DNA of 64,000 bases, taken from Plantactinospora mayteni. GTDB lineage: Bacteria; Actinomycetota; Actinomycetes; Mycobacteriales; Micromonosporaceae. Below the pieces are notes generated by a model, which made no database searches, was not told where the DNA came from, and saw only the letters and a list, made by a program, of their open reading frames with translations. Below, piece by piece: positions 1 through 64,000 of this stretch. The stretch's first letter is position 1. Every line of letters begins with the position of its first letter. The stretch lies in NCBI RefSeq assembly GCF_016862935.1, contig NZ_BONX01000053.1, positions 62,001 to 126,000 of the forward strand, given 5' to 3'. A program made the position numbers and the translations under genes.

Positions 1-570
1 GGCAGACTGTTGGGGTCCGTAGTAAAGCCCCTGACACCTACTGCACCAGCGCCAGTTGGGTTGTTCCAGGGTGCCAATTGTCGTGTCGTGGAACAGGTGG
101 TAGTTGTAGCTGGCGGTGAAGTTGTGACCTGAGCCGGCGGGGCACCGGCCCGACGTACCGTTGCCGGCAAAGGCCAGGCCCTGGCACTTGCGGCACCAAC
201 GCCAGTTCGATTGTATGTCTGGTGCGGAGACCGAAGGCTCCCCGAAGAGGAGTTGGTAGTTGCTGCTGGACGAGCCGTTGTGTCCGCCCCCGGATGGGCA
301 AACTCCGTTCGTGCCGTTGAGTATGTAGAACAGCCCGCGGCACTTGCCGCACCACTGCCATCCAGCCTGAACTGCGTAATCCGCCGTGCTTGCCAGGCTC
401 GCGAGCCTGGCGGATGCGGTCGCTGGCCGGCTCGCCGACTCGGTCGATGCGGATGCCGAAGATGCGATGGTGAGGTTGGCGGCGGCCACTCCGATCCCGG
501 CCAACAGGCTGTTCCTCAACAGTACTCGCCGGCTGGTGTTGCCGGTTGTCGGCGGTACGCTGTCTGCCAT
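1..570 (-). CDS. Tat-exported WCxxC-repeat protein, 3' end beyond window
   Basis: The frame is open from ATG at 570 to the window edge (190 codons seen). The N-terminus has a twin-arginine-type signal, TSRRVLLRNSL at residues 12-22, followed by an Ala/Ser-rich stretch, so export is likely. From about residue 70 the protein is built of repeats of roughly 50 residues, each starting W-x-WC-x-[KR]C-x-GL and continuing to GxCPxGxGHN. Two full repeats and the start of a third are visible. The CxxC, third Cys and His of each unit look like a metal or disulfide site. I do not recognise a function; secreted repeat proteins of this look occur in actinomycetes. The gene reads away from the sigma factor upstream of it on the same strand. 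Confidence 0.75.
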   Translation of the reverse strand, partial: MADSVPPTTGNTSRRVLLRNSLLAGIGVAAANLTIASSASASTESASRPATASARLASLASTADYAVQAGWQWCGKCRGLFYILNGTNGVCPSGGGHNGSSSSNYQLLFGEPSVSAPDIQSNWRWCRKCQGLAFAGNGTSGRCPAGSGHNFTASYNYHLFHDTTIGTLEQPNWRWCSRCQGLYYGPQQSA

Positions 571-807
571 GATCACTCTCTTTCGTTTCAGGCAATAGTT
601 GTCGAAGGTGGCTGGTGGAGAGTCCGTGTTCCACGAACCGAGAATGAGGCCGCAGATCGTGCTGGTGCGGCAGAAACCGAATCTCTCCATCGCTATGTCA
701 TCCTTGCCTCCAAGCCTCGGTTTCCTCGCACACGTGGTCCAGGGTGAGTAAAAGAGGTGGGTTCGTCGGGCAGCCGGACCCGCAAGGCGGTTGTGGCGGT
801 GAGCGGT

Positions 808-1728
808 TCAGGCGTCGCGGGGTGGCCGGCTCGCGCGTATCAAGGCGCGCAGGTCGCCGACCCGGTCGAAGTGCCGTAGCTTGTCGGGGTTGACGATGGA
901 GTGGATTGCCTGGACATGGGTGTCGGTGATGTCCAGTCCGATCACGGCGATCAGTCGGTCCTCCGCGTCGAACGCGATTCCGCCGGGCTGGCCGTTGACC
1001 TCGGCGATCTGGACGCGGACGTCAACGCGTGCCGATGCGGACATCCCGGCTGCCAGGGTCCGTGCCACGCGGTCCCGGCCGATGACCGGCCTCGGTGGCG
1101 CCGGCACGTTGCCGCCGCTGTCGGTGTGCAGCGCCACATCCTGGGCCAGCAGCGCCTTCAGTGCGGGCAGGTCGCCTTGCGCGGCGGCGGCGAAGAAGCG
1201 CCGAGCCAGCTCTTCCCGCTGGCCCCGAGACGCGTAGTAGCGCGGTCGCCGCTTGCGAAGATGCTCGCGAGCCCGCGCGACCAGGTGCCGAGCGCTGTCC
1301 ACATCGGTGTCGACGAACTCGGCGACCTCCGCGTACGGATAATCGAACACCTCCCGCAACAGGAACGCGGCCCGCTGCTGCGGCGACAGGGTCTCCAGCA
1401 GCACCAGGAACGCCAGCGACAGCGAGTCGGCGGTCTCGGTGCGCTCGGCCGGGGTCGGATCGGTGACCAGTGGCTCCGGCAGCCACTCGCCGACGTACCG
1501 CTCCCGCCGCACGCGCGCCGAGCGAAGATGATCGATGGCCAGCCGGGTGACCAGCGTGGCGATGTACGCCTGCGGCGAGGCGATGTGCTCGTCCCGCTGG
1601 AGGGTCTGGTGCATCCGCAGGAACGCTTCCTGCACCACGTCCTCGGCTTCGCTGACGCTGCCGAGCATCTGGTAGCCGATGGCGAACGCCCGCGGTCGCA
1701 GCTCGCCGTACAGATCCGAGATGGACAT
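808..1728 (-). CDS. sigJ: ECF41-type RNA polymerase sigma factor (SigJ-like)
   Basis: This is a 306-residue ECF sigma factor with a C-terminal SnoaL-like extension. Region 2 covers about residues 5-75 (AFAIGYQMLGSVSEAEDVVQE) and region 4 about 110-160 (LSPQQRAAFLLREVFDYPY). The linker contains the WLPEP motif of the ECF41 group. The SnoaL-like domain (about 175-290) carries DSGGN where the family usually has DGGGK. In this group the fused domain regulates the sigma activity in place of a separate anti-sigma factor. Start at ATG 1728 follows GGCGGAT. It lies 6 nt after the stop of a truncated oxidoreductase remnant, so it was probably the second gene of a pair. Confidence 0.9.
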   Translation of the reverse strand: MSISDLYGELRPRAFAIGYQMLGSVSEAEDVVQEAFLRMHQTLQRDEHIASPQAYIATLVTRLAIDHLRSARVRRERYVGEWLPEPLVTDPTPAERTETADSLSLAFLVLLETLSPQQRAAFLLREVFDYPYAEVAEFVDTDVDSARHLVARAREHLRKRRPRYYASRGQREELARRFFAAAAQGDLPALKALLAQDVALHTDSGGNVPAPPRPVIGRDRVARTLAAGMSASARVDVRVQIAEVNGQPGGIAFDAEDRLIAVIGLDITDTHVQAIHSIVNPDKLRHFDRVGDLRALIRASRPPRDA

Positions 1729-1734
1729 ATCCGC

Positions 1735-1824
1735 CTAGCTCAACCCCTCGATGACCCCGTACTCGGAGTGGCGAACGAGATGGTTGCCGACCGGGCCGGA
1801 CGCTCCGGCAAGGAAGATCTTCAC
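1735..1824 (-). pseudogene. Remnant of an NAD(P)-binding oxidoreductase/epimerase (29 codons)
   Basis: A GTG at 1824 with a good ribosome site (GGAGA) opens a 29-codon frame starting V/M-KIFLAGASGPVG. This is the first beta strand and glycine-rich loop (GASGxxG) of an NAD(P)-dependent epimerase/reductase. After about 18 residues the similarity stops and the frame ends at TAG 1735-1737. Established knowledge: ECF41 sigma factors are usually encoded beside an oxidoreductase, epimerase or carboxymuconolactone decarboxylase. My inference is an internal deletion that left the 5' end of that partner directly before the sigma gene. A regulatory leader peptide is a less likely alternative. Confidence 0.6.
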
Positions 1825-1858
1825 GACGTCTCCGCTCGTTGTGCTTCCACCAACAACA

Positions 1859-1885
1859 GACGAGGCGCTCCGGTGCCCCATGACC
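1859..1885 (-). promoter_or_regulatory. Possible ECF41-type promoter
   Basis: Reading the minus strand, GGTCATG (1885-1879) and CGTC (1862-1859) are separated by 16 nt. This resembles the ECF41 pattern TGTCACA-N16/17-CGTC and lies 35 nt before the GTG of the oxidoreductase remnant, which would fit autoregulation of the sigma gene. The -35 match is only partial. Confidence 0.3.
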
Positions 1886-2127
1886 GGCCGTGACCCAGCT
1901 CACAGGAGGGCTGCCGTCGGCGTTCGTTTGTACGGTCTGGCTCGGGCCGGTGTCGACGACGCCGTACCGGGCATCGCCGTCCGGTCACGGACCACCGTGC
2001 GGTGGCCCGATGACCGAGCAACCCGTACCCGATCGCGCGGATCTGTGCGACCCCGCCGGCCCATCGGCAGCTGCCGCAGGCAGGGCACTGCCGGGCGGTG
2101 CGGGGTCTGCCGGGTTACCGTTGCGGC

Positions 2128-2490
2128 ATGTCCCGGGAGACGTGGACCGTGATCTTGGTGCTGGGTGGCATCGTGGCCGTCGCCACGCTGGCCGGCGCCG
2201 TCGTGCTCGCGGTGAAAGTGCTGCGCACGCGCAAGCTGCTTGGCGACCTGGGTGCCGGCGGCAAGGTGGCGTTCTACGGTGCGTTGATCTACGCGGTGCT
2301 GCCGGTCGACCTGCTGCCCGATCCGATCTACCTCGACGACATGGGCGTGTTGGCCGGCGCGTTGCTCTATCTGACCCGGCTGGTCCACCAGCGCCGGACG
2401 GCCCGCGCCGGGTCGGTGAGTCGTCCGTCTGGGGCCGACGCGCCGCCGTTGCCGCTCGACCGACCGGATCGGGCGGGTACCCGGCGATGA
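2128..2490 (+). CDS. DUF1232 (YkvA-like) membrane protein
   Basis: This 120-residue protein has an N-terminal membrane segment (residues 6-28, valine/leucine rich) and then the DUF1232 signature around residues 45-75, YGALIYAVLPVDLLPDPIYL, with the typical VDLLPD core. The C-terminal 30 residues are Arg/Pro rich and probably disordered. I chose ATG 2128 because the upstream in-frame codons (MRGLPGYRCG) add nothing conserved. The function of the family is not known. It is divergent from the sigma/oxidoreductase remnant. Confidence 0.8.
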   Translation: MSRETWTVILVLGGIVAVATLAGAVVLAVKVLRTRKLLGDLGAGGKVAFYGALIYAVLPVDLLPDPIYLDDMGVLAGALLYLTRLVHQRRTARAGSVSRPSGADAPPLPLDRPDRAGTRR

Positions 2491-2793
2491 CCGAGCAGGT
2501 GGAGTCCTGGATCACTCGCGCGGGGGGACCGATGCGCGGAGTTGGGTCGGGTACTGGCGGGCGAGCAGGGCTCGGTTGAGTTCGGCGACGTGCGCGTCCG
2601 CATGCCGTCCTTCCCGGTTCCGCCGTCGGCGCCGACGTGGTCCGCCGTGCGGTGAGACCTTCAAGACCTGCGGATGGACCCGTCCCGCTGTTCGCTGATC
2701 ACGAAGACGACTGGGACGACGAGGACTGACAGTCAACCTTGTCAACCTGGACCGCGCGGTGCACCGCTGGCCGGGTGGTGGTGGTCCGCCCTA
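2491..2793. other. Intergenic stretch upstream of the lasso operon
   Basis: I see no gene here. Open frames on both strands lack coding character and ribosome sites. The stretch leads into the repeated motif and hairpin before the ABC transporter gene. Confidence 0.5.
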
Positions 2794-2820
2794 CAAAGCG
2801 CCGATATAGCTGGAGTATCG
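2794..2820 (+). promoter_or_regulatory. Lasso operon motif, copy 1
   Basis: CAAAGCGCCGATATAGC (2794-2810) matches 15 of 17 bases at 4669-4685, just before the precursor gene. Here the motif runs into an inverted repeat, CCGATA-N9-TATCGG (2801-2821). It lies 75-100 nt before the ABC transporter start. A shared operator or promoter element of the cluster is my inference; no regulator gene is encoded within the operon. Confidence 0.45.
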
Positions 2821-2832
2821 GACCGCGCCGGA

Positions 2833-2879
2833 GGGTGTCGGTGGGCCGGCGTCGATCCCGACCGGCACCTCCGACACCC
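2833..2879 (+). promoter_or_regulatory. Leader hairpin abutting the ribosome site of the exporter gene
   Basis: GGGTGTCGG (2833-2841) pairs with CCGACACCC (2871-2879), and an inner GCCGG/CCGGC stem shortens the loop. The structure ends next to the ribosome site GGTGAGGA at 2881-2888. It could limit translation or transcription of the operon; there is no T-run. Confidence 0.4.
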
Positions 2880-2895
2880 CGGTGAGGACGACGGC

Positions 2896-4695
2896 ATGCT
2901 TCCCATCACCAGTGTCACCGGCCGGGCGCCGCTGGCGTCACTGCTGGGCTACGTCCGTCCGCACGCCGGTGGACTGCTCGGCGGGGCGGTCCTGATGTTC
3001 CTCGGCGGGCTGGCCAACCTCGCCCAGCCGATGGTGGTCAAGAGCCTGATCGACGCGCTGACCGGCGGCACCCCGTACCGCGAGCCGATGCTGTTGCTGG
3101 TGTCGCTGCTGATGCTCAGCGTGATCGTCGGGGTCTGGGGCATGTACCTCGTGGAGTTGACCGCCGAGAGCGTCGTGTTGACCGCGCGCCGGCGGCTTGT
3201 CGCCCGGCTGCTGCGCCTGCGTGTCGCGGTCGTGGACGGCGCCGAGCCCGGGGACCTGCTGTCGCGGGCGACGGGAGACACCACGCAACTGCGCGCGGCG
3301 GCCACCAGCAACGTCGTCGACCTGGTGGCGGGGATCCTCCAGATCGCGGGCGCGGTGGTCCTGATGGCGCGGCTCGACGCGGTCCTGCTCGCGGTGGTAC
3401 TGATCGTGCTGCTGTTGCTCGCCGCCGTGACGCTGGCCCTGGTGCCGCGGATCCGCACCGCCGGGGAACAGGCGCAGGAGGCGGTCGGTGGAATGGGAGC
3501 GGTCCTGGAGCGTGCGCTGGGCGCCTTCCGGACGGTCAAGGCCAACGGCGCCGAGGAGCGGCAGGCCGCCGCGGTGCACGCCGCGGCCCGGCAGGCGTGG
3601 CGACGAGGACGGCAGGCGGCGCGGTGGGTCTCGCTGGCCGGCATCGCCACCGGCCTCGCGGTCCAGGTCGCGTTCATCGTGGTACTGGGGGTGGGTGGGG
3701 CGCGGGTCGCCGCTGGCGGTCTCGCCGTGTCGTCGCTGGTGGCCTTTCTGCTGTACCTCTTCTACCTCGGCGGCCCGGTAACCCAACTGGTGGGCGGCTT
3801 TACCGGGCTACAGGCGGGCCTGGCCGCGGTCCGGCGGATCGACGGGATCGCCGAACTCGCCGCCGAGGACCTGGACCGGTCCGTGGACGCCCCGGCGGAC
3901 AGGGCGGCGCCGGTGACGGTGACGTTCCGGGACGTGTCGCTGCGCCATCGGCCCGGCGGGCCGGCGATCCTGGAGCACGTCGACCTGCGGCTGCCGGCGA
4001 CCGGCCTCACCGCCATCGTGGGGCCCTCCGGTGCCGGGAAGACGACCCTGCTGGCACTGATCGAGCGCTTCTACGATCCCACCACCGGGCAGGTCGAGAT
4101 CGACGGCCGCGACGTACGGGAATGGCCCCTCGCCAACCTGCGCGCCCGGATCGGCTACGTCGAGCAGGACGCTCCGGTCCTCTCCGGAACGCTGCGGGAC
4201 AACGTGACGATGGGCTCGGCACACGCGGCGGAGCCGTGGCTGGCGGAGGTCCTCGAACGGACCCGCCTCGTCCCGCTGCTACGGCGGCTGCCGGACGGCC
4301 TCGACACCCTGGTCGGCCATCGCGGTGCGACGCTGTCCGGCGGGGAACGGCAACGCATCGCGATCGCCCGTGCCCTGCTACGCCGACCGGGGCTGCTGTT
4401 ACTCGACGAGCCGACCTCGCAGCTCGACGCCATGAACGAACGTGCGCTCGGTGAGATCGTCGCCGCCGTCTCGCGGACCACCACGGTGCTGATGGTGGCG
4501 CACCGGCTGTCCACGGTGACCCGGGCCGACCGCATCGTCGTGTTGGACGCGGGCCGGGTTCGCGCGGTGGGCACGCACGCCGACCTCGTGGACGGCTGCG
4601 AGCTCTACCGCGGGCTGGCCGCAACCCAGTTGCTCACGGGAGCCGGTACGCAGGTGCAGGTGCCGAGGCAAAGCTCCGATATCGCGGCGATATAG
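2896..4695 (+). CDS. lasD: Lasso peptide ABC exporter (permease-ATPase)
   Basis: This 599-residue half-transporter has the permease first (about residues 15-330, six membrane segments) and the ATPase second: Walker A GPSGAGKTT, signature LSGGERQR, Walker B LLLLDEPTSQLD and switch His in MVAHRLS. In lasso peptide clusters such proteins export the mature peptide and give immunity. ATG 2896 follows GGTGAGGA at 8 nt; the longer frame upstream has no ribosome site. It is the first gene of the operon and is followed 72 nt later by the precursor gene, whose control motif overlaps its 3' end. Confidence 0.9.
   Translation: MLPITSVTGRAPLASLLGYVRPHAGGLLGGAVLMFLGGLANLAQPMVVKSLIDALTGGTPYREPMLLLVSLLMLSVIVGVWGMYLVELTAESVVLTARRRLVARLLRLRVAVVDGAEPGDLLSRATGDTTQLRAAATSNVVDLVAGILQIAGAVVLMARLDAVLLAVVLIVLLLLAAVTLALVPRIRTAGEQAQEAVGGMGAVLERALGAFRTVKANGAEERQAAAVHAAARQAWRRGRQAARWVSLAGIATGLAVQVAFIVVLGVGGARVAAGGLAVSSLVAFLLYLFYLGGPVTQLVGGFTGLQAGLAAVRRIDGIAELAAEDLDRSVDAPADRAAPVTVTFRDVSLRHRPGGPAILEHVDLRLPATGLTAIVGPSGAGKTTLLALIERFYDPTTGQVEIDGRDVREWPLANLRARIGYVEQDAPVLSGTLRDNVTMGSAHAAEPWLAEVLERTRLVPLLRRLPDGLDTLVGHRGATLSGGERQRIAIARALLRRPGLLLLDEPTSQLDAMNERALGEIVAAVSRTTTVLMVAHRLSTVTRADRIVVLDAGRVRAVGTHADLVDGCELYRGLAATQLLTGAGTQVQVPRQSSDIAAI
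4669..4685 (+). promoter_or_regulatory. Lasso operon motif, copy 2 (before precursor gene)
   Basis: CAAAGCTCCGATATCGC differs from the copy at 2794-2810 at two positions. It sits inside the last codons of the exporter gene and is followed by a further CGATATAG. It lies about 85 nt before the precursor start, where a separate promoter for the precursor would be expected. Confidence 0.45.
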
Positions 4696-4767
4696 ATCCA
4701 CCTCGGATAGTGCTCGCACGACGGGCTCGGGACGCCGGAGCCCGACCCACACCGAGGAGGTACATCG

Positions 4768-4902
4768 ATGGTGAAGAAGAAGACCTACGAGCGGCCCACC
4801 CTGCGGAAGGAGGGCACTTTCGCCCGCAAGACGGCCGGCAGCCTGTTCACCAACTGCCGGGAGTCGTTCGTGACCCAGAAGCCGCGCTCGATCTGTAGCT
4901 GA
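4768..4902 (+). CDS. lasA: Lasso peptide precursor, class III-like core
   Basis: This 44-codon gene has a strong ribosome site (CGAGGAGGTACATCG before ATG 4768). The 23-residue leader has the actinobacterial lasso pattern YxxPxLxxxGxFxxxT exactly: Y7, P10, L12, G16, F18, T22. T22 is the penultimate leader residue needed for cleavage before Gly24. The predicted core starts at Gly24: ring GSLFTNCRE, then tail SFVTQKPRSICS. Glu9 is the only acidic residue of the core, so the macrolactam is Gly1-Glu9. Cys7 lies in the ring and Cys20 near the end of the tail. This is the layout of class III lasso peptides such as BI-32169 (one ring-to-tail disulfide). K15 and R17 make loop and tail basic. It is flanked by every biosynthesis gene expected. 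Confidence 0.92.
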   Translation: MVKKKTYERPTLRKEGTFARKTAGSLFTNCRESFVTQKPRSICS

Positions 4903-4942
4903 CGGCACGAGCCCACCGTACCGACGCAGAGGGGTAGGGCCC

Positions 4943-6784
4943 ATGGTGGCCGTTCCGGACCTGGCATCCGGGCTTTCGTGGTTCGTGGCCGTCCCGGACA
5001 CCGACGCCGGTCGCGCGCTCGCCGAGCCGCTCCGGCAGCGGGTCACTGGGCTGCGGATCCTCACCCATGCCTCCGGGCGCCCGTGGATGCTCGGCCGGTG
5101 GGCGGACGACGAGGTGGCGGTGGCCGAGCTGGGCGACCGCCGCCTCGTCGCGCTGGGCGAACACCGCCTCGCAGCGGGCGACCTCGAACGACGCGGTGCG
5201 GGCGCCCGTGACGCCGAGCAGATGTGTGCCGCCCTCCAGGGCCTCCCCGGAAGCTTCCACGCGCTCGCCGCGACCCCGGCGGGGACGGCGGTGCACGGCA
5301 GCCTGTCGGGATACCGGCGGGTCTATTACGTCTCCGTGGGGGAGCAGACCGCCGCCGGCGACCGGGCCGACGTACTGGCCGGGTTCAACGGAGCCCAGGT
5401 CGACGAGGAAGCGCTCGCCCTGCGGATGCTCGCCCCGTACGCCCCCTGGCCGATCTTCTGGCAGCCGGTCTGGCGCGGAGTGCACGCCGTACCTCCGGAC
5501 GAGCGACTGCTGCTGGATCGCGGCGCGGCCCCGCGCACCGTGACCCGATGGCGTGCTCCCGAACCCGTGCTCGACCTGGCCACCGCCGCCGACCGCCTGC
5601 GTCGGGCGCTCTCCGAGGCCGTGGCCGTACGCGCGGGCGCCCACGACGTGATAGCGAGCGACCTGAGCGGGATGGATTCGACGTCGTTGTGCGCGCTGGC
5701 CGTGCACGGCGGGAGCCGGGTGGTAGGACTGACCTGCGTCAGCCCGGACCCGCTCGACGACGACCTGCCGTGGGCCCGCCGGGCCGCCGCCGAACTCGGC
5801 TCGGTGATCCACGAAGTGGTGGACGGCGAGGCGAACCCCCTGCCGTACGAGGGCGTCCTCGGGGCGGAGGACCGCTTCGACGAGCCGACCGCGGCAGTGC
5901 TGTACCGGGCGAGTTTCCTCGCGGTCTCCCGGCGGGCCGCGGCGCACGGTGCTCGTACCCGTCTCACCGGGTTCGGTGGTGACGAACTGCTCACCGCCGA
6001 CCCCATGATGCAACTGACCTTGCTGACAACGCATCCCTGGCAGGCCGTTCGTCACCTTCGGCTGCTGCGCGCGGCATACCGGTGGCGACGCCGGGACACG
6101 CTGCGCGCGGTCGTGGACAGACGCTCGTACGGCCGCTGGATGGCGTCGCTCGGCAAAGACCTCGGCAGAGACCTTGACGGCGCCGGAGCCGCGCACGCGC
6201 GTCCGCTCCTCGGCTGGGGAGCACCAGTCGCGACAGCGCCGTGGCTCACCGCGGATGCCAGGGCAGGGCTGGCCAGGGCACTGCGCGAACGGGCGGTCGG
6301 GGCGGTGCCGCTCTCCGGCGACCGCGGGCTGCACGGCCGGCTCGCGGGGGTGTACGCAGGTGCGGCAAATGCCCGGCACCTCGCCCAGTCGACACGCCGG
6401 GTCGGGGTGACCGCGGCTCTGCCGTACCTCGACGACCAGGTTCTCGAGGCATGCCTGTCGGCGCACCCCGCCCACGTCACCTCACCCCGGGACTACAAGC
6501 CCCTGATCCGCGCCGCCATGCGGGGGGTGGTGCCCCCGGCTCTGCTCGCGCGCGACACCAAGGCCGACACCTCGATCGCCGCCGACCGTGGCGCCCACCG
6601 GCACCGCGACGACCTGCTCGCACTCGCCGACGATTCGCGGCTGGCCGGACACGGCCTCCTAGACGCCGCCGCGCTGCGCGCGGCCGTACGCAATCCGGAC
6701 GACCGCACCTGGTACGACCTCGACCAGACGCTGGCCTGCGAGACCTGGCTGCGCACCGTGGAACCCGCACCCGCTATCCGATGA
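4943..6784 (+). CDS. lasC: Lasso cyclase, asparagine-synthetase-like
   Basis: This 613-residue protein has the two-part layout of lasso cyclases. The N-terminal domain (about 1-190) is like class II glutamine amidotransferases but lacks the N-terminal nucleophile Cys. The asparagine synthetase domain shows the ATP-pyrophosphatase loop SDLSGMDST at about 234-242 and GFGGDELL at about 343-350. It should adenylate the Glu9 side chain of the core and close the bond with Gly1. ATG 4943 follows GAGGGGTAGGG. The gene starts 40 nt after the precursor and 10 nt before the RRE gene. Confidence 0.92.
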   Translation: MVAVPDLASGLSWFVAVPDTDAGRALAEPLRQRVTGLRILTHASGRPWMLGRWADDEVAVAELGDRRLVALGEHRLAAGDLERRGAGARDAEQMCAALQGLPGSFHALAATPAGTAVHGSLSGYRRVYYVSVGEQTAAGDRADVLAGFNGAQVDEEALALRMLAPYAPWPIFWQPVWRGVHAVPPDERLLLDRGAAPRTVTRWRAPEPVLDLATAADRLRRALSEAVAVRAGAHDVIASDLSGMDSTSLCALAVHGGSRVVGLTCVSPDPLDDDLPWARRAAAELGSVIHEVVDGEANPLPYEGVLGAEDRFDEPTAAVLYRASFLAVSRRAAAHGARTRLTGFGGDELLTADPMMQLTLLTTHPWQAVRHLRLLRAAYRWRRRDTLRAVVDRRSYGRWMASLGKDLGRDLDGAGAAHARPLLGWGAPVATAPWLTADARAGLARALRERAVGAVPLSGDRGLHGRLAGVYAGAANARHLAQSTRRVGVTAALPYLDDQVLEACLSAHPAHVTSPRDYKPLIRAAMRGVVPPALLARDTKADTSIAADRGAHRHRDDLLALADDSRLAGHGLLDAAALRAAVRNPDDRTWYDLDQTLACETWLRTVEPAPAIR

Positions 6785-6794
6785 GGGAAAGACC

Positions 6795-7055
6795 ATGACC
6801 TGGAAGCTCCCCGACCGGGTGTCCTGGACACCGACCGAATACGGCGGCGTACTCCTGGACTCGACATCCGGCCAGTACTGGACGCTCAACCCGACCGCGG
6901 CGACGGTGCTCGCCTCGCTGCTGGCCGACGGGAACCCCGAGTACGCGGCGGCACGACTCGCGGAGGAGTTCGACGGCGACCCGGCGGTGATGGCCGCGGA
7001 CGTGCCCGGGCTGATCGCCGACCTGGAGGCGGCCGGACTGGTGGTCGCGGGGTGA
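6795..7055 (+). CDS. lasB1: Lasso RRE protein (PqqD family, B1)
   Basis: This 86-residue stand-alone PqqD-like RiPP recognition element has the family pattern, with GGVLLDSTSGQYWTLNPTA followed by a helical C-terminal half. In lasso pathways it binds the leader, contacting the Tyr/Pro region, and presents the precursor to the protease. Its TGA overlaps the GTG of the protease gene by 4 nt, so the two are translationally coupled. Confidence 0.92.
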   Translation: MTWKLPDRVSWTPTEYGGVLLDSTSGQYWTLNPTAATVLASLLADGNPEYAAARLAEEFDGDPAVMAADVPGLIADLEAAGLVVAG

Positions 7056-7492
7056 CCTCGGAGCAGGTACTCAGGCACGACCCCGGGCGCTTGGGTCTGC
7101 GGCGGCGGCTGGTCGTGCGCGCGGTCGTCGCCGTGGCCAGGCTGCTGGCCGTGCAGCGGCCCGATCGCATTCATCGGGTACTGCGGCGCCTGAGCCGTGG
7201 CGCGCGTCCGGCGAGCCGGGCGGAGGCGGCCACCGCACGCCGGGACACCGTCATGACCAGCGCTTTCTGTAGCGGTCCACTCGGCTGCCTGCCGCGTTCG
7301 ATTGCCACCGTACTGCTGTGCCGGCTCGACGGCCGTTGGCCCGTGTGGCACGCCGGCGTACGGCGGTATGCGCCGTTTGGTGCGCACGCCTGGGTCGCGG
7401 TGGACGGTGTCGCGGTGGACGAGCCGTACCCCGACGACTTTCACATCCCGCTGCTGACCGTCGCCGCCGAGAACCGACGGGAACTCGGATGA
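7052..7492 (+). CDS. lasB2: Lasso leader peptidase (transglutaminase-like, B2)
   Basis: This 146-residue protein has the Cys-His-Asp triad of the B2 family: Cys79 in GCLPRS (the usual CLxRS), His112 in GAHAWV and Asp118 in AVDG. It should cleave the precursor after Ala23. The start is GTG 7052 inside the end of the RRE gene. Its stop overlaps the ATG of the next gene (ATGA), so the redox genes downstream belong to the same operon. Confidence 0.92.
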   Translation: MTSEQVLRHDPGRLGLRRRLVVRAVVAVARLLAVQRPDRIHRVLRRLSRGARPASRAEAATARRDTVMTSAFCSGPLGCLPRSIATVLLCRLDGRWPVWHAGVRRYAPFGAHAWVAVDGVAVDEPYPDDFHIPLLTVAAENRRELG

Positions 7493-8031
7493 GCGCCGCG
7501 CTCCCGTACCTCGCCCTCGTCTGCCGCGGCGCCGTTGTCGTGGTGTTCGCGCTCTCCGCGGTCAGCAAGCTTCGCAGCCGGGCGGCCTACGCCCGGTTTC
7601 GCCGTTCCACCCGCCTGTTGACGGGCCTGCCGGAGGCACCGGCCTCGGCGCTCGCCCGGCTCGTCATCGCCGGCGAGGTGACCGTGGCGGTGACCGCGTC
7701 CGCCGGCCCGCTATCCTCCGCTGGACTCGGGGTGGCCGGCGTGCTGCTGTGCGGCTTCACCTGGGCGCTGGCGCGGTCCCCGGAGTCCGGGCAGGCGCTG
7801 GAGTGCGGCTGCTTCGGCTCGTCGGTCTCCGCCACCCGCCGCACCGCCATCGCCCGCAACGTCCTGCTGCTGGGCCTGGTGATCGGTGGACTCGTCAGCA
7901 CCCACGCCGCGACCGGGGCCGGATCGATGCGCTGGGACACCATGCTGGTCTGCGCGGTGGGCGCCGTCGCGCTGGCCGCTTTCATCACCCGCCTGCACGA
8001 GATCACGTCTCTGTTCACCGCTCGACTGTGA
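7489..8031 (+). CDS. MauE/DoxX-like membrane redox protein
   Basis: This 180-residue protein has four predicted membrane segments and a CGCFG motif (Cys106, Cys108) on a loop, as in MauE-type and VKOR-like DoxX relatives that pass electrons for disulfide formation. It overlaps the protease gene by 4 nt and is followed 9 nt later by a thioredoxin-like gene. In this cluster the likely job is to oxidise the thioredoxin-like partner, which would form the Cys7-Cys20 bond of the lasso peptide. Redox genes of this sort are known beside other disulfide-bonded lasso peptides (siamycin/MS-271 type); the role here is inferred. Confidence 0.8.
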   Translation: MSAALPYLALVCRGAVVVVFALSAVSKLRSRAAYARFRRSTRLLTGLPEAPASALARLVIAGEVTVAVTASAGPLSSAGLGVAGVLLCGFTWALARSPESGQALECGCFGSSVSATRRTAIARNVLLLGLVIGGLVSTHAATGAGSMRWDTMLVCAVGAVALAAFITRLHEITSLFTARL

Positions 8032-8040
8032 GGCCGCGTC

Positions 8041-8607
8041 ATGTCCGTGCTCGTCGCCGTCGTCGTGCTCAGCAGCGCCGTGTGCGCGTTCAACACCGCG
8101 CTGCTGGTCGCGGTCGTGCGGCGCCTGCGTTACCAGTCCGAGCTGCTGTCCGAGGTGGAGAGGCAGGGCGTTCCCGCGCGTGCCCTTCCGCGCGGTGACA
8201 CCGTGGGCGACTTCCTCGGGTACGACACCCGTGGCCGGGCGGTCACCCCGGACGTACCGGCGGCCACGCTGGTCGGCTTCTTCAGTCCCACCTGCGCGTC
8301 CTGCCGTCGTGAGCGCGCCCGGTTCCGGGCGGTGGCGGCGCGGTGGCCCGGCGGTTCCGAGCGGGTGCTCGCCGTGGTGACCGGGCCGGACGCGTCGGCC
8401 CGGTTCCTCGATCGGCTCGACCCGGTGGCCCGGATCGTCGTCGACGCGGACAACGCGATGCGTCACGCGTTCGGTATCGAGGGATTCCCGGCGATCTTCG
8501 TCCTGGCGGAGTCCGGGTGCCTGAGCTGGACCGGGATACATGCCGATGCGGTGCCGGGCCTGGCCGCAGACCCGGTCGCCCCGCAGCCGCGCCGACCGCA
8601 CCCATGA
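8041..8607 (+). CDS. Thioredoxin-like disulfide oxidoreductase (MauD/TlpA-like)
   Basis: This 188-residue protein has an N-terminal membrane anchor (residues 2-27) and an extracytoplasmic thioredoxin fold. The active site is FSPTCASC with Cys85 and Cys88, and the cis-proline is in EGFPAIFVL. MauD/MauE pairs act in disulfide maturation of methylamine dehydrogenase. No such enzyme is encoded here, so the pair is more likely dedicated to the lasso peptide. It is the last gene of the operon and is convergent with the next ABC transporter. Confidence 0.85.
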   Translation: MSVLVAVVVLSSAVCAFNTALLVAVVRRLRYQSELLSEVERQGVPARALPRGDTVGDFLGYDTRGRAVTPDVPAATLVGFFSPTCASCRRERARFRAVAARWPGGSERVLAVVTGPDASARFLDRLDPVARIVVDADNAMRHAFGIEGFPAIFVLAESGCLSWTGIHADAVPGLAADPVAPQPRRPHP

Positions 8608-8698
8608 GGCGGGCTGAAGGCCGGGATGATGCCAGCGACGGCGACCTTCCGGGGCCATCGCCCCACCATCAAGGCCGTACGCGACGTTGGCGAAGAGA

Positions 8699-10657
8699 TC
8701 ACGAACTTCGCTGGACGGGGGCCGGTGGCGACTCGGCCAGGTAGCCGGCGGCCTGTAGGTCGAACAGCTCCCGGTAGAGACCGTCCTGCGCCATCAGGTC
8801 TTCGTGGTTGCCCTGCTGGACGAGTCGCCCCTCCCGCATGACGTAGATCTGGTCGGCGTGCCGCACGTTGGCGAGCCGGTGCGTGATCAGCACGATCAGC
8901 CGGTCGGGGTGCCGACGCAGGTGCTGGAACATGGCGTGCTCGGCCCTCGCGTCCAGGGCGGCGGAGGGTTCGTCGCAGACCAGGAGCCGGGCGTCCCGAT
9001 AGAGACTCCGGGCGGCGACCAGCCGCTGCCACTGGCCGCCGGACAGGTCGTGACCGTTCTTGAACTCGCGGTCGAGCAGGGTGTCGTAGCCGTACGGCAG
9101 TTCGAGCACCATGTCGTGGGCGGCAGCCGCTCGGGCAGCATCCTCCATGCTCGGCCCCGGCCCGTTCGCCGGCCGGTCGTGCCGGCCGATGAGGATGTTC
9201 TGCCCAGCGGTGAACGGGAACTTCCACCAGTCCTGGGTCATCACCGCGACGTGCGAGCCGAGGAGTTGCGGGTCGAGCTCGGCAGTGTCGGCGCCGTCCC
9301 AGCGGATGGTGCCGGAGGTCGGTTGGTACAGGCCGGCGATGAGCTTGGCGAGAGTGGTCTTGCCGGACCCGTTCTCGCCGACCAGGGCGATCACCTGACC
9401 ACGCCGGACGGTGAGGCTGACCTCGTCCACCGCCGGGTTGTCGGTGTCCGGGTAACGCAGGCTCACCCGGTCGAGTTCGATGACGTCGAACCCGTCGATG
9501 GGTTGGCCGCCGCCCGGCCGGGTCCGGCCCCGGGCCCGCTCGAGGAAGTCACGGTAGTCCTGGTAGTAGAGGGCGTCCTCGTACAGCGAGTTGGTCGCGA
9601 AGACGGCGATTCCGAGACTGGAATGGGCGGTCTGCAACGCCAGCAGCGCGGTCGCGGCGGCGGCGAGCGCGACCCAGCCGCCCAGCAGCAGACCGCCGAG
9701 GACGGCGTAGACGGCGAAGCTGGCCAGCCCGGCGACGGAGGCGCCGAACACCCGGGTGGTGGTCTGCGAGCGGACCAGGTCGAGGTCGGCCTCGGTCTCG
9801 GCGTTCATCATCCGCCGGTACTCGCCGAGGAGGAACTCGCGCATCTGGTAGGCGCGAACCTCGGCGGCGGTGTGCCGGTTCGCCATCAGGGTGGCGAGCA
9901 TCCACATCCGGCGGCGGCGGGTGATCCGGGCCAGCAGGTTGAGGTACTGCCGGCGGGCGATCCGCACCGCGGTGATCGCCTCGGGCACGGCCGCGAGCAG
10001 GAGGCAGGGCAGCAGGATCGGCTGGATCACCGCGACCGCGGCGGCGGTGGCGAGCACCCCGACCACCCCGGTGATGAGGTTGACGGTGTTGTCGACGATC
10101 GAGGCCGCCTCGCGCATCCCACGGTCCCGGGCGCGGTCCATCTCCTCGGCGAACCCGGCATCGTCGAACGCCGCCAGCTCGACCGCCGTGGTCGCCTCGA
10201 ACATCCGCAGTTCCACCCGGTAGTTGATCTGGGGTACGAGCCGGGCCTGGGCCCAGCCGGCGGCGATGGTCAGGCCGCCCTTGGCCATCACGGCCGCCGC
10301 CGCGACCAGGAGCGCGGGCAGGGCCGCGCGTACCCGGTCCGGGGTGGGCCCGGCGGCGAACAGTTCGGTCAGCACGGTGGTCGTGGCCAGCAGCCCGAAG
10401 GTGGTCATCACCCCGGCGGCGATGTTCAGGCCGATCGACGCGACGGTGTCCCGGCGGCTGGTGGCCCACGCCACCCCGATCGCCTCCCGCACGAGGCGAG
10501 GCAGGCGCCGGGCCACCGCCCAGAAGCTCGTCTGTGCGATCTCTCGTGCGTGGTGCATCCAGTCGGGGTCCTCCAGCTCCGGCAATGCCGACTCGTCGAC
10601 GCCGTCGCTGGCGTCATTCTGGTCCGAGGACTGACCGGGGCGAGTAACTGTCTGCAC
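8699..10657 (-). CDS. ABC transporter, permease-ATPase fusion
   Basis: This 652-residue half-transporter has a 50-residue acidic N-terminal extension, six membrane segments (about 75-330) and an ATPase with Walker A GENGSGKTT, signature LSGGQWQRL and Walker B LLVCDEPSAALD. The start is GTG 10657 after GAGGAGGTTGC. It is an exporter-type protein of unknown substrate. It is convergent with the lasso operon, ending 91 nt from it, and divergent from an ECF sigma factor. It might be a second lasso immunity pump, but nothing in the sequence links it to that operon. Confidence 0.88.
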   Translation of the reverse strand: MQTVTRPGQSSDQNDASDGVDESALPELEDPDWMHHAREIAQTSFWAVARRLPRLVREAIGVAWATSRRDTVASIGLNIAAGVMTTFGLLATTTVLTELFAAGPTPDRVRAALPALLVAAAAVMAKGGLTIAAGWAQARLVPQINYRVELRMFEATTAVELAAFDDAGFAEEMDRARDRGMREAASIVDNTVNLITGVVGVLATAAAVAVIQPILLPCLLLAAVPEAITAVRIARRQYLNLLARITRRRRMWMLATLMANRHTAAEVRAYQMREFLLGEYRRMMNAETEADLDLVRSQTTTRVFGASVAGLASFAVYAVLGGLLLGGWVALAAAATALLALQTAHSSLGIAVFATNSLYEDALYYQDYRDFLERARGRTRPGGGQPIDGFDVIELDRVSLRYPDTDNPAVDEVSLTVRRGQVIALVGENGSGKTTLAKLIAGLYQPTSGTIRWDGADTAELDPQLLGSHVAVMTQDWWKFPFTAGQNILIGRHDRPANGPGPSMEDAARAAAAHDMVLELPYGYDTLLDREFKNGHDLSGGQWQRLVAARSLYRDARLLVCDEPSAALDARAEHAMFQHLRRHPDRLIVLITHRLANVRHADQIYVMREGRLVQQGNHEDLMAQDGLYRELFDLQAAGYLAESPPAPVQRSS

Positions 10658-11000
10658 GCAACCTCCTCGAAGCGGTCGGGTCGAAGCCTGGCGACGCCAG
10701 CACTGATGGCACCGAGGCAGGCAGGGCGAATCGCCCGATTCGGCGCTGGGAACGGACGGTGGTGGACTACGGGTTGCCTCGGGCTTCGGTGCGAGGCACC
10801 CTGCCGGGGAGCCTACGTTCCGCGACGAGATCGAGTCATGTAGTTACCGGCGTGTCGCACAGGTGTGTCAACGGCGGGGGAGTCGAGGGCTGGGAACAAC
10901 GCAGCCGCGGGCCGGTTTCGTCGAGGGAGACAGGTGCGGTGCAACCGGACGGTGGCGCCGCTGGTCCTTCCTGAAACGATCGTCGAACTGGGGAGAGCGT
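10658..11000. other. Divergent promoter region, no gene seen
   Basis: This stretch lies between the ABC transporter (minus) and the ECF sigma factor (plus). It holds one small inverted repeat, TGCCTCG-N10-CGAGGCA (10775-10798). Open frames here are only upstream extensions of the sigma frame. Confidence 0.5.
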
Positions 11001-11519
11001 GTGGATGCCGAGGACAGGGTGCGCCAGGCGTACCAGGTCTACTACCGGCGGCTCGTGGCGCAGGTGTTCGGCTTGGTCGGCGACCTGGCCGAGGCGGAGG
11101 ACGCGGTGCAGGAGGCGTTCGCCCGGGTGCTGGCCGCGCCGAGGTCCTTCATCGATGCTGACGACTCCGAACGTTGGCTGCGGGTGGTGGCCCTCAACGT
11201 CGCCCGGACCCGCTACCAGCGCCGGTGGGTCTTCGACCGGCTCGTCCGCGCGGGCCGGGTCGAGGTGACTCCGGCCGCTGTGCCGGGGCTGTCCGCCGAC
11301 CGGGTGGCGCTGCTCGCCGCGCTGCGGCGGCTGGCACCGCCGACCCGCGAGGCGGTGGTGCTGCACTACCTCGCCGACCTGCCGGTCGGCGAGGTCGCCG
11401 CCACGCTCGGGGTGCCGACCGGCACGGTCAAGGCGCGGCTGGCCCGCGGCCGGGCCGCGCTCGCGCGCTTCCTCGCCGACGATCCCGCCCCGCTGTCCGA
11501 GGAGGTACCCCATGCATGA
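11001..11519 (+). CDS. ECF sigma factor (SigE-like, short)
   Basis: This 172-residue sigma factor has region 2 at about 8-75 (FGLVGDLAEAEDAVQEAFARV) and region 4 at about 100-150 (LPVGEVAATLGVPTGTVKARL). GTG 11001 follows GGGGAGAG; the longer frame upstream has no conserved residues. The 3' end overlaps the next gene by 8 nt, so a membrane protein of 440 residues is translated with it and may be its regulator. Confidence 0.88.
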   Translation: MDAEDRVRQAYQVYYRRLVAQVFGLVGDLAEAEDAVQEAFARVLAAPRSFIDADDSERWLRVVALNVARTRYQRRWVFDRLVRAGRVEVTPAAVPGLSADRVALLAALRRLAPPTREAVVLHYLADLPVGEVAATLGVPTGTVKARLARGRAALARFLADDPAPLSEEVPHA

Positions 11520-12834
11520 GCCGCACTTCGACGGGCTGCGAACCTACGCCGATGACGCCGCCCGGCAGCCCGACTTCGCCGTCATCCGGCAGCGGGCTGC
11601 CCGGGTGCGCCGGCACCGGCGCCGCGCCACCGCGTCGAGCGTCGCGGTCGTGATCGCCGCGCTGGTGGCGACCAGTCTCGGGTACGCGGTCACCGGCGGC
11701 CCGCAAATTGCCGCTCCGACACCGTCTCCCAGCGTCGACCCTGATACCGGCTGGCCCCGCGTCACCAGCGTCGTGGCCACCGGCCCCGCCGACCTCTACG
11801 CGGTGGTCGAGCGCTGCCGGGACTGCGGCCCCGAGCTGTACGCCTCGGACGATGCCGGTGCCACCTGGCTGCGCCGTTCCGTGCCGCCCACGGCGGACAG
11901 CGCCGCCCCGTCGCCATCCGCCGTGATCGTCCCGCTGGGCCGGGGCGTGCTCGCTTGGCAGCAGCTCAGGGTGGTCAGCCTGAAAGAACTGGAGCCGTCG
12001 CGCTCGCCGCAGGTGTCGCCCTCCGCTGAGCCGGCGGACGGCGCCCCGAGCCCGTCGGCGACCGACCGGCTCTGGACCACGGTCGACGAGGGCCGGACGT
12101 GGCGCCGGGCGGTGGTCGAACCGGAGCCGGTCGCCACGGTGCCGGCGGGCACCCGGCCGGTCGACTGCCGCTTCGTCGGGCAGCCCTCGCCGTGCCAGCT
12201 CTACACGGTGAACCCGGCCAGTGGCCGGTTCGCACCGCTGGCCCACCAGCCCACCGGGATCACGGTCCAGGACTGGTGGACGGGCCAGACGAACATCCCG
12301 CTCGGCGCCCACCTGTGGGTGCCCGGAGTGGACCCGGTCACCAACAAGCCGGCCATCGCGGCCAGCTCCGACCGTGGCCGGACCTGGCGCACCCACGTGT
12401 TCACTGCCGGCGTGCCGGCCACGGTGAACCACGGGAGGATCGCCGGAATGTACCTACCGACAGTGGCGGCCGACGCGGGCGGGACCGCGTACGCGCTGAT
12501 CCGCCGCGACGACAACGTGCAGGATCCGTACCGCACCACCGACGGCGGTACGACCTGGCTGCCGCTGCCCGGCGGTGCGGTGGCCGACGTCCCGGGTCCG
12601 GGCTTCGTCACCGCCGACGGCGCTCACGTCCTCCTGTCGGACCAGGGGCTCCGGGTCAACCGCGACGGCAGCCGGTACCAGCCGATGAGACTGCCCGGCT
12701 GCCCGGCCGAACTGACGCAACTGGGCGCGATCACACCCTCGCACCAGGCGGCCGGTCGCTACCTGATCTTCTCGGACCAGCGAATCTGCCTCTCGGACGA
12801 CGGCTGGACGTGGCGGACGGTGACGGTGCCGTAG
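11512..12834 (+). CDS. Membrane-anchored BNR/Asp-box propeller protein
   Basis: This 440-residue protein has a basic cytoplasmic N-terminus (about 1-42), one membrane helix (about 43-63) and an extracytoplasmic part rich in Asp-box motifs: SDDAGATW, VDEGRTW, SDRGRTW, TDGGTTW and SDDGWTW. These indicate a sortilin/sialidase-like beta propeller. The start codon lies within the end of the ECF sigma gene. The position and layout are those of an anti-sigma factor that senses an outside signal, but the 42-residue cytoplasmic part has no recognisable zinc-binding anti-sigma domain, so the role is uncertain. Confidence 0.75.
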   Translation: MHEPHFDGLRTYADDAARQPDFAVIRQRAARVRRHRRRATASSVAVVIAALVATSLGYAVTGGPQIAAPTPSPSVDPDTGWPRVTSVVATGPADLYAVVERCRDCGPELYASDDAGATWLRRSVPPTADSAAPSPSAVIVPLGRGVLAWQQLRVVSLKELEPSRSPQVSPSAEPADGAPSPSATDRLWTTVDEGRTWRRAVVEPEPVATVPAGTRPVDCRFVGQPSPCQLYTVNPASGRFAPLAHQPTGITVQDWWTGQTNIPLGAHLWVPGVDPVTNKPAIAASSDRGRTWRTHVFTAGVPATVNHGRIAGMYLPTVAADAGGTAYALIRRDDNVQDPYRTTDGGTTWLPLPGGAVADVPGPGFVTADGAHVLLSDQGLRVNRDGSRYQPMRLPGCPAELTQLGAITPSHQAAGRYLIFSDQRICLSDDGWTWRTVTVP

Positions 12835-12847
12835 CCCGATCCGGCGC

Positions 12848-12887
12848 GGGTGCCCGGGCCGGGCTCTCGGTACCGGCCCGGGCACCC
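12848..12887. terminator. Bidirectional hairpin terminator
   Basis: A perfect 15-bp stem, GGGTGCCCGGGCCGG (12848-12862) with its complement at 12873-12887 and a 10-nt loop, lies between the convergent BNR gene and the histidine kinase gene. There is no T-run, as is usual in high-GC actinomycetes. Confidence 0.8.
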
Positions 12888-12938
12888 GTAACGGCGTGCC
12901 GGTGGCGCTGGAGGTCGGTCACGGGCCGGTGTAGAGCA

Positions 12939-15107
12939 TCAGGTTCGGTGCGCCCGCCGCGGAACCGAGAACTCGACCTCGGTTCCTTCGCCTGGACTGC
13001 TGGAGATCGTTGTCGTGCCGTCGAGGTCGGCGATCCGGCCACGCATCGACTGGGCAACGCCCAGCCGGCCCGCCTCGGCTGCCTCGGCCAGCCGCTCCGG
13101 GAGGAATCCGATCCCGTCGTCGCGGACGGTGACGCGTACCGTGTCCTCCTCGTCCTCCAGCAGCACCCAGGCGCGGGCGCCGGGGCCGGCGTGCCGGCGT
13201 ACGTTGTCCAGGGCGGCCTGCACCGCCGCGGCCAGTTCCCCGGCGGTGTGTGCCGGCAGCAGTACGGGCTCGGCCGGCGCCGCGACCTCGAAGCGAGGAG
13301 ATGCGAGAGCCGTCAGAAGCGCCCCCAGATCCTGATCACCGTCGGCATGGGGGCTGGCTGCTCCGGTGAGCAAGGTCCGCAGGGCCACCTCCTGTTCGGC
13401 GGCGAGCGTGGCCAGTTGGGTGCCCTGACCGCCGAGGTCGGAGCCGTGGCGCTGCACCAGCGTCAGTACCTGCAACACGCCATCGTGGATGGAGCGGGCC
13501 AGCCGTTCCCGCTCGGCGGTGGCGGCGTCCTGGCGGATCTGCTCCGCCTGCTTCCGCTCGGCCCGGCGTACGGCGATCTGCTGCGCGAAACCCAGGCCAC
13601 CGATCGCCGCGCCCGCCACCAGTAGCAGCACGGCCGACGTGGTCAGGTGGAATACCGGGTTGAGGTAGGACCCTACCGGCGACCCGTCCCGCAGGTAGGT
13701 CGTCTGGACGGTCTGGAGCCCACCCGCGGCCAGTACGGCGGTTACCGGTCCCAGCATGGCGGGGAGGGCGCCGCGCGGCGCCAGCACCGGAGCCGTGGCG
13801 CCGACGACCGCGGTCGCCGCCGCGGTGATCACGACCAGGATGAGTGATGCCGGGATGGCGATTCGTTGATCCGCCAGCTTCTCGGGTTGTCCGGAGGTCG
13901 CCGCGTAGGCGATGAACAGCGCCACGGCGGCCAGCACCGTCAGCGCGCTGGCCAGCGGTATTCGCCACCGACTGCCGGCCACGACCGCACCGAGCAGCAC
14001 ACCGGCCAGCGCGCAGAGCCACCCCAGCGGCCCGCTGAACGCCAGGGCGGCCAGAGCGATGATCATCGGCGCCACGACGGCGATCCGCATCGTCGCCGCG
14101 ATCAGCGCCGCGCCGACCGACCAGAGGCCCGCGACGAGGCCGATGCCGGTCGCGGCTACCAGGGTGATCGCCCCGACAATGGCGGATTCCACGAAGCTGC
14201 GCAGGTACAGGGCGGTGAAGTTCACCCCGAGCAGCGCGGCCATTCGCTCGGTGGTCAAGAGGGCCAGCGGAAGCGCCAGGCATGCCACCAGCGCGCCGAT
14301 CACCACCAGCCGGCCCCGGCGCCACGACCAGCCTGCGGCGTCGACCAGCCCGATCGCGCCGGGGTCGCCGCGCCTGCCGCGCCACGCCGCCCACGACACT
14401 CCGACGAACCCGAGCACGGCCAGGCCGGTGTGCCAGGCGGGGATATCGCTGTTCGAGGTCAGCCAGCCCGCGCCGGCGATGACGGAGCCGAACAGTTGGG
14501 CGCCGGTGGAGAGGCCGGTGATTGCCGCGCCCCAGCCGGTCGAATGGGGTACGAGGCTCTGGGCGCACGCCAGCACGCCCAGGATCGCCAGCGGGTACCC
14601 GGCCTTGGCCACGGCGCTGACCGCAAGCGGAAAGGTCAGCCCCGCCGACGTCGACAACACGTCGGGCACGGTCAGTAGACCCGCGACGACCAGCAGGTAC
14701 GGCCACCACCGCAGCGCGCAGAGCCCGACGACCGTGGCCGCGACGGGCACCAGCAGGAACGCCCATCCGCCGCCTTGGAGGCCGCCGTGCCGTGGGGTGT
14801 CGATGAACGGCGGCAGTCCGTTGGCGTAGCGGGGTGACGTCCACACCACCAGAAACAGGCAACCGCCCAACCCGCCCAGCAGCGCCGGCAGACACCGACC
14901 GGGTAGACCGGGAAACACCCGTGGCCGGGCCATCAGTTCGTCCACGCGTACATCATCACCAGTCGTGCCCCGCGGCACCTGCCCTGGCGCGGCGGCGGCC
15001 GAACCGAGAGGAGACATACGAGCAAGATCCCGGGATCGGTTCGTCGTGACCTGAGTTTCGCTACTCATCCTCGATAGGTATGGCCGCCTGAATCGACGCA
15101 GCGACAC
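12939..15107 (-). CDS. Polytopic sensor histidine kinase (NarL-type)
   Basis: This protein of up to 722 residues has more than ten membrane segments (about residues 68-490), then a dimerisation helix with the H-box RLARSIHDGVLQVL and an ATPase domain with N-box DNVRRHAG and G-box DDGIGF. The HDxxxQ H-box is typical of NarL/LiaS-type kinases. The start is uncertain: GTG 15107 has GGAG at 7 nt, while ATG 14933 (MARPRVF) gives a 664-residue form without a clear ribosome site. No response regulator lies next to it, so its partner is elsewhere. A LysR gene 70 nt upstream on the same strand could be co-transcribed. Confidence 0.85.
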   Translation of the reverse strand: MSLRRFRRPYLSRMSSETQVTTNRSRDLARMSPLGSAAAAPGQVPRGTTGDDVRVDELMARPRVFPGLPGRCLPALLGGLGGCLFLVVWTSPRYANGLPPFIDTPRHGGLQGGGWAFLLVPVAATVVGLCALRWWPYLLVVAGLLTVPDVLSTSAGLTFPLAVSAVAKAGYPLAILGVLACAQSLVPHSTGWGAAITGLSTGAQLFGSVIAGAGWLTSNSDIPAWHTGLAVLGFVGVSWAAWRGRRGDPGAIGLVDAAGWSWRRGRLVVIGALVACLALPLALLTTERMAALLGVNFTALYLRSFVESAIVGAITLVAATGIGLVAGLWSVGAALIAATMRIAVVAPMIIALAALAFSGPLGWLCALAGVLLGAVVAGSRWRIPLASALTVLAAVALFIAYAATSGQPEKLADQRIAIPASLILVVITAAATAVVGATAPVLAPRGALPAMLGPVTAVLAAGGLQTVQTTYLRDGSPVGSYLNPVFHLTTSAVLLLVAGAAIGGLGFAQQIAVRRAERKQAEQIRQDAATAERERLARSIHDGVLQVLTLVQRHGSDLGGQGTQLATLAAEQEVALRTLLTGAASPHADGDQDLGALLTALASPRFEVAAPAEPVLLPAHTAGELAAAVQAALDNVRRHAGPGARAWVLLEDEEDTVRVTVRDDGIGFLPERLAEAAEAGRLGVAQSMRGRIADLDGTTTISSSPGEGTEVEFSVPRRAHRT

Positions 15108-15176
15108 CGCCTCGCTCCGGTTCGAGGGCGGGCCCCATGCAGCCGTCTGCTGCGCTGGTCGACGCAGCCATCGGCC

Positions 15177-16190
15177 TCACGACCACGCACGCGGCATGGC
15201 CCACTTCGGTACCCAGGTCTCGGCGTCACGGTGCGGGCGCTGCGCGAAGCGGATGTAGTTGCGGAGCGTGGCGAGGCCGGGGTGCGGATTGTCGCGGTGC
15301 CAGATCAGTGAGTGCGGGTAGACCGGCGTCGGTTCGCGCACCGGAATGCGTCGCAGGTCGTAGTCTGCCGGCCAGAGCAACCGGACCTGCTCCCCGGTGA
15401 GGGTGGCCAGCGTCGGAGAGTCCGCGAGTACGTCCAGCAGGTGGTCGGTGCCGAAGTTGGGGCCGATCCGCTCGATGGTGAGCCCGAACGCGGCGGCAAG
15501 ATCGTCGTAGTAGGCGGCCCATTCGGTGCCGGGCACGATTCCGGGTATCCAGATCCGGTGTCCGACGAGATCGGCGGGGGTGACCGCGCGGGCGGCGGCC
15601 AGCGGGTGGGCCGGTCCGGTGAGCAGTTGGTGGGGATCGTCCAGGACCCGCGCCGCCATGACGCCTTCCCGGAGTTGCTGTTCGGGTACGGTGACGGCCC
15701 GGAACGAGGCGTCGATCGCTCCCGATTCGATGGCGTCGACAGCCTGGTCGACACCGATATCGACGAGCGTCACGACGTCGAGGTCGATGTCCGGGTACGC
15801 CCGGTGGAAGTTGTGCAGTAGTGCCGCCGGTCCGACCCGACGATTGAGTACGTCGATCCGCAGCGTGCGGCGTTCGGGCCGCACCGAGGCAACCGCACGC
15901 GCCTCGACCCGGAGCAGCGTGCGCGCGTGCGGCAGGAACGCCTGCCCGTCGACGGTGAGCTGGGCGCCCCGAGAGGTACGGGTGAACAGCGCCACGCCGA
16001 GGTCCTTCTCCAGTACCGCGATGCGCTTGGAGACGGCCTGCTGGCTGATGCCGAGCCGGGCGGCGGACTCGCTGAAGAAGCGCTCCTCGGCGACCGCGAC
16101 GAAGGCACGGACCGCGCCGACATCAAGATCCGCCGCACCCTTGTCCACAACCGTTGGTTGTGATTCGTCGGCGTGTTGATTGTTGGACAA
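15177..16190 (-). CDS. LysR-family transcriptional regulator
   Basis: This 337-residue protein has a winged-helix domain at about 25-85 (SAARLGISQQAVSKRIAVLE) and a LysR effector-binding domain after residue 110. The start is uncertain: TTG 16190 has GAGG at 10 nt, while GTG 16145 would shorten it by 15 residues. It is divergent from the dnaE-like gene with only about 67 nt between them, so it may control that gene or the histidine kinase downstream; its target is unknown. Confidence 0.85.
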   Translation of the reverse strand: MSNNQHADESQPTVVDKGAADLDVGAVRAFVAVAEERFFSESAARLGISQQAVSKRIAVLEKDLGVALFTRTSRGAQLTVDGQAFLPHARTLLRVEARAVASVRPERRTLRIDVLNRRVGPAALLHNFHRAYPDIDLDVVTLVDIGVDQAVDAIESGAIDASFRAVTVPEQQLREGVMAARVLDDPHQLLTGPAHPLAAARAVTPADLVGHRIWIPGIVPGTEWAAYYDDLAAAFGLTIERIGPNFGTDHLLDVLADSPTLATLTGEQVRLLWPADYDLRRIPVREPTPVYPHSLIWHRDNPHPGLATLRNYIRFAQRPHRDAETWVPKWAMPRAWS

Positions 16191-16257
16191 CTGGGTCTGC
16201 CCTCGGGTCGAATGCTCCGGTCGAGGGCGAGCCTACAGCCAGGGGGTGTGGTCGTCA

Positions 16258-19200
16258 GTGGGTTCCTTCGTGCATCTCCACGTGCACACCGAATACAGCA
16301 TGCTCGATGGGGCCGCCAAGGTGGGCCCGCTGATGGCGGAGGTGTCCCGGCAGGGGATGCCCGCCGTGGCGATGAGCGACCACGGCAACGTGCACGGGGC
16401 GTACGAGTTCTACCAGTCGGCCCGCAAGGCGGGGATCACGCCGGTCATCGGCATCGAGGCGTATGTCGCGCCCGCCTCCCGGCATCACCGACAGTCGACG
16501 TACTACAGCGACAACCTCGGGTTACGCCGGTCCAACGACGAGACCGGGGAGGGCGGTGACGTCTCCGGCCGGGGTCTCTACACGCACATGACGATGTGGG
16601 CGGCCGACGCCCGGGGCCTGCGCAACCTGTTCCGCTTGCAGTCCCGGGCCTGGCTGGAGGGCCATGTCCAGAAGTACCCCCGGATGGACGACGAGCTGCT
16701 CGCCGAGCACCGCCAGGGCATCATCGCCACGACCGGTTGCCCGTCGGGCGAGGTGCAGACCAGGCTGCGGCTCGGCCAGTACGACCGGGCGGTCGAGGCC
16801 GCCGCGCGGTATCGCGACCTCTTCGGCAAGGACAACTATTTCCTGGAGTTGATGGACCACGGTTTGGCCATCGAGCGCCGGGTCCGGGACGAACTGCTCC
16901 GGCTCGGCAGGCACCTCGACCTGCCACCACTGGCTACCAACGACTCGCACTACGTCACCGAAGACCAGGCCCGGGCGCACGACGCGCTGCTCTGCGTCGG
17001 CACCGGCAAGCGGCTCGCCGACACCGACCGCTTCCGGTTCAGCGGCAGCGGCTACTACCTCAAGTCGGCAGCGGAGATGCGGGCGCTGTGGGACGATGCC
17101 GTACCCGGAGCCTGCGACAACACCCTGCTGATCGCCGAGCGGACCGGCGACTACGCCGAGGTGTTCGCGCACCGGGACCTGATGCCCCGCTTCCCCGTCC
17201 CCGATGGCGAGACCGAGTCGAGCTGGTTGCGCCAGGAGACCCTGCGGGGAGCACGTCGCCGTTACGGCGACGCCGTGCCGCGGGAGGTGCTCGACCGCGT
17301 CGACCACGAACTGTCGGTCGTCGACACCATGGGCTTTCCGGGCTACTTCCTGGTGGTCGCCGACATCTGCCGGTACGCCCGTGAGCAGGGGATCGGCCTG
17401 GGCCCCGGCCGTGGCTCGGCCACCGGCTCGATCGTCGCCTACTGCACGGGGATCACCGAACTCGACCCGATCGCACACAAGCTGATCTTCGAACGCTTCC
17501 TCAACCCGGAGCGCGTCACCATGCCCGACGTCGATCTGGACTTCGACGACCGGCGGCGCGACGAAATGATCGACTACGTCACCCGCAGGTACGGCGACGA
17601 CCGGGTCTGCCAGATCGTCACGTTCAACACCATCAAGGCCAAGGCCGCCGTCAAGGACTCCTGCCGGGTGCTGGGTCTGCCGTACGCCCTGGGGGACCGC
17701 ATCAGCAAAGCCTTCCCGGCGGCGGACGGCGGCAGGGAGATCCCGCTGGCCGCCATCCACGACGAGCGGCACCCCCGCCACGGCGAAGCGGCCGAGCTGC
17801 GCCAGATGTACCAGCAGGACCCGGAGGTCAAACAGGTCATCGACAGCGCGGTGGGCCTCGAGGGTCTGACCCGGGGCACCGGCATCCACGCCGCCGGCGT
17901 CATCCTCTCCAGCGCTCCGCTGATCGACGTGATCCCGCTGGTCAAGCCGAAGGCCGACGGCCCGGTGATCACCGGCTTCCCCTTCACCCAGGCCGAGGAC
18001 ATGGGCCTGCTGAAGATGGACTTCCTCGGCCTGCGCAACCTCACCGTCATCGGTGACGCGATCACCAACGTCCGGGCCAACAAGGGCATCGACATCGACA
18101 TCCTCGACGTCCCGCTCGACGACGCCAGGACCTACGAACTGCTGGCCCGCGGTGACACGCTCGGGGTCTTCCAGCTCGACAGCGGCGGGATGCGGGTCCT
18201 GCTGAAGCTCATGCAGCCCAGCACCTTCACCGACATCGCCGCGGTGAACGCACTCTATCGACCCGGCCCGATGGAGATGAACGCACACACCAACTACGCC
18301 CTGCGCAAGACCGGCAAGCAGCCGGTCGAACCGCTGCACCCGGAACTCGAGGAGGCGCTCGAACCCATCCTCGGGGACACCTACCACCTGGTCGTCTTCC
18401 AGGAGCAGGTGATGGCCATCGCCCAGCAGCTCGCCGGGTACTCCCTCGGCGCGGCCGACCTGCTGCGCCGGGCGATGGGCAAGAAGAAGAAGGAGGTCCT
18501 GGACGCCGAATGGGACCGCTTCTCCGCCGGGATGCGTACCCGTGGCTTCTCCGACCAGGCGATCAAGGCGGTCTGGGACGTGCTGGTCCCGTTCAGTGGC
18601 TACGGGTTCAACAAGTCACACACCGCCGGGTACGGCCTCGTCTCCTACTGGACCGCGTACCTCAAGGCCAACCACCCGCAGGAATACCTGGCCGCACTGC
18701 TCACCTCGGTCCGGGACGACAAGGACAAGATGGCCGTCTACCTGTCGGACTGCCGACGCCTGGGCATCCGGGTGCTGCCTCCCGACGTCAACGCCAGCCA
18801 GTTGGACTTCGCCGCCGTCGGCTCCGACATCCGCTTCGGCCTGGGCGCGGTACGCAACGTCGGCGCCGCCGTCGTGGCAGCCATCACCGCCACCCGGGAG
18901 ACCAGGGGCCCCTACACCGACTTCAACGACTTCCTCGGCAAGGTCCCGCCCGTGGTCTGCAACAAGCGGGCCATCGAATCACTGGCCAAGGCCGGCGCGT
19001 TCGACGGCCTGCGGCACCACCGCAGGGCCCTCGTCGCGGTACACGAACAGGCCGTCGACGCGATCGTCGACATCAAGCGCAACGAGATCCACGGCCAGGA
19101 CTCGCTCTTCGGCGAGCTGGGCCAGAGTGCCGGCTTCTCGATCGCCATCCCGTCGGGAGAGTGGGACAGAACCACCCTGCTCGCCTTCGAACGCGAGATG

Positions 19201-19800
19201 CTCGGCCTGTACGTCTCCAGCCACCCACTCGACGGGGCCGAACGCGTGCTGGACGCCAACCGCGACACGACCATCGCCGACCTGCTCACCTCTGCACGGC
19301 AGGACCGGGCGATCCAGGTGAGCGGCATCGTGTCCGGCCTGCAACGCAAGATCACCAAGCAGGGCAACCCGTGGGCGATCGTCACCCTCGAAGACCACGA
19401 CGCCGCCGTGGAGTGCCTGATCTTCCCCAAGACCTACACCCAGTACGGCGACGCACTGGCCCAGGACCGGGTGATCTCCGTCCGAGGCCGGATCAACGTA
19501 CGGGACGAGACGACGAGCATCTACGGTGAGGAGATCACCCCGCTGGACGTCTCGCAGCCGAACACCGAGCCACCCGTGGTGATCGCGCTCCAGCAAACAC
19601 AGGTGAACCCCCGACTCGTCCAGGAACTCAAGTACATCCTGACGACACATCCCGGTCGGGCGCCCGTACACGTACGCCTGGACGGCCACGGCGGACGGAG
19701 CGTGCTGTTGAACCTCAAGCCGTTCCAGGTCGCCCCGGGACCGGCGTTCTACGGCGACGTCAAGGCGCTGCTCGGCGCGGATGCGATCGGACGCGCATGA
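16258..19800 (+). CDS. dnaE: DNA polymerase III alpha subunit (DnaE type)
   Basis: This 1180-residue protein is the full length of an actinobacterial DnaE1. It has the PHP domain (FVHLHVHTEYSMLDG, AMSDHGN), the polymerase palm with catalytic Asp in PDVDLDF (D424, D426) and KMDFLGLRN (D588), the fingers and helix-hairpin-helix region, a clamp-binding motif QDSLFGEL at about 947, and a C-terminal OB domain. GTG 16258 is chosen because DnaE proteins begin just before SFVHLHVHTEYS and AGGGGG lies upstream. It overlaps the next gene by 4 nt. Whether this is the only replicative copy or a second one cannot be told from the window. Its accessory surroundings make a paralog possible. Confidence 0.9.
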   Translation: MGSFVHLHVHTEYSMLDGAAKVGPLMAEVSRQGMPAVAMSDHGNVHGAYEFYQSARKAGITPVIGIEAYVAPASRHHRQSTYYSDNLGLRRSNDETGEGGDVSGRGLYTHMTMWAADARGLRNLFRLQSRAWLEGHVQKYPRMDDELLAEHRQGIIATTGCPSGEVQTRLRLGQYDRAVEAAARYRDLFGKDNYFLELMDHGLAIERRVRDELLRLGRHLDLPPLATNDSHYVTEDQARAHDALLCVGTGKRLADTDRFRFSGSGYYLKSAAEMRALWDDAVPGACDNTLLIAERTGDYAEVFAHRDLMPRFPVPDGETESSWLRQETLRGARRRYGDAVPREVLDRVDHELSVVDTMGFPGYFLVVADICRYAREQGIGLGPGRGSATGSIVAYCTGITELDPIAHKLIFERFLNPERVTMPDVDLDFDDRRRDEMIDYVTRRYGDDRVCQIVTFNTIKAKAAVKDSCRVLGLPYALGDRISKAFPAADGGREIPLAAIHDERHPRHGEAAELRQMYQQDPEVKQVIDSAVGLEGLTRGTGIHAAGVILSSAPLIDVIPLVKPKADGPVITGFPFTQAEDMGLLKMDFLGLRNLTVIGDAITNVRANKGIDIDILDVPLDDARTYELLARGDTLGVFQLDSGGMRVLLKLMQPSTFTDIAAVNALYRPGPMEMNAHTNYALRKTGKQPVEPLHPELEEALEPILGDTYHLVVFQEQVMAIAQQLAGYSLGAADLLRRAMGKKKKEVLDAEWDRFSAGMRTRGFSDQAIKAVWDVLVPFSGYGFNKSHTAGYGLVSYWTAYLKANHPQEYLAALLTSVRDDKDKMAVYLSDCRRLGIRVLPPDVNASQLDFAAVGSDIRFGLGAVRNVGAAVVAAITATRETRGPYTDFNDFLGKVPPVVCNKRAIESLAKAGAFDGLRHHRRALVAVHEQAVDAIVDIKRNEIHGQDSLFGELGQSAGFSIAIPSGEWDRTTLLAFEREMLGLYVSSHPLDGAERVLDANRDTTIADLLTSARQDRAIQVSGIVSGLQRKITKQGNPWAIVTLEDHDAAVECLIFPKTYTQYGDALAQDRVISVRGRINVRDETTSIYGEEITPLDVSQPNTEPPVVIALQQTQVNPRLVQELKYILTTHPGRAPVHVRLDGHGGRSVLLNLKPFQVAPGPAFYGDVKALLGADAIGRA

Positions 19801-20189
19801 CCGGTGACTGGCCGTGCCATCGTTGCGGCACCGACAACGTCCTCGCCGTCCTGCGTCGTCCCGGCACCTGGACGAACGCGGCAGGAAACCGGATCCCGGT
19901 TGTCCACGAGCGTCATCTGTGCGCCCGCTGCGACGCGGACGATCCCCTCTCCGGCCCGGTCGTCGAGTATCTCACCGCCGGCGAGGGCCGGGATCGGGAA
20001 GACGCGACCCAGCTCGCACGGGATCTGCTCCGCTGGATCGATCACGCGCGACCGGCGACACCGGACGAGGACGCGCTGACAGCCGAGATAGACGCCTGGT
20101 ACCGCGGCGAGCGTGATCGGCAACTTCCCCAGAGCGGAACGGGATTGACGCGCGGCACGGCAGTTGACGGCGGCGAAGCCGGTGATTAG
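19797..20189 (+). CDS. Small zinc-ribbon-like hypothetical protein (DUF6300-like)
   Basis: This 130-residue protein is translated with dnaE through an ATGA overlap. It has two Cys pairs, CHRCG near residue 7 and CARCDADD near residue 42, which suggest one zinc ribbon, followed by a helical C-terminal part. It looks like the DUF6300 group of actinobacterial hypothetical proteins, but I am not certain of the family. No function can be given. The sialidase promoter overlaps its 3' end. Confidence 0.65.
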   Translation: MTGDWPCHRCGTDNVLAVLRRPGTWTNAAGNRIPVVHERHLCARCDADDPLSGPVVEYLTAGEGRDREDATQLARDLLRWIDHARPATPDEDALTAEIDAWYRGERDRQLPQSGTGLTRGTAVDGGEAGD

Positions 20190-20192
20190 TTT
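20164..20192 (+). promoter_or_regulatory. Sigma70-type promoter of the sialidase gene
   Basis: TTGACG (20164-20169), a 17-nt spacer and TAGTTT (20187-20192) make a good housekeeping promoter 50 nt before the sialidase ATG at 20242. It overlaps the end of the preceding small gene. Confidence 0.55.
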
Positions 20193-20241
20193 CAGTCAGG
20201 CCGATGACTGTGACAACTATCTACACGTCGGGAGCTACGTC

Positions 20242-22797
20242 ATGCGGTTGTTGCCCTGGTCCGCCCGTCGATCAGCCCGCCAGGTGGCGGCCTCGCTCGC
20301 CGCCAGCACACTGCTCGCCACCGCCGTGCTGGTCACGGCAACGGTCGCGCCAACCGGACCGGCGCACGCCGCGCTGGTGCAGGAGCCGATCTTCAAGCGG
20401 GACACCTTCGGAGCGCAGTGTTACCGCATCCCCGCGATCGTCCGGACCAAGGCCGGCACGCTGCTGGCCTTCGCCGAGAAACGGATCTCCGGGCCCGGGT
20501 GGTGTAACGACGGAGGCCACATCGACCTGGTGATGCGCCGCTCCTTCGACAGTGGGCGGACCTGGGTACCGCCGGTCAGCCAAGCGCCCGACGTGGTGCT
20601 GGAGGGCACCGACACCGACCCGTCGGCCGCGGCCACCCGGGGCAACCCGACGCCGATCGTGGACCTGACCACCGGCCGGATCATCCTGCTCTCCACCTTC
20701 AACCCGGGCACCACCACGCGGCCACGCACGCCGTACGTGCAGTACAGCGACAACGACGGGGCGCCGGGTTCCTGGAGCACGGCGCGCAGCCTGGCCGCCG
20801 AGATCGACATGCCGGACTGGGGCTGGTACGCCACCGGCCCGAGCCACGGCATCCAACTCGGCCGGGGCGCGCACGCCGGCCGGCTGGTCGCCGGAGTCAA
20901 CTTCTCCGACGGCACCAACCGCAACGGCGCCGCGCTCGTCTACAGCGACGACGGCGGCGACACCTGGCGGCGGGGCGCTACCGACATCAGGGCGACCACC
21001 GACCTCATCCCCCAGGAACTCTCGCTCTTCGAGCGCACCGACGGCGGCATCTACGCCGCCGCCCGGAACCAGAACGGCGCCACCACCCCGACCCGGGCGT
21101 ACGCGGTCAGTCGGGACGGCGCGGCCACCTTCGAGGCGCCGTTCGCCGGTGTTGCCAACCTGCCCACCACGCCCCAGGTCCAGGGCTCGACGCTGCGGCT
21201 GCGCGCCACGGACGACGGCGACCGGTACAACCGGGTGCTGTTCGCCTCACCCGCCGACCCGGGCGCCCGCAAGAAGCTGACCATCTGGTCCTCGTACAAC
21301 GAGGGCAGCACCTGGACCTCGGCGGCGCCGAAACAGATCACCGCCGACCGGTCCGGCTACTCGGATCTGACCGAACTCGCCACCGGGGAGATCGGCCTGC
21401 TCTACGAGGCCGGACCGGACACCACGGCCGGCGACGCCCGCGACGAGATCCGCTTCGCCCGGTTCACCGAGAGTGACCTCGGCCTGCCGGACGACTACTC
21501 GGGCGTGGTCAGCCCGGACCTGTCCGGCGCGAACAACGACGCCCGACTGCGCGGCGGGGCCACCCTGGCCGCGGGCCGGTTCGACGACGCGGTCACCCTG
21601 GACGGCGTCGACGACCACGTACACGTGCCGTTCGCCGAGTCACTGGCGATCGGCGCCAGCGACTTCACCGCCACGGCCTGGATCCGATACGGCACCAGCA
21701 CCGCCGACCAGGCCGTGCTCTGGGCCTACAACCAGGGCGACTTCTCCCAGCTCTGGCTGCGCGCCGAACCGGGCAGCAACCGGATCCGTGGCTTCATCCA
21801 GAGCGGCAGCGTCAGCGCCTCGGTGAGCAGCACGAACGCGTACAACGACAACGCGTGGCACCACGTCGCGCTGCAACGGGCCGCCGGGCAGCTCAGGCTC
21901 TGGGTGGACGGCGCCGTGGTGGCCAGCGCCGCCGCGCCGACCGGTTCGATCAGCCCGGGCCGGCCGTTCAAGGTGTACGTCGGCCAGCGGCTCGACGCCA
22001 CGCAGCGGTTCAAGGGCCAACTCGACGAGGTACGGATCTACAAGCGGGCGCTCAGCAGCAGCGAGATCGGCGACATCCGTACCCGGAACGCCATCACGGC
22101 CTCCGGCGCGGTGCTGCGGCTGCCGTTCACGGCGAACAGCCCGACCACGCCGGACACCTCCGGCGCCGGCAACGTCGGCCTCGTCCGGGGCGGCGCGACC
22201 CTGACCGCTGGGAAGTTCGGCAGCGCGCTGGCGTTCGACGGGGTCGACGATCACGTGCACGTGCCGTTCAGCGGCTCGCTCGACCTGGGTTCCGGCGACT
22301 TCACGGTGGCTGCCTGGCTCAGGTACGCCGGCGGCCCGAACAGGCACACCATGCTCTGGGGGTACGACTACGGCACGGCCACCGGGCAGATCTGGCTGCG
22401 CGCCCATCCGGCCGAGAACCGGCTCATGGGCTGGGTGGAGAGCAGCACGGCGTCGGGCTGGGCGCAGTCCCCGGCGGCGTACGGCGACAGCGGCTGGCAC
22501 CACGTGGCCGTGCAACGCACCGCCACCCAGGTGCTGCTCTGGGTCGACGGGGTGCGGGTGGGCACCGGGACGGCCCCGGCCGGATCGGTCACCGCTGGAC
22601 ACCCCACCGACATCCTGGGGCTGTACGTCGGCCAGCGGCCGGACGGCGTCGACCGGCTCGCCGGCGCCCTCGACGAGGTACGCGTCTTCACCCGCGCGCT
22701 CACCGCTGACGAGCTGAACCGGCTCTACCTGTCCAACGCGTCGATCACCGACGGCCTCGTCCTGCGACTGCCCTTCGACCGGACCGACCCCGCCTGA
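20242..22797 (+). CDS. Secreted exo-alpha-sialidase with two LamG domains
   Basis: This 851-residue protein starts with a signal peptide (residues 1-43, cleaved near AHA). The catalytic propeller (about 45-420) has YRIP at 61-64 (the FRIP box of GH33 sialidases, whose Arg belongs to the arginine triad) and Asp boxes SFDSGRTW, SDDGGDTW, SRDGAATF and SYNEGSTW. Two concanavalin-A/LamG-type domains follow (about 430-625 and 635-845), each with LDGVDDHVHVPF- or FDGVDDHVHVPF-type strands; they probably bind glycans. ATG 20242 has GGGAG at 8 nt. It would release terminal sialic acids outside the cell. It stands alone under its own promoter. Confidence 0.92.
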   Translation: MRLLPWSARRSARQVAASLAASTLLATAVLVTATVAPTGPAHAALVQEPIFKRDTFGAQCYRIPAIVRTKAGTLLAFAEKRISGPGWCNDGGHIDLVMRRSFDSGRTWVPPVSQAPDVVLEGTDTDPSAAATRGNPTPIVDLTTGRIILLSTFNPGTTTRPRTPYVQYSDNDGAPGSWSTARSLAAEIDMPDWGWYATGPSHGIQLGRGAHAGRLVAGVNFSDGTNRNGAALVYSDDGGDTWRRGATDIRATTDLIPQELSLFERTDGGIYAAARNQNGATTPTRAYAVSRDGAATFEAPFAGVANLPTTPQVQGSTLRLRATDDGDRYNRVLFASPADPGARKKLTIWSSYNEGSTWTSAAPKQITADRSGYSDLTELATGEIGLLYEAGPDTTAGDARDEIRFARFTESDLGLPDDYSGVVSPDLSGANNDARLRGGATLAAGRFDDAVTLDGVDDHVHVPFAESLAIGASDFTATAWIRYGTSTADQAVLWAYNQGDFSQLWLRAEPGSNRIRGFIQSGSVSASVSSTNAYNDNAWHHVALQRAAGQLRLWVDGAVVASAAAPTGSISPGRPFKVYVGQRLDATQRFKGQLDEVRIYKRALSSSEIGDIRTRNAITASGAVLRLPFTANSPTTPDTSGAGNVGLVRGGATLTAGKFGSALAFDGVDDHVHVPFSGSLDLGSGDFTVAAWLRYAGGPNRHTMLWGYDYGTATGQIWLRAHPAENRLMGWVESSTASGWAQSPAAYGDSGWHHVAVQRTATQVLLWVDGVRVGTGTAPAGSVTAGHPTDILGLYVGQRPDGVDRLAGALDEVRVFTRALTADELNRLYLSNASITDGLVLRLPFDRTDPA

Positions 22798-22932
22798 GAC
22801 CCGACGGGCATCTCCGGCGAGGGCAGGTGCAAATGCTTGGCGCGGGGATGAACCGGATGTCCTACCCCGTCGTGTCTCCAGGTGAGGCCTCACCCGCAAT
22901 CACCTGTGACGACACGAGAAGGACAACGAACG

Positions 22933-23095
22933 ATGGCAGTGAACTCAGTACGCGCGGCGCGCGTGTGGGGAGCGGCCGTGCTGGTTGCCGGTGGATCGCG
23001 ACATCTGGTGGTCCGTTCGCGCTGTAGACGCATCGGGGAACTACGTCTCACGGATGAGCAACAGTGTGCAAAGTCCCTGCCAGGAAGCTGGCTGA
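22933..23095 (+). pseudogene. Decayed secreted FnIII-type protein gene
   Basis: ATG 22933 with an upstream AGAAGGA opens a signal-peptide-like start (MAVNSVRAARVWGAAVLVAG). One frame over, from 22994 to the TGA at 23093-23095, the sequence reads as the end of a fibronectin type III domain (VRAVDASGNYVSRMSN). The two ends are joined by an internal deletion and are out of frame. A strong terminator follows, as expected at the end of a former gene. Confidence 0.55.
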
Positions 23096-23120
23096 CAAGG
23101 GCCGGAGCAGTTGATCCGAC

Positions 23121-23164
23121 GGCAGGGGCCCGGGCCGGTCAGCTGATCAGCCCGGGCCCCTGCC
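23121..23164. terminator. Hairpin terminator after sialidase region
   Basis: A perfect 15-bp stem, GGCAGGGGCCCGGGC (23121-23135) and its complement (23150-23164), with a 14-nt loop. It lies between the decayed FnIII gene and the convergent phosphoesterase gene and can serve both. Confidence 0.8.
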
Positions 23165-23282
23165 CTCGGCAGTCTCGGGTGTCTCCGCCCGATCTCGGCG
23201 CGGATGAAACTCTCCACCAGGTCCCACGCCTCGTGGTCGCGGTTCCGGAGCGGTCCAGCGGCATCTGGCCCACCGCGTCGGC

Positions 23283-24170
23283 CTACCCGTTCCCTGCTGG
23301 TGAGACGAATCCGCCGAGATCGAAGTGATCACCGCTCACTTCGGCAAGCCATCCGTCGTGGACGTACTCGAAGGCGTACGTCTCGGTGTCCAGCAGACCG
23401 ATGCTTCCCCGCGCGACCTGTTGCTCGGGGTTGGCCCGTTCGGGACGTCGTCGACTCGTCTTCGGGTAGACCAGTTCGGCGAGCGCATAGGAGAGGGTAC
23501 GACCGTAGCGACGCGGTCCGTTCTCGTGGTGGTAGTGACCGCTGACGTGCAGTCGTGGTTGGAGATGCTCGATGAGTCTGGCCAACTTCACCGAGCCTTC
23601 GGCGCGCCCGTGCCAGTCCTGGCACATGCCGTGCGGGCCGTCGTGGGTGACGAGGATGTCGACGCTGCCGGGTTCGGCTGCGAGCAGGTTCGCGTATTCG
23701 GCGGTGTCAAGGTCCATGTAGCCGGCGGACTCGATCCGGCCGAGAAAGGCGGTCCTCTGACCCGCGATGACGGTCTTGTGGCCGCAAGCGACATGACGGA
23801 AGGCGCCCGACGGGTCCACCGGTACGACGTTGGCGCCTTCCGCCTGATGGAGGCTGGTGAGCCACTCGAAGTCCTCGTGGTTACCGCTCACGAACAGAAC
23901 CCGCGGCACCTGCGCGAGGGCAAGGCTCACGGCCGATGAAAGTTGCGGCGAGGGGTCGAGCAGACGAAAGAAATCGGCCTGGGCAGGATTCTCCGCTGCG
24001 AATCGCCGGCTCGGCCCGTCCAGCCGATCCGGAGTGGGGTAGGCACCGAGATCTCCCACCTGGATCGCGGCGTCCAGCCGGATCCCCCGGTGGCGTTGCA
24101 GCGCCACCAACGCGCCGAGCGCATGCAACACGCAGCCGTGGACATCACCGATGAACGCGATCGTCGTCAT
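23283..24170 (-). CDS. Calcineurin-like metallophosphoesterase
   Basis: This 295-residue protein has the full metal-site set in order: GDVHG (8-12), GDLG (39-42), GNHE (96-99), a THDGPHG His near 174-180 and GHYHH near 210. It is therefore a two-metal phosphomonoesterase or phosphodiesterase; the substrate is unknown. The start overlaps the end of the CCR4-like gene by 4 nt (ATGA), so the two are made together, and both lie divergent from a TPR-like gene. Confidence 0.88.
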   Translation of the reverse strand: MTTIAFIGDVHGCVLHALGALVALQRHRGIRLDAAIQVGDLGAYPTPDRLDGPSRRFAAENPAQADFFRLLDPSPQLSSAVSLALAQVPRVLFVSGNHEDFEWLTSLHQAEGANVVPVDPSGAFRHVACGHKTVIAGQRTAFLGRIESAGYMDLDTAEYANLLAAEPGSVDILVTHDGPHGMCQDWHGRAEGSVKLARLIEHLQPRLHVSGHYHHENGPRRYGRTLSYALAELVYPKTSRRRPERANPEQQVARGSIGLLDTETYAFEYVHDGWLAEVSGDHFDLGGFVSPAGNG

Positions 24171-25063
24171 CGCTGCCCCTGTCGTGACTCCGGTGTTCCG
24201 CCTCGGGGCGAGCCGGCTGGGTCGAGCCGACGCCCACCGTGATGTCGGTCGTCGTCGTCGACGACGGCGGGGTGCGGTCGTGGTGGAGCCGGTGAGAAGT
24301 CAACCCGAAGTGGCAGGTGGTCCGAGGGTTCGGTCAGCGACGGCAGCGCGGTGTCGCGAGAGAGCCTGGGCAGGGTAGCGGGGCGTGGCTGGAGTCGGCC
24401 GGCTGAGAACAGCAGGTAGTCGAGCTTGCGGGGCCGGCCGTTGACGGCGCTGGTGTCCCACGGCCGCTGGCTGCGGCAGCTCTCCTCCATACCTCGCTCC
24501 AGTGCGGGCGCCAGCACTATGCTCTGCGAGGTGGCGTTGAAGTCGCCGGCGAAGATCCACGTGGCGGTCGGGGCCACCGCGTCGCGGTGCGTGACGAGTT
24601 CGCGCATCTGGTGGTAGCCGACATGCTCGGCGCGCGGCGTCGACTCGGGTTGCCACGCCAGGTGGGTGCACGCGACGTGTAGCGGCTGGTCGTCGATGGT
24701 GAGCTGGACGACCAGTGCCAGGTTGTGGTCGCCGGAACGCTGCGTCTGGAAGTGCAGCTCATCGTGTCCGAGCCAGCCGAACAGGGAGCGACGGGCGAAG
24801 ACGGCCGCCCCATCGGGGCGCTGGCGGCGCTGGACGTAGGCCGCGTGATGGGTGGTCAGCAGGCGAGCGCGCAGGTCATCGTAGATCGCGGGCTCGAGTT
24901 CCTGTAGGCACAGCAGGTCGGCGCGAAGCTCGTCGATGCGGGCGAGCAGCAGGGCGTGCCGGCGGGTCGGGTCGAGGGCCTCCGGACAGGACAGGGGATA
25001 GCGATCGCGGTGGGCGAAGGACTGGGCCAGAACGTTGTAGGTCACGGCCGTGAAGGTCGTCAT
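24167..25063 (-). CDS. EEP-family phosphodiesterase, CCR4/nocturnin-like
   Basis: This 298-residue endonuclease/exonuclease/phosphatase protein opens with TYNVLAQSFAHRDRYPLSCP and then DLLCLQELE. This pattern is that of the eukaryotic CCR4/Angel/PDE12 branch rather than of bacterial exonuclease III. Other catalytic motifs are THLAWQP, GDFNATSQS, LDYLLFS and SDHLPL. The last 40 residues are His/Asp/Arg rich and look disordered. Family members remove poly(A) or cleave 2'-5' oligoadenylate or related substrates; the substrate here is unknown. I chose ATG 25063 rather than a start 11 codons upstream. Confidence 0.85.
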   Translation of the reverse strand: MTTFTAVTYNVLAQSFAHRDRYPLSCPEALDPTRRHALLLARIDELRADLLCLQELEPAIYDDLRARLLTTHHAAYVQRRQRPDGAAVFARRSLFGWLGHDELHFQTQRSGDHNLALVVQLTIDDQPLHVACTHLAWQPESTPRAEHVGYHQMRELVTHRDAVAPTATWIFAGDFNATSQSIVLAPALERGMEESCRSQRPWDTSAVNGRPRKLDYLLFSAGRLQPRPATLPRLSRDTALPSLTEPSDHLPLRVDFSPAPPRPHPAVVDDDDRHHGGRRLDPAGSPRGGTPESRQGQR

Positions 25064-25116
25064 GCAGCGCACGGTATTCGTCAACGTTGGGGCCACGGTA
25101 GGACACGTTTTCGGAC

Positions 25117-26088
25117 ATGGCCGTGACCGACACCTCCCCGACGGGCTGCACGTGGGGGCGCTATCTCGAACAACTGACCGACGAGCATGGCGGGTGGACC
25201 GCGCTGACCCACCTGCTCATCCGCCGCGGCGGCCCGTCGGTGGGGCTGCCGGACGATCCGGGAACGATCGAGCGCGGGCTACGCCGCCTCAAGACCCGGG
25301 GCAACGCCCCTGGCGGGCAGTACGGGCGCTGGCTGCTGCGCTACTTCGGTGTGCCGCGTCCGCTGGAGGACACCGCACGCTGGATGGGGCAATACCATGC
25401 CCGCTTCGCCGATCTGCCGCTGTCGCTGCGCGAGGCTCAGCTGTTGTTGTGGGACCGGCCGCCGATCGCCGAGTCACCCGCTGCGTGCTGGATCCACCTT
25501 GGCCTGGCCTCGGTCGCGCTGCGCCGAGGAGACATCGATGACGCCCGGCTCCGGCTCACCCGCGCCAGCGGCATGACGCAACCGGCGGCTCAAGTCGAAT
25601 CGGCGCTGCTGGAGGCCCGCCTCGACATGGACGCCGGACTACCCGCCCGCGCGGACGAGGTACTCGCGAGGGCACAGGGGCAGATCACACGGCTGCCACC
25701 CGGTGGCGAGCGGGACTGCTACCACGCACGCTGGGCCGATCAACGTGCCTACCACCTCATCCACGCCGAACCGGTGGCACGCCTGTCCCAGGCGGCGGGG
25801 CTGTATCGCTGCATACCCGCCCGCAGCCCCGCCGCCTTTGCGCTCTTCCGCCGTCATCACGGACTGGCGTACTGCCACTGGAAACTCGGCGACCGCGACC
25901 GGGCGACCCGCCACGGCCGAGCAGCCGTCGAACACGCTGGCGATGCCGGCCTGCTCCGCTTCCGCGTGATGGCACTGCAACTCCTGGCCCACATCGAACC
26001 GGGTGAGGGTCGCGGGCTACGACGCCGGGCCGACCGCATCATCGCCGAGTTGGAGCACACAGACCTCGAACCCCGTACCACCCCATAA
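25117..26088 (+). CDS. TPR-like helical protein, unrecognised
   Basis: This 323-residue protein has an N-terminal part (1-90) with helices that could bind nucleic acid and a C-terminal two thirds made of TPR-like helix pairs (WIHLGLASVALRRGDIDDARL; HHGLAYCHWKLGDRDRATRH). Such repeats are common in actinobacterial regulators, but there is no clear helix-turn-helix. It shares a 53-nt divergent promoter with the EEP/phosphoesterase pair, so it may regulate or partner them. I do not recognise the family. Confidence 0.6.
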   Translation: MAVTDTSPTGCTWGRYLEQLTDEHGGWTALTHLLIRRGGPSVGLPDDPGTIERGLRRLKTRGNAPGGQYGRWLLRYFGVPRPLEDTARWMGQYHARFADLPLSLREAQLLLWDRPPIAESPAACWIHLGLASVALRRGDIDDARLRLTRASGMTQPAAQVESALLEARLDMDAGLPARADEVLARAQGQITRLPPGGERDCYHARWADQRAYHLIHAEPVARLSQAAGLYRCIPARSPAAFALFRRHHGLAYCHWKLGDRDRATRHGRAAVEHAGDAGLLRFRVMALQLLAHIEPGEGRGLRRRADRIIAELEHTDLEPRTTP

Positions 26089-26241
26089 ACAGTCACGAAC
26101 CACGCAGACCTGACAGATGCCTCCAGGGGCTGGCACGCCGGGCGGATCCGAGTCTGGCTGACCCGACGGCTGGGGCGGACGCGGTGCTGCCTCGGCCGCT
26201 GCGCGACGCCGAGTTGGGGTCGGGTCGGCCGGCTTGGCAGG

Positions 26242-26853
26242 ATGGTGGGCGTGCCAGCTCTCCAGCAGTCCGCCGCCCTCCAGCCTGCTTACCCGGTCCG
26301 CACCCAGCGGCTGTTGCTGCGTCCGCTCACCGCCGCCGATGTCGACGCGCTGCTCGCCTACCGGAGTCGACCCGACGTCTGCCGTTACGTGCCCTTCGAG
26401 CCGATGACCCGCGACGTCATCACCGAGCGGCTCGCCACCCTGTGGGCGAACACCGACCTCACCGACGAGGGCCAGGCCCTGGCCCTCGGCATCGAGGTCG
26501 CCGAGACCGGTCAACTGGTCGGTGACGTGGTGCTCTTCTGGCACAGCCGGGAACACCGTGGCGGGGAGATCGGATACGTCCTGAACCCCGACTTCTCCGG
26601 TCACGGCTACGCCACCGAGGCGGCACGCGCACTGCTACACCTGGGCTTCGACCACCTCGGCCTGCACCGCATCACCGCACGGATCGAGGAACGCAACGAA
26701 CCCTCGGCGAAGGTCGCGCGACGGCTCGGGATGCGGCAGGAGGCCCGACTGGTGCACAACGAGCGTTTCAAGGGGGAGTGGAGCACCGAACTCGGCTTCG
26801 CGATGCTCGCCGACGAATGGCAGGCGTACCCTTCTCAACGATCTTCGCCCTGA
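26242..26853 (+). CDS. GNAT N-acetyltransferase (RimJ/RimL type)
   Basis: This 203-residue protein begins RTQRLLLRPLTAADVDALLAY after a 20-residue lead, as in RimJ/RimL-type acetyltransferases. The acetyl-CoA motif is GYVLNPDFSGHGYATEAARAL with the following EERNEPSAKVARRLGM. It should acetylate an amino group of a protein or small molecule; the substrate is unknown. The start could also be GTG 26251. It stands alone on the plus strand. Confidence 0.85.
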   Translation: MVGVPALQQSAALQPAYPVRTQRLLLRPLTAADVDALLAYRSRPDVCRYVPFEPMTRDVITERLATLWANTDLTDEGQALALGIEVAETGQLVGDVVLFWHSREHRGGEIGYVLNPDFSGHGYATEAARALLHLGFDHLGLHRITARIEERNEPSAKVARRLGMRQEARLVHNERFKGEWSTELGFAMLADEWQAYPSQRSSP

Positions 26854-27018
26854 CCACCGCCCGATGGTCGCCACGACCAGCGCATCCCGCGGCGTCGCCG
26901 CCCGGAGCGGGGTAGGTCGATGCGGGCGGCCCGCCCGGGTCGGGTACCCGAGGTCGCGCCGTGCCGCGGCGACCAGGGTCCACGCCCCGGGCGGGCCGGG
27001 TGCGACCTTTCCTACCGA

Positions 27019-27450
27019 TCAGCCCCTGTTGACCCGGACCTTCGTCGACGTCCTCGCGGACGCCCCGGCCGGCTGCTGCGGTACCACCACGAGGCCGTAG
27101 TTGTAGTTGGCCATCAGCGGATCCTTCAGGCCGTCGTCGTTGATGTCGGCAACGGCCAGCCCGCGCGGTGAAGGAACTCGCGGGCGGCAACTGGGACCTG
27201 AGGAACTCGTTGCCCAGCCAGCCGTCCGGCCGTTGCAGCAGTACGCCCACCGAACTCCAGCCGCCGTGCGTGATGGCGACGTCGTTCCGGCCGTCGTTGT
27301 TCACGTCGGCGATGGCGATCGCGTCCGGTATCTCGTAGACGGAATCCGCCCGTCCGCGAAGCGCACGTTCGCGATGAGCAGGATCCGCTGCCCCTGCTCC
27401 ACCGAGCCCGGCGACACGGTGACCGTCGTCGTGGTGGCCGGTTGGTGCCG
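27019..27450 (-). pseudogene. Decayed Ig-like/FG-GAP secreted protein fragment
   Basis: Three frames of the minus strand join into one protein. One reads as a bacterial Ig-like strand (TTTTVTVSPGSVEQGQRILL); the next as an FG-GAP repeat (IPDAIAIADVNNDGRNDVAI, then GVLLQRP); the third as another FG-GAP repeat (GLAVADINDDGLKDPLMANY) ending at TGA 27021-27019. At least two frameshifts, near 27170 and 27340, separate them, and the 5' end is missing. It overlaps the start region of the VWA gene. Confidence 0.6.
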
Positions 27451-27508
27451 GTTGGTGCGCGGCACTACGCTCGGCGGAGTTCGAGGGCCCGACAAAGGAG
27501 TGGCCACT

Positions 27509-28840
27509 GTGCACATCACCGCCCACCTCGATGTCGACATGATCGCCATCGAGACCGACGACAAGTTGTCCGTGATGATCGAGCTGAACGCTCCGCCAGC
27601 GCCCGACGGCGGCGACGGCGTGCGGGTGCCGGGCACGCTGGAGGTCGTGCTCGACCGTAGCGGCTCGATGGAGGGTGGTCGACTCGACGGCGCGAAGACC
27701 GCGCTGACCAGTCTGGTCGACCGGCTCGACCCGCGTGACCACTTCGGCCTGGTGGTCTTCGACGACGCGGTCGACGTTGTGGTACCGGCCGGGCGGCTGA
27801 CCGACAAAGCGGCGGTCAAGCGGGCGATCGCGGGTGTGCGGACGCGCGGCGGTACGGACCTGTCCGGCGGCTACCTCCGTGGGCTCCAGGAGGCTCGACG
27901 GGTGGCCCGCGCGGCGGGTGCCACCGTGCTGATCATCAGCGACGGGCATGCCAACGCCGGTATCACCGACCCCGACGCGCTGGCCCGGGTGGCGGCCGAG
28001 GCGTACACACACCGGGTGACCACCTCGACGCTCGGCTTCGGTCTCGGCTACGACGAGCGGATCATGTCGGCGATCGCCCGTGGTGGTTCCGGCAACGAGC
28101 ACTTCGCGGAGGAGCCGGACACCGCCGTGGCGCTCATCGCCGGCGAAGTCGAGGGACTGCTCGCGCAGACCGCCCAGGCCGCGTCGCTGCACCTACGACT
28201 CACCCCGGCGGTGCGGGGCGTCCTGGTGGTCAACGACCTGCCGGCCAACGCGGTCGACGACGGACTGCTCATCGAACTCGGCAGCTTCTACGCCGCCGAG
28301 ACCCGCAAGCTCGTGTTGACCTTCGACATCCCGGCCCTCGCCGAGTTGGGCCTGACCGAGGTGGCGACGCTGACCTTCACGTACGTCGAGCTGCCGGCGC
28401 TGGCCCAGCACACCGTGACGGTGCCGGTGCACGTCAACGTGGTGCCCGGCGACCAGGCCGCCGGCCGGGTACCTGATCCGGTGGTACACACCGAGCTGGT
28501 CTACCTGCGGGCGCAGCAGGCGAAGCGGCGCGCCTCCAACCTGCTCAGCGGTGGCGACTCGGCCGCCGCGCTGAAGGAGATCCAACAGGCGCAGCGGGAG
28601 ATCGCCCAGGCGCAGTTCGGTGCGCCCGAAGAGCTGGCGGCCGACCTCGCCGAGGAAGCGGCGACGCTCAGCTACCTCGCTCAGGAGACCGAGACCGGAT
28701 CGGCATCGCGGGCTGGAAAGTATCTCTCGGCCAGCTCCCAGGCCCGGCTCCAGAAACGCGGCCGTACCTACAACACCCCGCCCCTCCCACCTACCGGCGA
28801 GCCGAACACCGACCCAGACCCCGACCAGAAGAGCAGGTGA
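27509..28840 (+). CDS. VWA-domain protein
   Basis: This 443-residue protein has a von Willebrand A domain (about 35-215) with a complete MIDAS: DRSGS (D-x-S-x-S), T in RGGTDLSGG, and ISDGHAN. The rest has a beta-rich middle (about 220-330) and a helical C-terminus, ending in a Pro-rich tail. There is no signal peptide, so it is probably cytoplasmic and binds a partner through metal. GTG 27509 follows AAAGGAG at 8 nt; GTG 27500 is an alternative. No typical VWA partner (MoxR ATPase) is adjacent. Confidence 0.8.
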   Translation: MHITAHLDVDMIAIETDDKLSVMIELNAPPAPDGGDGVRVPGTLEVVLDRSGSMEGGRLDGAKTALTSLVDRLDPRDHFGLVVFDDAVDVVVPAGRLTDKAAVKRAIAGVRTRGGTDLSGGYLRGLQEARRVARAAGATVLIISDGHANAGITDPDALARVAAEAYTHRVTTSTLGFGLGYDERIMSAIARGGSGNEHFAEEPDTAVALIAGEVEGLLAQTAQAASLHLRLTPAVRGVLVVNDLPANAVDDGLLIELGSFYAAETRKLVLTFDIPALAELGLTEVATLTFTYVELPALAQHTVTVPVHVNVVPGDQAAGRVPDPVVHTELVYLRAQQAKRRASNLLSGGDSAAALKEIQQAQREIAQAQFGAPEELAADLAEEAATLSYLAQETETGSASRAGKYLSASSQARLQKRGRTYNTPPLPPTGEPNTDPDPDQKSR

Positions 28841-28978
28841 ACGACTGGCGAAACACGCCGTGATGCCGTGATCCAGCCCTGCCCAGCGCGGTCGAGGAAC
28901 TCATCCGGCAGCGCGACGAGCGTCAACGGGCCTGAGTGCAGCCGGCCGCCCGCGTCGGGTGAATCGCGGTGCGGCCCG

Positions 28979-29638
28979 TTACTCGTACCGGTACTTCAGC
29001 GAGTCCGCCTCCGTCTGCTCGATGTCGGCGATCGTCAGTTCCGGCATCCGTAGCTGGGCCAGCGTTACCTCGGCTGAGGTCGGCTGGGCGTCCGCCGGCA
29101 GCCACTGATCCGGCTTCCACGCCGCGCTGCGCAGCAGCGCCTTGGGGCAGTGCGGGTAGACCTCGTCGATCCCCAGCACCAGCGCACTGGCCGGCGGCTT
29201 GCCCACGGCGGTCAGCTGCGACAGCAGGTCTGGGCGGGTGGAGACGCATGCCCGGCCGTTCACCCTGAGCGTCGTGGTGCGTCCCGGGATGACGAACAGC
29301 AGCCCGGCCCGTCCGGTCGCGACGATGTTCTGAAGGGTGTCCAGACGCTTGTTGCCGGTCGCGTCCGGTATCGCCACCGTCCGTGAATCCAGGACGGTGA
29401 CGAATCCGGCGGGGCCGCCGCGCGGGGAGACGTCGAAGTTGCCCTCGGCGTCCGCGCTGGCGACCAGGATCAGCGATGCGCAGCCGATCAACCGCCGGGT
29501 CTCCTCGGTGAGTTCGGTCATCTGCTTCCGCACGGCCGCGTCGCTGGGGAATTCGTAGGCCCGGCGCAGCGCCTCCTGGTCGGGAACGGCGTCGAGACGC
29601 AGCGAGTCGAAGGCACTGGCGGCAAGGGCTGGCGTCAT
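28979..29638 (-). CDS. PPOX-class FMN flavoprotein (MSMEG_1061 type)
   Basis: This 219-residue protein of the pyridoxamine-phosphate-oxidase fold has LILVASADAEGNFDVSPRGG and LDTLQNIVATGRAGLLFVIP, which bind FMN in this family, and ends with IEQTEADSLKYRYE. It probably reduces a small substrate; the substrate is unknown. ATG 29638 is chosen because the fold starts soon after. The 285 nt upstream, divergent from the alpha/beta hydrolase, contain a short hairpin, CCCGCCC-N12-GGGCGGG (29786-29811). Confidence 0.8.
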   Translation of the reverse strand: MTPALAASAFDSLRLDAVPDQEALRRAYEFPSDAAVRKQMTELTEETRRLIGCASLILVASADAEGNFDVSPRGGPAGFVTVLDSRTVAIPDATGNKRLDTLQNIVATGRAGLLFVIPGRTTTLRVNGRACVSTRPDLLSQLTAVGKPPASALVLGIDEVYPHCPKALLRSAAWKPDQWLPADAQPTSAEVTLAQLRMPELTIADIEQTEADSLKYRYE

Positions 29639-29923
29639 GCCGCCGACCCTAACGGACCGACCTGGCTGACGGCCTGACCAGACCAGGGGTGATCGCGGCG
29701 ATCCGGAGCTTGTCGCGGTGGTGGCTGCCGATCGTGTGGTACCAGCGGCGGGCCGCCGTGGGCCCGGGTTTCGGGTCTCACGGCGCCCGCCCTCGGGACC
29801 GGTCGGGCGGGACTCCACCGGGCACCGGGCACAGCCGCGTGGAGCGTTGGCATGATCGAGGCAGGTGTACGAGCCCCGGGAGCGGGTAGCCCACGGCCGT
29901 GTGTCTCCGCAGAGGGAGTGGCA

Positions 29924-30799
29924 ATGGGTGGCGGGCGAATTCCGGGTTCCTTCACGGAGCAGACGGCGCAGGTCGGCGACGTCACGATCAACTATGTTCG
30001 GGGCGGTCGGGGCAGCACGCTGGTCCTGCTGCACGGCTATCCCCAGACGTGGTACATGTGGCGGAAGGTTCTGCCGGAGCTTGCCGAGCACCACACGGTC
30101 ATCGCGCCCGACCTTCGGGGGGCCGGCGGCAGCGACGCCCCGGCAGGAGGCTACGACAAGAAGACCCTCGCCGGCGACGTCCACGGCCTGCTCACCCAAC
30201 TCGGCCTCGATAGCGATGTCAGCATCGTCGGACACGATATCGGGACCATGGTCGCGTACGCGTATGCCGCCGCTCACCGCGATCGCGTGCGCAAGCTCGT
30301 GCTCACGGAAGCGCCGATCCCTGACCAGAGCCTGTACCAGGTCCCGTCACTGACCCCGAAGGGACCGGGCTTCTGGAACTTCGGCTTCTTCAACCTCCCG
30401 AACGGTCTGCCGGAACAGATCGTGGACGGTCGCGAGGCCCTCTGGGTGGATCGGTTCACCGATTCGATGGAAGTCCAGAAGACCGGCATCGGCGACGACG
30501 ATGTCCGCGAGTACGCCCGGTACCTGCAAGACGAGGCTCACCTGCGGGCCAGCTTCGACTACTTCCGAGCGCTGCCGCAAGATGTCGCCGACAACGCTGA
30601 GTACGGCAAGACGAAGTTGACCATGCCGGTTCTCGCACTCGGCGCCCGAGCCAGCCTCGGTGAGGCGGTACCCACCCAGGTCGCGCAGTACGCCACGACG
30701 GTGACCGGCGGCGTCATCGAGGACTCTGGCCACTGGATCTTCGAGGAACAGCCGGCCGAACTCACCGCGCAGCTCAGAAACTTTCTCCAACAGACCTGA
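29924..30799 (+). CDS. Alpha/beta hydrolase (epoxide hydrolase/dehalogenase-like)
   Basis: This 291-residue protein has the oxyanion segment LLHGYPQTWYMWRKV, a nucleophile elbow GHDIG with Asp in place of Ser, and a catalytic His in SGHWIFEEQP. The Asp nucleophile points to epoxide hydrolases and haloalkane/haloacetate dehalogenases. ATG 29924 has GGAGTGG upstream. It is convergent with the channel gene, which ends 7 nt away. Confidence 0.85.
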   Translation: MGGGRIPGSFTEQTAQVGDVTINYVRGGRGSTLVLLHGYPQTWYMWRKVLPELAEHHTVIAPDLRGAGGSDAPAGGYDKKTLAGDVHGLLTQLGLDSDVSIVGHDIGTMVAYAYAAAHRDRVRKLVLTEAPIPDQSLYQVPSLTPKGPGFWNFGFFNLPNGLPEQIVDGREALWVDRFTDSMEVQKTGIGDDDVREYARYLQDEAHLRASFDYFRALPQDVADNAEYGKTKLTMPVLALGARASLGEAVPTQVAQYATTVTGGVIEDSGHWIFEEQPAELTAQLRNFLQQT

Positions 30800-30806
30800 G
30801 CCGGCG

Positions 30807-31496
30807 CTACCGGTCGCCACGGGTGTTACCGAATATCGACACGAGTCGGGCGACCAGGGTAACCAGGTAGATCTGGCCGGTCAGCGCCTCGATCACGGCG
30901 AGGGTTCGGGCGGGTTCCCCGTTGGCGGTGAAGTCTCCGTAGCCGACGGTGGTCATGGTGACGAAGCTGAAGTACTGGATGGTCGCGCTGGTCGCTGGCT
31001 GTCCGGCGGAGAAGAACGGGGTCGTCCGGAAATGCCCGACGGCCGCGAACAGGGCCGCGAACAGAAAGCCGATCAACAGGTACGCACTCAGGGCACCGAA
31101 GATGGTCTGGAGGGTTACCACACGATGGGTCAGGATCCGCCGGACCACCACCACGATTGTCAGCGCCAGGATCACCGCCAACCACAGTGACACCAGCCCG
31201 GACGCCACCCGATGGCGTACCACCACGTCGAGTACGACGGTGCCGGTCGAGACCACAGTGATCACCGACCAGAACTGGCGTGGCCTCATGCCGGGTGGGC
31301 GGGAGTTGCGCAGGGCCAGCGCCAGCGAGGCGAGGTAGAGCAGCAGCGGCAGGGCCTGAATCCGTCCCTCGGGCAGGAACGCCGACAGGAGGAAGCTGGC
31401 CACCAACAGTAGAAGAACCAGGCCGTAGCGATCGGACCGTTCGACCCGCTCGCCGGGACCACGCGGGCGCCCCGGGTCACCGGTCCCGGTCGGCAT
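30807..31496 (-). CDS. Potassium-channel-like protein
   Basis: This 229-residue membrane protein has about five or six membrane segments and a pore region with the K+ selectivity filter TVGYGD (FSFVTMTTVGYGDFTA) between the last two helices. It has no cytoplasmic RCK domain. The chosen start is MPTGTGDPG; the frame stays open 58 codons further upstream but is Arg/Pro rich there. Confidence 0.8.
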   Translation of the reverse strand: MPTGTGDPGRPRGPGERVERSDRYGLVLLLLVASFLLSAFLPEGRIQALPLLLYLASLALALRNSRPPGMRPRQFWSVITVVSTGTVVLDVVVRHRVASGLVSLWLAVILALTIVVVVRRILTHRVVTLQTIFGALSAYLLIGFLFAALFAAVGHFRTTPFFSAGQPATSATIQYFSFVTMTTVGYGDFTANGEPARTLAVIEALTGQIYLVTLVARLVSIFGNTRGDR

Positions 31497-31814
31497 CGGC
31501 CCCAGCCGGACGGGAGCAGGGCAAGCCCTCGCCGGTGCGGCTGACCGGCCCGGGTCGGCCCGGCCGTTTCCGGCCGCGCGTGGGAAGCCGTATCGCCTGC
31601 ACGACCCCACGTACCCGGACAGGACCGCCGGAAACGTCGATTCGGGTGATCTACGCGCCGACCACGGCACCCGCCAGCGTCGGCTACGACGAGGTCAGGG
31701 ACCAGGTACCCGGAGGGAGGCAGCCGCCGTCGCGGGAAGGCCAGGTGGTGTGGTGTGGGCGAGCGTGCGGCGGTCCGAATCGCGTCGGCGGCGGCCCGCA
31801 GCAGGCGGCGACTC
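31497..31814. other. Intergenic stretch, no gene seen
   Basis: This lies between the channel gene and the WYL regulator, both on the minus strand. No coding signal, strong hairpin or repeat was found. It should hold the channel promoter. Confidence 0.5.
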
Positions 31815-32786
31815 TCAGGACGAGTCTCCGTAGCGGGTGACTATCGCGGCGGCGCGGTTGCGCAGGGAGGTGCGCAACGATTGCGGGGCCAGGGCTTCCG
31901 CGTTCGTGGCGAGCTGCCACAGTGCCCATTCGGCGTGTCGTGAATCTTGGAAGGTCACCTCCAGCCGCAGCCAGCCGTCTGCCTCTGGTTCCTCGGCGCG
32001 GACGGCCAGCGCGGTACTCAGCAGGTCTTCCCGTCGCGCCGGGTTCACCCGTACCAGCACGGTGAGATGGCCGTCGGACAGAAACTGCGCGCAGCGTTCC
32101 CGCCAGACCCGGTCCAGGTCGACCCGGTCTGGTCGCTGTGCCGGTTCGGGGAGTTCCTCGGCGGCCAGGACCCGGGACAGCCGGTAGGTGCGGTCGGCGC
32201 CAGATCTCGTGGCCAGCAGGTAGCCCCGGTCACGTACGGTGACCAGGCCGATCGGGTCCACGGTGCGCCACCGTGGGGTCTGGCCCATTGCCGCGTAGTG
32301 GATGCGCAGCTTGTGTCCGGCGAGCACCGCGCGCCGGACCTCGATCATCGTCGTGTCCGGCACCTCCTCGGTGACCAGCCGACGCGAGAGCAGGTCGGTC
32401 TCCGGTTCGACAAGAAATCGCCGGGCCGCGTCGCTCGCGGTGGCCTGATGGCTTTCGGGCAGCGCGTCGACCACTTTGCGGGTGGCCGAAGCGAGCGCCG
32501 AGCCGAGGCCGAACACCTGCTCGCCGCGCCCCGATGCGGCGGTCAGCAAGGCAAGGGCCTCGTCGTGGTTCAGTCCGGTGAGCTCGGTCCGGAAACCAGG
32601 CAACAACGCGAAGCCGCCGTGTCGACCGCGTTCGGCGTGGACCGGGACGCCTGCCGTGGAGAGCGCCTCGATGTCGCGCAGCACGGTGCGGGTGGATACC
32701 TCCAGCTCCCGGGCCAGCGTGTCCGCGGTCAGCCGACCGCGCTGGCGCAGCAGCAGCACCAGCGAGACCAGCCGGTCGGCGCGCAT
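31815..32786 (-). CDS. YafY-family WYL-domain transcriptional regulator
   Basis: This 323-residue regulator has an N-terminal helix-turn-helix (LTADTLARELEVSTRTVLRD), a WYL domain at about 140-215 (DPIGLVTVRDRGYLLATRSG) and a WCX-type C-terminus. Such proteins usually repress themselves and a divergent gene, with a ligand bound by the WYL domain. The RidA gene is divergent and a palindrome lies between them. Confidence 0.9.
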   Translation of the reverse strand: MRADRLVSLVLLLRQRGRLTADTLARELEVSTRTVLRDIEALSTAGVPVHAERGRHGGFALLPGFRTELTGLNHDEALALLTAASGRGEQVFGLGSALASATRKVVDALPESHQATASDAARRFLVEPETDLLSRRLVTEEVPDTTMIEVRRAVLAGHKLRIHYAAMGQTPRWRTVDPIGLVTVRDRGYLLATRSGADRTYRLSRVLAAEELPEPAQRPDRVDLDRVWRERCAQFLSDGHLTVLVRVNPARREDLLSTALAVRAEEPEADGWLRLEVTFQDSRHAEWALWQLATNAEALAPQSLRTSLRNRAAAIVTRYGDSS

Positions 32787-32806
32787 CCGCGAACTTTAGC
32801 AGAATA

Positions 32807-32825
32807 CACGACACAGGATGTCGTG
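32807..32825. promoter_or_regulatory. Palindromic operator between WYL regulator and ridA
   Basis: CACGACA-CAGGA-TGTCGTG is a perfect 7-bp inverted repeat with a 5-nt centre. It lies 21 nt before the regulator start and 92 nt before the RidA start, an ideal position for autoregulation. That the WYL protein binds it is inferred. Confidence 0.55.
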
Positions 32826-32916
32826 ATTTGTTGGCAGGCTCGGCAAGACGGCGTCGAAGATGGCGGCTACCGAGCCGACCGACGTACGTACTTCCAATGA
32901 ATCGCATGGAGCTGAT

Positions 32917-33318
32917 GTGGCAATCGAACGAACGGCAGTCAACCCGGTGACGTGGTCGGTGGAGCTGGGATTCAACCAGGGCGAGGTCGTCTCCGGGCAC
33001 ACCCGGACCCTGTACTGCTCCGGGCAGACCGCGATGAGCGGCGACGGCAAGCCCCAGCATGACGGTGACATGGCGGCGCAGTTGGCGCTGAGCCTCGACA
33101 ACCTGGAGGCCGTGCTCGGCGAGGCGGGCATGTCCCTCGCGAACCTCGTCCGGCTCAACGTCTACACCACCGACGTCGACCTGCTGTTCCCGCACTACGG
33201 CCTGCTGGCGTCGCGGTTGGGCGCCGCCGGGGTGGCCCCGGCCACCACGATGCTCGGGGTGACCCGGCTGGCGGTCCCCGGCCAGATGGTCGAACTCGAG
33301 GGAACCGCCGTCGCGTGA
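32917..33318 (+). CDS. RidA-family protein (YjgF/YER057c)
   Basis: This 133-residue protein has the RidA pattern: TLYCSGQTAMSGDGKPQHDG, then QLALSLDNLEAVLGEAGMSL and VRLNVYTTDVD. It lacks the usual C-terminal CEIEAVA-type end with the conserved Arg in IRVEVD, so it may belong to an Rid subgroup other than the 2-aminoacrylate deaminases. GTG 32917 has GGAG at 6 nt. It is divergent from the WYL regulator, a pairing often seen. Confidence 0.85.
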   Translation: MAIERTAVNPVTWSVELGFNQGEVVSGHTRTLYCSGQTAMSGDGKPQHDGDMAAQLALSLDNLEAVLGEAGMSLANLVRLNVYTTDVDLLFPHYGLLASRLGAAGVAPATTMLGVTRLAVPGQMVELEGTAVA

Positions 33319-33335
33319 CGTGACGTCGTCGCCTC

Positions 33336-33368
33336 GCTACTCGTGCCGGTTCGACCGGCACGAGTAGC
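33336..33368. terminator. Bidirectional hairpin terminator
   Basis: GCTACTCGTGCCGGT (33336-33350) and its perfect complement (33354-33368) form a 15-bp stem with a 3-nt loop. It sits between ridA and the convergent ABC ATPase gene. Confidence 0.85.
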
Positions 33369-33453
33369 AGGCAGACGCGTGGTTCCGGTGCTCCGAAACC
33401 ACACCCTTCGCCACGGGCAGCGTGCTGGTGCCGTCAGCCCGCCGTCGCGGGCC

Positions 33454-34260
33454 TCACGCTCCCCGAGCGGCCGACCCCGCCGTGTGCCGTACCGGGGTGT
33501 CGATGGTGGGGGTCGCCGCGAGCAGTTCCCGGGTGTACGGGTGGCAGGGGTCCGTGGTGATCTCCAGGGTCGGGCCCTGCTCGACGATCCGGCCGTCGCG
33601 CATCACCGCGATCCGGTTCGCGAGTTGCCGGACGACGGCGAGGTCGTGCGAGATGAACAGGCAGGCCAGGCCGAGCCGGTCTCGTAGGTCGCAGAGCAGG
33701 TTGAGGATCTTCGCCTGTACCGACACGTCGAGTGCGGTGACGGGCTCGTCGCAGACGAGTAGTCGTGGCCGGAGGGCCAGGGCGCGGGCGATCGCGACCC
33801 GCTGCTGCTGCCCGCCGGACAACTGCCGGGGCAGGCGCGTGCCGACCCGGCGGTCGAGCCCGACGAGGTCCAGCAGTTCGTCCACCCGCGCGGACCGTGA
33901 TCGGGAGTCGCCGATCCGGTGGATGCGCAGCGGTTCGACAAGCGCCTGCCGTACCGTCTGGCGGGGACTGAGGGTGAGGTACGGGTCCTGGAACACCATC
34001 TGGACGTGGCGTCGGTGTGCCCGCAGCGCCCGGCCGCGTAGGGAGTGCACGTCGACTCCGGTGAACCGGACCACGCCGGCGCTGGGCCGGTGGAGTCCGG
34101 TGACCACGCGGGCGAGGGTCGTCTTTCCGCAGCCGGACTCGCCGACGAGTCCGACGATCTCGCCCGGCTCGATGCGCATGGTGACGTCCTCGACCACGTT
34201 CGCGTGGTCCTGGTCGCGGCGTCGGGAGTATCCGGCGGTGACGTGTGCGATCTCCAGCAT
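33454..34260 (-). CDS. Oligopeptide-type ABC importer ATPase (DppF/NikE-like)
   Basis: This 268-residue ATPase has Walker A GESGCGKTT, signature LSGGQQQRVAIARAL, Walker B LLVCDEP and switch His FISHDLAVV. The C-terminal HPYTRELLAATP segment is typical of the Opp/Dpp/Nik group. It is the last gene of the importer operon, 3 nt after the fused permease-ATPase. Confidence 0.9.
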   Translation of the reverse strand: MLEIAHVTAGYSRRRDQDHANVVEDVTMRIEPGEIVGLVGESGCGKTTLARVVTGLHRPSAGVVRFTGVDVHSLRGRALRAHRRHVQMVFQDPYLTLSPRQTVRQALVEPLRIHRIGDSRSRSARVDELLDLVGLDRRVGTRLPRQLSGGQQQRVAIARALALRPRLLVCDEPVTALDVSVQAKILNLLCDLRDRLGLACLFISHDLAVVRQLANRIAVMRDGRIVEQGPTLEITTDPCHPYTRELLAATPTIDTPVRHTAGSAARGA

Positions 34261-34263
34261 CGG

Positions 34264-36246
34264 TCAGGCCCCGTCCCGCTCCGGGGCGGCCCCCACCACC
34301 AGGGTGGCGTTGCCGGACTGCCGGGGGCAGGCCGACCGGTGCCCCGGGGCCAGCGCCAGCAGTGTCGGCTGCTCCTGGGCGCACTCCGGGACGGCGATCG
34401 GGCAGCGGGGGGCGAACGCGCAGCCGTCGGCGTCGTCCGGGCCGGTGCCGGAGCGTCCGGGCATGGTGCGGAACCGGGTACCGGGCGCCGTGCCGGGACG
34501 TGGTACGGCGTCGAGCAGGCCACGGGTGTACGGGTGAACCGGGTTCTCGACCATGGTGGTGAGCGGTCCGGCTTCGACGATTCGGCCGGCGTACATGACG
34601 GCCACGGTGTCCGCCAGCCGGGTGACGACCGCGAGGTCGTGGCTGACGACGATCATGGCCATGCCCAGTTCGTCGCGGAGCCGGGCCAGCAGGTCGAGCA
34701 GTTGTGCCTGCACGGTGACGTCGAGGGCGGAGGTCGGTTCGTCGGCGACGAGCAGCTCCGGCTCGCCGGCGAGGGCGATGGCGAGCTGCGCACGTTGCCG
34801 CATCCCGCCGGAGAGCTGGTGCGGGAACTCACGGGCGATCCCGACCGGGTCGGGTAGGCCGACCAGGCGCAGTAGCTCCTCGGTGACCCGGCGGGTGGTG
34901 GCGCGTCGGCCGCCGCGCCCGGTGTTGCGGACGGCCTCGTCGACGTGTGCGCCGATGGTGCGTAACGGGTTGAGCGCGGCGAGGCTGTCCTGGAAGACCA
35001 CGCCCACGTGCCGGCCGTTGATCTGGCGTCGTTGCGGTGGCGTGAGTCCGACGAGTTGGCGGCGGTGGGTCCCGGCTTCCAGGGTCGCCGACCCGATGAC
35101 GAGCGCGGTGGGGTCGAGCAGGCCGAAGGGTGCCAGCACCGAGGTGGTCTTGCCGCTGCCGGTCTCGCCGACAACGGCCAGGATGTGCCCGCGCGGCACC
35201 TCGTAGCAGACGTCGGCGACGACCCGACGGCGTCCGTCGCGGTGCGGGTAGCTGACCGAGAGATCGCGTACCCGCAGCAGGGTGCCGTCGCCGCCGGACG
35301 TGGCCGAGGTGGCGGACGTGGCCGAGGTGGCGGTCGGACGTACCGTTGTCGGCGGCCGGGCGGGCGAGCGCCGGGGCGCCGGAGCGCGAAGACCCGCCGG
35401 GAGTACCCACCGCAGGATCGAGGGGCGCTCGTCGCCGGTGGCCAGGCGCTCTCCGAGCAGGTTGCTCGCGAAGACGACGGCGGTGATCGCGATGCCGGGC
35501 GGGTAGGCCAGCCACCAGGCGGAGGCCAGGTGGGGCCGGCCCTCGATGAGCAGTTGCCCCCACTCGGGATCCGGTGGCGGGATGCCGAGGCCGAGGAAGC
35601 TCAGCGTGGCGACGCCGAGCACGATGGCGCCGACGTCGGTGCTGGCGTAGACCAGGCATGGTGCGAGGGCCGGTGGAAGCAGGTGCCGACCGATGATCCG
35701 ACCCGGCCCGGCCCCGAGCAGCCGCAGGGCGTCCAGGTGCGGACTGCCGCGCAGGCCGGCGACCCGGGCGCGGGCGATGCGGGCGTACGGGGCCCAGGCC
35801 CAGAGCGACACCGCGATGACGAGGTTCTCGATGCCGGGTCCCCGGACGCCGATGACGGCCAGTGCCACGAGCATCCCGGGCAGGGAGACGGCCATGTCGA
35901 TGACCCGGGAGATGACCCGGTCGACCGGCCCGCCGAGGTAGCCGGCGATGGTGCCGGTGACGACGCCGACGGTCAGCGAGATCGCCAGGACCGCTGCGGT
36001 GACCGCCAGGGAGATGCGTGCCCCGTGCAGGAGCCGGCTGAGTTGGTCGCGGCCGAGCTGGTCGGTGCCGAGCAGGTGCTCCGCCGACGGTGGCAGCAGG
36101 CTGGCCGCCAGGTCGTTGGCCGTCGGATCGGCCGGGGCGAGCACCGGGGCCAGCAACCCCACGATCGCGAACCCGAGCAGGGGCAGCGCGACCAGCGTGC
36201 TGCGCAGGCGTGCCGGGATGCCCCGACGGCGGTGCCCGGCGTTCAT
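34264..36246 (-). CDS. Fused ABC permease-ATPase (DppC-DppD type)
   Basis: This 660-residue protein joins two usual subunits. Residues about 1-290 are a DppC/NikC-type permease with the binding-protein-dependent loop (LDALRLLGAGPGRIIGRHLL). A linker with a TSATSATSAT repeat follows, encoded by a near-perfect 18-bp tandem repeat near 35290-35330. Residues about 320-640 are a DppD-type ATPase with Walker A GETGSGKTT, signature LSGGMRQRAQLAIAL, Walker B LLVADEPTSALD and a C-terminal Cys cluster (GCAFAPRCPIAVPEC). ATG 36246 overlaps the stop of the upstream permease. Confidence 0.9.
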   Translation of the reverse strand: MNAGHRRRGIPARLRSTLVALPLLGFAIVGLLAPVLAPADPTANDLAASLLPPSAEHLLGTDQLGRDQLSRLLHGARISLAVTAAVLAISLTVGVVTGTIAGYLGGPVDRVISRVIDMAVSLPGMLVALAVIGVRGPGIENLVIAVSLWAWAPYARIARARVAGLRGSPHLDALRLLGAGPGRIIGRHLLPPALAPCLVYASTDVGAIVLGVATLSFLGLGIPPPDPEWGQLLIEGRPHLASAWWLAYPPGIAITAVVFASNLLGERLATGDERPSILRWVLPAGLRAPAPRRSPARPPTTVRPTATSATSATSATSGGDGTLLRVRDLSVSYPHRDGRRRVVADVCYEVPRGHILAVVGETGSGKTTSVLAPFGLLDPTALVIGSATLEAGTHRRQLVGLTPPQRRQINGRHVGVVFQDSLAALNPLRTIGAHVDEAVRNTGRGGRRATTRRVTEELLRLVGLPDPVGIAREFPHQLSGGMRQRAQLAIALAGEPELLVADEPTSALDVTVQAQLLDLLARLRDELGMAMIVVSHDLAVVTRLADTVAVMYAGRIVEAGPLTTMVENPVHPYTRGLLDAVPRPGTAPGTRFRTMPGRSGTGPDDADGCAFAPRCPIAVPECAQEQPTLLALAPGHRSACPRQSGNATLVVGAAPERDGA

Positions 36247-37298
36247 GTCGGTCCCGTCCGAGGGTGTGCCGTGGTCTCGCCGGTACCACGGCGGCCCGGT
36301 CGGTCCCAACGTGGCCGAGGCAGGCGCCGCCGGGTACCGGAGTCGCGGCGGGATCGGGGGTCGACGAGCACCTGCGCGACGTCGGCGAGGCGGTTGGCCA
36401 GGATGAACCCGCCGCCCAGGACGAGCGCGCTGGCCTGCAACGCTGGGATGTCCCTGGCCGCGGCCGCCTTCACGAAGTAGGCGCCGAGGCCGGGCCAGCC
36501 GAAGATCTGCTCCACGACCACGGTGCCCACCAGCAGCATGCCGACGGTGAATCCGGCGACGGACAGGATCGGCCCGGCGGCGTTGGGCAGGCCGTCGCGG
36601 AGCACGATCGACGCCGGTCGGCTGCCCCGGGCCAGGGCGGCGAGCACGTACGGCCGGTCGAGAGCCTCGCGCAGCGTCACGGCCACCACCCGGCTGAGCG
36701 CGCCGGCGGCCGGCAGCCCGAGCACCGCCAGCGGCATCACCCAGGTCGCCGGCCCCGCCATTCCCGAGGTCGGTACCATACCCAGGCGCAGGGCCAGTAC
36801 CAGCACCAGCAGGTAACTCAGCCAGAACGCCGGTACCGAGGTGGCCAAGAGCGCCCCGGTACGCAGGACTCCGCGCAGCAGGCCGCGCTCGAACACCGCC
36901 CCGGCGACGCCGACGAGTACCCCGAGCACGAGGGCCAGCACGGCGGCGCCGGCCACCAGTCCCAGCGTCACGCCGATCCGATCCGCGATCTCCGGTCCGA
37001 TCGGGGTGTTCGTCCGGAGCGACAGTCCGAAGTCGCCGGTGACCGCGTCGGCGAGCCAGCGCAGGTACCGCAGTGGGGCGGGGGCGTCCAGGCCGAGTTC
37101 GGCGCGGACGGCCTCGACCTGCTCGGGGGTGGCGGGACGGCCGGCCCGGGTCGCCGCCAGCATCGCCGCCGGGTCACCCCGGGCGAGCAGGACGAGCGCG
37201 AAGGTGCCGGCGGAGAGCGCGAGGAGTACGCCGAGGGTGTCGACGACCCACCGTGCGACCCGGCCTCCGGCGGAACGCAGCCGCTCTGGCGCCCTCAC
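36243..37298 (-). CDS. Oligopeptide-type ABC importer permease (DppB/NikB-like)
   Basis: This 351-residue permease has an N-terminal membrane helix, a periplasmic segment (ATPEQVEAVRAELGLDAPAP) typical of DppB, and five more helices with the EAA-like loop VTLREALDRPYVLAALARG. GTG 37298 overlaps the stop of the binding-protein gene (GTGA), and its stop overlaps the ATG of the fused gene, so three genes are tightly coupled. Confidence 0.9.
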   Translation of the reverse strand: MRAPERLRSAGGRVARWVVDTLGVLLALSAGTFALVLLARGDPAAMLAATRAGRPATPEQVEAVRAELGLDAPAPLRYLRWLADAVTGDFGLSLRTNTPIGPEIADRIGVTLGLVAGAAVLALVLGVLVGVAGAVFERGLLRGVLRTGALLATSVPAFWLSYLLVLVLALRLGMVPTSGMAGPATWVMPLAVLGLPAAGALSRVVAVTLREALDRPYVLAALARGSRPASIVLRDGLPNAAGPILSVAGFTVGMLLVGTVVVEQIFGWPGLGAYFVKAAAARDIPALQASALVLGGGFILANRLADVAQVLVDPRSRRDSGTRRRLPRPRWDRPGRRGTGETTAHPRTGPT

Positions 37299-38851
37299 CC
37301 GACGGTGACCCCGGTCAGTTCGAGGTCGACGTCGCTGGGTGGGACCGCGAAGCCGTTCACCTCGTCGCGGACGGCCCACACGCGTGGCCGGTAGACCAAC
37401 GGCAGGAATCCGGCGTCGGCGGCCACGGCGTCGTAGAGGTCCTGGTAGGCCGCTGCCCTGCCGACGGGTTCCCGGGCGAACACCGCCTTGTCGACCAGGC
37501 CCTCGATCGCCGGGGTCGCCCACAGTGGCGCCCGCGCCTCGCTGGTGAACAGGGACACGATCGAGCTGGACGGGTCGTACGGCGCCCCGAGGGTCTCGAA
37601 GAACGTGATGTCGTACCTGCCCTCGGCCCGTTCGTCGTAGTAGGCGGCGGCGTCGACCGGGACGATCTCGACGCCGACACCCACCTCCTTGAGGGCTGCG
37701 GCGATCGCTGCGGCCATGGTGCGCGGATCGAGCTGTCCCTCGGCCGGGGTGGCGGGCACGAGCAGCCGCAGCGAGAGCCGCTTTCCGTCCTTGACCCGGG
37801 TGTCGCCGTCCCGGACGTACCCGGCCGCGTCCAGCACGCTGCCGGCGGCGGCCTGGTCGAAGCCGACCGGCAGGTCGGTGCCGGAGTCCGGCACACCCGG
37901 CGGGAACACCCGCCGGGCCGGCTCGGCAAAGTCCAGGAACAGCGCCTTCGCCAGCGAGGCGGTGTCGATCGCCTTGATGACGGCCTCCCGGACGGCCCGG
38001 TCGCCGGCCGGGCCGTCCGGATTGAACCCGAGCATGATCGAGACGTCCGGGGCGCCGGTGAGCAGCTTGACGTCGCCGCGCCCGCCGAGGGACTTCGCCT
38101 CGACCGGAGTGACCGGGGAGAGGTACGCGCCGCCGACCAGGTCGATCTCGCCGTTGCCGAGCGCGTCGGCGCGTGCCTGCGAGTCCGGGATGACCTTGAA
38201 TTCGAGGCGTTCCAGACGTGGTTTCGGTCCCCAGTAGTCGGCGTTGCGCTCCAGCATCGCACCGGTGGCGGTGCTGGAGACGAGCTTCCACGCTCCGGTA
38301 CCCACGGGGTTCTGGAACGTCCCGTCCGGAGCCGCCGACCTCGGGCTGAGCAGCCGGACGGGACGGACGATCGACAGCTCCTGCAACAGCGGCTCGTACG
38401 GCTCGGACAGGGTGAGCCGGACGGTGTCCGGTTCCGGGGCCTCGACGGCGGAGATGACCTGCGACGCCCGGAAGAACGAGAAGCGCTTGTTGCCCACCCA
38501 GCGGTCGAAGTTCCACTTGACCGCGGCGGCGTCGACCGGTGTCCCGTCGGTGAAGCGTACGCCGTCGCGCAGGTCGAAGGTCACCTGCTTGCCACCGTCG
38601 GCGACGGTCCACGACTGCGCCAGACCCGGCTCCAGCCGCCCGTCCTCGCCGTAGCTGACCAGCGGTTCGTAGATGGCGTCGAGCAGCAGGAAGTTGCCGG
38701 TGAAGGCGTGTGGGTCCAGCGCACCCGACTCCGTGCTCAGCCCGATGCGTAGCAGGGTGGACGAGCCAGCGCCGCCGGAGTCGGCGCTACAGGCACCGGC
38801 GAGCGCGACCGAGATGGCGACGGCTGCAACGAGTGGACGTGATCGCGGCAC
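37295..38851 (-). CDS. Lipoprotein substrate-binding protein (SBP family 5)
   Basis: This 518-residue DppA/NikA-type protein has a signal peptide and lipobox LAGAC (Cys21). Family 5 motifs follow: LAQSWTVADGGKQVTFDLRD, GVRFTDGTPVDAAAVKWNFD and NPVGTGAWKL. GTG 38851 has GGAGAG upstream and gives a correct lipoprotein start. Its ligand could be a peptide, nickel or a metallophore. The nearby copper/DyP and PepSY genes make a metal chelate worth testing, but the sequence does not decide it. Confidence 0.9.
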   Translation of the reverse strand: MPRSRPLVAAVAISVALAGACSADSGGAGSSTLLRIGLSTESGALDPHAFTGNFLLLDAIYEPLVSYGEDGRLEPGLAQSWTVADGGKQVTFDLRDGVRFTDGTPVDAAAVKWNFDRWVGNKRFSFFRASQVISAVEAPEPDTVRLTLSEPYEPLLQELSIVRPVRLLSPRSAAPDGTFQNPVGTGAWKLVSSTATGAMLERNADYWGPKPRLERLEFKVIPDSQARADALGNGEIDLVGGAYLSPVTPVEAKSLGGRGDVKLLTGAPDVSIMLGFNPDGPAGDRAVREAVIKAIDTASLAKALFLDFAEPARRVFPPGVPDSGTDLPVGFDQAAAGSVLDAAGYVRDGDTRVKDGKRLSLRLLVPATPAEGQLDPRTMAAAIAAALKEVGVGVEIVPVDAAAYYDERAEGRYDITFFETLGAPYDPSSSIVSLFTSEARAPLWATPAIEGLVDKAVFAREPVGRAAAYQDLYDAVAADAGFLPLVYRPRVWAVRDEVNGFAVPPSDVDLELTGVTVG

Positions 38852-38950
38852 GGACTCTCCAGGCTGGGGGTGGTGGGTGCGGGCACGGCGGACAGCCGGG
38901 GACGTTCCCCGCTCAGTAGTCGGCCGCACCGCGCGGCTGGTTCCCGACCG

Positions 38951-39016
38951 CTACCGGCAACCGGGAACCGCTACCGGCAACCGGGAACCGGTACCGGCAA
39001 CCGGCAACCGGCAACC
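38951..39016. repeat. Short tandem repeat, 20-bp unit
   Basis: CTACCGGCAACCGGGAACCG occurs at 38951-38970 and 38971-38990 without change, then a variant at 38991-39010 and further GCAACCG units. The repeat lies in the 308-nt gap between the binding-protein gene (minus) and the PepSY gene (plus), where no other gene is visible. Confidence 0.85.
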
Positions 39017-39159
39017 GCGAGCTTCGGGCCTGGCGTGACCCGTCGGGTGGCACCGCAGGACCGTCGGCTCGGCCGAGCGGCGGAACCAACTCCGGCCAGG
39101 TGACGACTACTGCAAGGACGCCGGCTCCCGTGCCGGCTACGAGCCTGATCGGAGAGGTC

Positions 39160-40647
39160 ATGTCCGTCACCTCTGCCACCGGCGCCGATAGGGCCGGGCC
39201 CGCGTCGAGCCCCGAGGGGGCAGCCACGGCTCCGGGTACGCCCCGGCGCCGGGCGTACGGGTGGGGGCCGCTGCTGCTGCGGCTGCACTTCTACGCCGGG
39301 GTGCTGGTGGCACCCTTCCTGGTCGTGGCGGCGCTGACCGGGTTGGCGTACACGGTCACCCCGCAGTTGGACGCGCTGGTGTACGGCACCGAGTTGCGGG
39401 CCGAGCCGGCCGGTCGGTCGGCGCGACCGGTGTCGGAGCAGGTGGCCGCCGCCCGGGCCGCGCATCCGGACGGGACACTGTCGTACGTCGCGCTGGGCGG
39501 GGACGGGGCGACCACGCAGGTGGTGTTCACCGCACCGGAGCTGGGGGAGAAGCAGCACAGCGTGTACGTCGACCCGTACACCGGGCAGGTGACGGGCCAG
39601 TTGACCACCTGGTTCGGGTACACGCCGTTGCGGACCTGGTTCGACGACCTGCACCGGAACCTTCAGTTGGGGGTGCTGGGGCGGCACTATTCGGAGTTGG
39701 CGGCGAGCTGGCTGTGGATCGTCGCGTTGGGCGGGCTGGCGCTGTGGTGGCGCCGGCACCGGGGCGGCCGGGGCAGGGCAGGTCGGCTGCTGCTGCCGGA
39801 CCTGGCCGCCCGCAGGGGAGTGCGGCGGACCCGGGGCTGGCACGCCAGTACCGGCGTGTGGTTGATGGTCGGTCTGCTGTTCCTGTCCGCGACCGGGTTG
39901 ACCTGGTCGCGGTATGCGGGGGCGAACTTCGGCGCGGGACTGGACGCGCTCGCTGCCGGTACCCCGGAACTGCCCACGTCCCTGAGCAGTGCGGCCGGCC
40001 CGGACAGCGGCGGCGGGCACCACGGCGGTGGCCCGGCCGGCGCGCCGGCGGTCGACCCGGCCGCGATCGACCAGGTGCTCCGGGTCGCCCGGGCGGACGG
40101 GCTGACCGGTCCGGTCGAGGTCGGCCTGCCGGCGGACGCCTCGTCGGCGTGGACGGTGACCCAGGTGGACGACGCCTGGCCGGTCCAGAAGGACCGGGCT
40201 GCGGTCGACCCCGCCGCCGGTACGGTGGTCGCGCGCAGCGACTTCGCAGACTGGCCGCTGCTGGCGAAGCTGAGCAGCCTGGGCATCAGCGCGCACATGG
40301 GCACGCTCTTCGGCCTGGCCAACCAGATCCTGCTCGCCGCGCTCGCCCTCGGCCTGCTCTGCGTGATCTTCTGGGGTTACCGGATGTGGTGGCAGCGCCG
40401 GCCCACCCGGGCAGACCGCCGGGCCTTCGTCGGCGCACCCCCGGTGGCTCGGGGAGCCTGGTGGAACCTGCCCACCTGGGCGATCGTCGTCGGCCTGCCG
40501 GCGGTCTTCCTGCTGTGCTGGGCGCTGCCACTGTTCGGCGCATCGTTGGTCGGCTTCCTCGCCGTGGACCTGGCGGTCGCGGCGATGCGCCGACGACGGC
40601 GGACGGACGGCGTGGTGCCGACCTCACCGGCGCCCGCCGGTAGCTGA
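39160..40647 (+). CDS. PepSY-associated membrane protein
   Basis: This 495-residue PepSY_TM-type protein has membrane helices near residues 35-60 (RLHFYAGVLVAPFLVVAALT), 185-205, 245-265 and two pairs near the C-terminus, with PepSY-like loops between (HSVYVDPYTGQVTGQL). A His-rich linker GGGHHGGG is near 290. Related proteins are found with siderophore reduction and metal uptake. ATG 39160 has GGAGAGG upstream. Confidence 0.85.
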   Translation: MSVTSATGADRAGPASSPEGAATAPGTPRRRAYGWGPLLLRLHFYAGVLVAPFLVVAALTGLAYTVTPQLDALVYGTELRAEPAGRSARPVSEQVAAARAAHPDGTLSYVALGGDGATTQVVFTAPELGEKQHSVYVDPYTGQVTGQLTTWFGYTPLRTWFDDLHRNLQLGVLGRHYSELAASWLWIVALGGLALWWRRHRGGRGRAGRLLLPDLAARRGVRRTRGWHASTGVWLMVGLLFLSATGLTWSRYAGANFGAGLDALAAGTPELPTSLSSAAGPDSGGGHHGGGPAGAPAVDPAAIDQVLRVARADGLTGPVEVGLPADASSAWTVTQVDDAWPVQKDRAAVDPAAGTVVARSDFADWPLLAKLSSLGISAHMGTLFGLANQILLAALALGLLCVIFWGYRMWWQRRPTRADRRAFVGAPPVARGAWWNLPTWAIVVGLPAVFLLCWALPLFGASLVGFLAVDLAVAAMRRRRRTDGVVPTSPAPAGS

Positions 40648-40780
40648 ATCCGGCGGGAACTCCGGAGCAGCCGGCAACGACCATCTTTTCGTCAGCCTTC
40701 GTCTCCACGTCACCCCCGCTCGTCGCCGACGTCGCCGTCCGGGGCGAGCAGGTTCTGGAGTACGGGCGGAGCGGCACGTC

Positions 40781-40828
40781 CGGTACCGCTGACCGCTGTT
40801 CGAGCGGTACCGCTGACCGGTGTTCGAG
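40781..40828 (+). repeat. 24-bp direct repeat before the DJ-1 gene
   Basis: Two adjacent 24-bp copies differ at one base (CGGTACCGCTGACC[G/C].. type): 40781-40804 and 40805-40828. They end 11 nt before the ATG at 40840, next to its ribosome site AGAGGAG. It may be a simple duplication or a tandem protein-binding site. Confidence 0.7.
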
Positions 40829-40839
40829 AGGAGTCTTCG

Positions 40840-41622
40840 ATGGCAGAGTTGGACCAGGGTCGGCGGGCGATCCTGCGGGCCGCCGTGGCCGGCGGTGCGG
40901 GGGTGGGGCTCGGTGCCGCCCTGGCCGCGCCCGCCACGGCCGGAGACCGGGACGACGGGTCCCGCCCGGAGCGGCGACTGCGGATCGCGATCCTGCTCTA
41001 CGACGGGTTCACCGCGTTGGACGTCGTCGGACCGTACGAGGTGCTGTGCCGGGTGCCGAACGCCTCGGTGGTGACGGTTGCCAAGCGGACCGGTCCGGTA
41101 CGCACCGACACGCAGGTGCTCGCGCTGACCGCCGACCGGTCGCTGCGGCAGGTACCGGAGGTCGACGTACTGGTGGTGCCCGGTGCCGGTGACCGGGGCG
41201 TCCTCGCGGCCATGGCGGACGCCGAGACGATGGACTGGATCCGCCGGATCCACCGGCGTACCACCTGGACGACCTCGGTGTGCACCGGCGCGCTGCTGCT
41301 CGGTGCCGCCGGTCTGCTCCGGGGCCTGCCCGCCACCACGTACTGGGCGTCGCGGGGTTATCTGGAGTCGCAGTTCGGTGCCGTCGTCGTGCCGGAACGG
41401 GTGGTGCAGACCGGCAAGATCATTACCGCGGCCGGGGTGTCCGCCGGGATCGACATGGCCCTGCGGCTCGCCGCCCGGCTGGCCGACGAGCGGGTCGCCC
41501 AGGCGCTGCAACTCGCCGTCGAGTACGACCCACAGCCGCCCTACGACACCGGCAACCCGGAGCAGGCCGGGCCGGAACTCCAGCAGTTGGCGCTGAAACT
41601 GCTCGCCGACGCGGCCCGATAG
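40840..41622 (+). CDS. Tat-exported DJ-1/PfpI-family protein
   Basis: This 260-residue protein has a twin-arginine start (GRRAILRAAVAGG) and an Ala-rich signal region to about residue 35. The DJ-1/PfpI domain follows: YDGFTALDVVGPYEVL (with Glu of the site), VVPGAG and the nucleophile in SVCTGALLLG. It resembles the GATase1 part of AraC-type regulators and isonitrile hydratases, but without the DNA-binding domain. Export of such a domain is unusual. It lies after the PepSY gene and converges on the CopC gene. Confidence 0.82.
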   Translation: MAELDQGRRAILRAAVAGGAGVGLGAALAAPATAGDRDDGSRPERRLRIAILLYDGFTALDVVGPYEVLCRVPNASVVTVAKRTGPVRTDTQVLALTADRSLRQVPEVDVLVVPGAGDRGVLAAMADAETMDWIRRIHRRTTWTTSVCTGALLLGAAGLLRGLPATTYWASRGYLESQFGAVVVPERVVQTGKIITAAGVSAGIDMALRLAARLADERVAQALQLAVEYDPQPPYDTGNPEQAGPELQQLALKLLADAAR

Positions 41623-41661
41623 GGCTGGCCCTGGGGCTGCCCGACGAACTCCGGCCGAGGC

Positions 41662-42255
41662 TTACCGAGCCGCCACTCGGCGACGTCGGCGTACCAGCAC
41701 GAGCACGGCCGCGACGAGCGTGGCACCGACCACGGCGGCGCCGGCCCACCACGGCCCCGCCCCGGCAGCGCTGTCGCCGCTCGCCACACCAGCGGTGGGC
41801 GGCGCCGGCGCAGCGCCGGAGGTCGACGGCGGGTTCGGGCCGGCGGAGACCGGCGCCGGCTCAAGCGCCGGCGGCAGCGCGACGGTGAACCGGAACTGCC
41901 CCTCGATGGGGTGCCCGTCGGCGGAGACCACCCGGTAGGCGACCCGGTAGTTCCCGGACCGCACCGGCTGGACCGGCAGGTGGACCCGCTTGTCCACCGC
42001 CCGTGGCTGGCCCGCACCGTGCCGCGTCCCGTCCGGGGCGGTGAGCACGACGGTGCTGAAGTTGCCCCGGATCAGCTCGTTGAAGCTGAGCGTGATCTCG
42101 TCGAGCGGGGTCGTCACGGTCGAGTCCGCCCGGGGATCGCTGCCCAGCAGTTGGGCGTGCGCCGACGCCGGGCGGGCGGCCAGTAGTCCGCCCACCCCGG
42201 CGGCGGTGACACCGAGTAGGGCCAGCGTCGCCAGCCTCAGTCCGATGTGTCGCAC
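41662..42255 (-). CDS. CopC-domain copper-binding protein
   Basis: This 197-residue protein has a signal peptide (LATLALLGVTAAG... to PASA), and the mature chain starts HAQLLGSDPRADS. The N-terminal His is the usual Cu(II) ligand of CopC. The domain ends with VVSADGHPIEGQFRF, then a Pro/Ala linker and one C-terminal membrane helix with an Arg-rich tail. GTG 42255 has GGAAGGA upstream. An ATG at 42372, overlapping the stop of the peroxidase gene, would add 39 residues that include a repeated GTVPRKNQEGRPVR. It is the third gene of the copper/peroxidase operon. Confidence 0.85.
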   Translation of the reverse strand: MRHIGLRLATLALLGVTAAGVGGLLAARPASAHAQLLGSDPRADSTVTTPLDEITLSFNELIRGNFSTVVLTAPDGTRHGAGQPRAVDKRVHLPVQPVRSGNYRVAYRVVSADGHPIEGQFRFTVALPPALEPAPVSAGPNPPSTSGAAPAPPTAGVASGDSAAGAGPWWAGAAVVGATLVAAVLVLVRRRRRVAAR

Positions 42256-42366
42256 CGGCCGTCCTTCCTGGTTCTTCCTCGGCACCGTGCCCGCTCGTGC
42301 CGCCGGTCGCGCCGGGCAAGGTCGTCGCACCGGTCGTCCTTCCTGGTTCTTCCTCGGCACCGTGCC
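42253..42366 (-). repeat. 39-bp direct repeat, 75-bp period, at the copC start
   Basis: Two copies of about 39 bp (42253-42291 and 42328-42366), differing at one base, each contain a ribosome site (AGGAAGGACG) followed by GTG. The 75-bp period is exactly 25 codons, so the longer reading frame stays open through both and encodes the same 14 residues twice. Confidence 0.8.
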
Positions 42367-42368
42367 GG

Positions 42369-43613
42369 TCATCCGAGTACCTGTTCGCCGATCCAGCCAC
42401 CGGGCTCGCAGCCGGGCGGGATGGCGAAGACCGCGGAGCCGATCGGGGTGATCCACTCGTTGAGCAGGTCCCGCTCGGCGAGCCGTCGCTGGATCGGCAG
42501 GTACTGCCGGTCGATGTCAGCCTGGTAGGCGGCGAAGATCAGCCCGCTGTCGGCCCGCCCGGCCGCGTCCGGAACCCCGTCGTAGTTGTACGGTCGGCGC
42601 AGGATCTTCAGTCGGTCGTCGCTGACCCGCGCCCGGGTCATGTGCGCGAAGTCGGGGATGACCGGCAGGCCACCCTCGTTCAGCGCCGAGAAGTCGGGCT
42701 CGTCGTGCTCCCGCTGCCCGCTCAACGGCGCGCCGGTGTCGAGGCGCCGGCCGACCGCGAGTTCCTTGTCGGCCCGGCCCAGCCTGTCCCAGGTCTCCAA
42801 CTCGGCCCGGATGCGCCGCAGGACCAGGGTGCTGCCGTCGCGCAGCCAGTCCGGGCCGTCGGCGATCCAGACGGCCTGCTCGAACGCGGCGCTGTCGGGC
42901 CAGGGATTGGCGGTACCGTCGAGCTGACCCAGCACGTTGCGCTGGGTGTGCGCGGCGGCCTGGGCGCCCCGGCTGCGCCGGAAGCCCCGCTGCACCCAGC
43001 GGACGGAGGCGAACGGCCGGGCATCCTTGACGAGCATCCGCTGGGCGTGCGTGACCGTCAGCGGATCGTCGGCGCAGATCTGTAGCAGCAGATCACCGCC
43101 GGACCAGGCCGGTCGCAGCCGGTCGATCTCGAAGGCGGGCAGCTCGGCGACCGAGGCGGGGCGCCGCTCGTCCCGCCCCGCCGCCACGTACAGGCCGGGA
43201 CCGAATCCGAACGTGATGGTGAGCCGGGCCGGTAGGACGGCGAGTTCGGGTTCGGTGTCGGCCAGCGGCGCCCGGCCCTGCGTCAGCCGAGCCGCGTCGT
43301 CGGTGAGCAGCCGCATCAGCCGGCCCAGCGCCGCCCGGTCGGTCCCGCTGTGCAGGCTGAAGGCCACGAACGCGGCATGCGCCTGCGGGTCGGTGGCGAT
43401 ACCGGCCTGCCTGCGGCCGTGGAACGGCTCCACGTCCGTACCCACGGCGGTCGCGCCGGCCGGGTCGGCGACGACCGGCGCGGACGGCCCCCGGTCGGAC
43501 GCGGTCGCGGCGATACCCGCCGCCGCCCCGGCAACCGCGCCGCCGACGGTCAGGGCGCCGCCGGTGAGCAGGTGTCGCCGGCTCACCGGGCGCGCCTTGG
43601 CTCCGCCGGTCAC
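42369..43613 (-). CDS. Tat-exported DyP-type peroxidase
   Basis: This 414-residue protein has a Tat signal SRRHLLTGGAL followed by an Ala-rich segment. The DyP motifs are present: GQLDGTANPW (GxxDG with the catalytic Asp), FAHMTRAR (proximal heme His) and ILRRPYNYDG (distal Arg). Members are called EfeB, or DtpA in Streptomyces. GTG 43613 overlaps the stop of the PCu(A)C gene (GTGA). In Streptomyces lividans a Tat-secreted DyP is encoded with a PCu(A)C-type chaperone and a CopC-like gene and takes part in extracellular copper handling. This operon has the same make-up, apart from a Sco gene. Confidence 0.92.
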   Translation of the reverse strand: MTGGAKARPVSRRHLLTGGALTVGGAVAGAAAGIAATASDRGPSAPVVADPAGATAVGTDVEPFHGRRQAGIATDPQAHAAFVAFSLHSGTDRAALGRLMRLLTDDAARLTQGRAPLADTEPELAVLPARLTITFGFGPGLYVAAGRDERRPASVAELPAFEIDRLRPAWSGGDLLLQICADDPLTVTHAQRMLVKDARPFASVRWVQRGFRRSRGAQAAAHTQRNVLGQLDGTANPWPDSAAFEQAVWIADGPDWLRDGSTLVLRRIRAELETWDRLGRADKELAVGRRLDTGAPLSGQREHDEPDFSALNEGGLPVIPDFAHMTRARVSDDRLKILRRPYNYDGVPDAAGRADSGLIFAAYQADIDRQYLPIQRRLAERDLLNEWITPIGSAVFAIPPGCEPGGWIGEQVLG

Positions 43614-44197
43614 GGCGCCGGGCTCGGGTGCGTCCCCGGGCTGGAGCTGGTCGGCATGCTCGAACTCGGGTCGTAGCTCTCCTCGGCACCGGTGAACGGC
43701 TTCGCGACCGCGGCGAACTGAGCGGTCTTCCCGTCGGCGAAGGTGAGCGTGAAGGTCAGTTCGTCGCCGGCCCGGACCGGCTTGTTCAGCTCCATCAGCA
43801 TCAGGTGGTCGCCGCCGGGCTCCAGCAGGTGCGTGCCGCCGGCCTTGACGGTGAGTCCGCCGGCCTTGGGCTGCATGACCATCTTGCCGTCCTTCATGGT
43901 CATCTCGTGGAGTTCCATCGGGGAGACGCTGGTCGTCACGCCGACCACTGTGACATCGGTGTCGGTGTTGTTGACCAGGGTGCCGAAGGCGGCGGTCATG
44001 CCTTCGTCGGCCGCCTTGATCCACGGGTCGCGCACCGTGAACGTGCTGCTGTCGGTGGTCGCCGACGGGGCCGGGCTGGCTGCGGCCCCCGAGGTGTCGT
44101 CGGTTCCGCCGCAGGCCGTCGTGGCGAGCACGGCCGCCGCGACGACCGCCAGTGCCGCCGCCCAGCGTCGTACGCCGGGTGATGCCGACTTGCGCAT
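43610..44197 (-). CDS. PCu(A)C-type copper chaperone lipoprotein
   Basis: This 195-residue lipoprotein (lipobox ATTAC, Cys29) has the Cu(I) site of the PCu(A)C family: HEMTM, then methionines, then HLMLM. The C-terminus is a Ser/Pro tail. ATG 44197 follows GGAGGAAAG. It is the first gene of the operon with the DyP peroxidase and CopC and should carry copper outside the membrane. Confidence 0.9.
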   Translation of the reverse strand: MRKSASPGVRRWAAALAVVAAAVLATTACGGTDDTSGAAASPAPSATTDSSTFTVRDPWIKAADEGMTAAFGTLVNNTDTDVTVVGVTTSVSPMELHEMTMKDGKMVMQPKAGGLTVKAGGTHLLEPGGDHLMLMELNKPVRAGDELTFTLTFADGKTAQFAAVAKPFTGAEESYDPSSSMPTSSSPGTHPSPAP

Positions 44198-44366
44198 ATG
44201 TCTTTCCTCCGGATCTGGCCAATCGTTCTACTACTGGTCGTCGTTGATCGGCAATTGGTTCCAGTCCGTTGGTCAGATTTCGCGGGGCCGGCCAGTGCTG
44301 GTACGAGGAACCAGGCCGTCGCCCCGGCGAAGCGGCCTCGGCCACGGCGCGGATACCCTTCGGCTG

Positions 44367-45614
44367 ATGACGGCCTCGACCTCTTCCCGGACCGGGCCGG
44401 CCGCGCGCCGCCGACTGCTGCCGTTGCGGGGTACCCCCTTCACTGGCGCCCAACTCGCGTTGCTGCTGGGCGGTCTCCTGGTCAACGTCGGCTCATTCTC
44501 GGTCTACCCGTACCTGGCTGTCCTGCTGCGCGACCGGACGGGCGTCGGGATGGCGCAGGTCGGGGCCGTACTCGGGGTCGCCACGCTGGTGCAGTTCGCC
44601 AGTGCACCGCTCAGCGCGGCGCTGGCCGAGCGGATCGGGCTGCAACGCTCGCTGCGCGGTGCCATGGTCCTCTACGGCCTCGGCGGCGGCGCCTTCCTCC
44701 TCGGAGCGACAAGCCCGGCGTTCACCATCGCGGGACTGTTCCTCATCTCCAGCGGAGGTTCGCTGTATTCACCGGCGTACCGCAGCTATCTGGTACACGG
44801 AGCCGACCCGCAGCAGCGGCCCCGGCTGGTCTCCGCGGGCAACGCCGCCAGCAACCTGGGCGTCGCCCTCGGGCCGGTGCTGGGCGCCCTGCTCATCCAG
44901 CATCCGGGCAGCATGTTCGCGGTGGTCACGGTGGTCTACGCCATCCTCGGGGTCTGGCACTTCTTCCTGCCCAGGGAACGGATGCTCTCCGACGCCCCGC
45001 CCGTCGAGCCGTATCACCGGATGTTGCATGGCCTCGCGGTGCTGCCGTTCGTCGTCACCGCCCTGTCGATCTATCTCTACATGCAGTTCTACCAGTACCT
45101 CTCCAGCTACGCGGAGGGTCGAGTACCCGCGCTGTTCTACGGCGTGGCGATGATGGGGTACTCCCTCGGGCTGGTCCTCGTGCAGCCCCTCGTGGCGCAA
45201 CGGGTCGAGCGGATGAGCCATCCGTCGGCGATGGCGATCGGTTTCGGCTTCCTGGCCACGGGAATGGTCGCGCTCGCCGGTGGAAACATGTTTACGATCG
45301 GGGCCGGAGTCGCGGCGATCAGCGTCGGCAACGCGGTGCTCTTCCTCAAGAACGACCTGATGGCGTTGGCGGGCTCGAAGCGGTCCGCGACGGTCGTCTT
45401 CGGTCAGCAGCGGCTGGCCGTCGGGGTCGGTTCCTTCCTCAGCGGCGTCGTCGGCGGCAGCGTGTACGGACTCTTCGAGGGGGTGGGGCAGCTCTCGGGG
45501 TTCTGGTTGGCCGTGGCCGCCCAGTGCATCCTGCTCCCGCCGCTGGTGGTGGCGGTGGGTCGGCGACTGCGTCGACGCGCCCGCGACACCGAGGAGGCCC
45601 GGACCGCCCGTTGA
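44367..45614 (+). CDS. MFS transporter (copy A of a paralogous pair)
   Basis: This 415-residue protein has twelve predicted membrane segments. It shares long stretches with the MFS protein at 51797-52978: VYPYLAVLLRDR, FYQYLSSYAEGRVP, VVFGQQRLA and GNAVLFLKN all have near-identical counterparts. DHA1-type drug efflux is the likely class. The start ATG 44367 has no strong ribosome site. It reads alone, divergent from the copper operon and convergent with the second CopC gene. Confidence 0.88.
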   Translation: MTASTSSRTGPAARRRLLPLRGTPFTGAQLALLLGGLLVNVGSFSVYPYLAVLLRDRTGVGMAQVGAVLGVATLVQFASAPLSAALAERIGLQRSLRGAMVLYGLGGGAFLLGATSPAFTIAGLFLISSGGSLYSPAYRSYLVHGADPQQRPRLVSAGNAASNLGVALGPVLGALLIQHPGSMFAVVTVVYAILGVWHFFLPRERMLSDAPPVEPYHRMLHGLAVLPFVVTALSIYLYMQFYQYLSSYAEGRVPALFYGVAMMGYSLGLVLVQPLVAQRVERMSHPSAMAIGFGFLATGMVALAGGNMFTIGAGVAAISVGNAVLFLKNDLMALAGSKRSATVVFGQQRLAVGVGSFLSGVVGGSVYGLFEGVGQLSGFWLAVAAQCILLPPLVVAVGRRLRRRARDTEEARTAR

Positions 45615-45681
45615 CCGCACCGGTTTCCGGTGACCTCGCACCTCGGCTACGAGCTGCCGCTCCTTCGGACGGGTGCTGGCA

Positions 45682-46272
45682 TCAGGTGTCGGTTGATCTC
45701 CGGCGACGCAGCAGCAGACCGCCGAGGAGAGCGAGCACGAGCAGCCCGCCCAAGCTCACCGCCCACCAGATCGCCGGGGATGTCCCGTCGTCGCTCCCGG
45801 TGGCGCCTGCGGCGGGCGACTGGGCCGGCGGCGTCGTGGGAACTGCCGTCGGTGTCGGGTCGGTTGTCGGCGTGGGTTCGGCGGTCGGGGTGGGAGGTGC
45901 GAACCTGTTGGTGAAGGTGAAGTCGCCCTTGATCGTGTGGCCGTCGGTGGAGACGGTGCGCCAGGTGACCGTGATGGTACCGACCGGCAGCGGCTTCACC
46001 TTCTGCGTGATGGTCTTGTCCAACACCTGCGGGTCGGCGTCGCTGTAGGAGACCTCGTCCGGACCGGTCACCAGCACACTGGTGCCAGGTTTCTTGATCA
46101 GTCCGCTGAAGGTCAGCGTCACGGCGGTCACCGGCTCGGCGACCGTGCTCCGGGCCGCTGGCGAGGTCCGGCTCAGCTCGGTGTGCGCCTGGGCCGGGCT
46201 GGCCGGCGAGACGACGACGAGCGCCGCGACGAGGAGGGCGGCGGCGGCGCGGAGCAGGCGGTTCCGGGTCAC
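45682..46272 (-). CDS. Second CopC-domain protein
   Basis: This 196-residue protein has a signal peptide ending SPAQA and a mature start HTELSRTSPAARS, again with N-terminal His. The CopC end is VSTDGHTIKGDFTF. A Thr/Pro linker (PTPTAEPTPTTDP) and one membrane helix follow. It is a paralog of the CopC at 41662-42255. GTG 46272 is chosen because the signal peptide begins there. It lies 127 nt after the PLP enzyme gene on the same strand. Confidence 0.85.
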   Translation of the reverse strand: MTRNRLLRAAAALLVAALVVVSPASPAQAHTELSRTSPAARSTVAEPVTAVTLTFSGLIKKPGTSVLVTGPDEVSYSDADPQVLDKTITQKVKPLPVGTITVTWRTVSTDGHTIKGDFTFTNRFAPPTPTAEPTPTTDPTPTAVPTTPPAQSPAAGATGSDDGTSPAIWWAVSLGGLLVLALLGGLLLRRRRSTDT

Positions 46273-46399
46273 CGTGCCACGGTAGCGCTCCGCTCTTCCG
46301 TGGACGAGAGCGCCCGGCCGACCACCAGCGGATCGGTGTGGTGCGGGAAGGTCCTGACCGCTCTCGGCTTGCATCTGCGCCGCCCGAGCTGGCGATCTC

Positions 46400-47512
46400 T
46401 CAGCACCCGTCGGTCATGAGACCGGGTGCCGGGCATGTCCGCGGAGAGGGTCGTGACGCGGGGAGGCGGGGCCCGGGGTGTTCCGGGTGGGTTCGCTGGT
46501 CCCAGGCCATGGTCGACCACGGTGGCGCCAGATCTCCGAGGGTGCCGATCTCGGCGGGTTTCAGCGCGGCCCGGTCCAGCGCATCCCGGTGCCGGGTGAA
46601 GACCCTGTCCACGTATCGGTGCCCGGTGTCGGCGCCGATGACGAGATGCTCGCGTCCGGGGTGACGCTGCGCCTCCCACGCCGCTACCAGGAACGCCGCA
46701 CCGGTGGACAGGCCGGCGAAGACGGCGTGCGCACGCATCAGGTCGATCGCGCCGGCCATGGCGTAGTGGAACGTCAGCCAGTGCAACTGGTCGTAGAGGT
46801 CGGGGCGGACGTTGTCGAAGGGGATGGCACTGCCGATGCCGGCGATGATGGCCTCGGGGTCCTGGAAGCGTTCGCTGCCGAAGCTGACGCTGCCGAACGG
46901 CTGGACCCCGACCAGCCTGGCCGACGGATCGTGCCGGCGTAGCGGCTGGATCAGGCCGGCGCTCGACGCCCCGGTGCCGACGCTGGCCACCACGGTCAGG
47001 GGCCTGTCGGGCAGCGCGATGTGCACCAGGCCGGCCAGTTCGGCGTACCCGAGGTAGTGGATGGGGTCGTGGTACTGGCGCATCCAGTGCATGCCGGGGT
47101 TGGCGCGCAGCAACTGGCGGATCCGCGCGACCCTGCGGTCCTGATCGAGGCGCAGGTCGGACTCGGCCGGCATCTGGTCCACCGTCGCACCGAGGATCTC
47201 GAGCTGTGACCGGATCGTCGGTGTCACGGTGGTCGAGGCGACGATGTGACAGCGGAGATCGTAGCGGTGACAGACCATGGCCAGAGCCAGTGCGTAGATG
47301 CCGCTCGAACTGTCGATGACGGTGTCTCCCGGCCGCACGGTGCCGTCGGCGAGCAGCGCCCGGACCGCGCCGAGAGCGGCGTAGATCTTCAGTGTCTCGA
47401 ACCGGACGAGCACCATGTTCTCCGACAGGCGGATGAGGCTGGGCGCTCTGACGGCGTCGGTGACATGACCGTGGACGGTCGCGGAGACGTCGGGCGGGAC
47501 CATGAACGGCAT
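46400..47512 (-). CDS. PLP-dependent cysteine-synthase-family enzyme
   Basis: This 370-residue enzyme has the fold-type II layout: Lys42 in FETLKIYAALGAV takes the place of the PLP lysine, IDSSSGIYALALA replaces TSGNTGIGLA, and VGTGASSAG binds the phosphate. The shortened lysine loop and the SSSGI sequence set it apart from housekeeping cysteine synthases. Such enzymes often make beta-substituted alanines for natural products (SbnA and DcsD are examples). It is divergent from the ATP-grasp gene with 266 nt between. ATG 47512 is preceded by GAGG at 11 nt. Confidence 0.82.
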   Translation of the reverse strand: MPFMVPPDVSATVHGHVTDAVRAPSLIRLSENMVLVRFETLKIYAALGAVRALLADGTVRPGDTVIDSSSGIYALALAMVCHRYDLRCHIVASTTVTPTIRSQLEILGATVDQMPAESDLRLDQDRRVARIRQLLRANPGMHWMRQYHDPIHYLGYAELAGLVHIALPDRPLTVVASVGTGASSAGLIQPLRRHDPSARLVGVQPFGSVSFGSERFQDPEAIIAGIGSAIPFDNVRPDLYDQLHWLTFHYAMAGAIDLMRAHAVFAGLSTGAAFLVAAWEAQRHPGREHLVIGADTGHRYVDRVFTRHRDALDRAALKPAEIGTLGDLAPPWSTMAWDQRTHPEHPGPRLPASRPSPRTCPAPGLMTDGC

Positions 47513-47778
47513 GGGCGGTCGTCCCTCGTGTCGTGCCGCGGGGCGGGGCGGCAGGGCGGCGGGTGTGCGAGGCCAGCCATCTCCGTCGATGTGCTGGCCC
47601 CTCGGGTAGGTCGCACCCACGGCCGGGTTAGTTCCGGCCGGTACGTCACCGCGATACGCCGGGCCAGGTTCTGAATCCTGGTCGCCAGGTCCCGTGGCCG
47701 GCCCTGTGCACGATCGAGATCTACAGTGGACGCCGATCCGACGGGAACTTTCCGGCCCGCCCGCCCGACATATTCACC

Positions 47779-49002
47779 GTGACCATTGCGTGCCTCGAGA
47801 TGCTCTCCTTCGGCCTCGCCCACCTCGCCAGGGCCGCCCACTCCTCGGGCGAGCGGCTGGCGCTGCTGACCGGTGTCGAGCCGCTCTACCTCCACGAACT
47901 GGCCACGCTGCCGCCCGGCACGATCGACGTCGTACCGGTCGACACGCACGACCGGCAGGCGGTCACCGAAGCCCTGCACGCGATCGACGACCTGCACGGC
48001 CTGATCAGCTCGACGGACACCTGGGGAGTGACCGGCGCCGAACTCGCCGCCGAGTTCGGTCTGCCCGGCATCGACCCGACGGTGATCCGGCTGGTACGCG
48101 ACAAGGCCCGCGTCCGCGAGCTGCTGCACCAGAAGAGCCTGAGCCGGGTCCTGCCCTTCCCGGTGGACGACGCGGCCACGCTGAGCCTCGATCGGCTCGC
48201 GTCGGCCGTCGGGCTGCCCGCCGTCGTCAAGGACACGGCCGGCACGAGCAGCGCGAACGTGTGGCTCGTCCGCGACGCCGAGGACCTCGTCCGACTCCGC
48301 CGCGAGGCCGCCGACGCGGCGTTGTTCGGGAGCCTGTTCGCCGAGCCGTTCCTGGCCGGACCCGTCTACAGCGCCGAGACCGTGACCTGGGCCGGGCAGA
48401 CCCGGCTGCTGGGCCTGTCGAGCCGCCTCATGTCGGCCCAGCCCTGGTTCCGGGAGGACGTGACGGCGTTCCCCGTGGCGCTGCCACCCGGCGAACTCCG
48501 CGAGATCGAGGTGTGGCTCGGCGAGGTACTGGCGGTCCTCGGGTACACCGACCGGTTCGCCCACATCGAAATCGCCATGACCACCGACGGGCCGCAGTTG
48601 ATCGAGGTGAACCCCCGGATCGGCGGCGCGCTGGTCGGTGAGTCGATGTGCCGCGCACTCGGGGTCAACGTCTACGCCGGCCTCGTCGACCTCGCGCTCG
48701 GCCGCCGCCCCCGCCTGCTCGACGCCGCCCTGCCCGGCGGTCCGGCGGTGGCGTTCGTCCTGGCCTACCCGGACCGGGCCGGTGAACTCGTCGCCGTGCA
48801 CGGGGTCGACGACCTCGACCGCTATCCGGGCCGGCCGTGCTGGTATCCGACCAAGGCGATCGGCACCCGAGTCGCGTACGTCACCGACGGGCGTGGCTAC
48901 GCGGGCATCGTGCTCGCCGAAGGCCCGACCGCGGAGATCGCCACGCACCGTGCCGTCGCCGCGGCGGGCGCCGTCCACCTCCACACCCGGCCGTCGTGCT
49001 AG
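47779..49002 (+). CDS. ATP-grasp amino acid/peptide ligase
   Basis: This 407-residue ATP-grasp protein has an N-terminal Rossmann-like domain, an ATP lid region with PAVVKDTAGTSSANV, and metal-binding residues in HIEIAMTTDGPQLIEVNPRIGG. It belongs with the ligases that join a free carboxylate to an amine, as in bacilysin and dapdiamide pathways. GTG 47779 has no strong ribosome site; ATG 47800 is possible. Its TAG stop coincides with the start of an inverted-repeat element. Confidence 0.85.
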   Translation: MTIACLEMLSFGLAHLARAAHSSGERLALLTGVEPLYLHELATLPPGTIDVVPVDTHDRQAVTEALHAIDDLHGLISSTDTWGVTGAELAAEFGLPGIDPTVIRLVRDKARVRELLHQKSLSRVLPFPVDDAATLSLDRLASAVGLPAVVKDTAGTSSANVWLVRDAEDLVRLRREAADAALFGSLFAEPFLAGPVYSAETVTWAGQTRLLGLSSRLMSAQPWFREDVTAFPVALPPGELREIEVWLGEVLAVLGYTDRFAHIEIAMTTDGPQLIEVNPRIGGALVGESMCRALGVNVYAGLVDLALGRRPRLLDAALPGGPAVAFVLAYPDRAGELVAVHGVDDLDRYPGRPCWYPTKAIGTRVAYVTDGRGYAGIVLAEGPTAEIATHRAVAAAGAVHLHTRPSC

Positions 49003-49166
49003 AGGCTGTCTCGCGGATCTCTGGCGGGCTGCGGCGGGCCCAGACGGCGCCCGGCGGCGTTGGAGGTTCGCCCGGAAACAACACCGGCATCCGGACGAAC
49101 CTCCGCCTTGCCGGATCACCGCCTGGGCTCCGCCTCGCTCCACCGAGATCCACGAGACAGCCCCTC
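49002..49166. mobile_element. MITE-like 165-bp inverted-repeat element
   Basis: The stretch folds on itself almost completely: about 75 bp from 49002 pairs with the reverse complement of 49091-49166, with roughly three quarters of positions matching by eye and a loop of about 14 nt. The outer ends match best (CTGTCTCG[C/T]GGATCTC) and so do the inner ends (GGAGGTTCG[C/T]CCGG). It has no coding capacity. One edge falls on the stop of the ATP-grasp gene and the other lies inside the methyltransferase frame. No target duplication is evident. It will also act as a terminator for both genes. Confidence 0.6.
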
Positions 49167-49901
49167 GCCACGTCGGCCGCGCACGATCAGCCGCCGGGCG
49201 TGGTTGTCGAACGGCTCCGCGTCGAAGCCGCCGAAGCAGTCGACGTCGGCGAAGCCCGCCTCCCGGAGCATCGCCTTGAGTTCGGCGGCGCTGTAGAGCG
49301 TGTGCTCGATGACGGCCGTGCGTGCCCGACCGTCCCGGACCAGGAGGAAGTCGTCCCGGAACCGGGTCCAGTCGTCGAGGACCGTGCCGCGCACGAGCAG
49401 GGTGCCGCCGTCGACGTCGACGACCTTCGGTTCGTGGCCATCCCGGGCCGCGATCTCCTTGCCGTACAGGTCGACGAGCATCCGGCCGCCGGGCTTGAGA
49501 CTGGTCAGCACGTTGCGCAGCACCCGCATGTTCTGGTCGTGGTCGGCGAACAACCCGAACGACGTGTACATGCTGATCGCGAGGTCGTACCGGTCCGGCT
49601 CGACGAACTCACGCATGTCCGCCCGGACGAGCCGGACGCCGACGCCGGCGGCGTCGGCGTCCGTCGCGGCCCGATCGAGCAGCGCCGCGCTGAGGTCCAC
49701 GCCGGTTACCGTGGCGCCCCGGCGGGCCAGCGGAATCGAGTACGTCCCCGGCCCGCACCCCAGGTCCAGTACGGCGGCCCCGGCCGGCAGGCGCAGCAGC
49801 GGAGACGCGGCCACCCGCGCCTCGGCCTCGGCGGCACGCTCGGCGGAGAACATCACCTCCGTGAACCCGGTCCACAGCGCCTCGTCCTCGAACCACTCCA
49901 T
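49116..49901 (-). CDS. SAM-dependent methyltransferase (copy A)
   Basis: This 261-residue class I methyltransferase has motif I VLDLGCGPGTYS, and it aligns along its length with the methyltransferase at 51078-51800 (MYTSFG, VLRN, ILDDWTR/VLDDWTR, YSAAELK, RLIVRG). That paralog ends at RLIVRGTRA. Here the natural end RLIVRGRRG is followed by 16 residues encoded by the MITE-like element. ATG 49901 is chosen over two GTG codons upstream by match to the paralog and GGAG at 5 nt. Confidence 0.88.
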   Translation of the reverse strand: MEWFEDEALWTGFTEVMFSAERAAEAEARVAASPLLRLPAGAAVLDLGCGPGTYSIPLARRGATVTGVDLSAALLDRAATDADAAGVGVRLVRADMREFVEPDRYDLAISMYTSFGLFADHDQNMRVLRNVLTSLKPGGRMLVDLYGKEIAARDGHEPKVVDVDGGTLLVRGTVLDDWTRFRDDFLLVRDGRARTAVIEHTLYSAAELKAMLREAGFADVDCFGGFDAEPFDNHARRLIVRGRRGEGLSRGSRWSEAEPRR

Positions 49902-49999
49902 CACCACTCCATCCGCCGCCGTTGACGTCCGCCGTGTCCAACAGTCGCCACCAGGCCCGGTCTGGTTCCGGCGAGCCGCACGATCGGGAGGATCCGCCC

Positions 50000-51010
50000 A
50001 TGGAACTGTCCGTCCGCCGCGAGACGCTGCGGCTCGTCGAGGTGGTGCGAAGCTCTCGGGGCGAGATCGACTCCGTTGGGACCTGCACGGTCACCCTGAC
50101 GCACGACGGAATCACCGCCTACGGCGAAGGCACACCGACCGGGTACGACGGCGTCACCGCGGACGACGTCGTGACGGCCGTCGAAGCCGGGGGAGCGGCG
50201 GTACTCGGACGGGATCTGCGGGACCCGGAGGCCGTCCTCGACCGGATCGACCGGTGGGACGCACCGGCGGGCGCCCGGATGGCACTCGACGGCGCCGTAC
50301 ACGACTGGATCGGCAAGGCCGCCGGGCAGCCGACCTGGAAGCTGTCCGGGGCGGCCCGGACGCTCGGGCCGACCGTCTACACGATCTCGATGGCCGGCCC
50401 CGAGGAGGCGGCGAGCGCGGTCCGGAACGCGCCGGCGGTGGGCGCCTTCAAGGTGAAGGTCGGCGGCCCCGGCGACATCGAGTCCCTCGAAGCGATCCGG
50501 GCGGTGACCGCGCTGCCGGTCCGGATCGACGCCAACGAGGCGTGGGACCTGGCGACCGCCCAGGCGCTCACCCCTCGCCTGCGGCGGCTCGGCATCCAGT
50601 TGATCGAGCAGCCGTTCCCGGTGACCGCGATCGACGACTACCGCCGCTACCGGGAGGTGCCCGACCGGCTGCCGGTCTTCCTCGACGAGGGGTGCACCGA
50701 CGAGGCGAGCGTGCTGGCCGCCGGGTCGTACGCCGACGGCTTGGTGGTGAAGCTGTGCAAGGCCGGCGGGATCCGCGGCGCCCGGCGGGTGATGGAGGCC
50801 GGTCGACGGGCCGGCCTCGGGACCATGATCAGCTGTATGTGCGAATCGGAGCTCGCCATCAGCCAGGCCGCGCAGCTCGCACCGCTGGCCGACCACATCG
50901 ACCTCGACGGCCACCTGTACCTGCGGGAGCCGCCGTTCCGGGGGCTCGGTCTCCAGGACGGCCGGATCGTGTTGGGCGACGCACCCGGTCTGGGCGTCGT
51001 GCCGTCCTGA
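50000..51010 (+). CDS. Dipeptide epimerase (enolase superfamily)
   Basis: This 336-residue enzyme has the full set of the L-Ala-D/L-Glu epimerase group: K151-V-K153, metal ligands D177, E203 and D229, and K251 as second base. Near the C-terminus, DLDGH is where the dipeptide amino group is usually held by an Asp-x-Asp motif. It should epimerise one residue of a dipeptide or N-acyl amino acid. ATG 50000 follows GGGAGGATCC. It is the first of four plus-strand genes in close order. Confidence 0.88.
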   Translation: MELSVRRETLRLVEVVRSSRGEIDSVGTCTVTLTHDGITAYGEGTPTGYDGVTADDVVTAVEAGGAAVLGRDLRDPEAVLDRIDRWDAPAGARMALDGAVHDWIGKAAGQPTWKLSGAARTLGPTVYTISMAGPEEAASAVRNAPAVGAFKVKVGGPGDIESLEAIRAVTALPVRIDANEAWDLATAQALTPRLRRLGIQLIEQPFPVTAIDDYRRYREVPDRLPVFLDEGCTDEASVLAAGSYADGLVVKLCKAGGIRGARRVMEAGRRAGLGTMISCMCESELAISQAAQLAPLADHIDLDGHLYLREPPFRGLGLQDGRIVLGDAPGLGVVPS

Positions 51011-51077
51011 GGAACTTTTCCGGTCGTCGATGCGACATGTTGACAGGACGCGGGACACCGCAGGACGGGAGGTCACA

Positions 51078-51800
51078 ATGAGCTGGTACGAGGATCTGTC
51101 CCTGTGGTCCGGTTTCTCGGACGTGCTCTTCTCCGCCGAGCGGGCGCGACACGCCGCCGACCTGGTGGCCACCTCGCCGCTGCTGGCGTTCCCGCCGGGA
51201 AGCCGCGTGCTCGACCAGTGCTGCGGTGTCGGCTTCTTCTCGGCGCCGCTGGCTCGCCGGGGCCACCGGGTGACCGGTGTGGACATCCATCGCGAGCTGC
51301 TCGAACGAGCCGAGGCCGAGTCCGAGGGGTCGTTCGTCCGCGCGGACGTGCGCGAGTATGTGTCACCGGACGCGTTCGACGTGGTGCTGAACATGTACAC
51401 GTCGTTCGGGTACTTCGACGAGCACGACGACAACGTCCAGGTCTTGCGCAACGCCTACCGCTCGCTGGTACCCGGTGGGGAGTTGATCGTGGATCTCCTG
51501 AGCAAGGAGATCTACGCCTCCTGGGTGGGGCCACCGAAGATCGTCGACGTGCCCGGCGGCATGGTGGTCATGCGCGACACGATCCTGGACGACTGGACCC
51601 GCTATCGCACCGACTGGACGCTGGTCCGCGGGAACACGGCCGAGCACACCGCGCTCACCTGCTGGGTCTACAGTGCTGCCGAGTTGAAGGACATGTTCAG
51701 CCGGGCCGGGTTCGAGAAGGTCCAGTGCTTCGGCAACTTCGACGGCGGGCCGTACGACGGGGAGGCCACCCGACTGATCGTCCGGGGAACCAGGGCGTGA
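51078..51800 (+). CDS. SAM-dependent methyltransferase (copy B)
   Basis: This 240-residue paralog of the methyltransferase at 49116-49901 has an altered motif I (VLDQCCGVGFFS, with Gln-Cys instead of Leu-Gly). ATG 51078 follows GGGAGGT. Its TGA overlaps the GTG of the MFS gene by 4 nt, so it is coupled to export. The substrate is probably the cluster product. Confidence 0.88.
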   Translation: MSWYEDLSLWSGFSDVLFSAERARHAADLVATSPLLAFPPGSRVLDQCCGVGFFSAPLARRGHRVTGVDIHRELLERAEAESEGSFVRADVREYVSPDAFDVVLNMYTSFGYFDEHDDNVQVLRNAYRSLVPGGELIVDLLSKEIYASWVGPPKIVDVPGGMVVMRDTILDDWTRYRTDWTLVRGNTAEHTALTCWVYSAAELKDMFSRAGFEKVQCFGNFDGGPYDGEATRLIVRGTRA

Positions 51801-52978
51801 CAGGCATTCGCTCGTTCACCCGGGTGCAACTCGCGCTGCTCGGAAGCGGGTTCCTCGTCAACCTGATCAACTTCTCCGTGTACCCGTACCTGGCGATCCT
51901 GCTCCGCGACCGGATGGAGCTGGGCATGGACCAGGTGGGTGTCATCCTCGGGCTCGCGACGTTCGTGCAGTTCGCCGGCGGGCTGCCGGGCGCGGCCCTC
52001 GCCGAGCGACTCGGCCTCCAGCGGTGCCTGCTGGCCGCGATGCTGCTACAGACGCTCGGCTCGCTGGGCTTCCTCGCCGGCGGCGCCTGGCCGGCGCTGA
52101 CGATCGCCGCGCTGTTCCTGCGATCGGCGGCCTCGGCGGTCTACTCGCCCAGCGTTCGAGGCTATACGGTTCTCGGCGCGACCCCGGACGAGCGGCCACG
52201 GCTGGTCTCCGCGAGCTATGCCACGGGCAAGGTCGGCATCGCGCTCGGGCCGGTGGCGGGCGCGCTGTTCATCCACGACCCGGCCGCGATGTTCGCCGTC
52301 GCCACCGCGCTGCACGTGGCGATGACGATCGGGCACGCCCACCTGCCAAAGGAACAGCGGGACGACCAGCAGGTGGTCGAGCCGCTGCGCCGGGCGCTGC
52401 ACGGCACGGCGGTACTGCCGTTCGCCGTGACCGCCCTGACCCTCTACCTGCACATGCACTTCTACCAGTACCTGTCGTCGTACGCGCAGGGCCGGGTGCC
52501 GCCCGTGTTCTACGGGTCGGCGATGATGGCCTATTCGCTGATCCTGGCCGTGATCCAGCCGCTGATCTCCAAATGGGTCGAGCGGATGCGGTACCCGCAC
52601 GCGATGGCCCTCGGCTTCGGCGGCCAAGCCGTCGGCATGCTCGCGTTCATCGGTGGGAACGAGATCGCGATCGCCGTCGGAATCCTCGCCATCGGTGCGG
52701 GCAACTCGGTGCTCTTCCTCAAGAACGTCCTCGAGGCGCTCGCCCGTACGAAGAGATCTCCCACGGTCGTCTTCGGTCAGCAGCGGCTCGCAGAAGGCGC
52801 CGGCGCGTTCCTCAGCGGTATCGCGGGTGGTGGCCTCTACCACCTGTTCGAGTCCGCTGGGAACCTTCCCGGATTCTGGCTGGCCATCGCCGCCCAATGC
52901 CTGTTGCTGCCGCCGATCGTGCTCCTCGCGGACCGCATGCTCCGTCGTCCCACACTCGAACCGGCAGGTGTGTCATGA
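51797..52978 (+). CDS. MFS transporter (copy B)
   Basis: This 393-residue, twelve-helix transporter is closely related to the MFS protein at 44367-45614. GTG 51797 overlaps the methyltransferase stop and its TGA overlaps the ATG of the monooxygenase gene. The tight coupling suggests that it exports the product of these enzymes. Confidence 0.9.
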   Translation: MTGIRSFTRVQLALLGSGFLVNLINFSVYPYLAILLRDRMELGMDQVGVILGLATFVQFAGGLPGAALAERLGLQRCLLAAMLLQTLGSLGFLAGGAWPALTIAALFLRSAASAVYSPSVRGYTVLGATPDERPRLVSASYATGKVGIALGPVAGALFIHDPAAMFAVATALHVAMTIGHAHLPKEQRDDQQVVEPLRRALHGTAVLPFAVTALTLYLHMHFYQYLSSYAQGRVPPVFYGSAMMAYSLILAVIQPLISKWVERMRYPHAMALGFGGQAVGMLAFIGGNEIAIAVGILAIGAGNSVLFLKNVLEALARTKRSPTVVFGQQRLAEGAGAFLSGIAGGGLYHLFESAGNLPGFWLAIAAQCLLLPPIVLLADRMLRRPTLEPAGVS

Positions 52979-54132
52979 ACCCGGCAGAGGCGATCACCAC
53001 CGCCCACTCCATCGCCGAGCGGCTCCGCGCGGACGCCGTCGAGCGGGACCACGCCAACCGGCCACCGCAGGCCGAGATCGAGCTGCTCCGCGACAGCGGC
53101 CTGCTCGCCCTCGACCCCGACGACCACCCGAGCACACACGCCGTCACTCGAATCGTGGCGGCCACCGACGCCTCGATCGGTCACCTCCTCGGCTATCACT
53201 ACCTTCATCTGTGGCGGGCCTCGCTCTACGACAACACCGAGCTGGCGACCTCGCTGCGTCAGGAGGCCGCCACCGGTCGGGTGTTCGTGGCTGCCGTCAG
53301 CAACCAACGCGACACCATCACGGCGACCATGACCGGCGACGGGCTCACCGTGTCCGGCCGGGGCGCGTTCGCCACCGGCTGCGCGGTCGCGGACCGCCTG
53401 CTCGTGAGCGCGATCCGTGACGACCACACGGCGCGCCTGGTCGTCGTCACACCCGGTGCCGGCGGCGGAGTCTCGCACCCGCCGGACTGGGACAACCTGG
53501 GCCAGCGGCTGACGGCGAGCGGAAGCATCGCCTTCGACGACGTCCGGCTCGTCCGAGGCGACGTGCTGGGCACGTTTCCAGCCGACGAAGAGGAGTCCAG
53601 CCCTCGCCGCCTGCGCCTGTCCCTCGTGTCGCTGGCCTTCCAGGCGACGCTCACGCAGGTACTCGTCGGCATCGCAGCCGGCGCGATCGACGAGGCCGCC
53701 AGGTACACGCGCGAGAGTTCGCGCCCGTGGCCCGCGAGCGGACTGGAGCAGGCCGTCGACGACCCGTACGTCCTCGCGGGTTACGGGGAACTCGCCGCGA
53801 CCCTGGGTGCGGCCCGCCTGCTGGCCGACGACGCGACCCGCGCCCTCGCCGAGGCCGACAGCCGCGGTCTCGCCCTGACCTCGACCGAGCGCGGCCGGGC
53901 GGCGCTGACCGTCTCCGCCGCGAAAGTCGTGTCCACCCGGCTGGCGGCCGAGGCGACGAGCCGGATCTTCGAGTTCACCGGCGCACGCGCAACGACCCGC
54001 AGGGCCGGCCTCGACCGGTTCTGGCGCGACGCCCGCACGCTCACCCTGCACGATCCCGTCGTGTACAAGGCCCGGGAACTCGGCGCCTTCCTCCTCACCG
54101 GCCGGTATCCACCCTTGACCGCATACAGCTGA
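52975..54132 (+). CDS. Acyl-CoA-dehydrogenase-fold flavin monooxygenase
   Basis: This 385-residue protein has the N-terminal helical, middle beta and C-terminal helical domains of acyl-CoA dehydrogenases (DASIGHLLGYHYLHLWR; TASGSIAFDDVRLV; FEFTGARATTRRAGLDRFWR). It fits the group D flavin monooxygenases (DszC, KijD3 and relatives) better than true dehydrogenases, since it lacks the usual catalytic Glu context and ends RFWRDARTLTLHDPV. Group members hydroxylate carbon or nitrogen with reduced flavin from a separate reductase, which is not encoded nearby. It overlaps the MFS gene by 4 nt. Confidence 0.82.
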   Translation: MNPAEAITTAHSIAERLRADAVERDHANRPPQAEIELLRDSGLLALDPDDHPSTHAVTRIVAATDASIGHLLGYHYLHLWRASLYDNTELATSLRQEAATGRVFVAAVSNQRDTITATMTGDGLTVSGRGAFATGCAVADRLLVSAIRDDHTARLVVVTPGAGGGVSHPPDWDNLGQRLTASGSIAFDDVRLVRGDVLGTFPADEEESSPRRLRLSLVSLAFQATLTQVLVGIAAGAIDEAARYTRESSRPWPASGLEQAVDDPYVLAGYGELAATLGAARLLADDATRALAEADSRGLALTSTERGRAALTVSAAKVVSTRLAAEATSRIFEFTGARATTRRAGLDRFWRDARTLTLHDPVVYKARELGAFLLTGRYPPLTAYS

Positions 54133-54245
54133 CCCGGGTCTGGTCGCGGTTGGTCGGTTCGAGTGCTGAACGCTGGCGGCGTTCCACTCATCTGCCGGAG
54201 CCCGAGTCGGCGGCGGCGTCGTCCGTGCTGAGGTTTCAAACGCTG

Positions 54246-55790
54246 TCACAGCCAGGGGCCGGGGCGCCAGCCGGGTGCGGCGGACCGGGCTCCGGCGGCC
54301 GGTACGTCCTCCGGCGACGGGCCCGGACAGAACCGGTCCTGGGCTGGAAGCCGACCGCTGACCAGGAATGTGGTGGTGATGGCGTCGGTGCACGGCCCGG
54401 ACCGGATGCCGTAGATGCCGTGGCCACCGGCGTCGACGGTGATGAACGCGGCCCGGTCGCCGAGGGCTTGGCGCAGGCCGTAACCGTTGCGCCAGGATGT
54501 TGCCGGGTCGCGCAGGTTTTGCAGGATCAGCACGTTGCGCGGGCCCCGGTCGGTCACCGTGACGGGCGGCTCGACCGGTCGGTGCGGCCAGAACGCGCAC
54601 GGCCAGACGTTGGCCGGCATGCCGGCCGTCGCCGGGTGGGCGCGGCGGCTGGCGGCGGAGTTGCGCGCGTACCGGCCCGTGTCCCGCGACCAGCTCACGT
54701 CGCCGCAGACGATCGCGTACAGCACGGCGACGGCGTTGTCCACTGCCGGCTCGGCGAGCCTGGTCGGGGTGACGGTCTCGGTGCTGGGCGAGCCGGTCGG
54801 GTCGGCGAACGCCTGCCAGAACTCCGCGAGATCACCGAATGTCCGGTCGTCGTAGAGCGCGCCGCGGGTCTGTTCGCGGAAGACGTTGCCGTTGACGGTG
54901 AACCCGGGCAGCTCGACCGGCGAGCGGTCCAGCCGCTCGGCGGTTTGGTAGTAGGTGCGTTCGACCTCGCCCGGCGTGGCGCCGAGGTGGTAGACGTCGT
55001 CGCGGGCCGCGGCCCACTTGGTGAAGTCGGGCAACCGCAGCGCGACCGCCTCACCCCAACTGCGCCAGACGTCGTACCAGACCTGGGTTGGGTCGACCGC
55101 GCTGTCCAGCACGATCCGGTCGGTACGCTGCGGGAACAGCGAGACGTAGACCGCGCCCAGGTACGAGCCGTAGGAGTACCCGAGGTATGAGATCTTCGGC
55201 TCCCCGAGCGCGGCGCGGATGCGGTCCATGTCGCGCGCGGTGTTGGCGGTGGTGATGTGCGGAAGCAGGTCGCCGACGGTTGCGGCGCAGCTCTGCGCGG
55301 TGGCTCGGGCGTAGGCGATGTTCCGGTCGATCGTGCCGTCCGGTGCCGGGTACGGCAGGGGCAGGTCGATCGGTGTGGTCTCCGGAATGCCGCAACTGAT
55401 CGGCGTGCTGCGGCCGACGCCCCGCGGGTCGAACCCGATCAGGTCGTAGCGGTCGAGAACGTCGGTGGGCAGGGTAGCGGCCAGGTACAGCGGCAGAGCC
55501 AGGCCGCTGCCACCCGGACCGCCCGGGTTGAGCAGCATGATCCCCCGACGCTTACCGGGGTCGGCCGCCTTGAGCCGGGAGACGGCGATGGTGATCGTCT
55601 TGCCTTGCGGGGCCCGGTAGTCGCGCGGCACGGCCAGGTCGGCGCACTCCAGGCGGGAGTCGGGGATGTCGGCGCACGCCCCCCAGGGCAGGCCGGGCCC
55701 AGATTGTCCGGGGTGGGCCTGTCCGGCGGCGGCAGGCGCGAGCGCCATGAGGACGGCGACGACGACGGTCGGTGCGAGTACCCGTTTCAT
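54246..55790 (-). CDS. Secreted alpha/beta hydrolase (tripeptidyl aminopeptidase type)
   Basis: This 514-residue protein has a signal peptide (to about residue 25) and starts the mature chain with LPWGACADIP. Motifs are LLNPGGPGGSG (oxyanion hole), GYSYGSYLG (nucleophile Ser), LRDPATSW (Asp) and GGHGIYG (His), as in Streptomyces Tap/SlpD proteases. ATG 55790 follows GGAGG at 8 nt. It would cleave peptides outside the cell. It converges on the monooxygenase gene. Confidence 0.9.
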   Translation of the reverse strand: MKRVLAPTVVVAVLMALAPAAAGQAHPGQSGPGLPWGACADIPDSRLECADLAVPRDYRAPQGKTITIAVSRLKAADPGKRRGIMLLNPGGPGGSGLALPLYLAATLPTDVLDRYDLIGFDPRGVGRSTPISCGIPETTPIDLPLPYPAPDGTIDRNIAYARATAQSCAATVGDLLPHITTANTARDMDRIRAALGEPKISYLGYSYGSYLGAVYVSLFPQRTDRIVLDSAVDPTQVWYDVWRSWGEAVALRLPDFTKWAAARDDVYHLGATPGEVERTYYQTAERLDRSPVELPGFTVNGNVFREQTRGALYDDRTFGDLAEFWQAFADPTGSPSTETVTPTRLAEPAVDNAVAVLYAIVCGDVSWSRDTGRYARNSAASRRAHPATAGMPANVWPCAFWPHRPVEPPVTVTDRGPRNVLILQNLRDPATSWRNGYGLRQALGDRAAFITVDAGGHGIYGIRSGPCTDAITTTFLVSGRLPAQDRFCPGPSPEDVPAAGARSAAPGWRPGPWL

Positions 55791-55912
55791 CGGAATACCT
55801 CCATCGGTCGATGGTCTCGCATCCCCGCCACCGAGAGGGTCCCGCACGGCGTGCGGGACCCTCCGGACGGTGCTGACGCCGACCGCGGACGCCGCGGAGC
55901 GTCATGCCGCCG

Positions 55913-56036
55913 TCACCTCACCGGGTACGTGATGTTCGGCCGGGGCGGCGTGCTCATTCCGGCGCCGAGGAAGTAGTCGACGTGATGCGACTGCATGTAG
56001 CCCTCGGCGCCGTCCTCGCCGGCCACCTGGAGCGCA
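55913..56036 (-). pseudogene. C-terminal fragment cut off by the IS element
   Basis: From the left end of the IS a frame reads 40 residues, including YMQSHHVDYFLGAGMSTPPR, to TGA 55915-55913. The rest of the gene is not found on the other side of the IS, where only 29 nt precede the next gene. I do not recognise the family. Confidence 0.5.
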
Positions 56037-56957
56037 TCTGACGGATCTTCTCGGTCGTTGTGCTGGGCGTGGCTGGTGATCTGACTGATGACGAGTGGGC
56101 TCGGCTGGAGCCGTTGCTGCCTTCCATGGCACCTCAGCGGGGTGGCCGATGGCGCGATCACCGTCAGGTGCTCAACGGGATCCTGTGGCGGATCGACAAC
56201 GGCGCGAAGTGGCACCAGGTCCCGGACCGGTCGGCCCCTACAAGACCTGCTACCACCGGTTCGCGCAGTGGGAAGCCGACGGCACCTGGGACCGAATCCT
56301 GCAACACCTGCAGGCCGAGGCCGACGCCGCTGGTGACCTGGACTGGCGCGGGCAGATCGATTCCACCATCGTTCGTGCCCACCAACACGCCGCTGGCGCT
56401 CGCAAAGGGGGCTCACCGCGCAGGACTCCCGCACGGTCCAGGGCCTCGGCAGGTCACGAGGCGGGCTGACCACCAAGGTGCACCTGCTGGCCGAAGGCCG
56501 GGGCCGAGCCCTGGTCAAGCGGGTCACGCCCGGCCAGGCGGCCGACACCAAAGAGCTGGTGGCGCTGGTCGACGCGGTCGCGGTGCCCAGACCCGGCCGG
56601 GTGGGACGACACCGCAAGAGACTGGATCACCTCACCGCCGACAAAGCGTACGGTTCCAAGGCCAACCGGCGGTCGCTACGCGCCAGGGGTATCCCGCACA
56701 CGATCCCGGAGCGGAAGGATGTGCGAGCCAGCCGCGCCCGTAAGGGTTCCCGAGGCGGCCGGCCTCCGAACTTCAACGCGGAACGATACAAGGACCGAAA
56801 CCAGGTCGAGCGTGCCTTCAACCGACTCAAGCAGTTCCGGGCGGTCGCGACCCGCTACGACAAGTTGAAAAGCCGTTACGAGGTAACGGTCACCATCGCC
56901 TCGATCCTCGTCTGGCTCCGAGCGAAACGCGACCGCAAGTCACCATGATCCGTCAGA
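56037..56957. mobile_element. Degenerate IS5-family (IS427-like) element
   Basis: TCTGACGGATC at 56037-56047 and its reverse complement at 56947-56957 form the terminal inverted repeats of a 921-bp element around one transposase gene. No clear target duplication was found. The transposase frame is broken, so the copy is probably inactive. Confidence 0.75.
56060..56948 (+). pseudogene. IS5-family DDE transposase, frameshifted
   Basis: The protein is spread over three frames. The first reads GDLTDDEWARLEPLLP to QVPDR (up to about 56230). A missing base at 56231-56232 shifts to the second, GPYKTCYHRFAQWEADGTWD and IDSTIVRAHQHAAGARKG. At the run AAAGGGGG (56404-56411) it passes to the third, RGLTAQDSRTV to the end. 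The three catalytic acids lie in IDSTIV, TADKAYGS and VERAFNRLK. The second change may be the programmed frameshift usual for IS427-like elements; the first looks like damage. Confidence 0.85.
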
Positions 56958-56985
56958 CGCGCTCTAGACCGAATGGCGTAGTCGG

Positions 56986-57975
56986 TCAGCCGGCGTCGAG
57001 GAGTTGGGTAGCGACGGCGTGGTCGGTGATGAGCACGTTGGCGCGTTTTCCGAGCAGTGCGCCGCGGATGGCGGCGGTCTTTTCTGGTCCGCCGGCCACA
57101 GCGATCCGTCTCGGGATGGCCTGGAGTTCCTCCGGGCTGATGCCGAGGATCCGGTCGTCGAGTGGGGTGCGTACGGCTTGCCCGTTGACGTCGAAGAAGC
57201 GGAGGCAGACGTCGCCGATCGCGCCACCGGCTCGGAGCGCCTCCCGGTCGGGGTCGGCGATCGCGTTGCCGCTCTCCCGGAGTAGCGGCGAGGGGTCGAG
57301 GCTGCCGATCCCGACGAGCGCCATGGTCAGTTTCGGCCAGGTCCGGATGACCTCGGCCACGGTGTGGTCCTGGAGCAGGGTGTCGCGGGCGGCCTCGGTG
57401 CCGAGCATGGCGGGTGCGGGCATGAAGAGCGGTTCGGCTCCGGTCATCGCGGCGAACCCGCTGATGAGGCGGTTGGCGCGGACCTGCACACGGGGGTTGC
57501 CGACCCCGCCGACGATCTGGACGACCTGGTCGACGACGCGGGTGCGGGCCGGCCGCATCCGTTCGACGGCGGCGAGGAGGCTGGCGCTCCACGAGGAGAT
57601 GCCGACGTTGTCGCCGCCGGTGAGGGTCGTCTCCAGGTAGTCGGCTGCCGCGGCGCCGAGGGCCGGAAGCAGGTCGTCGGTGCCGGACGCCTCGACCACG
57701 ACCGCTTCGCGCAGCCCGTACCTTCTTTCGAGCGCTTCCTCAAGATCGGTGTGCACGCCGACGGGCAGGGACACGATGGTGCGGACGATGCCGATGTCAG
57801 TGGCGCGTTTGAGCAGGCGGGACACGCGGGCCTGGGAAATGTGCAGTTCGTCGGCGATGGTGGTCTGCCGCATGTTGCGCTCGTGGTACATGCGGGCGAC
57901 CTTGGCCACGAGGCGGATCTGGTCGTCGGTGTACGCCGACCGTCGCGTCGCGCCGATGCTGCTGTCGTCGACCAC
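56986..57975 (-). CDS. SorC/DeoR-family sugar-responsive regulator
   Basis: This 329-residue regulator has a helix-turn-helix near residues 25-55 (TTIADELHISQARVSRLLKR) and a SorC sugar-phosphate-binding domain (GISSWSASLLAAVERM; GALLGKRANVLITDHAVA). It is the last gene of the sugar locus, 119 nt after the transketolase genes on the same strand. It probably controls that locus in response to a phosphorylated sugar. GTG 57975 has GGAGG at 11 nt. Confidence 0.88.
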   Translation of the reverse strand: MVDDSSIGATRRSAYTDDQIRLVAKVARMYHERNMRQTTIADELHISQARVSRLLKRATDIGIVRTIVSLPVGVHTDLEEALERRYGLREAVVVEASGTDDLLPALGAAAADYLETTLTGGDNVGISSWSASLLAAVERMRPARTRVVDQVVQIVGGVGNPRVQVRANRLISGFAAMTGAEPLFMPAPAMLGTEAARDTLLQDHTVAEVIRTWPKLTMALVGIGSLDPSPLLRESGNAIADPDREALRAGGAIGDVCLRFFDVNGQAVRTPLDDRILGISPEELQAIPRRIAVAGGPEKTAAIRGALLGKRANVLITDHAVATQLLDAG

Positions 57976-58094
57976 TGCCTGGTCACGCCTCCGCGTAGTT
58001 CTTCGTGGTTGGCTAAGTATTCCTACTCCCGATGGTAGCGCCAGCGCGCGGCGCGCGGGTTGGTACTGTCTCCGCCCCGCGCGCCGTGGCGACC

Positions 58095-59048
58095 TCAGCG
58101 ACCCAGCGCCAAGCGCGCGGCGTCGACGATGCCGCCGGGGGAGATGCGGAAGTGCTCCAGCAGCCACCGGGCCGAGCCGGTCGGCGCGAAGACGTCGGGT
58201 ACGCCGACGAAGCGGACCGGGACGGGGTGGTGCTGCACGACGGTCTCGGCGACCGCTCCGCCGAGCCCGCCGGTGGTGAGTGCCTCCTCGACGGTGACGA
58301 TGGCGCCGGTCTCGCGGGCGGCGGCGACCACGGCGTCGACGTCGAGGGGCTTGACCGTGGGCATGGACAGCACGCGGGCTTGGATGCCGAGGTCGGCGAG
58401 GTCGTGAGCGGCGTCCAGCGCGGGGGCCACCACGGTGCCGTTGGCGATGATGGTGACGTCGGTGCCGTCGCGGAGCAGGGCCGCCCGGCCGGCCTCGAAG
58501 CGGTACCCGGTGGGGTTGACCTCGGGTACGCCCATCCGGCTGACCCGCACGAAGACCGGCCCCGGATGGCTGGCCGCCCATCGGATGGCTTGCGCGGTCT
58601 CGTCGGGATCGCTGGGCACGATCACGGTGAGGTTCGGGATGGCCCGCAGCCAGGCCAGGTCTTCGATGGAGTGGTGGGTGGGTCCCAGTTCGCCGTATGC
58701 CATGCCGGGGCTCATGCCGCACAGCTTGAGATTGTGGTTGGAGTAGGCGGCGTCGACCTTGATCTGCTCCAGCGCACGGGCAGTCAGGAAGCAGGAGGCG
58801 GCCGACACGAACGGGATCTTCCCGCCGTTGGCGAGCCCGGCGGCGACGCCGACCATGTCCTGTTCGGCGATGCCGACGTTGATCAGCCGGTCGGGGAAGC
58901 GGTTCCTGAACTCGCCGAGCTTGCTGGAGCCGACGGAGTCGTTGACGACCGCGACCACCCGTGGGTCGGCCTGGGCCAGCTCGATCAGCGTCGCGGCGTA
59001 CGCGTCGCGGCAGTCGTGCAGGACCTGGTCGGTGGTGCCGGTGCTCAC
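58095..59048 (-). CDS. Transketolase, C-terminal subunit
   Basis: This 317-residue protein carries the pyrimidine-binding and C-terminal domains of a split transketolase (NVGIAEQDMVGVAAGLANGG with the catalytic Glu; GPTHHSIEDLAWLRAIPNL). It is encoded right after the N-terminal subunit with a 4-nt overlap. The pair would transfer a two-carbon unit from a ketose or ketose phosphate of the catabolised sugar. Confidence 0.9.
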   Translation of the reverse strand: MSTGTTDQVLHDCRDAYAATLIELAQADPRVVAVVNDSVGSSKLGEFRNRFPDRLINVGIAEQDMVGVAAGLANGGKIPFVSAASCFLTARALEQIKVDAAYSNHNLKLCGMSPGMAYGELGPTHHSIEDLAWLRAIPNLTVIVPSDPDETAQAIRWAASHPGPVFVRVSRMGVPEVNPTGYRFEAGRAALLRDGTDVTIIANGTVVAPALDAAHDLADLGIQARVLSMPTVKPLDVDAVVAAARETGAIVTVEEALTTGGLGGAVAETVVQHHPVPVRFVGVPDVFAPTGSARWLLEHFRISPGGIVDAARLALGR

Positions 59049-59992
59049 GGGGTCTCCAACTCGGCGAGGGCTGCGGCCACCTGGTCGGCGTCGGGCACCT
59101 TGTGGTGCCAGGCGACGTTGTCGCTCATGAAGGAGACGGGGTGGCCTTTGACGGTGTGCGCGATGACGAAGGTGGGCTTGCCGGCGACCGGCGTACGGGT
59201 GAGGACGTCGAGCAGCGCGCCGTGGTCGTGCCCGTCGACCTCCAGCGTGTGCCAGCCGAACGCGCGCGTCTTCTCGGCCAGGGATTCCAGGTCGTTGGTC
59301 TCGGCGACCCGGGCGCCCTGTTGCAGCCGGTTGCGGTCGACGATGGCGGTGAGGTGTTCCAACCGGTGGTGGGCGCCGGCCATCAACGCCTCCCAGTTGG
59401 AGCCTTCCTGCAACTCACCATCGCCGAGGACGACGAACGTACGCCGACGCGACCCGTCGAGCTTGCCCGCCAGGGCGGTACCCACCGCGATCGGCAGGCC
59501 GTGCCCGAGCGGGCCGGTGTTGGCTTCCACCCCAGGCACCTTCTTGCGATCGGGATGCCCGTTGAGCTTGGACAGCGGCTGCATGAACGTGTCGAGTGCG
59601 GCGGGGTCGAGCAGCCCGGCGGCGGCCAGCGTCGCGTAGAGGGCACCGGCCGCGTGGCCCTTGGACAGGATGAGCCGGTCGCGCTCGGGGTCGTCGAGCC
59701 GATCGGCGGAGATGTCCAGGACGTGCAGGTAGAGCGTGGCGAGCACGTCGATGACGGAGAACTCGCCGCCGACGTGGCCGAGTCCGGCCGAGTGGATCAT
59801 GGCGATGTCGCGGCGCCGAATCAGTCGCGCGCCGTCGCGGATGTGCGCGACGATCGCCTCCCTGCCGGCCTCCACATCGATACGGCCGAGGACCGGCAGG
59901 GACGTGCCTGCGGCGTCGGCGACGGCCGTGGAGGTGGCCGTGGACGTGGCCGTGGAGGTGGTGCCGGGCGCGGCGATCGGCCCGGCGCTCAC
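59045..59992 (-). CDS. Transketolase, N-terminal subunit
   Basis: This 315-residue thiamine-diphosphate-binding half has [29 protein letters not shown] and the [15 protein letters not shown] cofactor motif (GDG-x25-N type). The first 30 residues are a low-complexity Thr/Ala/Ser stretch ([12 protein letters not shown]) of doubtful importance. GTG 59992 overlaps the stop of the isomerase gene. Confidence 0.9.
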
Positions 59993-60981
59993 CTGTCCAC
60001 CGCCATCGAACTCAGCAGGGCGTCCTGCACCAGCCGCTGCGCGCCCAGCGCGTCCTGGCGGTGTTGCGCCTCGCGCAGGGCGGGGATGTCGAGCAGGTCC
60101 AGGCCCCGGTGGACGGCCTTGAGGAACCGGATGGAGAGTCGGGCCGCCTCGACGCTGTCCTCCCGGAAGGGGAACTGGTCGAGCTGCCAGACGCCTTCCC
60201 AGTCGTTGATCCGCAGGGTGTAGAAGAACTCGAAGATCTCGGTGAGGTGGACCGTGCCGACGACCAGGTCGTCGTCCCAGCCGCGCAGGTTGTCGTTGAC
60301 GTCCATGCCGAAGAGCCGGCCGTGGTCGATGAGCAACTGCGCGGCGTCGGCCGGCGATTCGCCGCCGTAGAGGGAGTGGCCGAAGTCGAGCAGGACGCCG
60401 ACGTTGTCCAGCCCGATCTGCTGCACGCCGAGCAGCGAGCGCGCGGCGGAGTCCCAGGTCATGTGTACCCGCGGCTCGCGCGGCTTGTACTCGATGGCGA
60501 ACCGCAGGTCGGGATGGGCGCCGGCGAGCTCGCGCATGCCGTTGACGGCGAGCGCCCACAGTTCCCGGTGGTTGACCTGGAACGGATAGTCCCAGCCGTC
60601 CTGACCGGGCCAGATCTTGACGTAGTCGGCGCCGAGCTCGCGGACCACACCGGCGGCCTCGTGCATCAGGTCGAGGGCGGCGGCGCGGACGGCCGGATCG
60701 GGATTGGTGAACGCGCCCCGTCGGAACCGGCGCAGGTAGATCTCCGGGGTGATGCCGATCGCGGCGAGGCCGGCGGCGGCGAGCGCGTCCTTGACCTCGG
60801 ACAGGCCCACACCGGGGGTGAAGGGGTAGTTGAGGTCGACCACGGAGAGTTCTCCGACCTCGCCGGCGCGGGCGATCGCGTCCAGGGTCGTGATGGCGGG
60901 TCCGTAGCCGTCGACGGCGTACCGGTCGACGTAGCTGGCGAAGTGCCACAGTCCGGCACCGAACTTCGGCTCACTAGGCAT
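59989..60981 (-). CDS. Sugar isomerase/epimerase (TIM barrel, xylose isomerase-like)
   Basis: This 330-residue protein of the AP-endonuclease-2/xylose-isomerase-like family has [16 protein letters not shown] at the start, [11 protein letters not shown] (metal Glu), [11 protein letters not shown] (His/Asp) and [14 protein letters not shown] (metal Asp). It is similar to rhamnose/xylose-type isomerases. It should turn an aldose into the ketose that feeds the transketolase. ATG 60981 has GGAG at 10 nt. It overlaps the transketolase gene by 4 nt. Confidence 0.87.
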
Positions 60982-60985
60982 ATTT

Positions 60986-61009
60986 ATTCAACTCCGAAAT
61001 GTGATTCAA
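60986..61009 (-). promoter_or_regulatory. Direct TTGAAT repeats before the isomerase gene
   Basis: On the minus strand TTGAAT occurs at 61009-61004 and 60991-60986, 18 nt apart, in an AT-rich patch that stands out in this GC-rich DNA. They lie next to the isomerase start and after a terminator. A binding site for the SorC-type regulator is possible. Confidence 0.3.
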
Positions 61010-61031
61010 TTCGAGCGTACCAGAACCCGGT

Positions 61032-61060
61032 GGGGGCGCAAGATTGTGTCCGGCGCCCCC
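61032..61060 (-). terminator. Hairpin between binding-protein and isomerase genes
   Basis: GGGGGCGC (61032-61039) and GCGCCCCC (61053-61060) form a perfect 8-bp stem with a 13-nt loop, 16 nt after the stop of the sugar-binding protein gene. It would end or reduce transcription from the transporter genes before the catabolic genes. Confidence 0.6.
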
Positions 61061-61075
61061 GCTCGGGTACGGCGG

Positions 61076-62083
<1,008 letters not shown>

Positions 62084-62090
62084 TTACTCC

Positions 62091-63254
62091 TTAGTGGGGT
62101 GTCTCTCGGGGGTGGGATGCCGTTGACGGCGGTGCGGGGGCCCGGCTCGTGGCCGCGGTCGCCGCCGACGAGCGCTTGAGGCGCTGCTGGCCCTGGTCCA
62201 GCAGCACGGCGAAGATGATCACCGCGCCTTTGATCACGATCTGCCAGAACGTCGAGACGCCGACCATCACCAGGCCGTCGGAGAGGAATCCGATGACGAA
62301 GGCGCCGACCAGCGCGCCACGTACGGTGCCCCGGCCGCCGGCCAGGGACGCGCCGCCGATCACCACGGCGGCGATGGCGTTGAGTTCGAAGGTCTCCCCG
62401 GTCTGCGGCGCGGCCGAGGTCAGCTCCGAGGCGATGATCAGGCCGACCATCGCGGCGCAGAAGCCGGACAGCATGTAGACCCACAGCTTGACCCTGCGGA
62501 TCGGCACGCCGGACAGCTCGGCGGCCCGCTCGTTGCCGCCGACGCTGTAGAGCCAGCGCCCGAACGGCATCCGGCGGATCAGTACGGTGGCCAGCGCGGC
62601 CAGCAGCACCATGATCCAGATCGAGGTGGGGATGCCCAGGATCCGGCCGCTGCCGAGGAACCCGAAGCCGGTGTTGCCCAGTTCGGGACTGCCTTCCAGG
62701 CGGGGGAAAGTGGCGCCGTTGGAGATCAGCAACGCGATGCCGCGGGCCACGTAGAGCATGCCGAGCGTGGCGATGAACGGCGCCAGCCTGAACCGCGAGA
62801 TGAGCAGTCCGTTGAGCGCGCCGACCAGCATGCCGACCGCGAGGGAGATGACGATCACCGCCCACACCTGCGGGTAGAGGACGACGTCGAAGGAGTTGAT
62901 CTGCCAGCCCTGCAACAGGACGCCGGCGACGATCCCGGAGAGCCCGACGATCGATCCGACCGACAGGTCGATGCCGCCGGTCAGGATGACCAGCAGCATG
63001 CCCAGCGCGAGGATCGCGTTGATCGCCACGTGCCGGGTCATCGTGATCAGGTTGCTGCTGGTCAGGTACGTGTCGGAGAGCGCCGCGAAAGTCACGATGA
63101 TCACCGCGAGCGCGATGAACGCACGCAGTTCCAGTGCCGCGTCACCGAGACGCCGGATCCAGGCCGGTCGTGGCGCGGGACCGGGAGCATCGGCGCCGGC
63201 CGCCGTGCTGCGCCGCTCCGCGCGGGTGTCGGGGTGTGTGCTCGTGCCGCTCAT
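62091..63254 (-). CDS. Sugar ABC permease (RbsC-like)
   Basis: This 387-residue permease has eight or more membrane segments and the family motif AVVIGGASLAGGRGTVRGALVG, with LTGGIDLSVGSIVGLSGIVA near the middle. ATG 63254 overlaps the ATPase stop (ATGA). Confidence 0.92.
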   Translation of the reverse strand: MSGTSTHPDTRAERRSTAAGADAPGPAPRPAWIRRLGDAALELRAFIALAVIIVTFAALSDTYLTSSNLITMTRHVAINAILALGMLLVILTGGIDLSVGSIVGLSGIVAGVLLQGWQINSFDVVLYPQVWAVIVISLAVGMLVGALNGLLISRFRLAPFIATLGMLYVARGIALLISNGATFPRLEGSPELGNTGFGFLGSGRILGIPTSIWIMVLLAALATVLIRRMPFGRWLYSVGGNERAAELSGVPIRRVKLWVYMLSGFCAAMVGLIIASELTSAAPQTGETFELNAIAAVVIGGASLAGGRGTVRGALVGAFVIGFLSDGLVMVGVSTFWQIVIKGAVIIFAVLLDQGQQRLKRSSAATAATSRAPAPPSTASHPRETPH

Positions 63255-64000
63255 GCAATGGCTCCGTTCGCGGGTGCGGGCGGCTCTGCCTCGCCGGAGG
63301 CCGCCATGAGCTCTTCCTTGCTGGTTGTCGCCGGGTCCAGGACCTGTACCGCCCGACCCCGGTACATCACCAGCACCCGGGTGGCCGCGTTCAGCGCCTC
63401 ACCAAGCTCCGAGGTGGCGAAGAGCACCGCGACACCCTGGCGGGCCTGCTCGGCCATCAGCGCGAAGATGTCGGCCTTGGCGCCGACGTCGATGCCCCGG
63501 GTCGGTTCGTCCAGCAGCAGGACCCGCGGCTCGGTGAGCAACGCCTTGCCGAGGACGACCTTCTGCTGGTTGCCGCCGGACAGCGAGGTGATCGCCGCTG
63601 CCGGTCCGGCGGCCTTGACCGTGACGCTGGAGATCGTGCGGGCGATCGCGTCGCCCTCCCGGCGACCTGCGATGAACGGTCCGGCCAGGAGCCGCCCGAT
63701 CGCCGCCAACGAGAGGTTGTCTCCCACCGACATGGTCTGCACCAGGCCGTCGCGCTGGCGATCTTCGGGCACCAGTACCAGTCCGAGGGCGATGCGCTCG
63801 GCGATGCTCGTCGAGGTGACGTCGTGGCCGCCGACCCGCACCGTCCCGGCCCGCATCGGCGACCGGCCGGCGAGTGCCTCCAGCAGTTCGGTGCGGCCCG
63901 CGCCCATCAGTCCGTACAGGCAGACGACTTCGCCGGCGCGGACGGTGAGGCTCAGGTCGTCGACGGCGAGGCGGGCCGGGTTGGTTGGGTCGACGACGCT
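63251..64000 (-). CDS. Sugar ABC ATPase (RbsA-like), 5' part beyond window
   Basis: Only the C-terminal 249 codons are in the window, which is the second ATPase domain of an RbsA-type protein. It has the changed Walker A GLMGAGRTEL, signature LSGGNQQKVVLGKAL, Walker B VLLLDEPTRGID and FATSELGEAL in place of the switch His. With the permease and binding protein it forms the sugar importer of this locus. Confidence 0.92.
   Translation of the reverse strand, partial: SVVDPTNPARLAVDDLSLTVRAGEVVCLYGLMGAGRTELLEALAGRSPMRAGTVRVGGHDVTSTSIAERIALGLVLVPEDRQRDGLVQTMSVGDNLSLAAIGRLLAGPFIAGRREGDAIARTISSVTVKAAGPAAAITSLSGGNQQKVVLGKALLTEPRVLLLDEPTRGIDVGAKADIFALMAEQARQGVAVLFATSELGEALNAATRVLVMYRGRAVQVLDPATTSKEELMAASGEAEPPAPANGAIA

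Follow-up and report, generated by a model that had tools for sequence, protein, structure and literature searches.

Few lasso peptides carry a single disulfide between the ring and the threaded tail. Two, BI-32169 and 9401-LP1, are named in a 2022 review, which describes very little as known about how they are made (PMC9266682). BI-32169, of class III (GLPWGCPSDIPGWNTPWAC), starts with Gly1, closes its ring on Asp9 and has Cys6 in the ring and Cys19 in the tail (PMC12427821, Table 1); its gene cluster had not been identified as far as was known to the review. 9401-LP1, a type III peptide from Streptomyces with the core AFGPCVENDWFAGTAWIC, begins with Ala, joins Cys5 to Cys18 by one ring-to-tail disulfide with a spacing of 13 and gained 2 Da on treatment with DTT (PMC5974421), and its cluster comprises A–D and no further genes (PMC9266682). 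Class I peptides such as sviceucin, aborycin and MS-271 have four cysteines including Cys1, two bridges, a ring Cys7 and an Asp acceptor at position 9. Their clusters usually include genes for a DoxX-type membrane protein and a thioredoxin-fold protein, annotated as DsbA in the case of AboF (PMC6409603), although the class I arcumycin cluster is described without the pair; the characterised class I peptides covered in that review all come from Streptomyces (PMC9266682). Oxidation at the outer face of the membrane by such a pair has been speculated for class I lasso peptides. A part in forming the disulfides of methylamine dehydrogenase has likewise been proposed, speculatively, for MauE, which has also been discussed in other candidate RiPP families (PMC7794033).

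We examined a window of 64,000 nucleotides, which is the whole stretch of DNA analysed here, in which positions 2896–8607 hold a set of seven genes, all on the + strand and all open: exporter, precursor, cyclase, B1, B2, a MauE-family protein and a thioredoxin-like protein (Table 1). A sequence-only reading of this DNA had placed a 44-codon precursor gene between an exporter and a cyclase, which agrees with our translation and gene assignments; the MauE-family and thioredoxin-like genes are two members of the cluster that it did not include. Several features mark the set as a lasso cluster: the precursor bears a leader with Thr(-2), B1 and B2 both score above their NCBIfam cut-offs, and the cyclase is asparagine-synthase-like. 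The cyclase also matches NF033561 (albusnodin/ikarugamycin family macrolactam cyclase) at 2.8e-67, with 227.6 bits against a curated cut-off of 300. This score, together with the thioredoxin score below the Pfam cut-off, counts against the explanation that we favour below. The start of the exporter was taken from an alignment to relatives; its longest ORF begins at 2674. The stop codon of B1 overlaps the start of B2 (GTGA), that of B2 overlaps the start of MauE (ATGA), and 9 bases separate the end of MauE from the start of the thioredoxin gene. This overlapping or nearly touching arrangement suggests a single transcript from C to the thioredoxin gene. The host genome contains a single B2 match.

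Table 1. Features of the predicted lasso cluster, numbered from the first position of the window.
Feature	Position	Strand	Product and basis
ABC exporter (probable)	2896–4695	+	599 aa, membrane and ATPase domains; PF00664 2.7e-36, PF00005 4.4e-33
Likely ribosome-binding site, GGAGG	4756–4760	+	read from the sequence; ATG 7 nt downstream
Precursor ORF	4768–4902	+	44 aa: 23-residue leader MVKKKTYERPTLRKEGTFARKTA plus core GSLFTNCRESFVTQKPRSICS
Leader peptide	4768–4836	+	MVKKKTYERPTLRKEGTFARKTA, 23 aa; translation, PF19397 match
Core and stop codon	4837–4902	+	GSLFTNCRESFVTQKPRSICS, 21 aa; predicted ring Gly1–Glu9
Codon of core Cys7	4855–4857	+	
Codon of core Glu9	4861–4863	+	
Codon of core Cys20	4894–4896	+	
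Lasso cyclase (C), asparagine-synthase type	4943–6784	+	613 aa; PF00733 (Asn_synthase) 2.2e-31, above cut-off
B1, PqqD-like RiPP recognition element (RRE)	6795–7055	+	86 aa; NF033530 5.1e-25, above cut-off; PF05402 2e-13
B2 leader peptidase	7052–7492	+	146 aa; NF033537 4.3e-29, above cut-off; PF13471 3.8e-24
MauE-family membrane protein	7489–8031	+	180 aa, CxCxG motif; PF07291 6e-21, above cut-off
Membrane-anchored thioredoxin-like protein	8041–8607	+	188 aa, CASC motif; PF08534 (Redoxin) 2.3e-4, under cut-off

Structure models were consistent with the assignments of the last two genes. The MauE model is almost all-helical, with a mean pLDDT of 76.9; a PDB sequence search with this protein returned one chance match (E 0.41). 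The model of the last gene product (mean pLDDT 78.6) has a long N-terminal helix followed by a thioredoxin-like domain, and its best Foldseek matches are thioredoxins, StoA, CcmG, ResA and TlpA (best E 3.1e-7, with a TM-score of 0.53 when normalised by query length and 0.65 when normalised by target length; across the best matches these scores are about 0.5 and mostly 0.6–0.7, respectively). As modelled, this protein is a TlpA/ResA-like thioredoxin rather than one of the DsbA type. Of the genes flanking the set, an ABC gene at 8699–10657 (-) was rejected as a member, because in the corresponding stretches of eight relatives (L019–L026) only the exporter cross-matches it, at 31–34% identity in six of the eight loci. 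The sigma factor at 808–1728 had no match in these same stretches of 13–17 kb.

The precursor has the makings of a lasso substrate. Its leader shows Tyr(-17), Pro(-14), Leu(-12), Gly(-8), Phe(-6) and Thr(-2), the last three of which are listed for lariatin, sviceucin, siamycin I and aborycin (PMC4960549), and PF19397 (DUF5972) matches residues 4–32, spanning the leader and the ring, at E 1e-10 and above cut-off; the lasso leader pattern claimed in the sequence-only reading is thus borne out. None of the NCBIfam models matched the precursor, and searches of PDB sequences and of plasmids with it returned no match. As that reading also proposed, the core is of 21 residues, begins with Gly and offers one possible ring acceptor: Glu9 is its sole acidic residue, and lies within the core positions 7–9 at which an Asp or Glu is required. 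Cys7 falls in the predicted ring and Cys20 in the tail, with no other cysteines. The product, with its 21 residues, one ring and one disulfide, would have a mass of 2339.115 Da by our calculation, in agreement with the earlier value of about 2339.12 Da; the peptide encoded in G177 is isobaric with it.

One cysteine in the ring, one in the tail and no others is the arrangement of class III, the disulfide itself being predicted. Class I was rejected because the core has two cysteines and Gly1 rather than four cysteines including Cys1, and class IV, in which both cysteines lie in the tail, was rejected because Cys7 precedes the acceptor Glu9. A close formal likeness is to BI-32169, which shares Gly1, an acceptor at position 9 and, since its cysteines are Cys6 and Cys19, the spacing of 13 residues that had been claimed for the pair. 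The two differ in the acceptor (Asp9 versus Glu9 here), in the cysteine positions (Cys6/Cys19 versus Cys7/Cys20 here) and in cores that are otherwise unrelated. With class I the candidate shares the ring Cys7 and the position of the acceptor, as well as the gene trait described above, represented here by MauE and the modelled thioredoxin-like protein, which is TlpA/ResA-like where AboF is annotated as DsbA. Other resemblances are more local. Lariatins A and B also have a Gly-Ser start, an Arg-Glu ring end and Lys-Pro in the tail, but have an 8-residue ring and no cysteine; production of lariatin A needs Gly1, Arg7, Glu8 and Trp9 (PMC4960549), whereas the present family keeps Gly1, Arg8 and Glu9 without exception and has Ser at position 10. 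9810-LP has the same leader end, G-x-F-x-x-K-T-A before Gly1, and a basic residue preceding Glu9, and SRO15-2005 has nearly the same core as 9810-LP; both differ from the peptide described here in being 16-residue class II peptides with no cysteine. Among loci related to these two, L086 had no adjoining MauE or thioredoxin gene, and the sequence of L087 ends just past B2, its genome (G978) giving no MauE match at all.

That the peptide belongs to a family escaped the sequence-only reading. We searched 354 genomes of the bacterial family with the precursor, and 15 matched at E ≤ 0.1. Eight, including the host and spanning three genera, matched strongly (E 4e-17 or better), and a ninth, G054, matched at 7e-5; the leader motif was absent from the loci read for the six weak matches (E 0.018–0.097). 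The cores of the eight orthologues follow the consensus GSLFT[NS]CRES[FY]VTQKP[RAK][SA][IV]C[SN], in which Gly1, Cys7, Arg8, Glu9 and Cys20 are invariant in all eight. The order A-C-B1-B2-MauE-thioredoxin is kept in 8/8 orthologous loci; the exporter lies 5' of the precursor in six of these, the host's included, and the stretches retrieved for L023 and L025 showed no exporter gene. In the related cluster of G054 (L026) the exporter is placed after the thioredoxin gene. The CxCxG motif of MauE and the CxxC motif of the thioredoxin are invariant in 9/9 members of the clade, comprising the eight orthologues and G054. Across 28 pairs, pN/pS (Nei–Gojobori) was 0.23 for the core and 0.54 for the last 17 leader residues, and by this measure purifying selection is stronger on the core than on the leader. 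The predicted peptide is therefore a member of a conserved family. The family models and the invariance of Cys7, Glu9 and Cys20 support the earlier assignment to a class III-like lasso peptide, and the PF19397 match, the exporter and cyclase neighbours and the near-identical peptides encoded in seven other genomes indicate that the precursor is more than a chance ORF. A chance ORF, or a decayed or silent locus, is the account to which we give the least credence of all: seven open genes and purifying selection on the core across three genera argue against it.

The limits of the family were sought in wider samples. An order-wide precursor search of 397 genomes returned the host and two weak, leader-only matches, and a class-wide search of 394 genomes returned the host and 18 genomes with weak matches; of 19 class-wide loci read, 10 showed the leader motif, one of them probably spuriously (L083), and one, G916, has both a ring and a tail cysteine. 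A limited number of candidates was scored per genome in both samples. Among these 397 and 394 genomes, none from outside the bacterial family showed a near-identical core, but the samples were even and missed the seven known orthologues as well, so this result does not demonstrate absence. A pattern scan of named genomes gave 20 pattern matches and one confirmed locus, L030 of Micromonospora inaquosa LB39.

The G054 cluster bears on where the leader is cut. It has two precursors, the first with the core GTIRGCAKELIFARPPYLCS, which contains Cys6, Cys19 and Glu9. The second precursor, at L026:7695–7841 (+), has the core GSINPFCSRENWWSVKPYAGGCVG, with Cys7, Cys22 and Glu10 as its only acidic residue. 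With the usual cleavage this single case may give a 10-residue ring, larger than the reported 7–9. Cleavage one residue later, after Gly, would turn it into a 9-residue ring, and would give the peptide of the window an 8-residue ring starting from Ser, the ring size of lariatin, and a mass of 2282.094 Da. Ring sizes from 7 to 9 residues are documented (PMC8498205). We nonetheless consider such a shift very unlikely, as Thr-Ala stands directly before Gly in 10/10 aligned precursors of the group and the change of Thr(-2) to Ala abolished lariatin production (PMC4960549).

We next compared the distribution of the MauE–thioredoxin pair with that of cysteine in lasso cores. A search with B2 gave 61 matches in the 354 genomes, of which 44 were examined. 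These comprised every one of the 40 with E 4.4e-18 or better, plus 4 from the 21 with weaker scores; at three of those 4 no cyclase was seen. The 40 strong loci consist of the nine of this clade and 31 others. A precursor was recognised in 24 of the 31 (all except L042, L051, L056–L059 and L061); 20 of these cores are free of cysteine and four contain two or more. The pair was present in 10/40 strong loci, all ten Cys-bearing: 9/9 of the clade and L041. It was found in 0/20 Cys-free loci, in 0/7 loci without a recognised precursor and in 0/3 of the other cysteine-containing loci, namely L037 (Cys8 and Cys19), L043 (both cysteines in the tail) and L060 (three cysteines, with an atypical leader). 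Including L085 of G916, four Cys-bearing loci thus lack the pair. For the redox check, every ORF was scanned with profiles and 41 genomes were searched for MauE; a check for CxxC motifs covered 130 called genes in 30/32 loci, and a DsbA-like gene that escaped gene calling may have gone unseen. MauE genes are common, occurring in 39/41 genomes at E ≤ 0.001, yet none lay within 10 kb of B2 outside the ten loci; the nearest, in G028 and G038, were 13–15 kb away when positions were compared by eye. The MauE frame of L041 also matches L037 (3.5e-14), where PF07291 found no MauE, and this match probably stems from the exporter-like upstream part of the L041 open frame. In a cyclase tree of 43 rows, nine pair-bearing clusters form one clade (100/100) and L041 falls elsewhere, so the pair was acquired twice, not ten times; 23 of 500 label shuffles on this tree needed as few changes.

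Three loci from these surveys deserve separate description. L041 (4630–4800, +; G295) encodes a class I-like precursor with the core CTPWGDCRDFLGCARAPICI, whose cysteines are Cys1, 7, 13 and 19, and has MauE and DsbA-like genes at 9168–10459; its thioredoxin matches PF13462 and PF01323 and is DsbA-like, as opposed to the TlpA/ResA type in the window. G295 shares genus group g24 with G191, one of the eight genomes with strong precursor matches. L085 (8198–8458, -; G916, from another family of the class) encodes the core GMFYASCKEFWSRRLCI, a relative of 9810-LP in which Cys7 replaces Tyr7 and Cys16 lies in the tail, with no adjoining redox pair; a single bridge between ring and tail may have arisen independently here. 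L037 (9724–9921, -; G312) encodes an acidic candidate core, GLDTDEPCEDWFWGEPLWC, and the redox pair was not found beside it.

From the observed genes, families, conservation and co-occurrence we infer the enzymatic steps, the topology and the disulfide with its place and timing. The interval 2896–8607 is very probably a complete lasso cluster, with a ring from Gly1 to Glu9 and a MauE–thioredoxin pair that would bridge Cys7 and Cys20 or aid release. Along the established lasso pathway, B1 would bind and present the leader, B2 would cleave after Ala(-1) and before Gly1, C would link the Gly1 amine to the Glu9 side chain around the threaded tail to give a 9-residue ring, and the ABC protein would export the lasso product. 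The anchored thioredoxin, held oxidised by MauE, would then bond Cys7 to Cys20 at the membrane's outer face and lock the thread; alternatively, the last step may be help from the pair in releasing the oxidised peptide. The loci are best read as a conserved class III-like lasso family in which one bridge from ring to tail goes together with redox genes like those of class I. Counting against this explanation are that lasso disulfides can arise in clusters lacking dedicated genes, as in those of 9401-LP1 and, for the pair, arcumycin, that the pair-bearing clusters represent two events, with 23 of 500 label shuffles clustering as strongly, and that four Cys-bearing loci do without the pair.

The last step is where a real contender arises. 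The lasso may be made as described, with the disulfide forming spontaneously and the pair serving export or release only, a reading that overlaps with the one above and that we hold to be quite possible. Class I peptides were still produced after deletion of mslE, mslF or sviF: without sviF, sviceucin was made but found in mycelia only, and without mslE or mslF the yield fell, with thiol intermediates not seen according to the same review (PMC9266682). Because these deletions keep the disulfide products and loss of sviF retains the peptide, a role in release is a serious rival, and G916, with ring and tail cysteines and no pair, is in keeping with it. The absence of the pair from all 20 Cys-free loci, on the other hand, ties it to cysteine and not to lasso export in general. 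It is improbable that Cys7 and Cys20 are instead free, metal-binding or linking two molecules. Sequence alone is compatible with these states, but the invariance of both residues in the orthologues and the BI-32169-like spacing argue for an intramolecular bond, as does aborycin of class I, with ring Cys7, an acceptor at 9 and a Cys7–Cys19 bond (PMC6409603). A further reading, possible though doubtful, is a distinct lasso lineage in which a dedicated MauE and TlpA-like pair, acquired independently of that of class I, would install or export a single ring-to-tail bridge, with a core kept near constant for a specific target and perhaps a 10-residue ring in G054.

This peptide has probably not appeared in print before. 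In line with the novelty proposed in the sequence-only reading, the core is absent from the table of known lasso peptides in PMC12427821 and from the 5.39 million papers searched, where six fragments of the family cores found no match; curated precursor databases and subscription journals lay outside that scope, and the peptide may be listed there. The same literature contained no paper joining DUF5972 with a lasso peptide. Judged by sequence, the cluster is real, complete and conserved, and threading, disulfide, activity and expression are predictions. Eight natural variants, almost the same in sequence and each in a cluster with the conserved redox pair, now add to the few single-bridge ring-to-tail lasso peptides, and whether lasso disulfides need enzymes becomes directly testable where there is only one bridge. 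That the core is basic and so strongly conserved suggests that the peptide has a specific target. Elsewhere in the window, the coding sequence at positions 1–570 (-) continues beyond the edge of the window; its product begins with an Arg-Arg signal-like segment, contains three W-x-W-C-x-x-C-x-G-L-type units and looks secreted.
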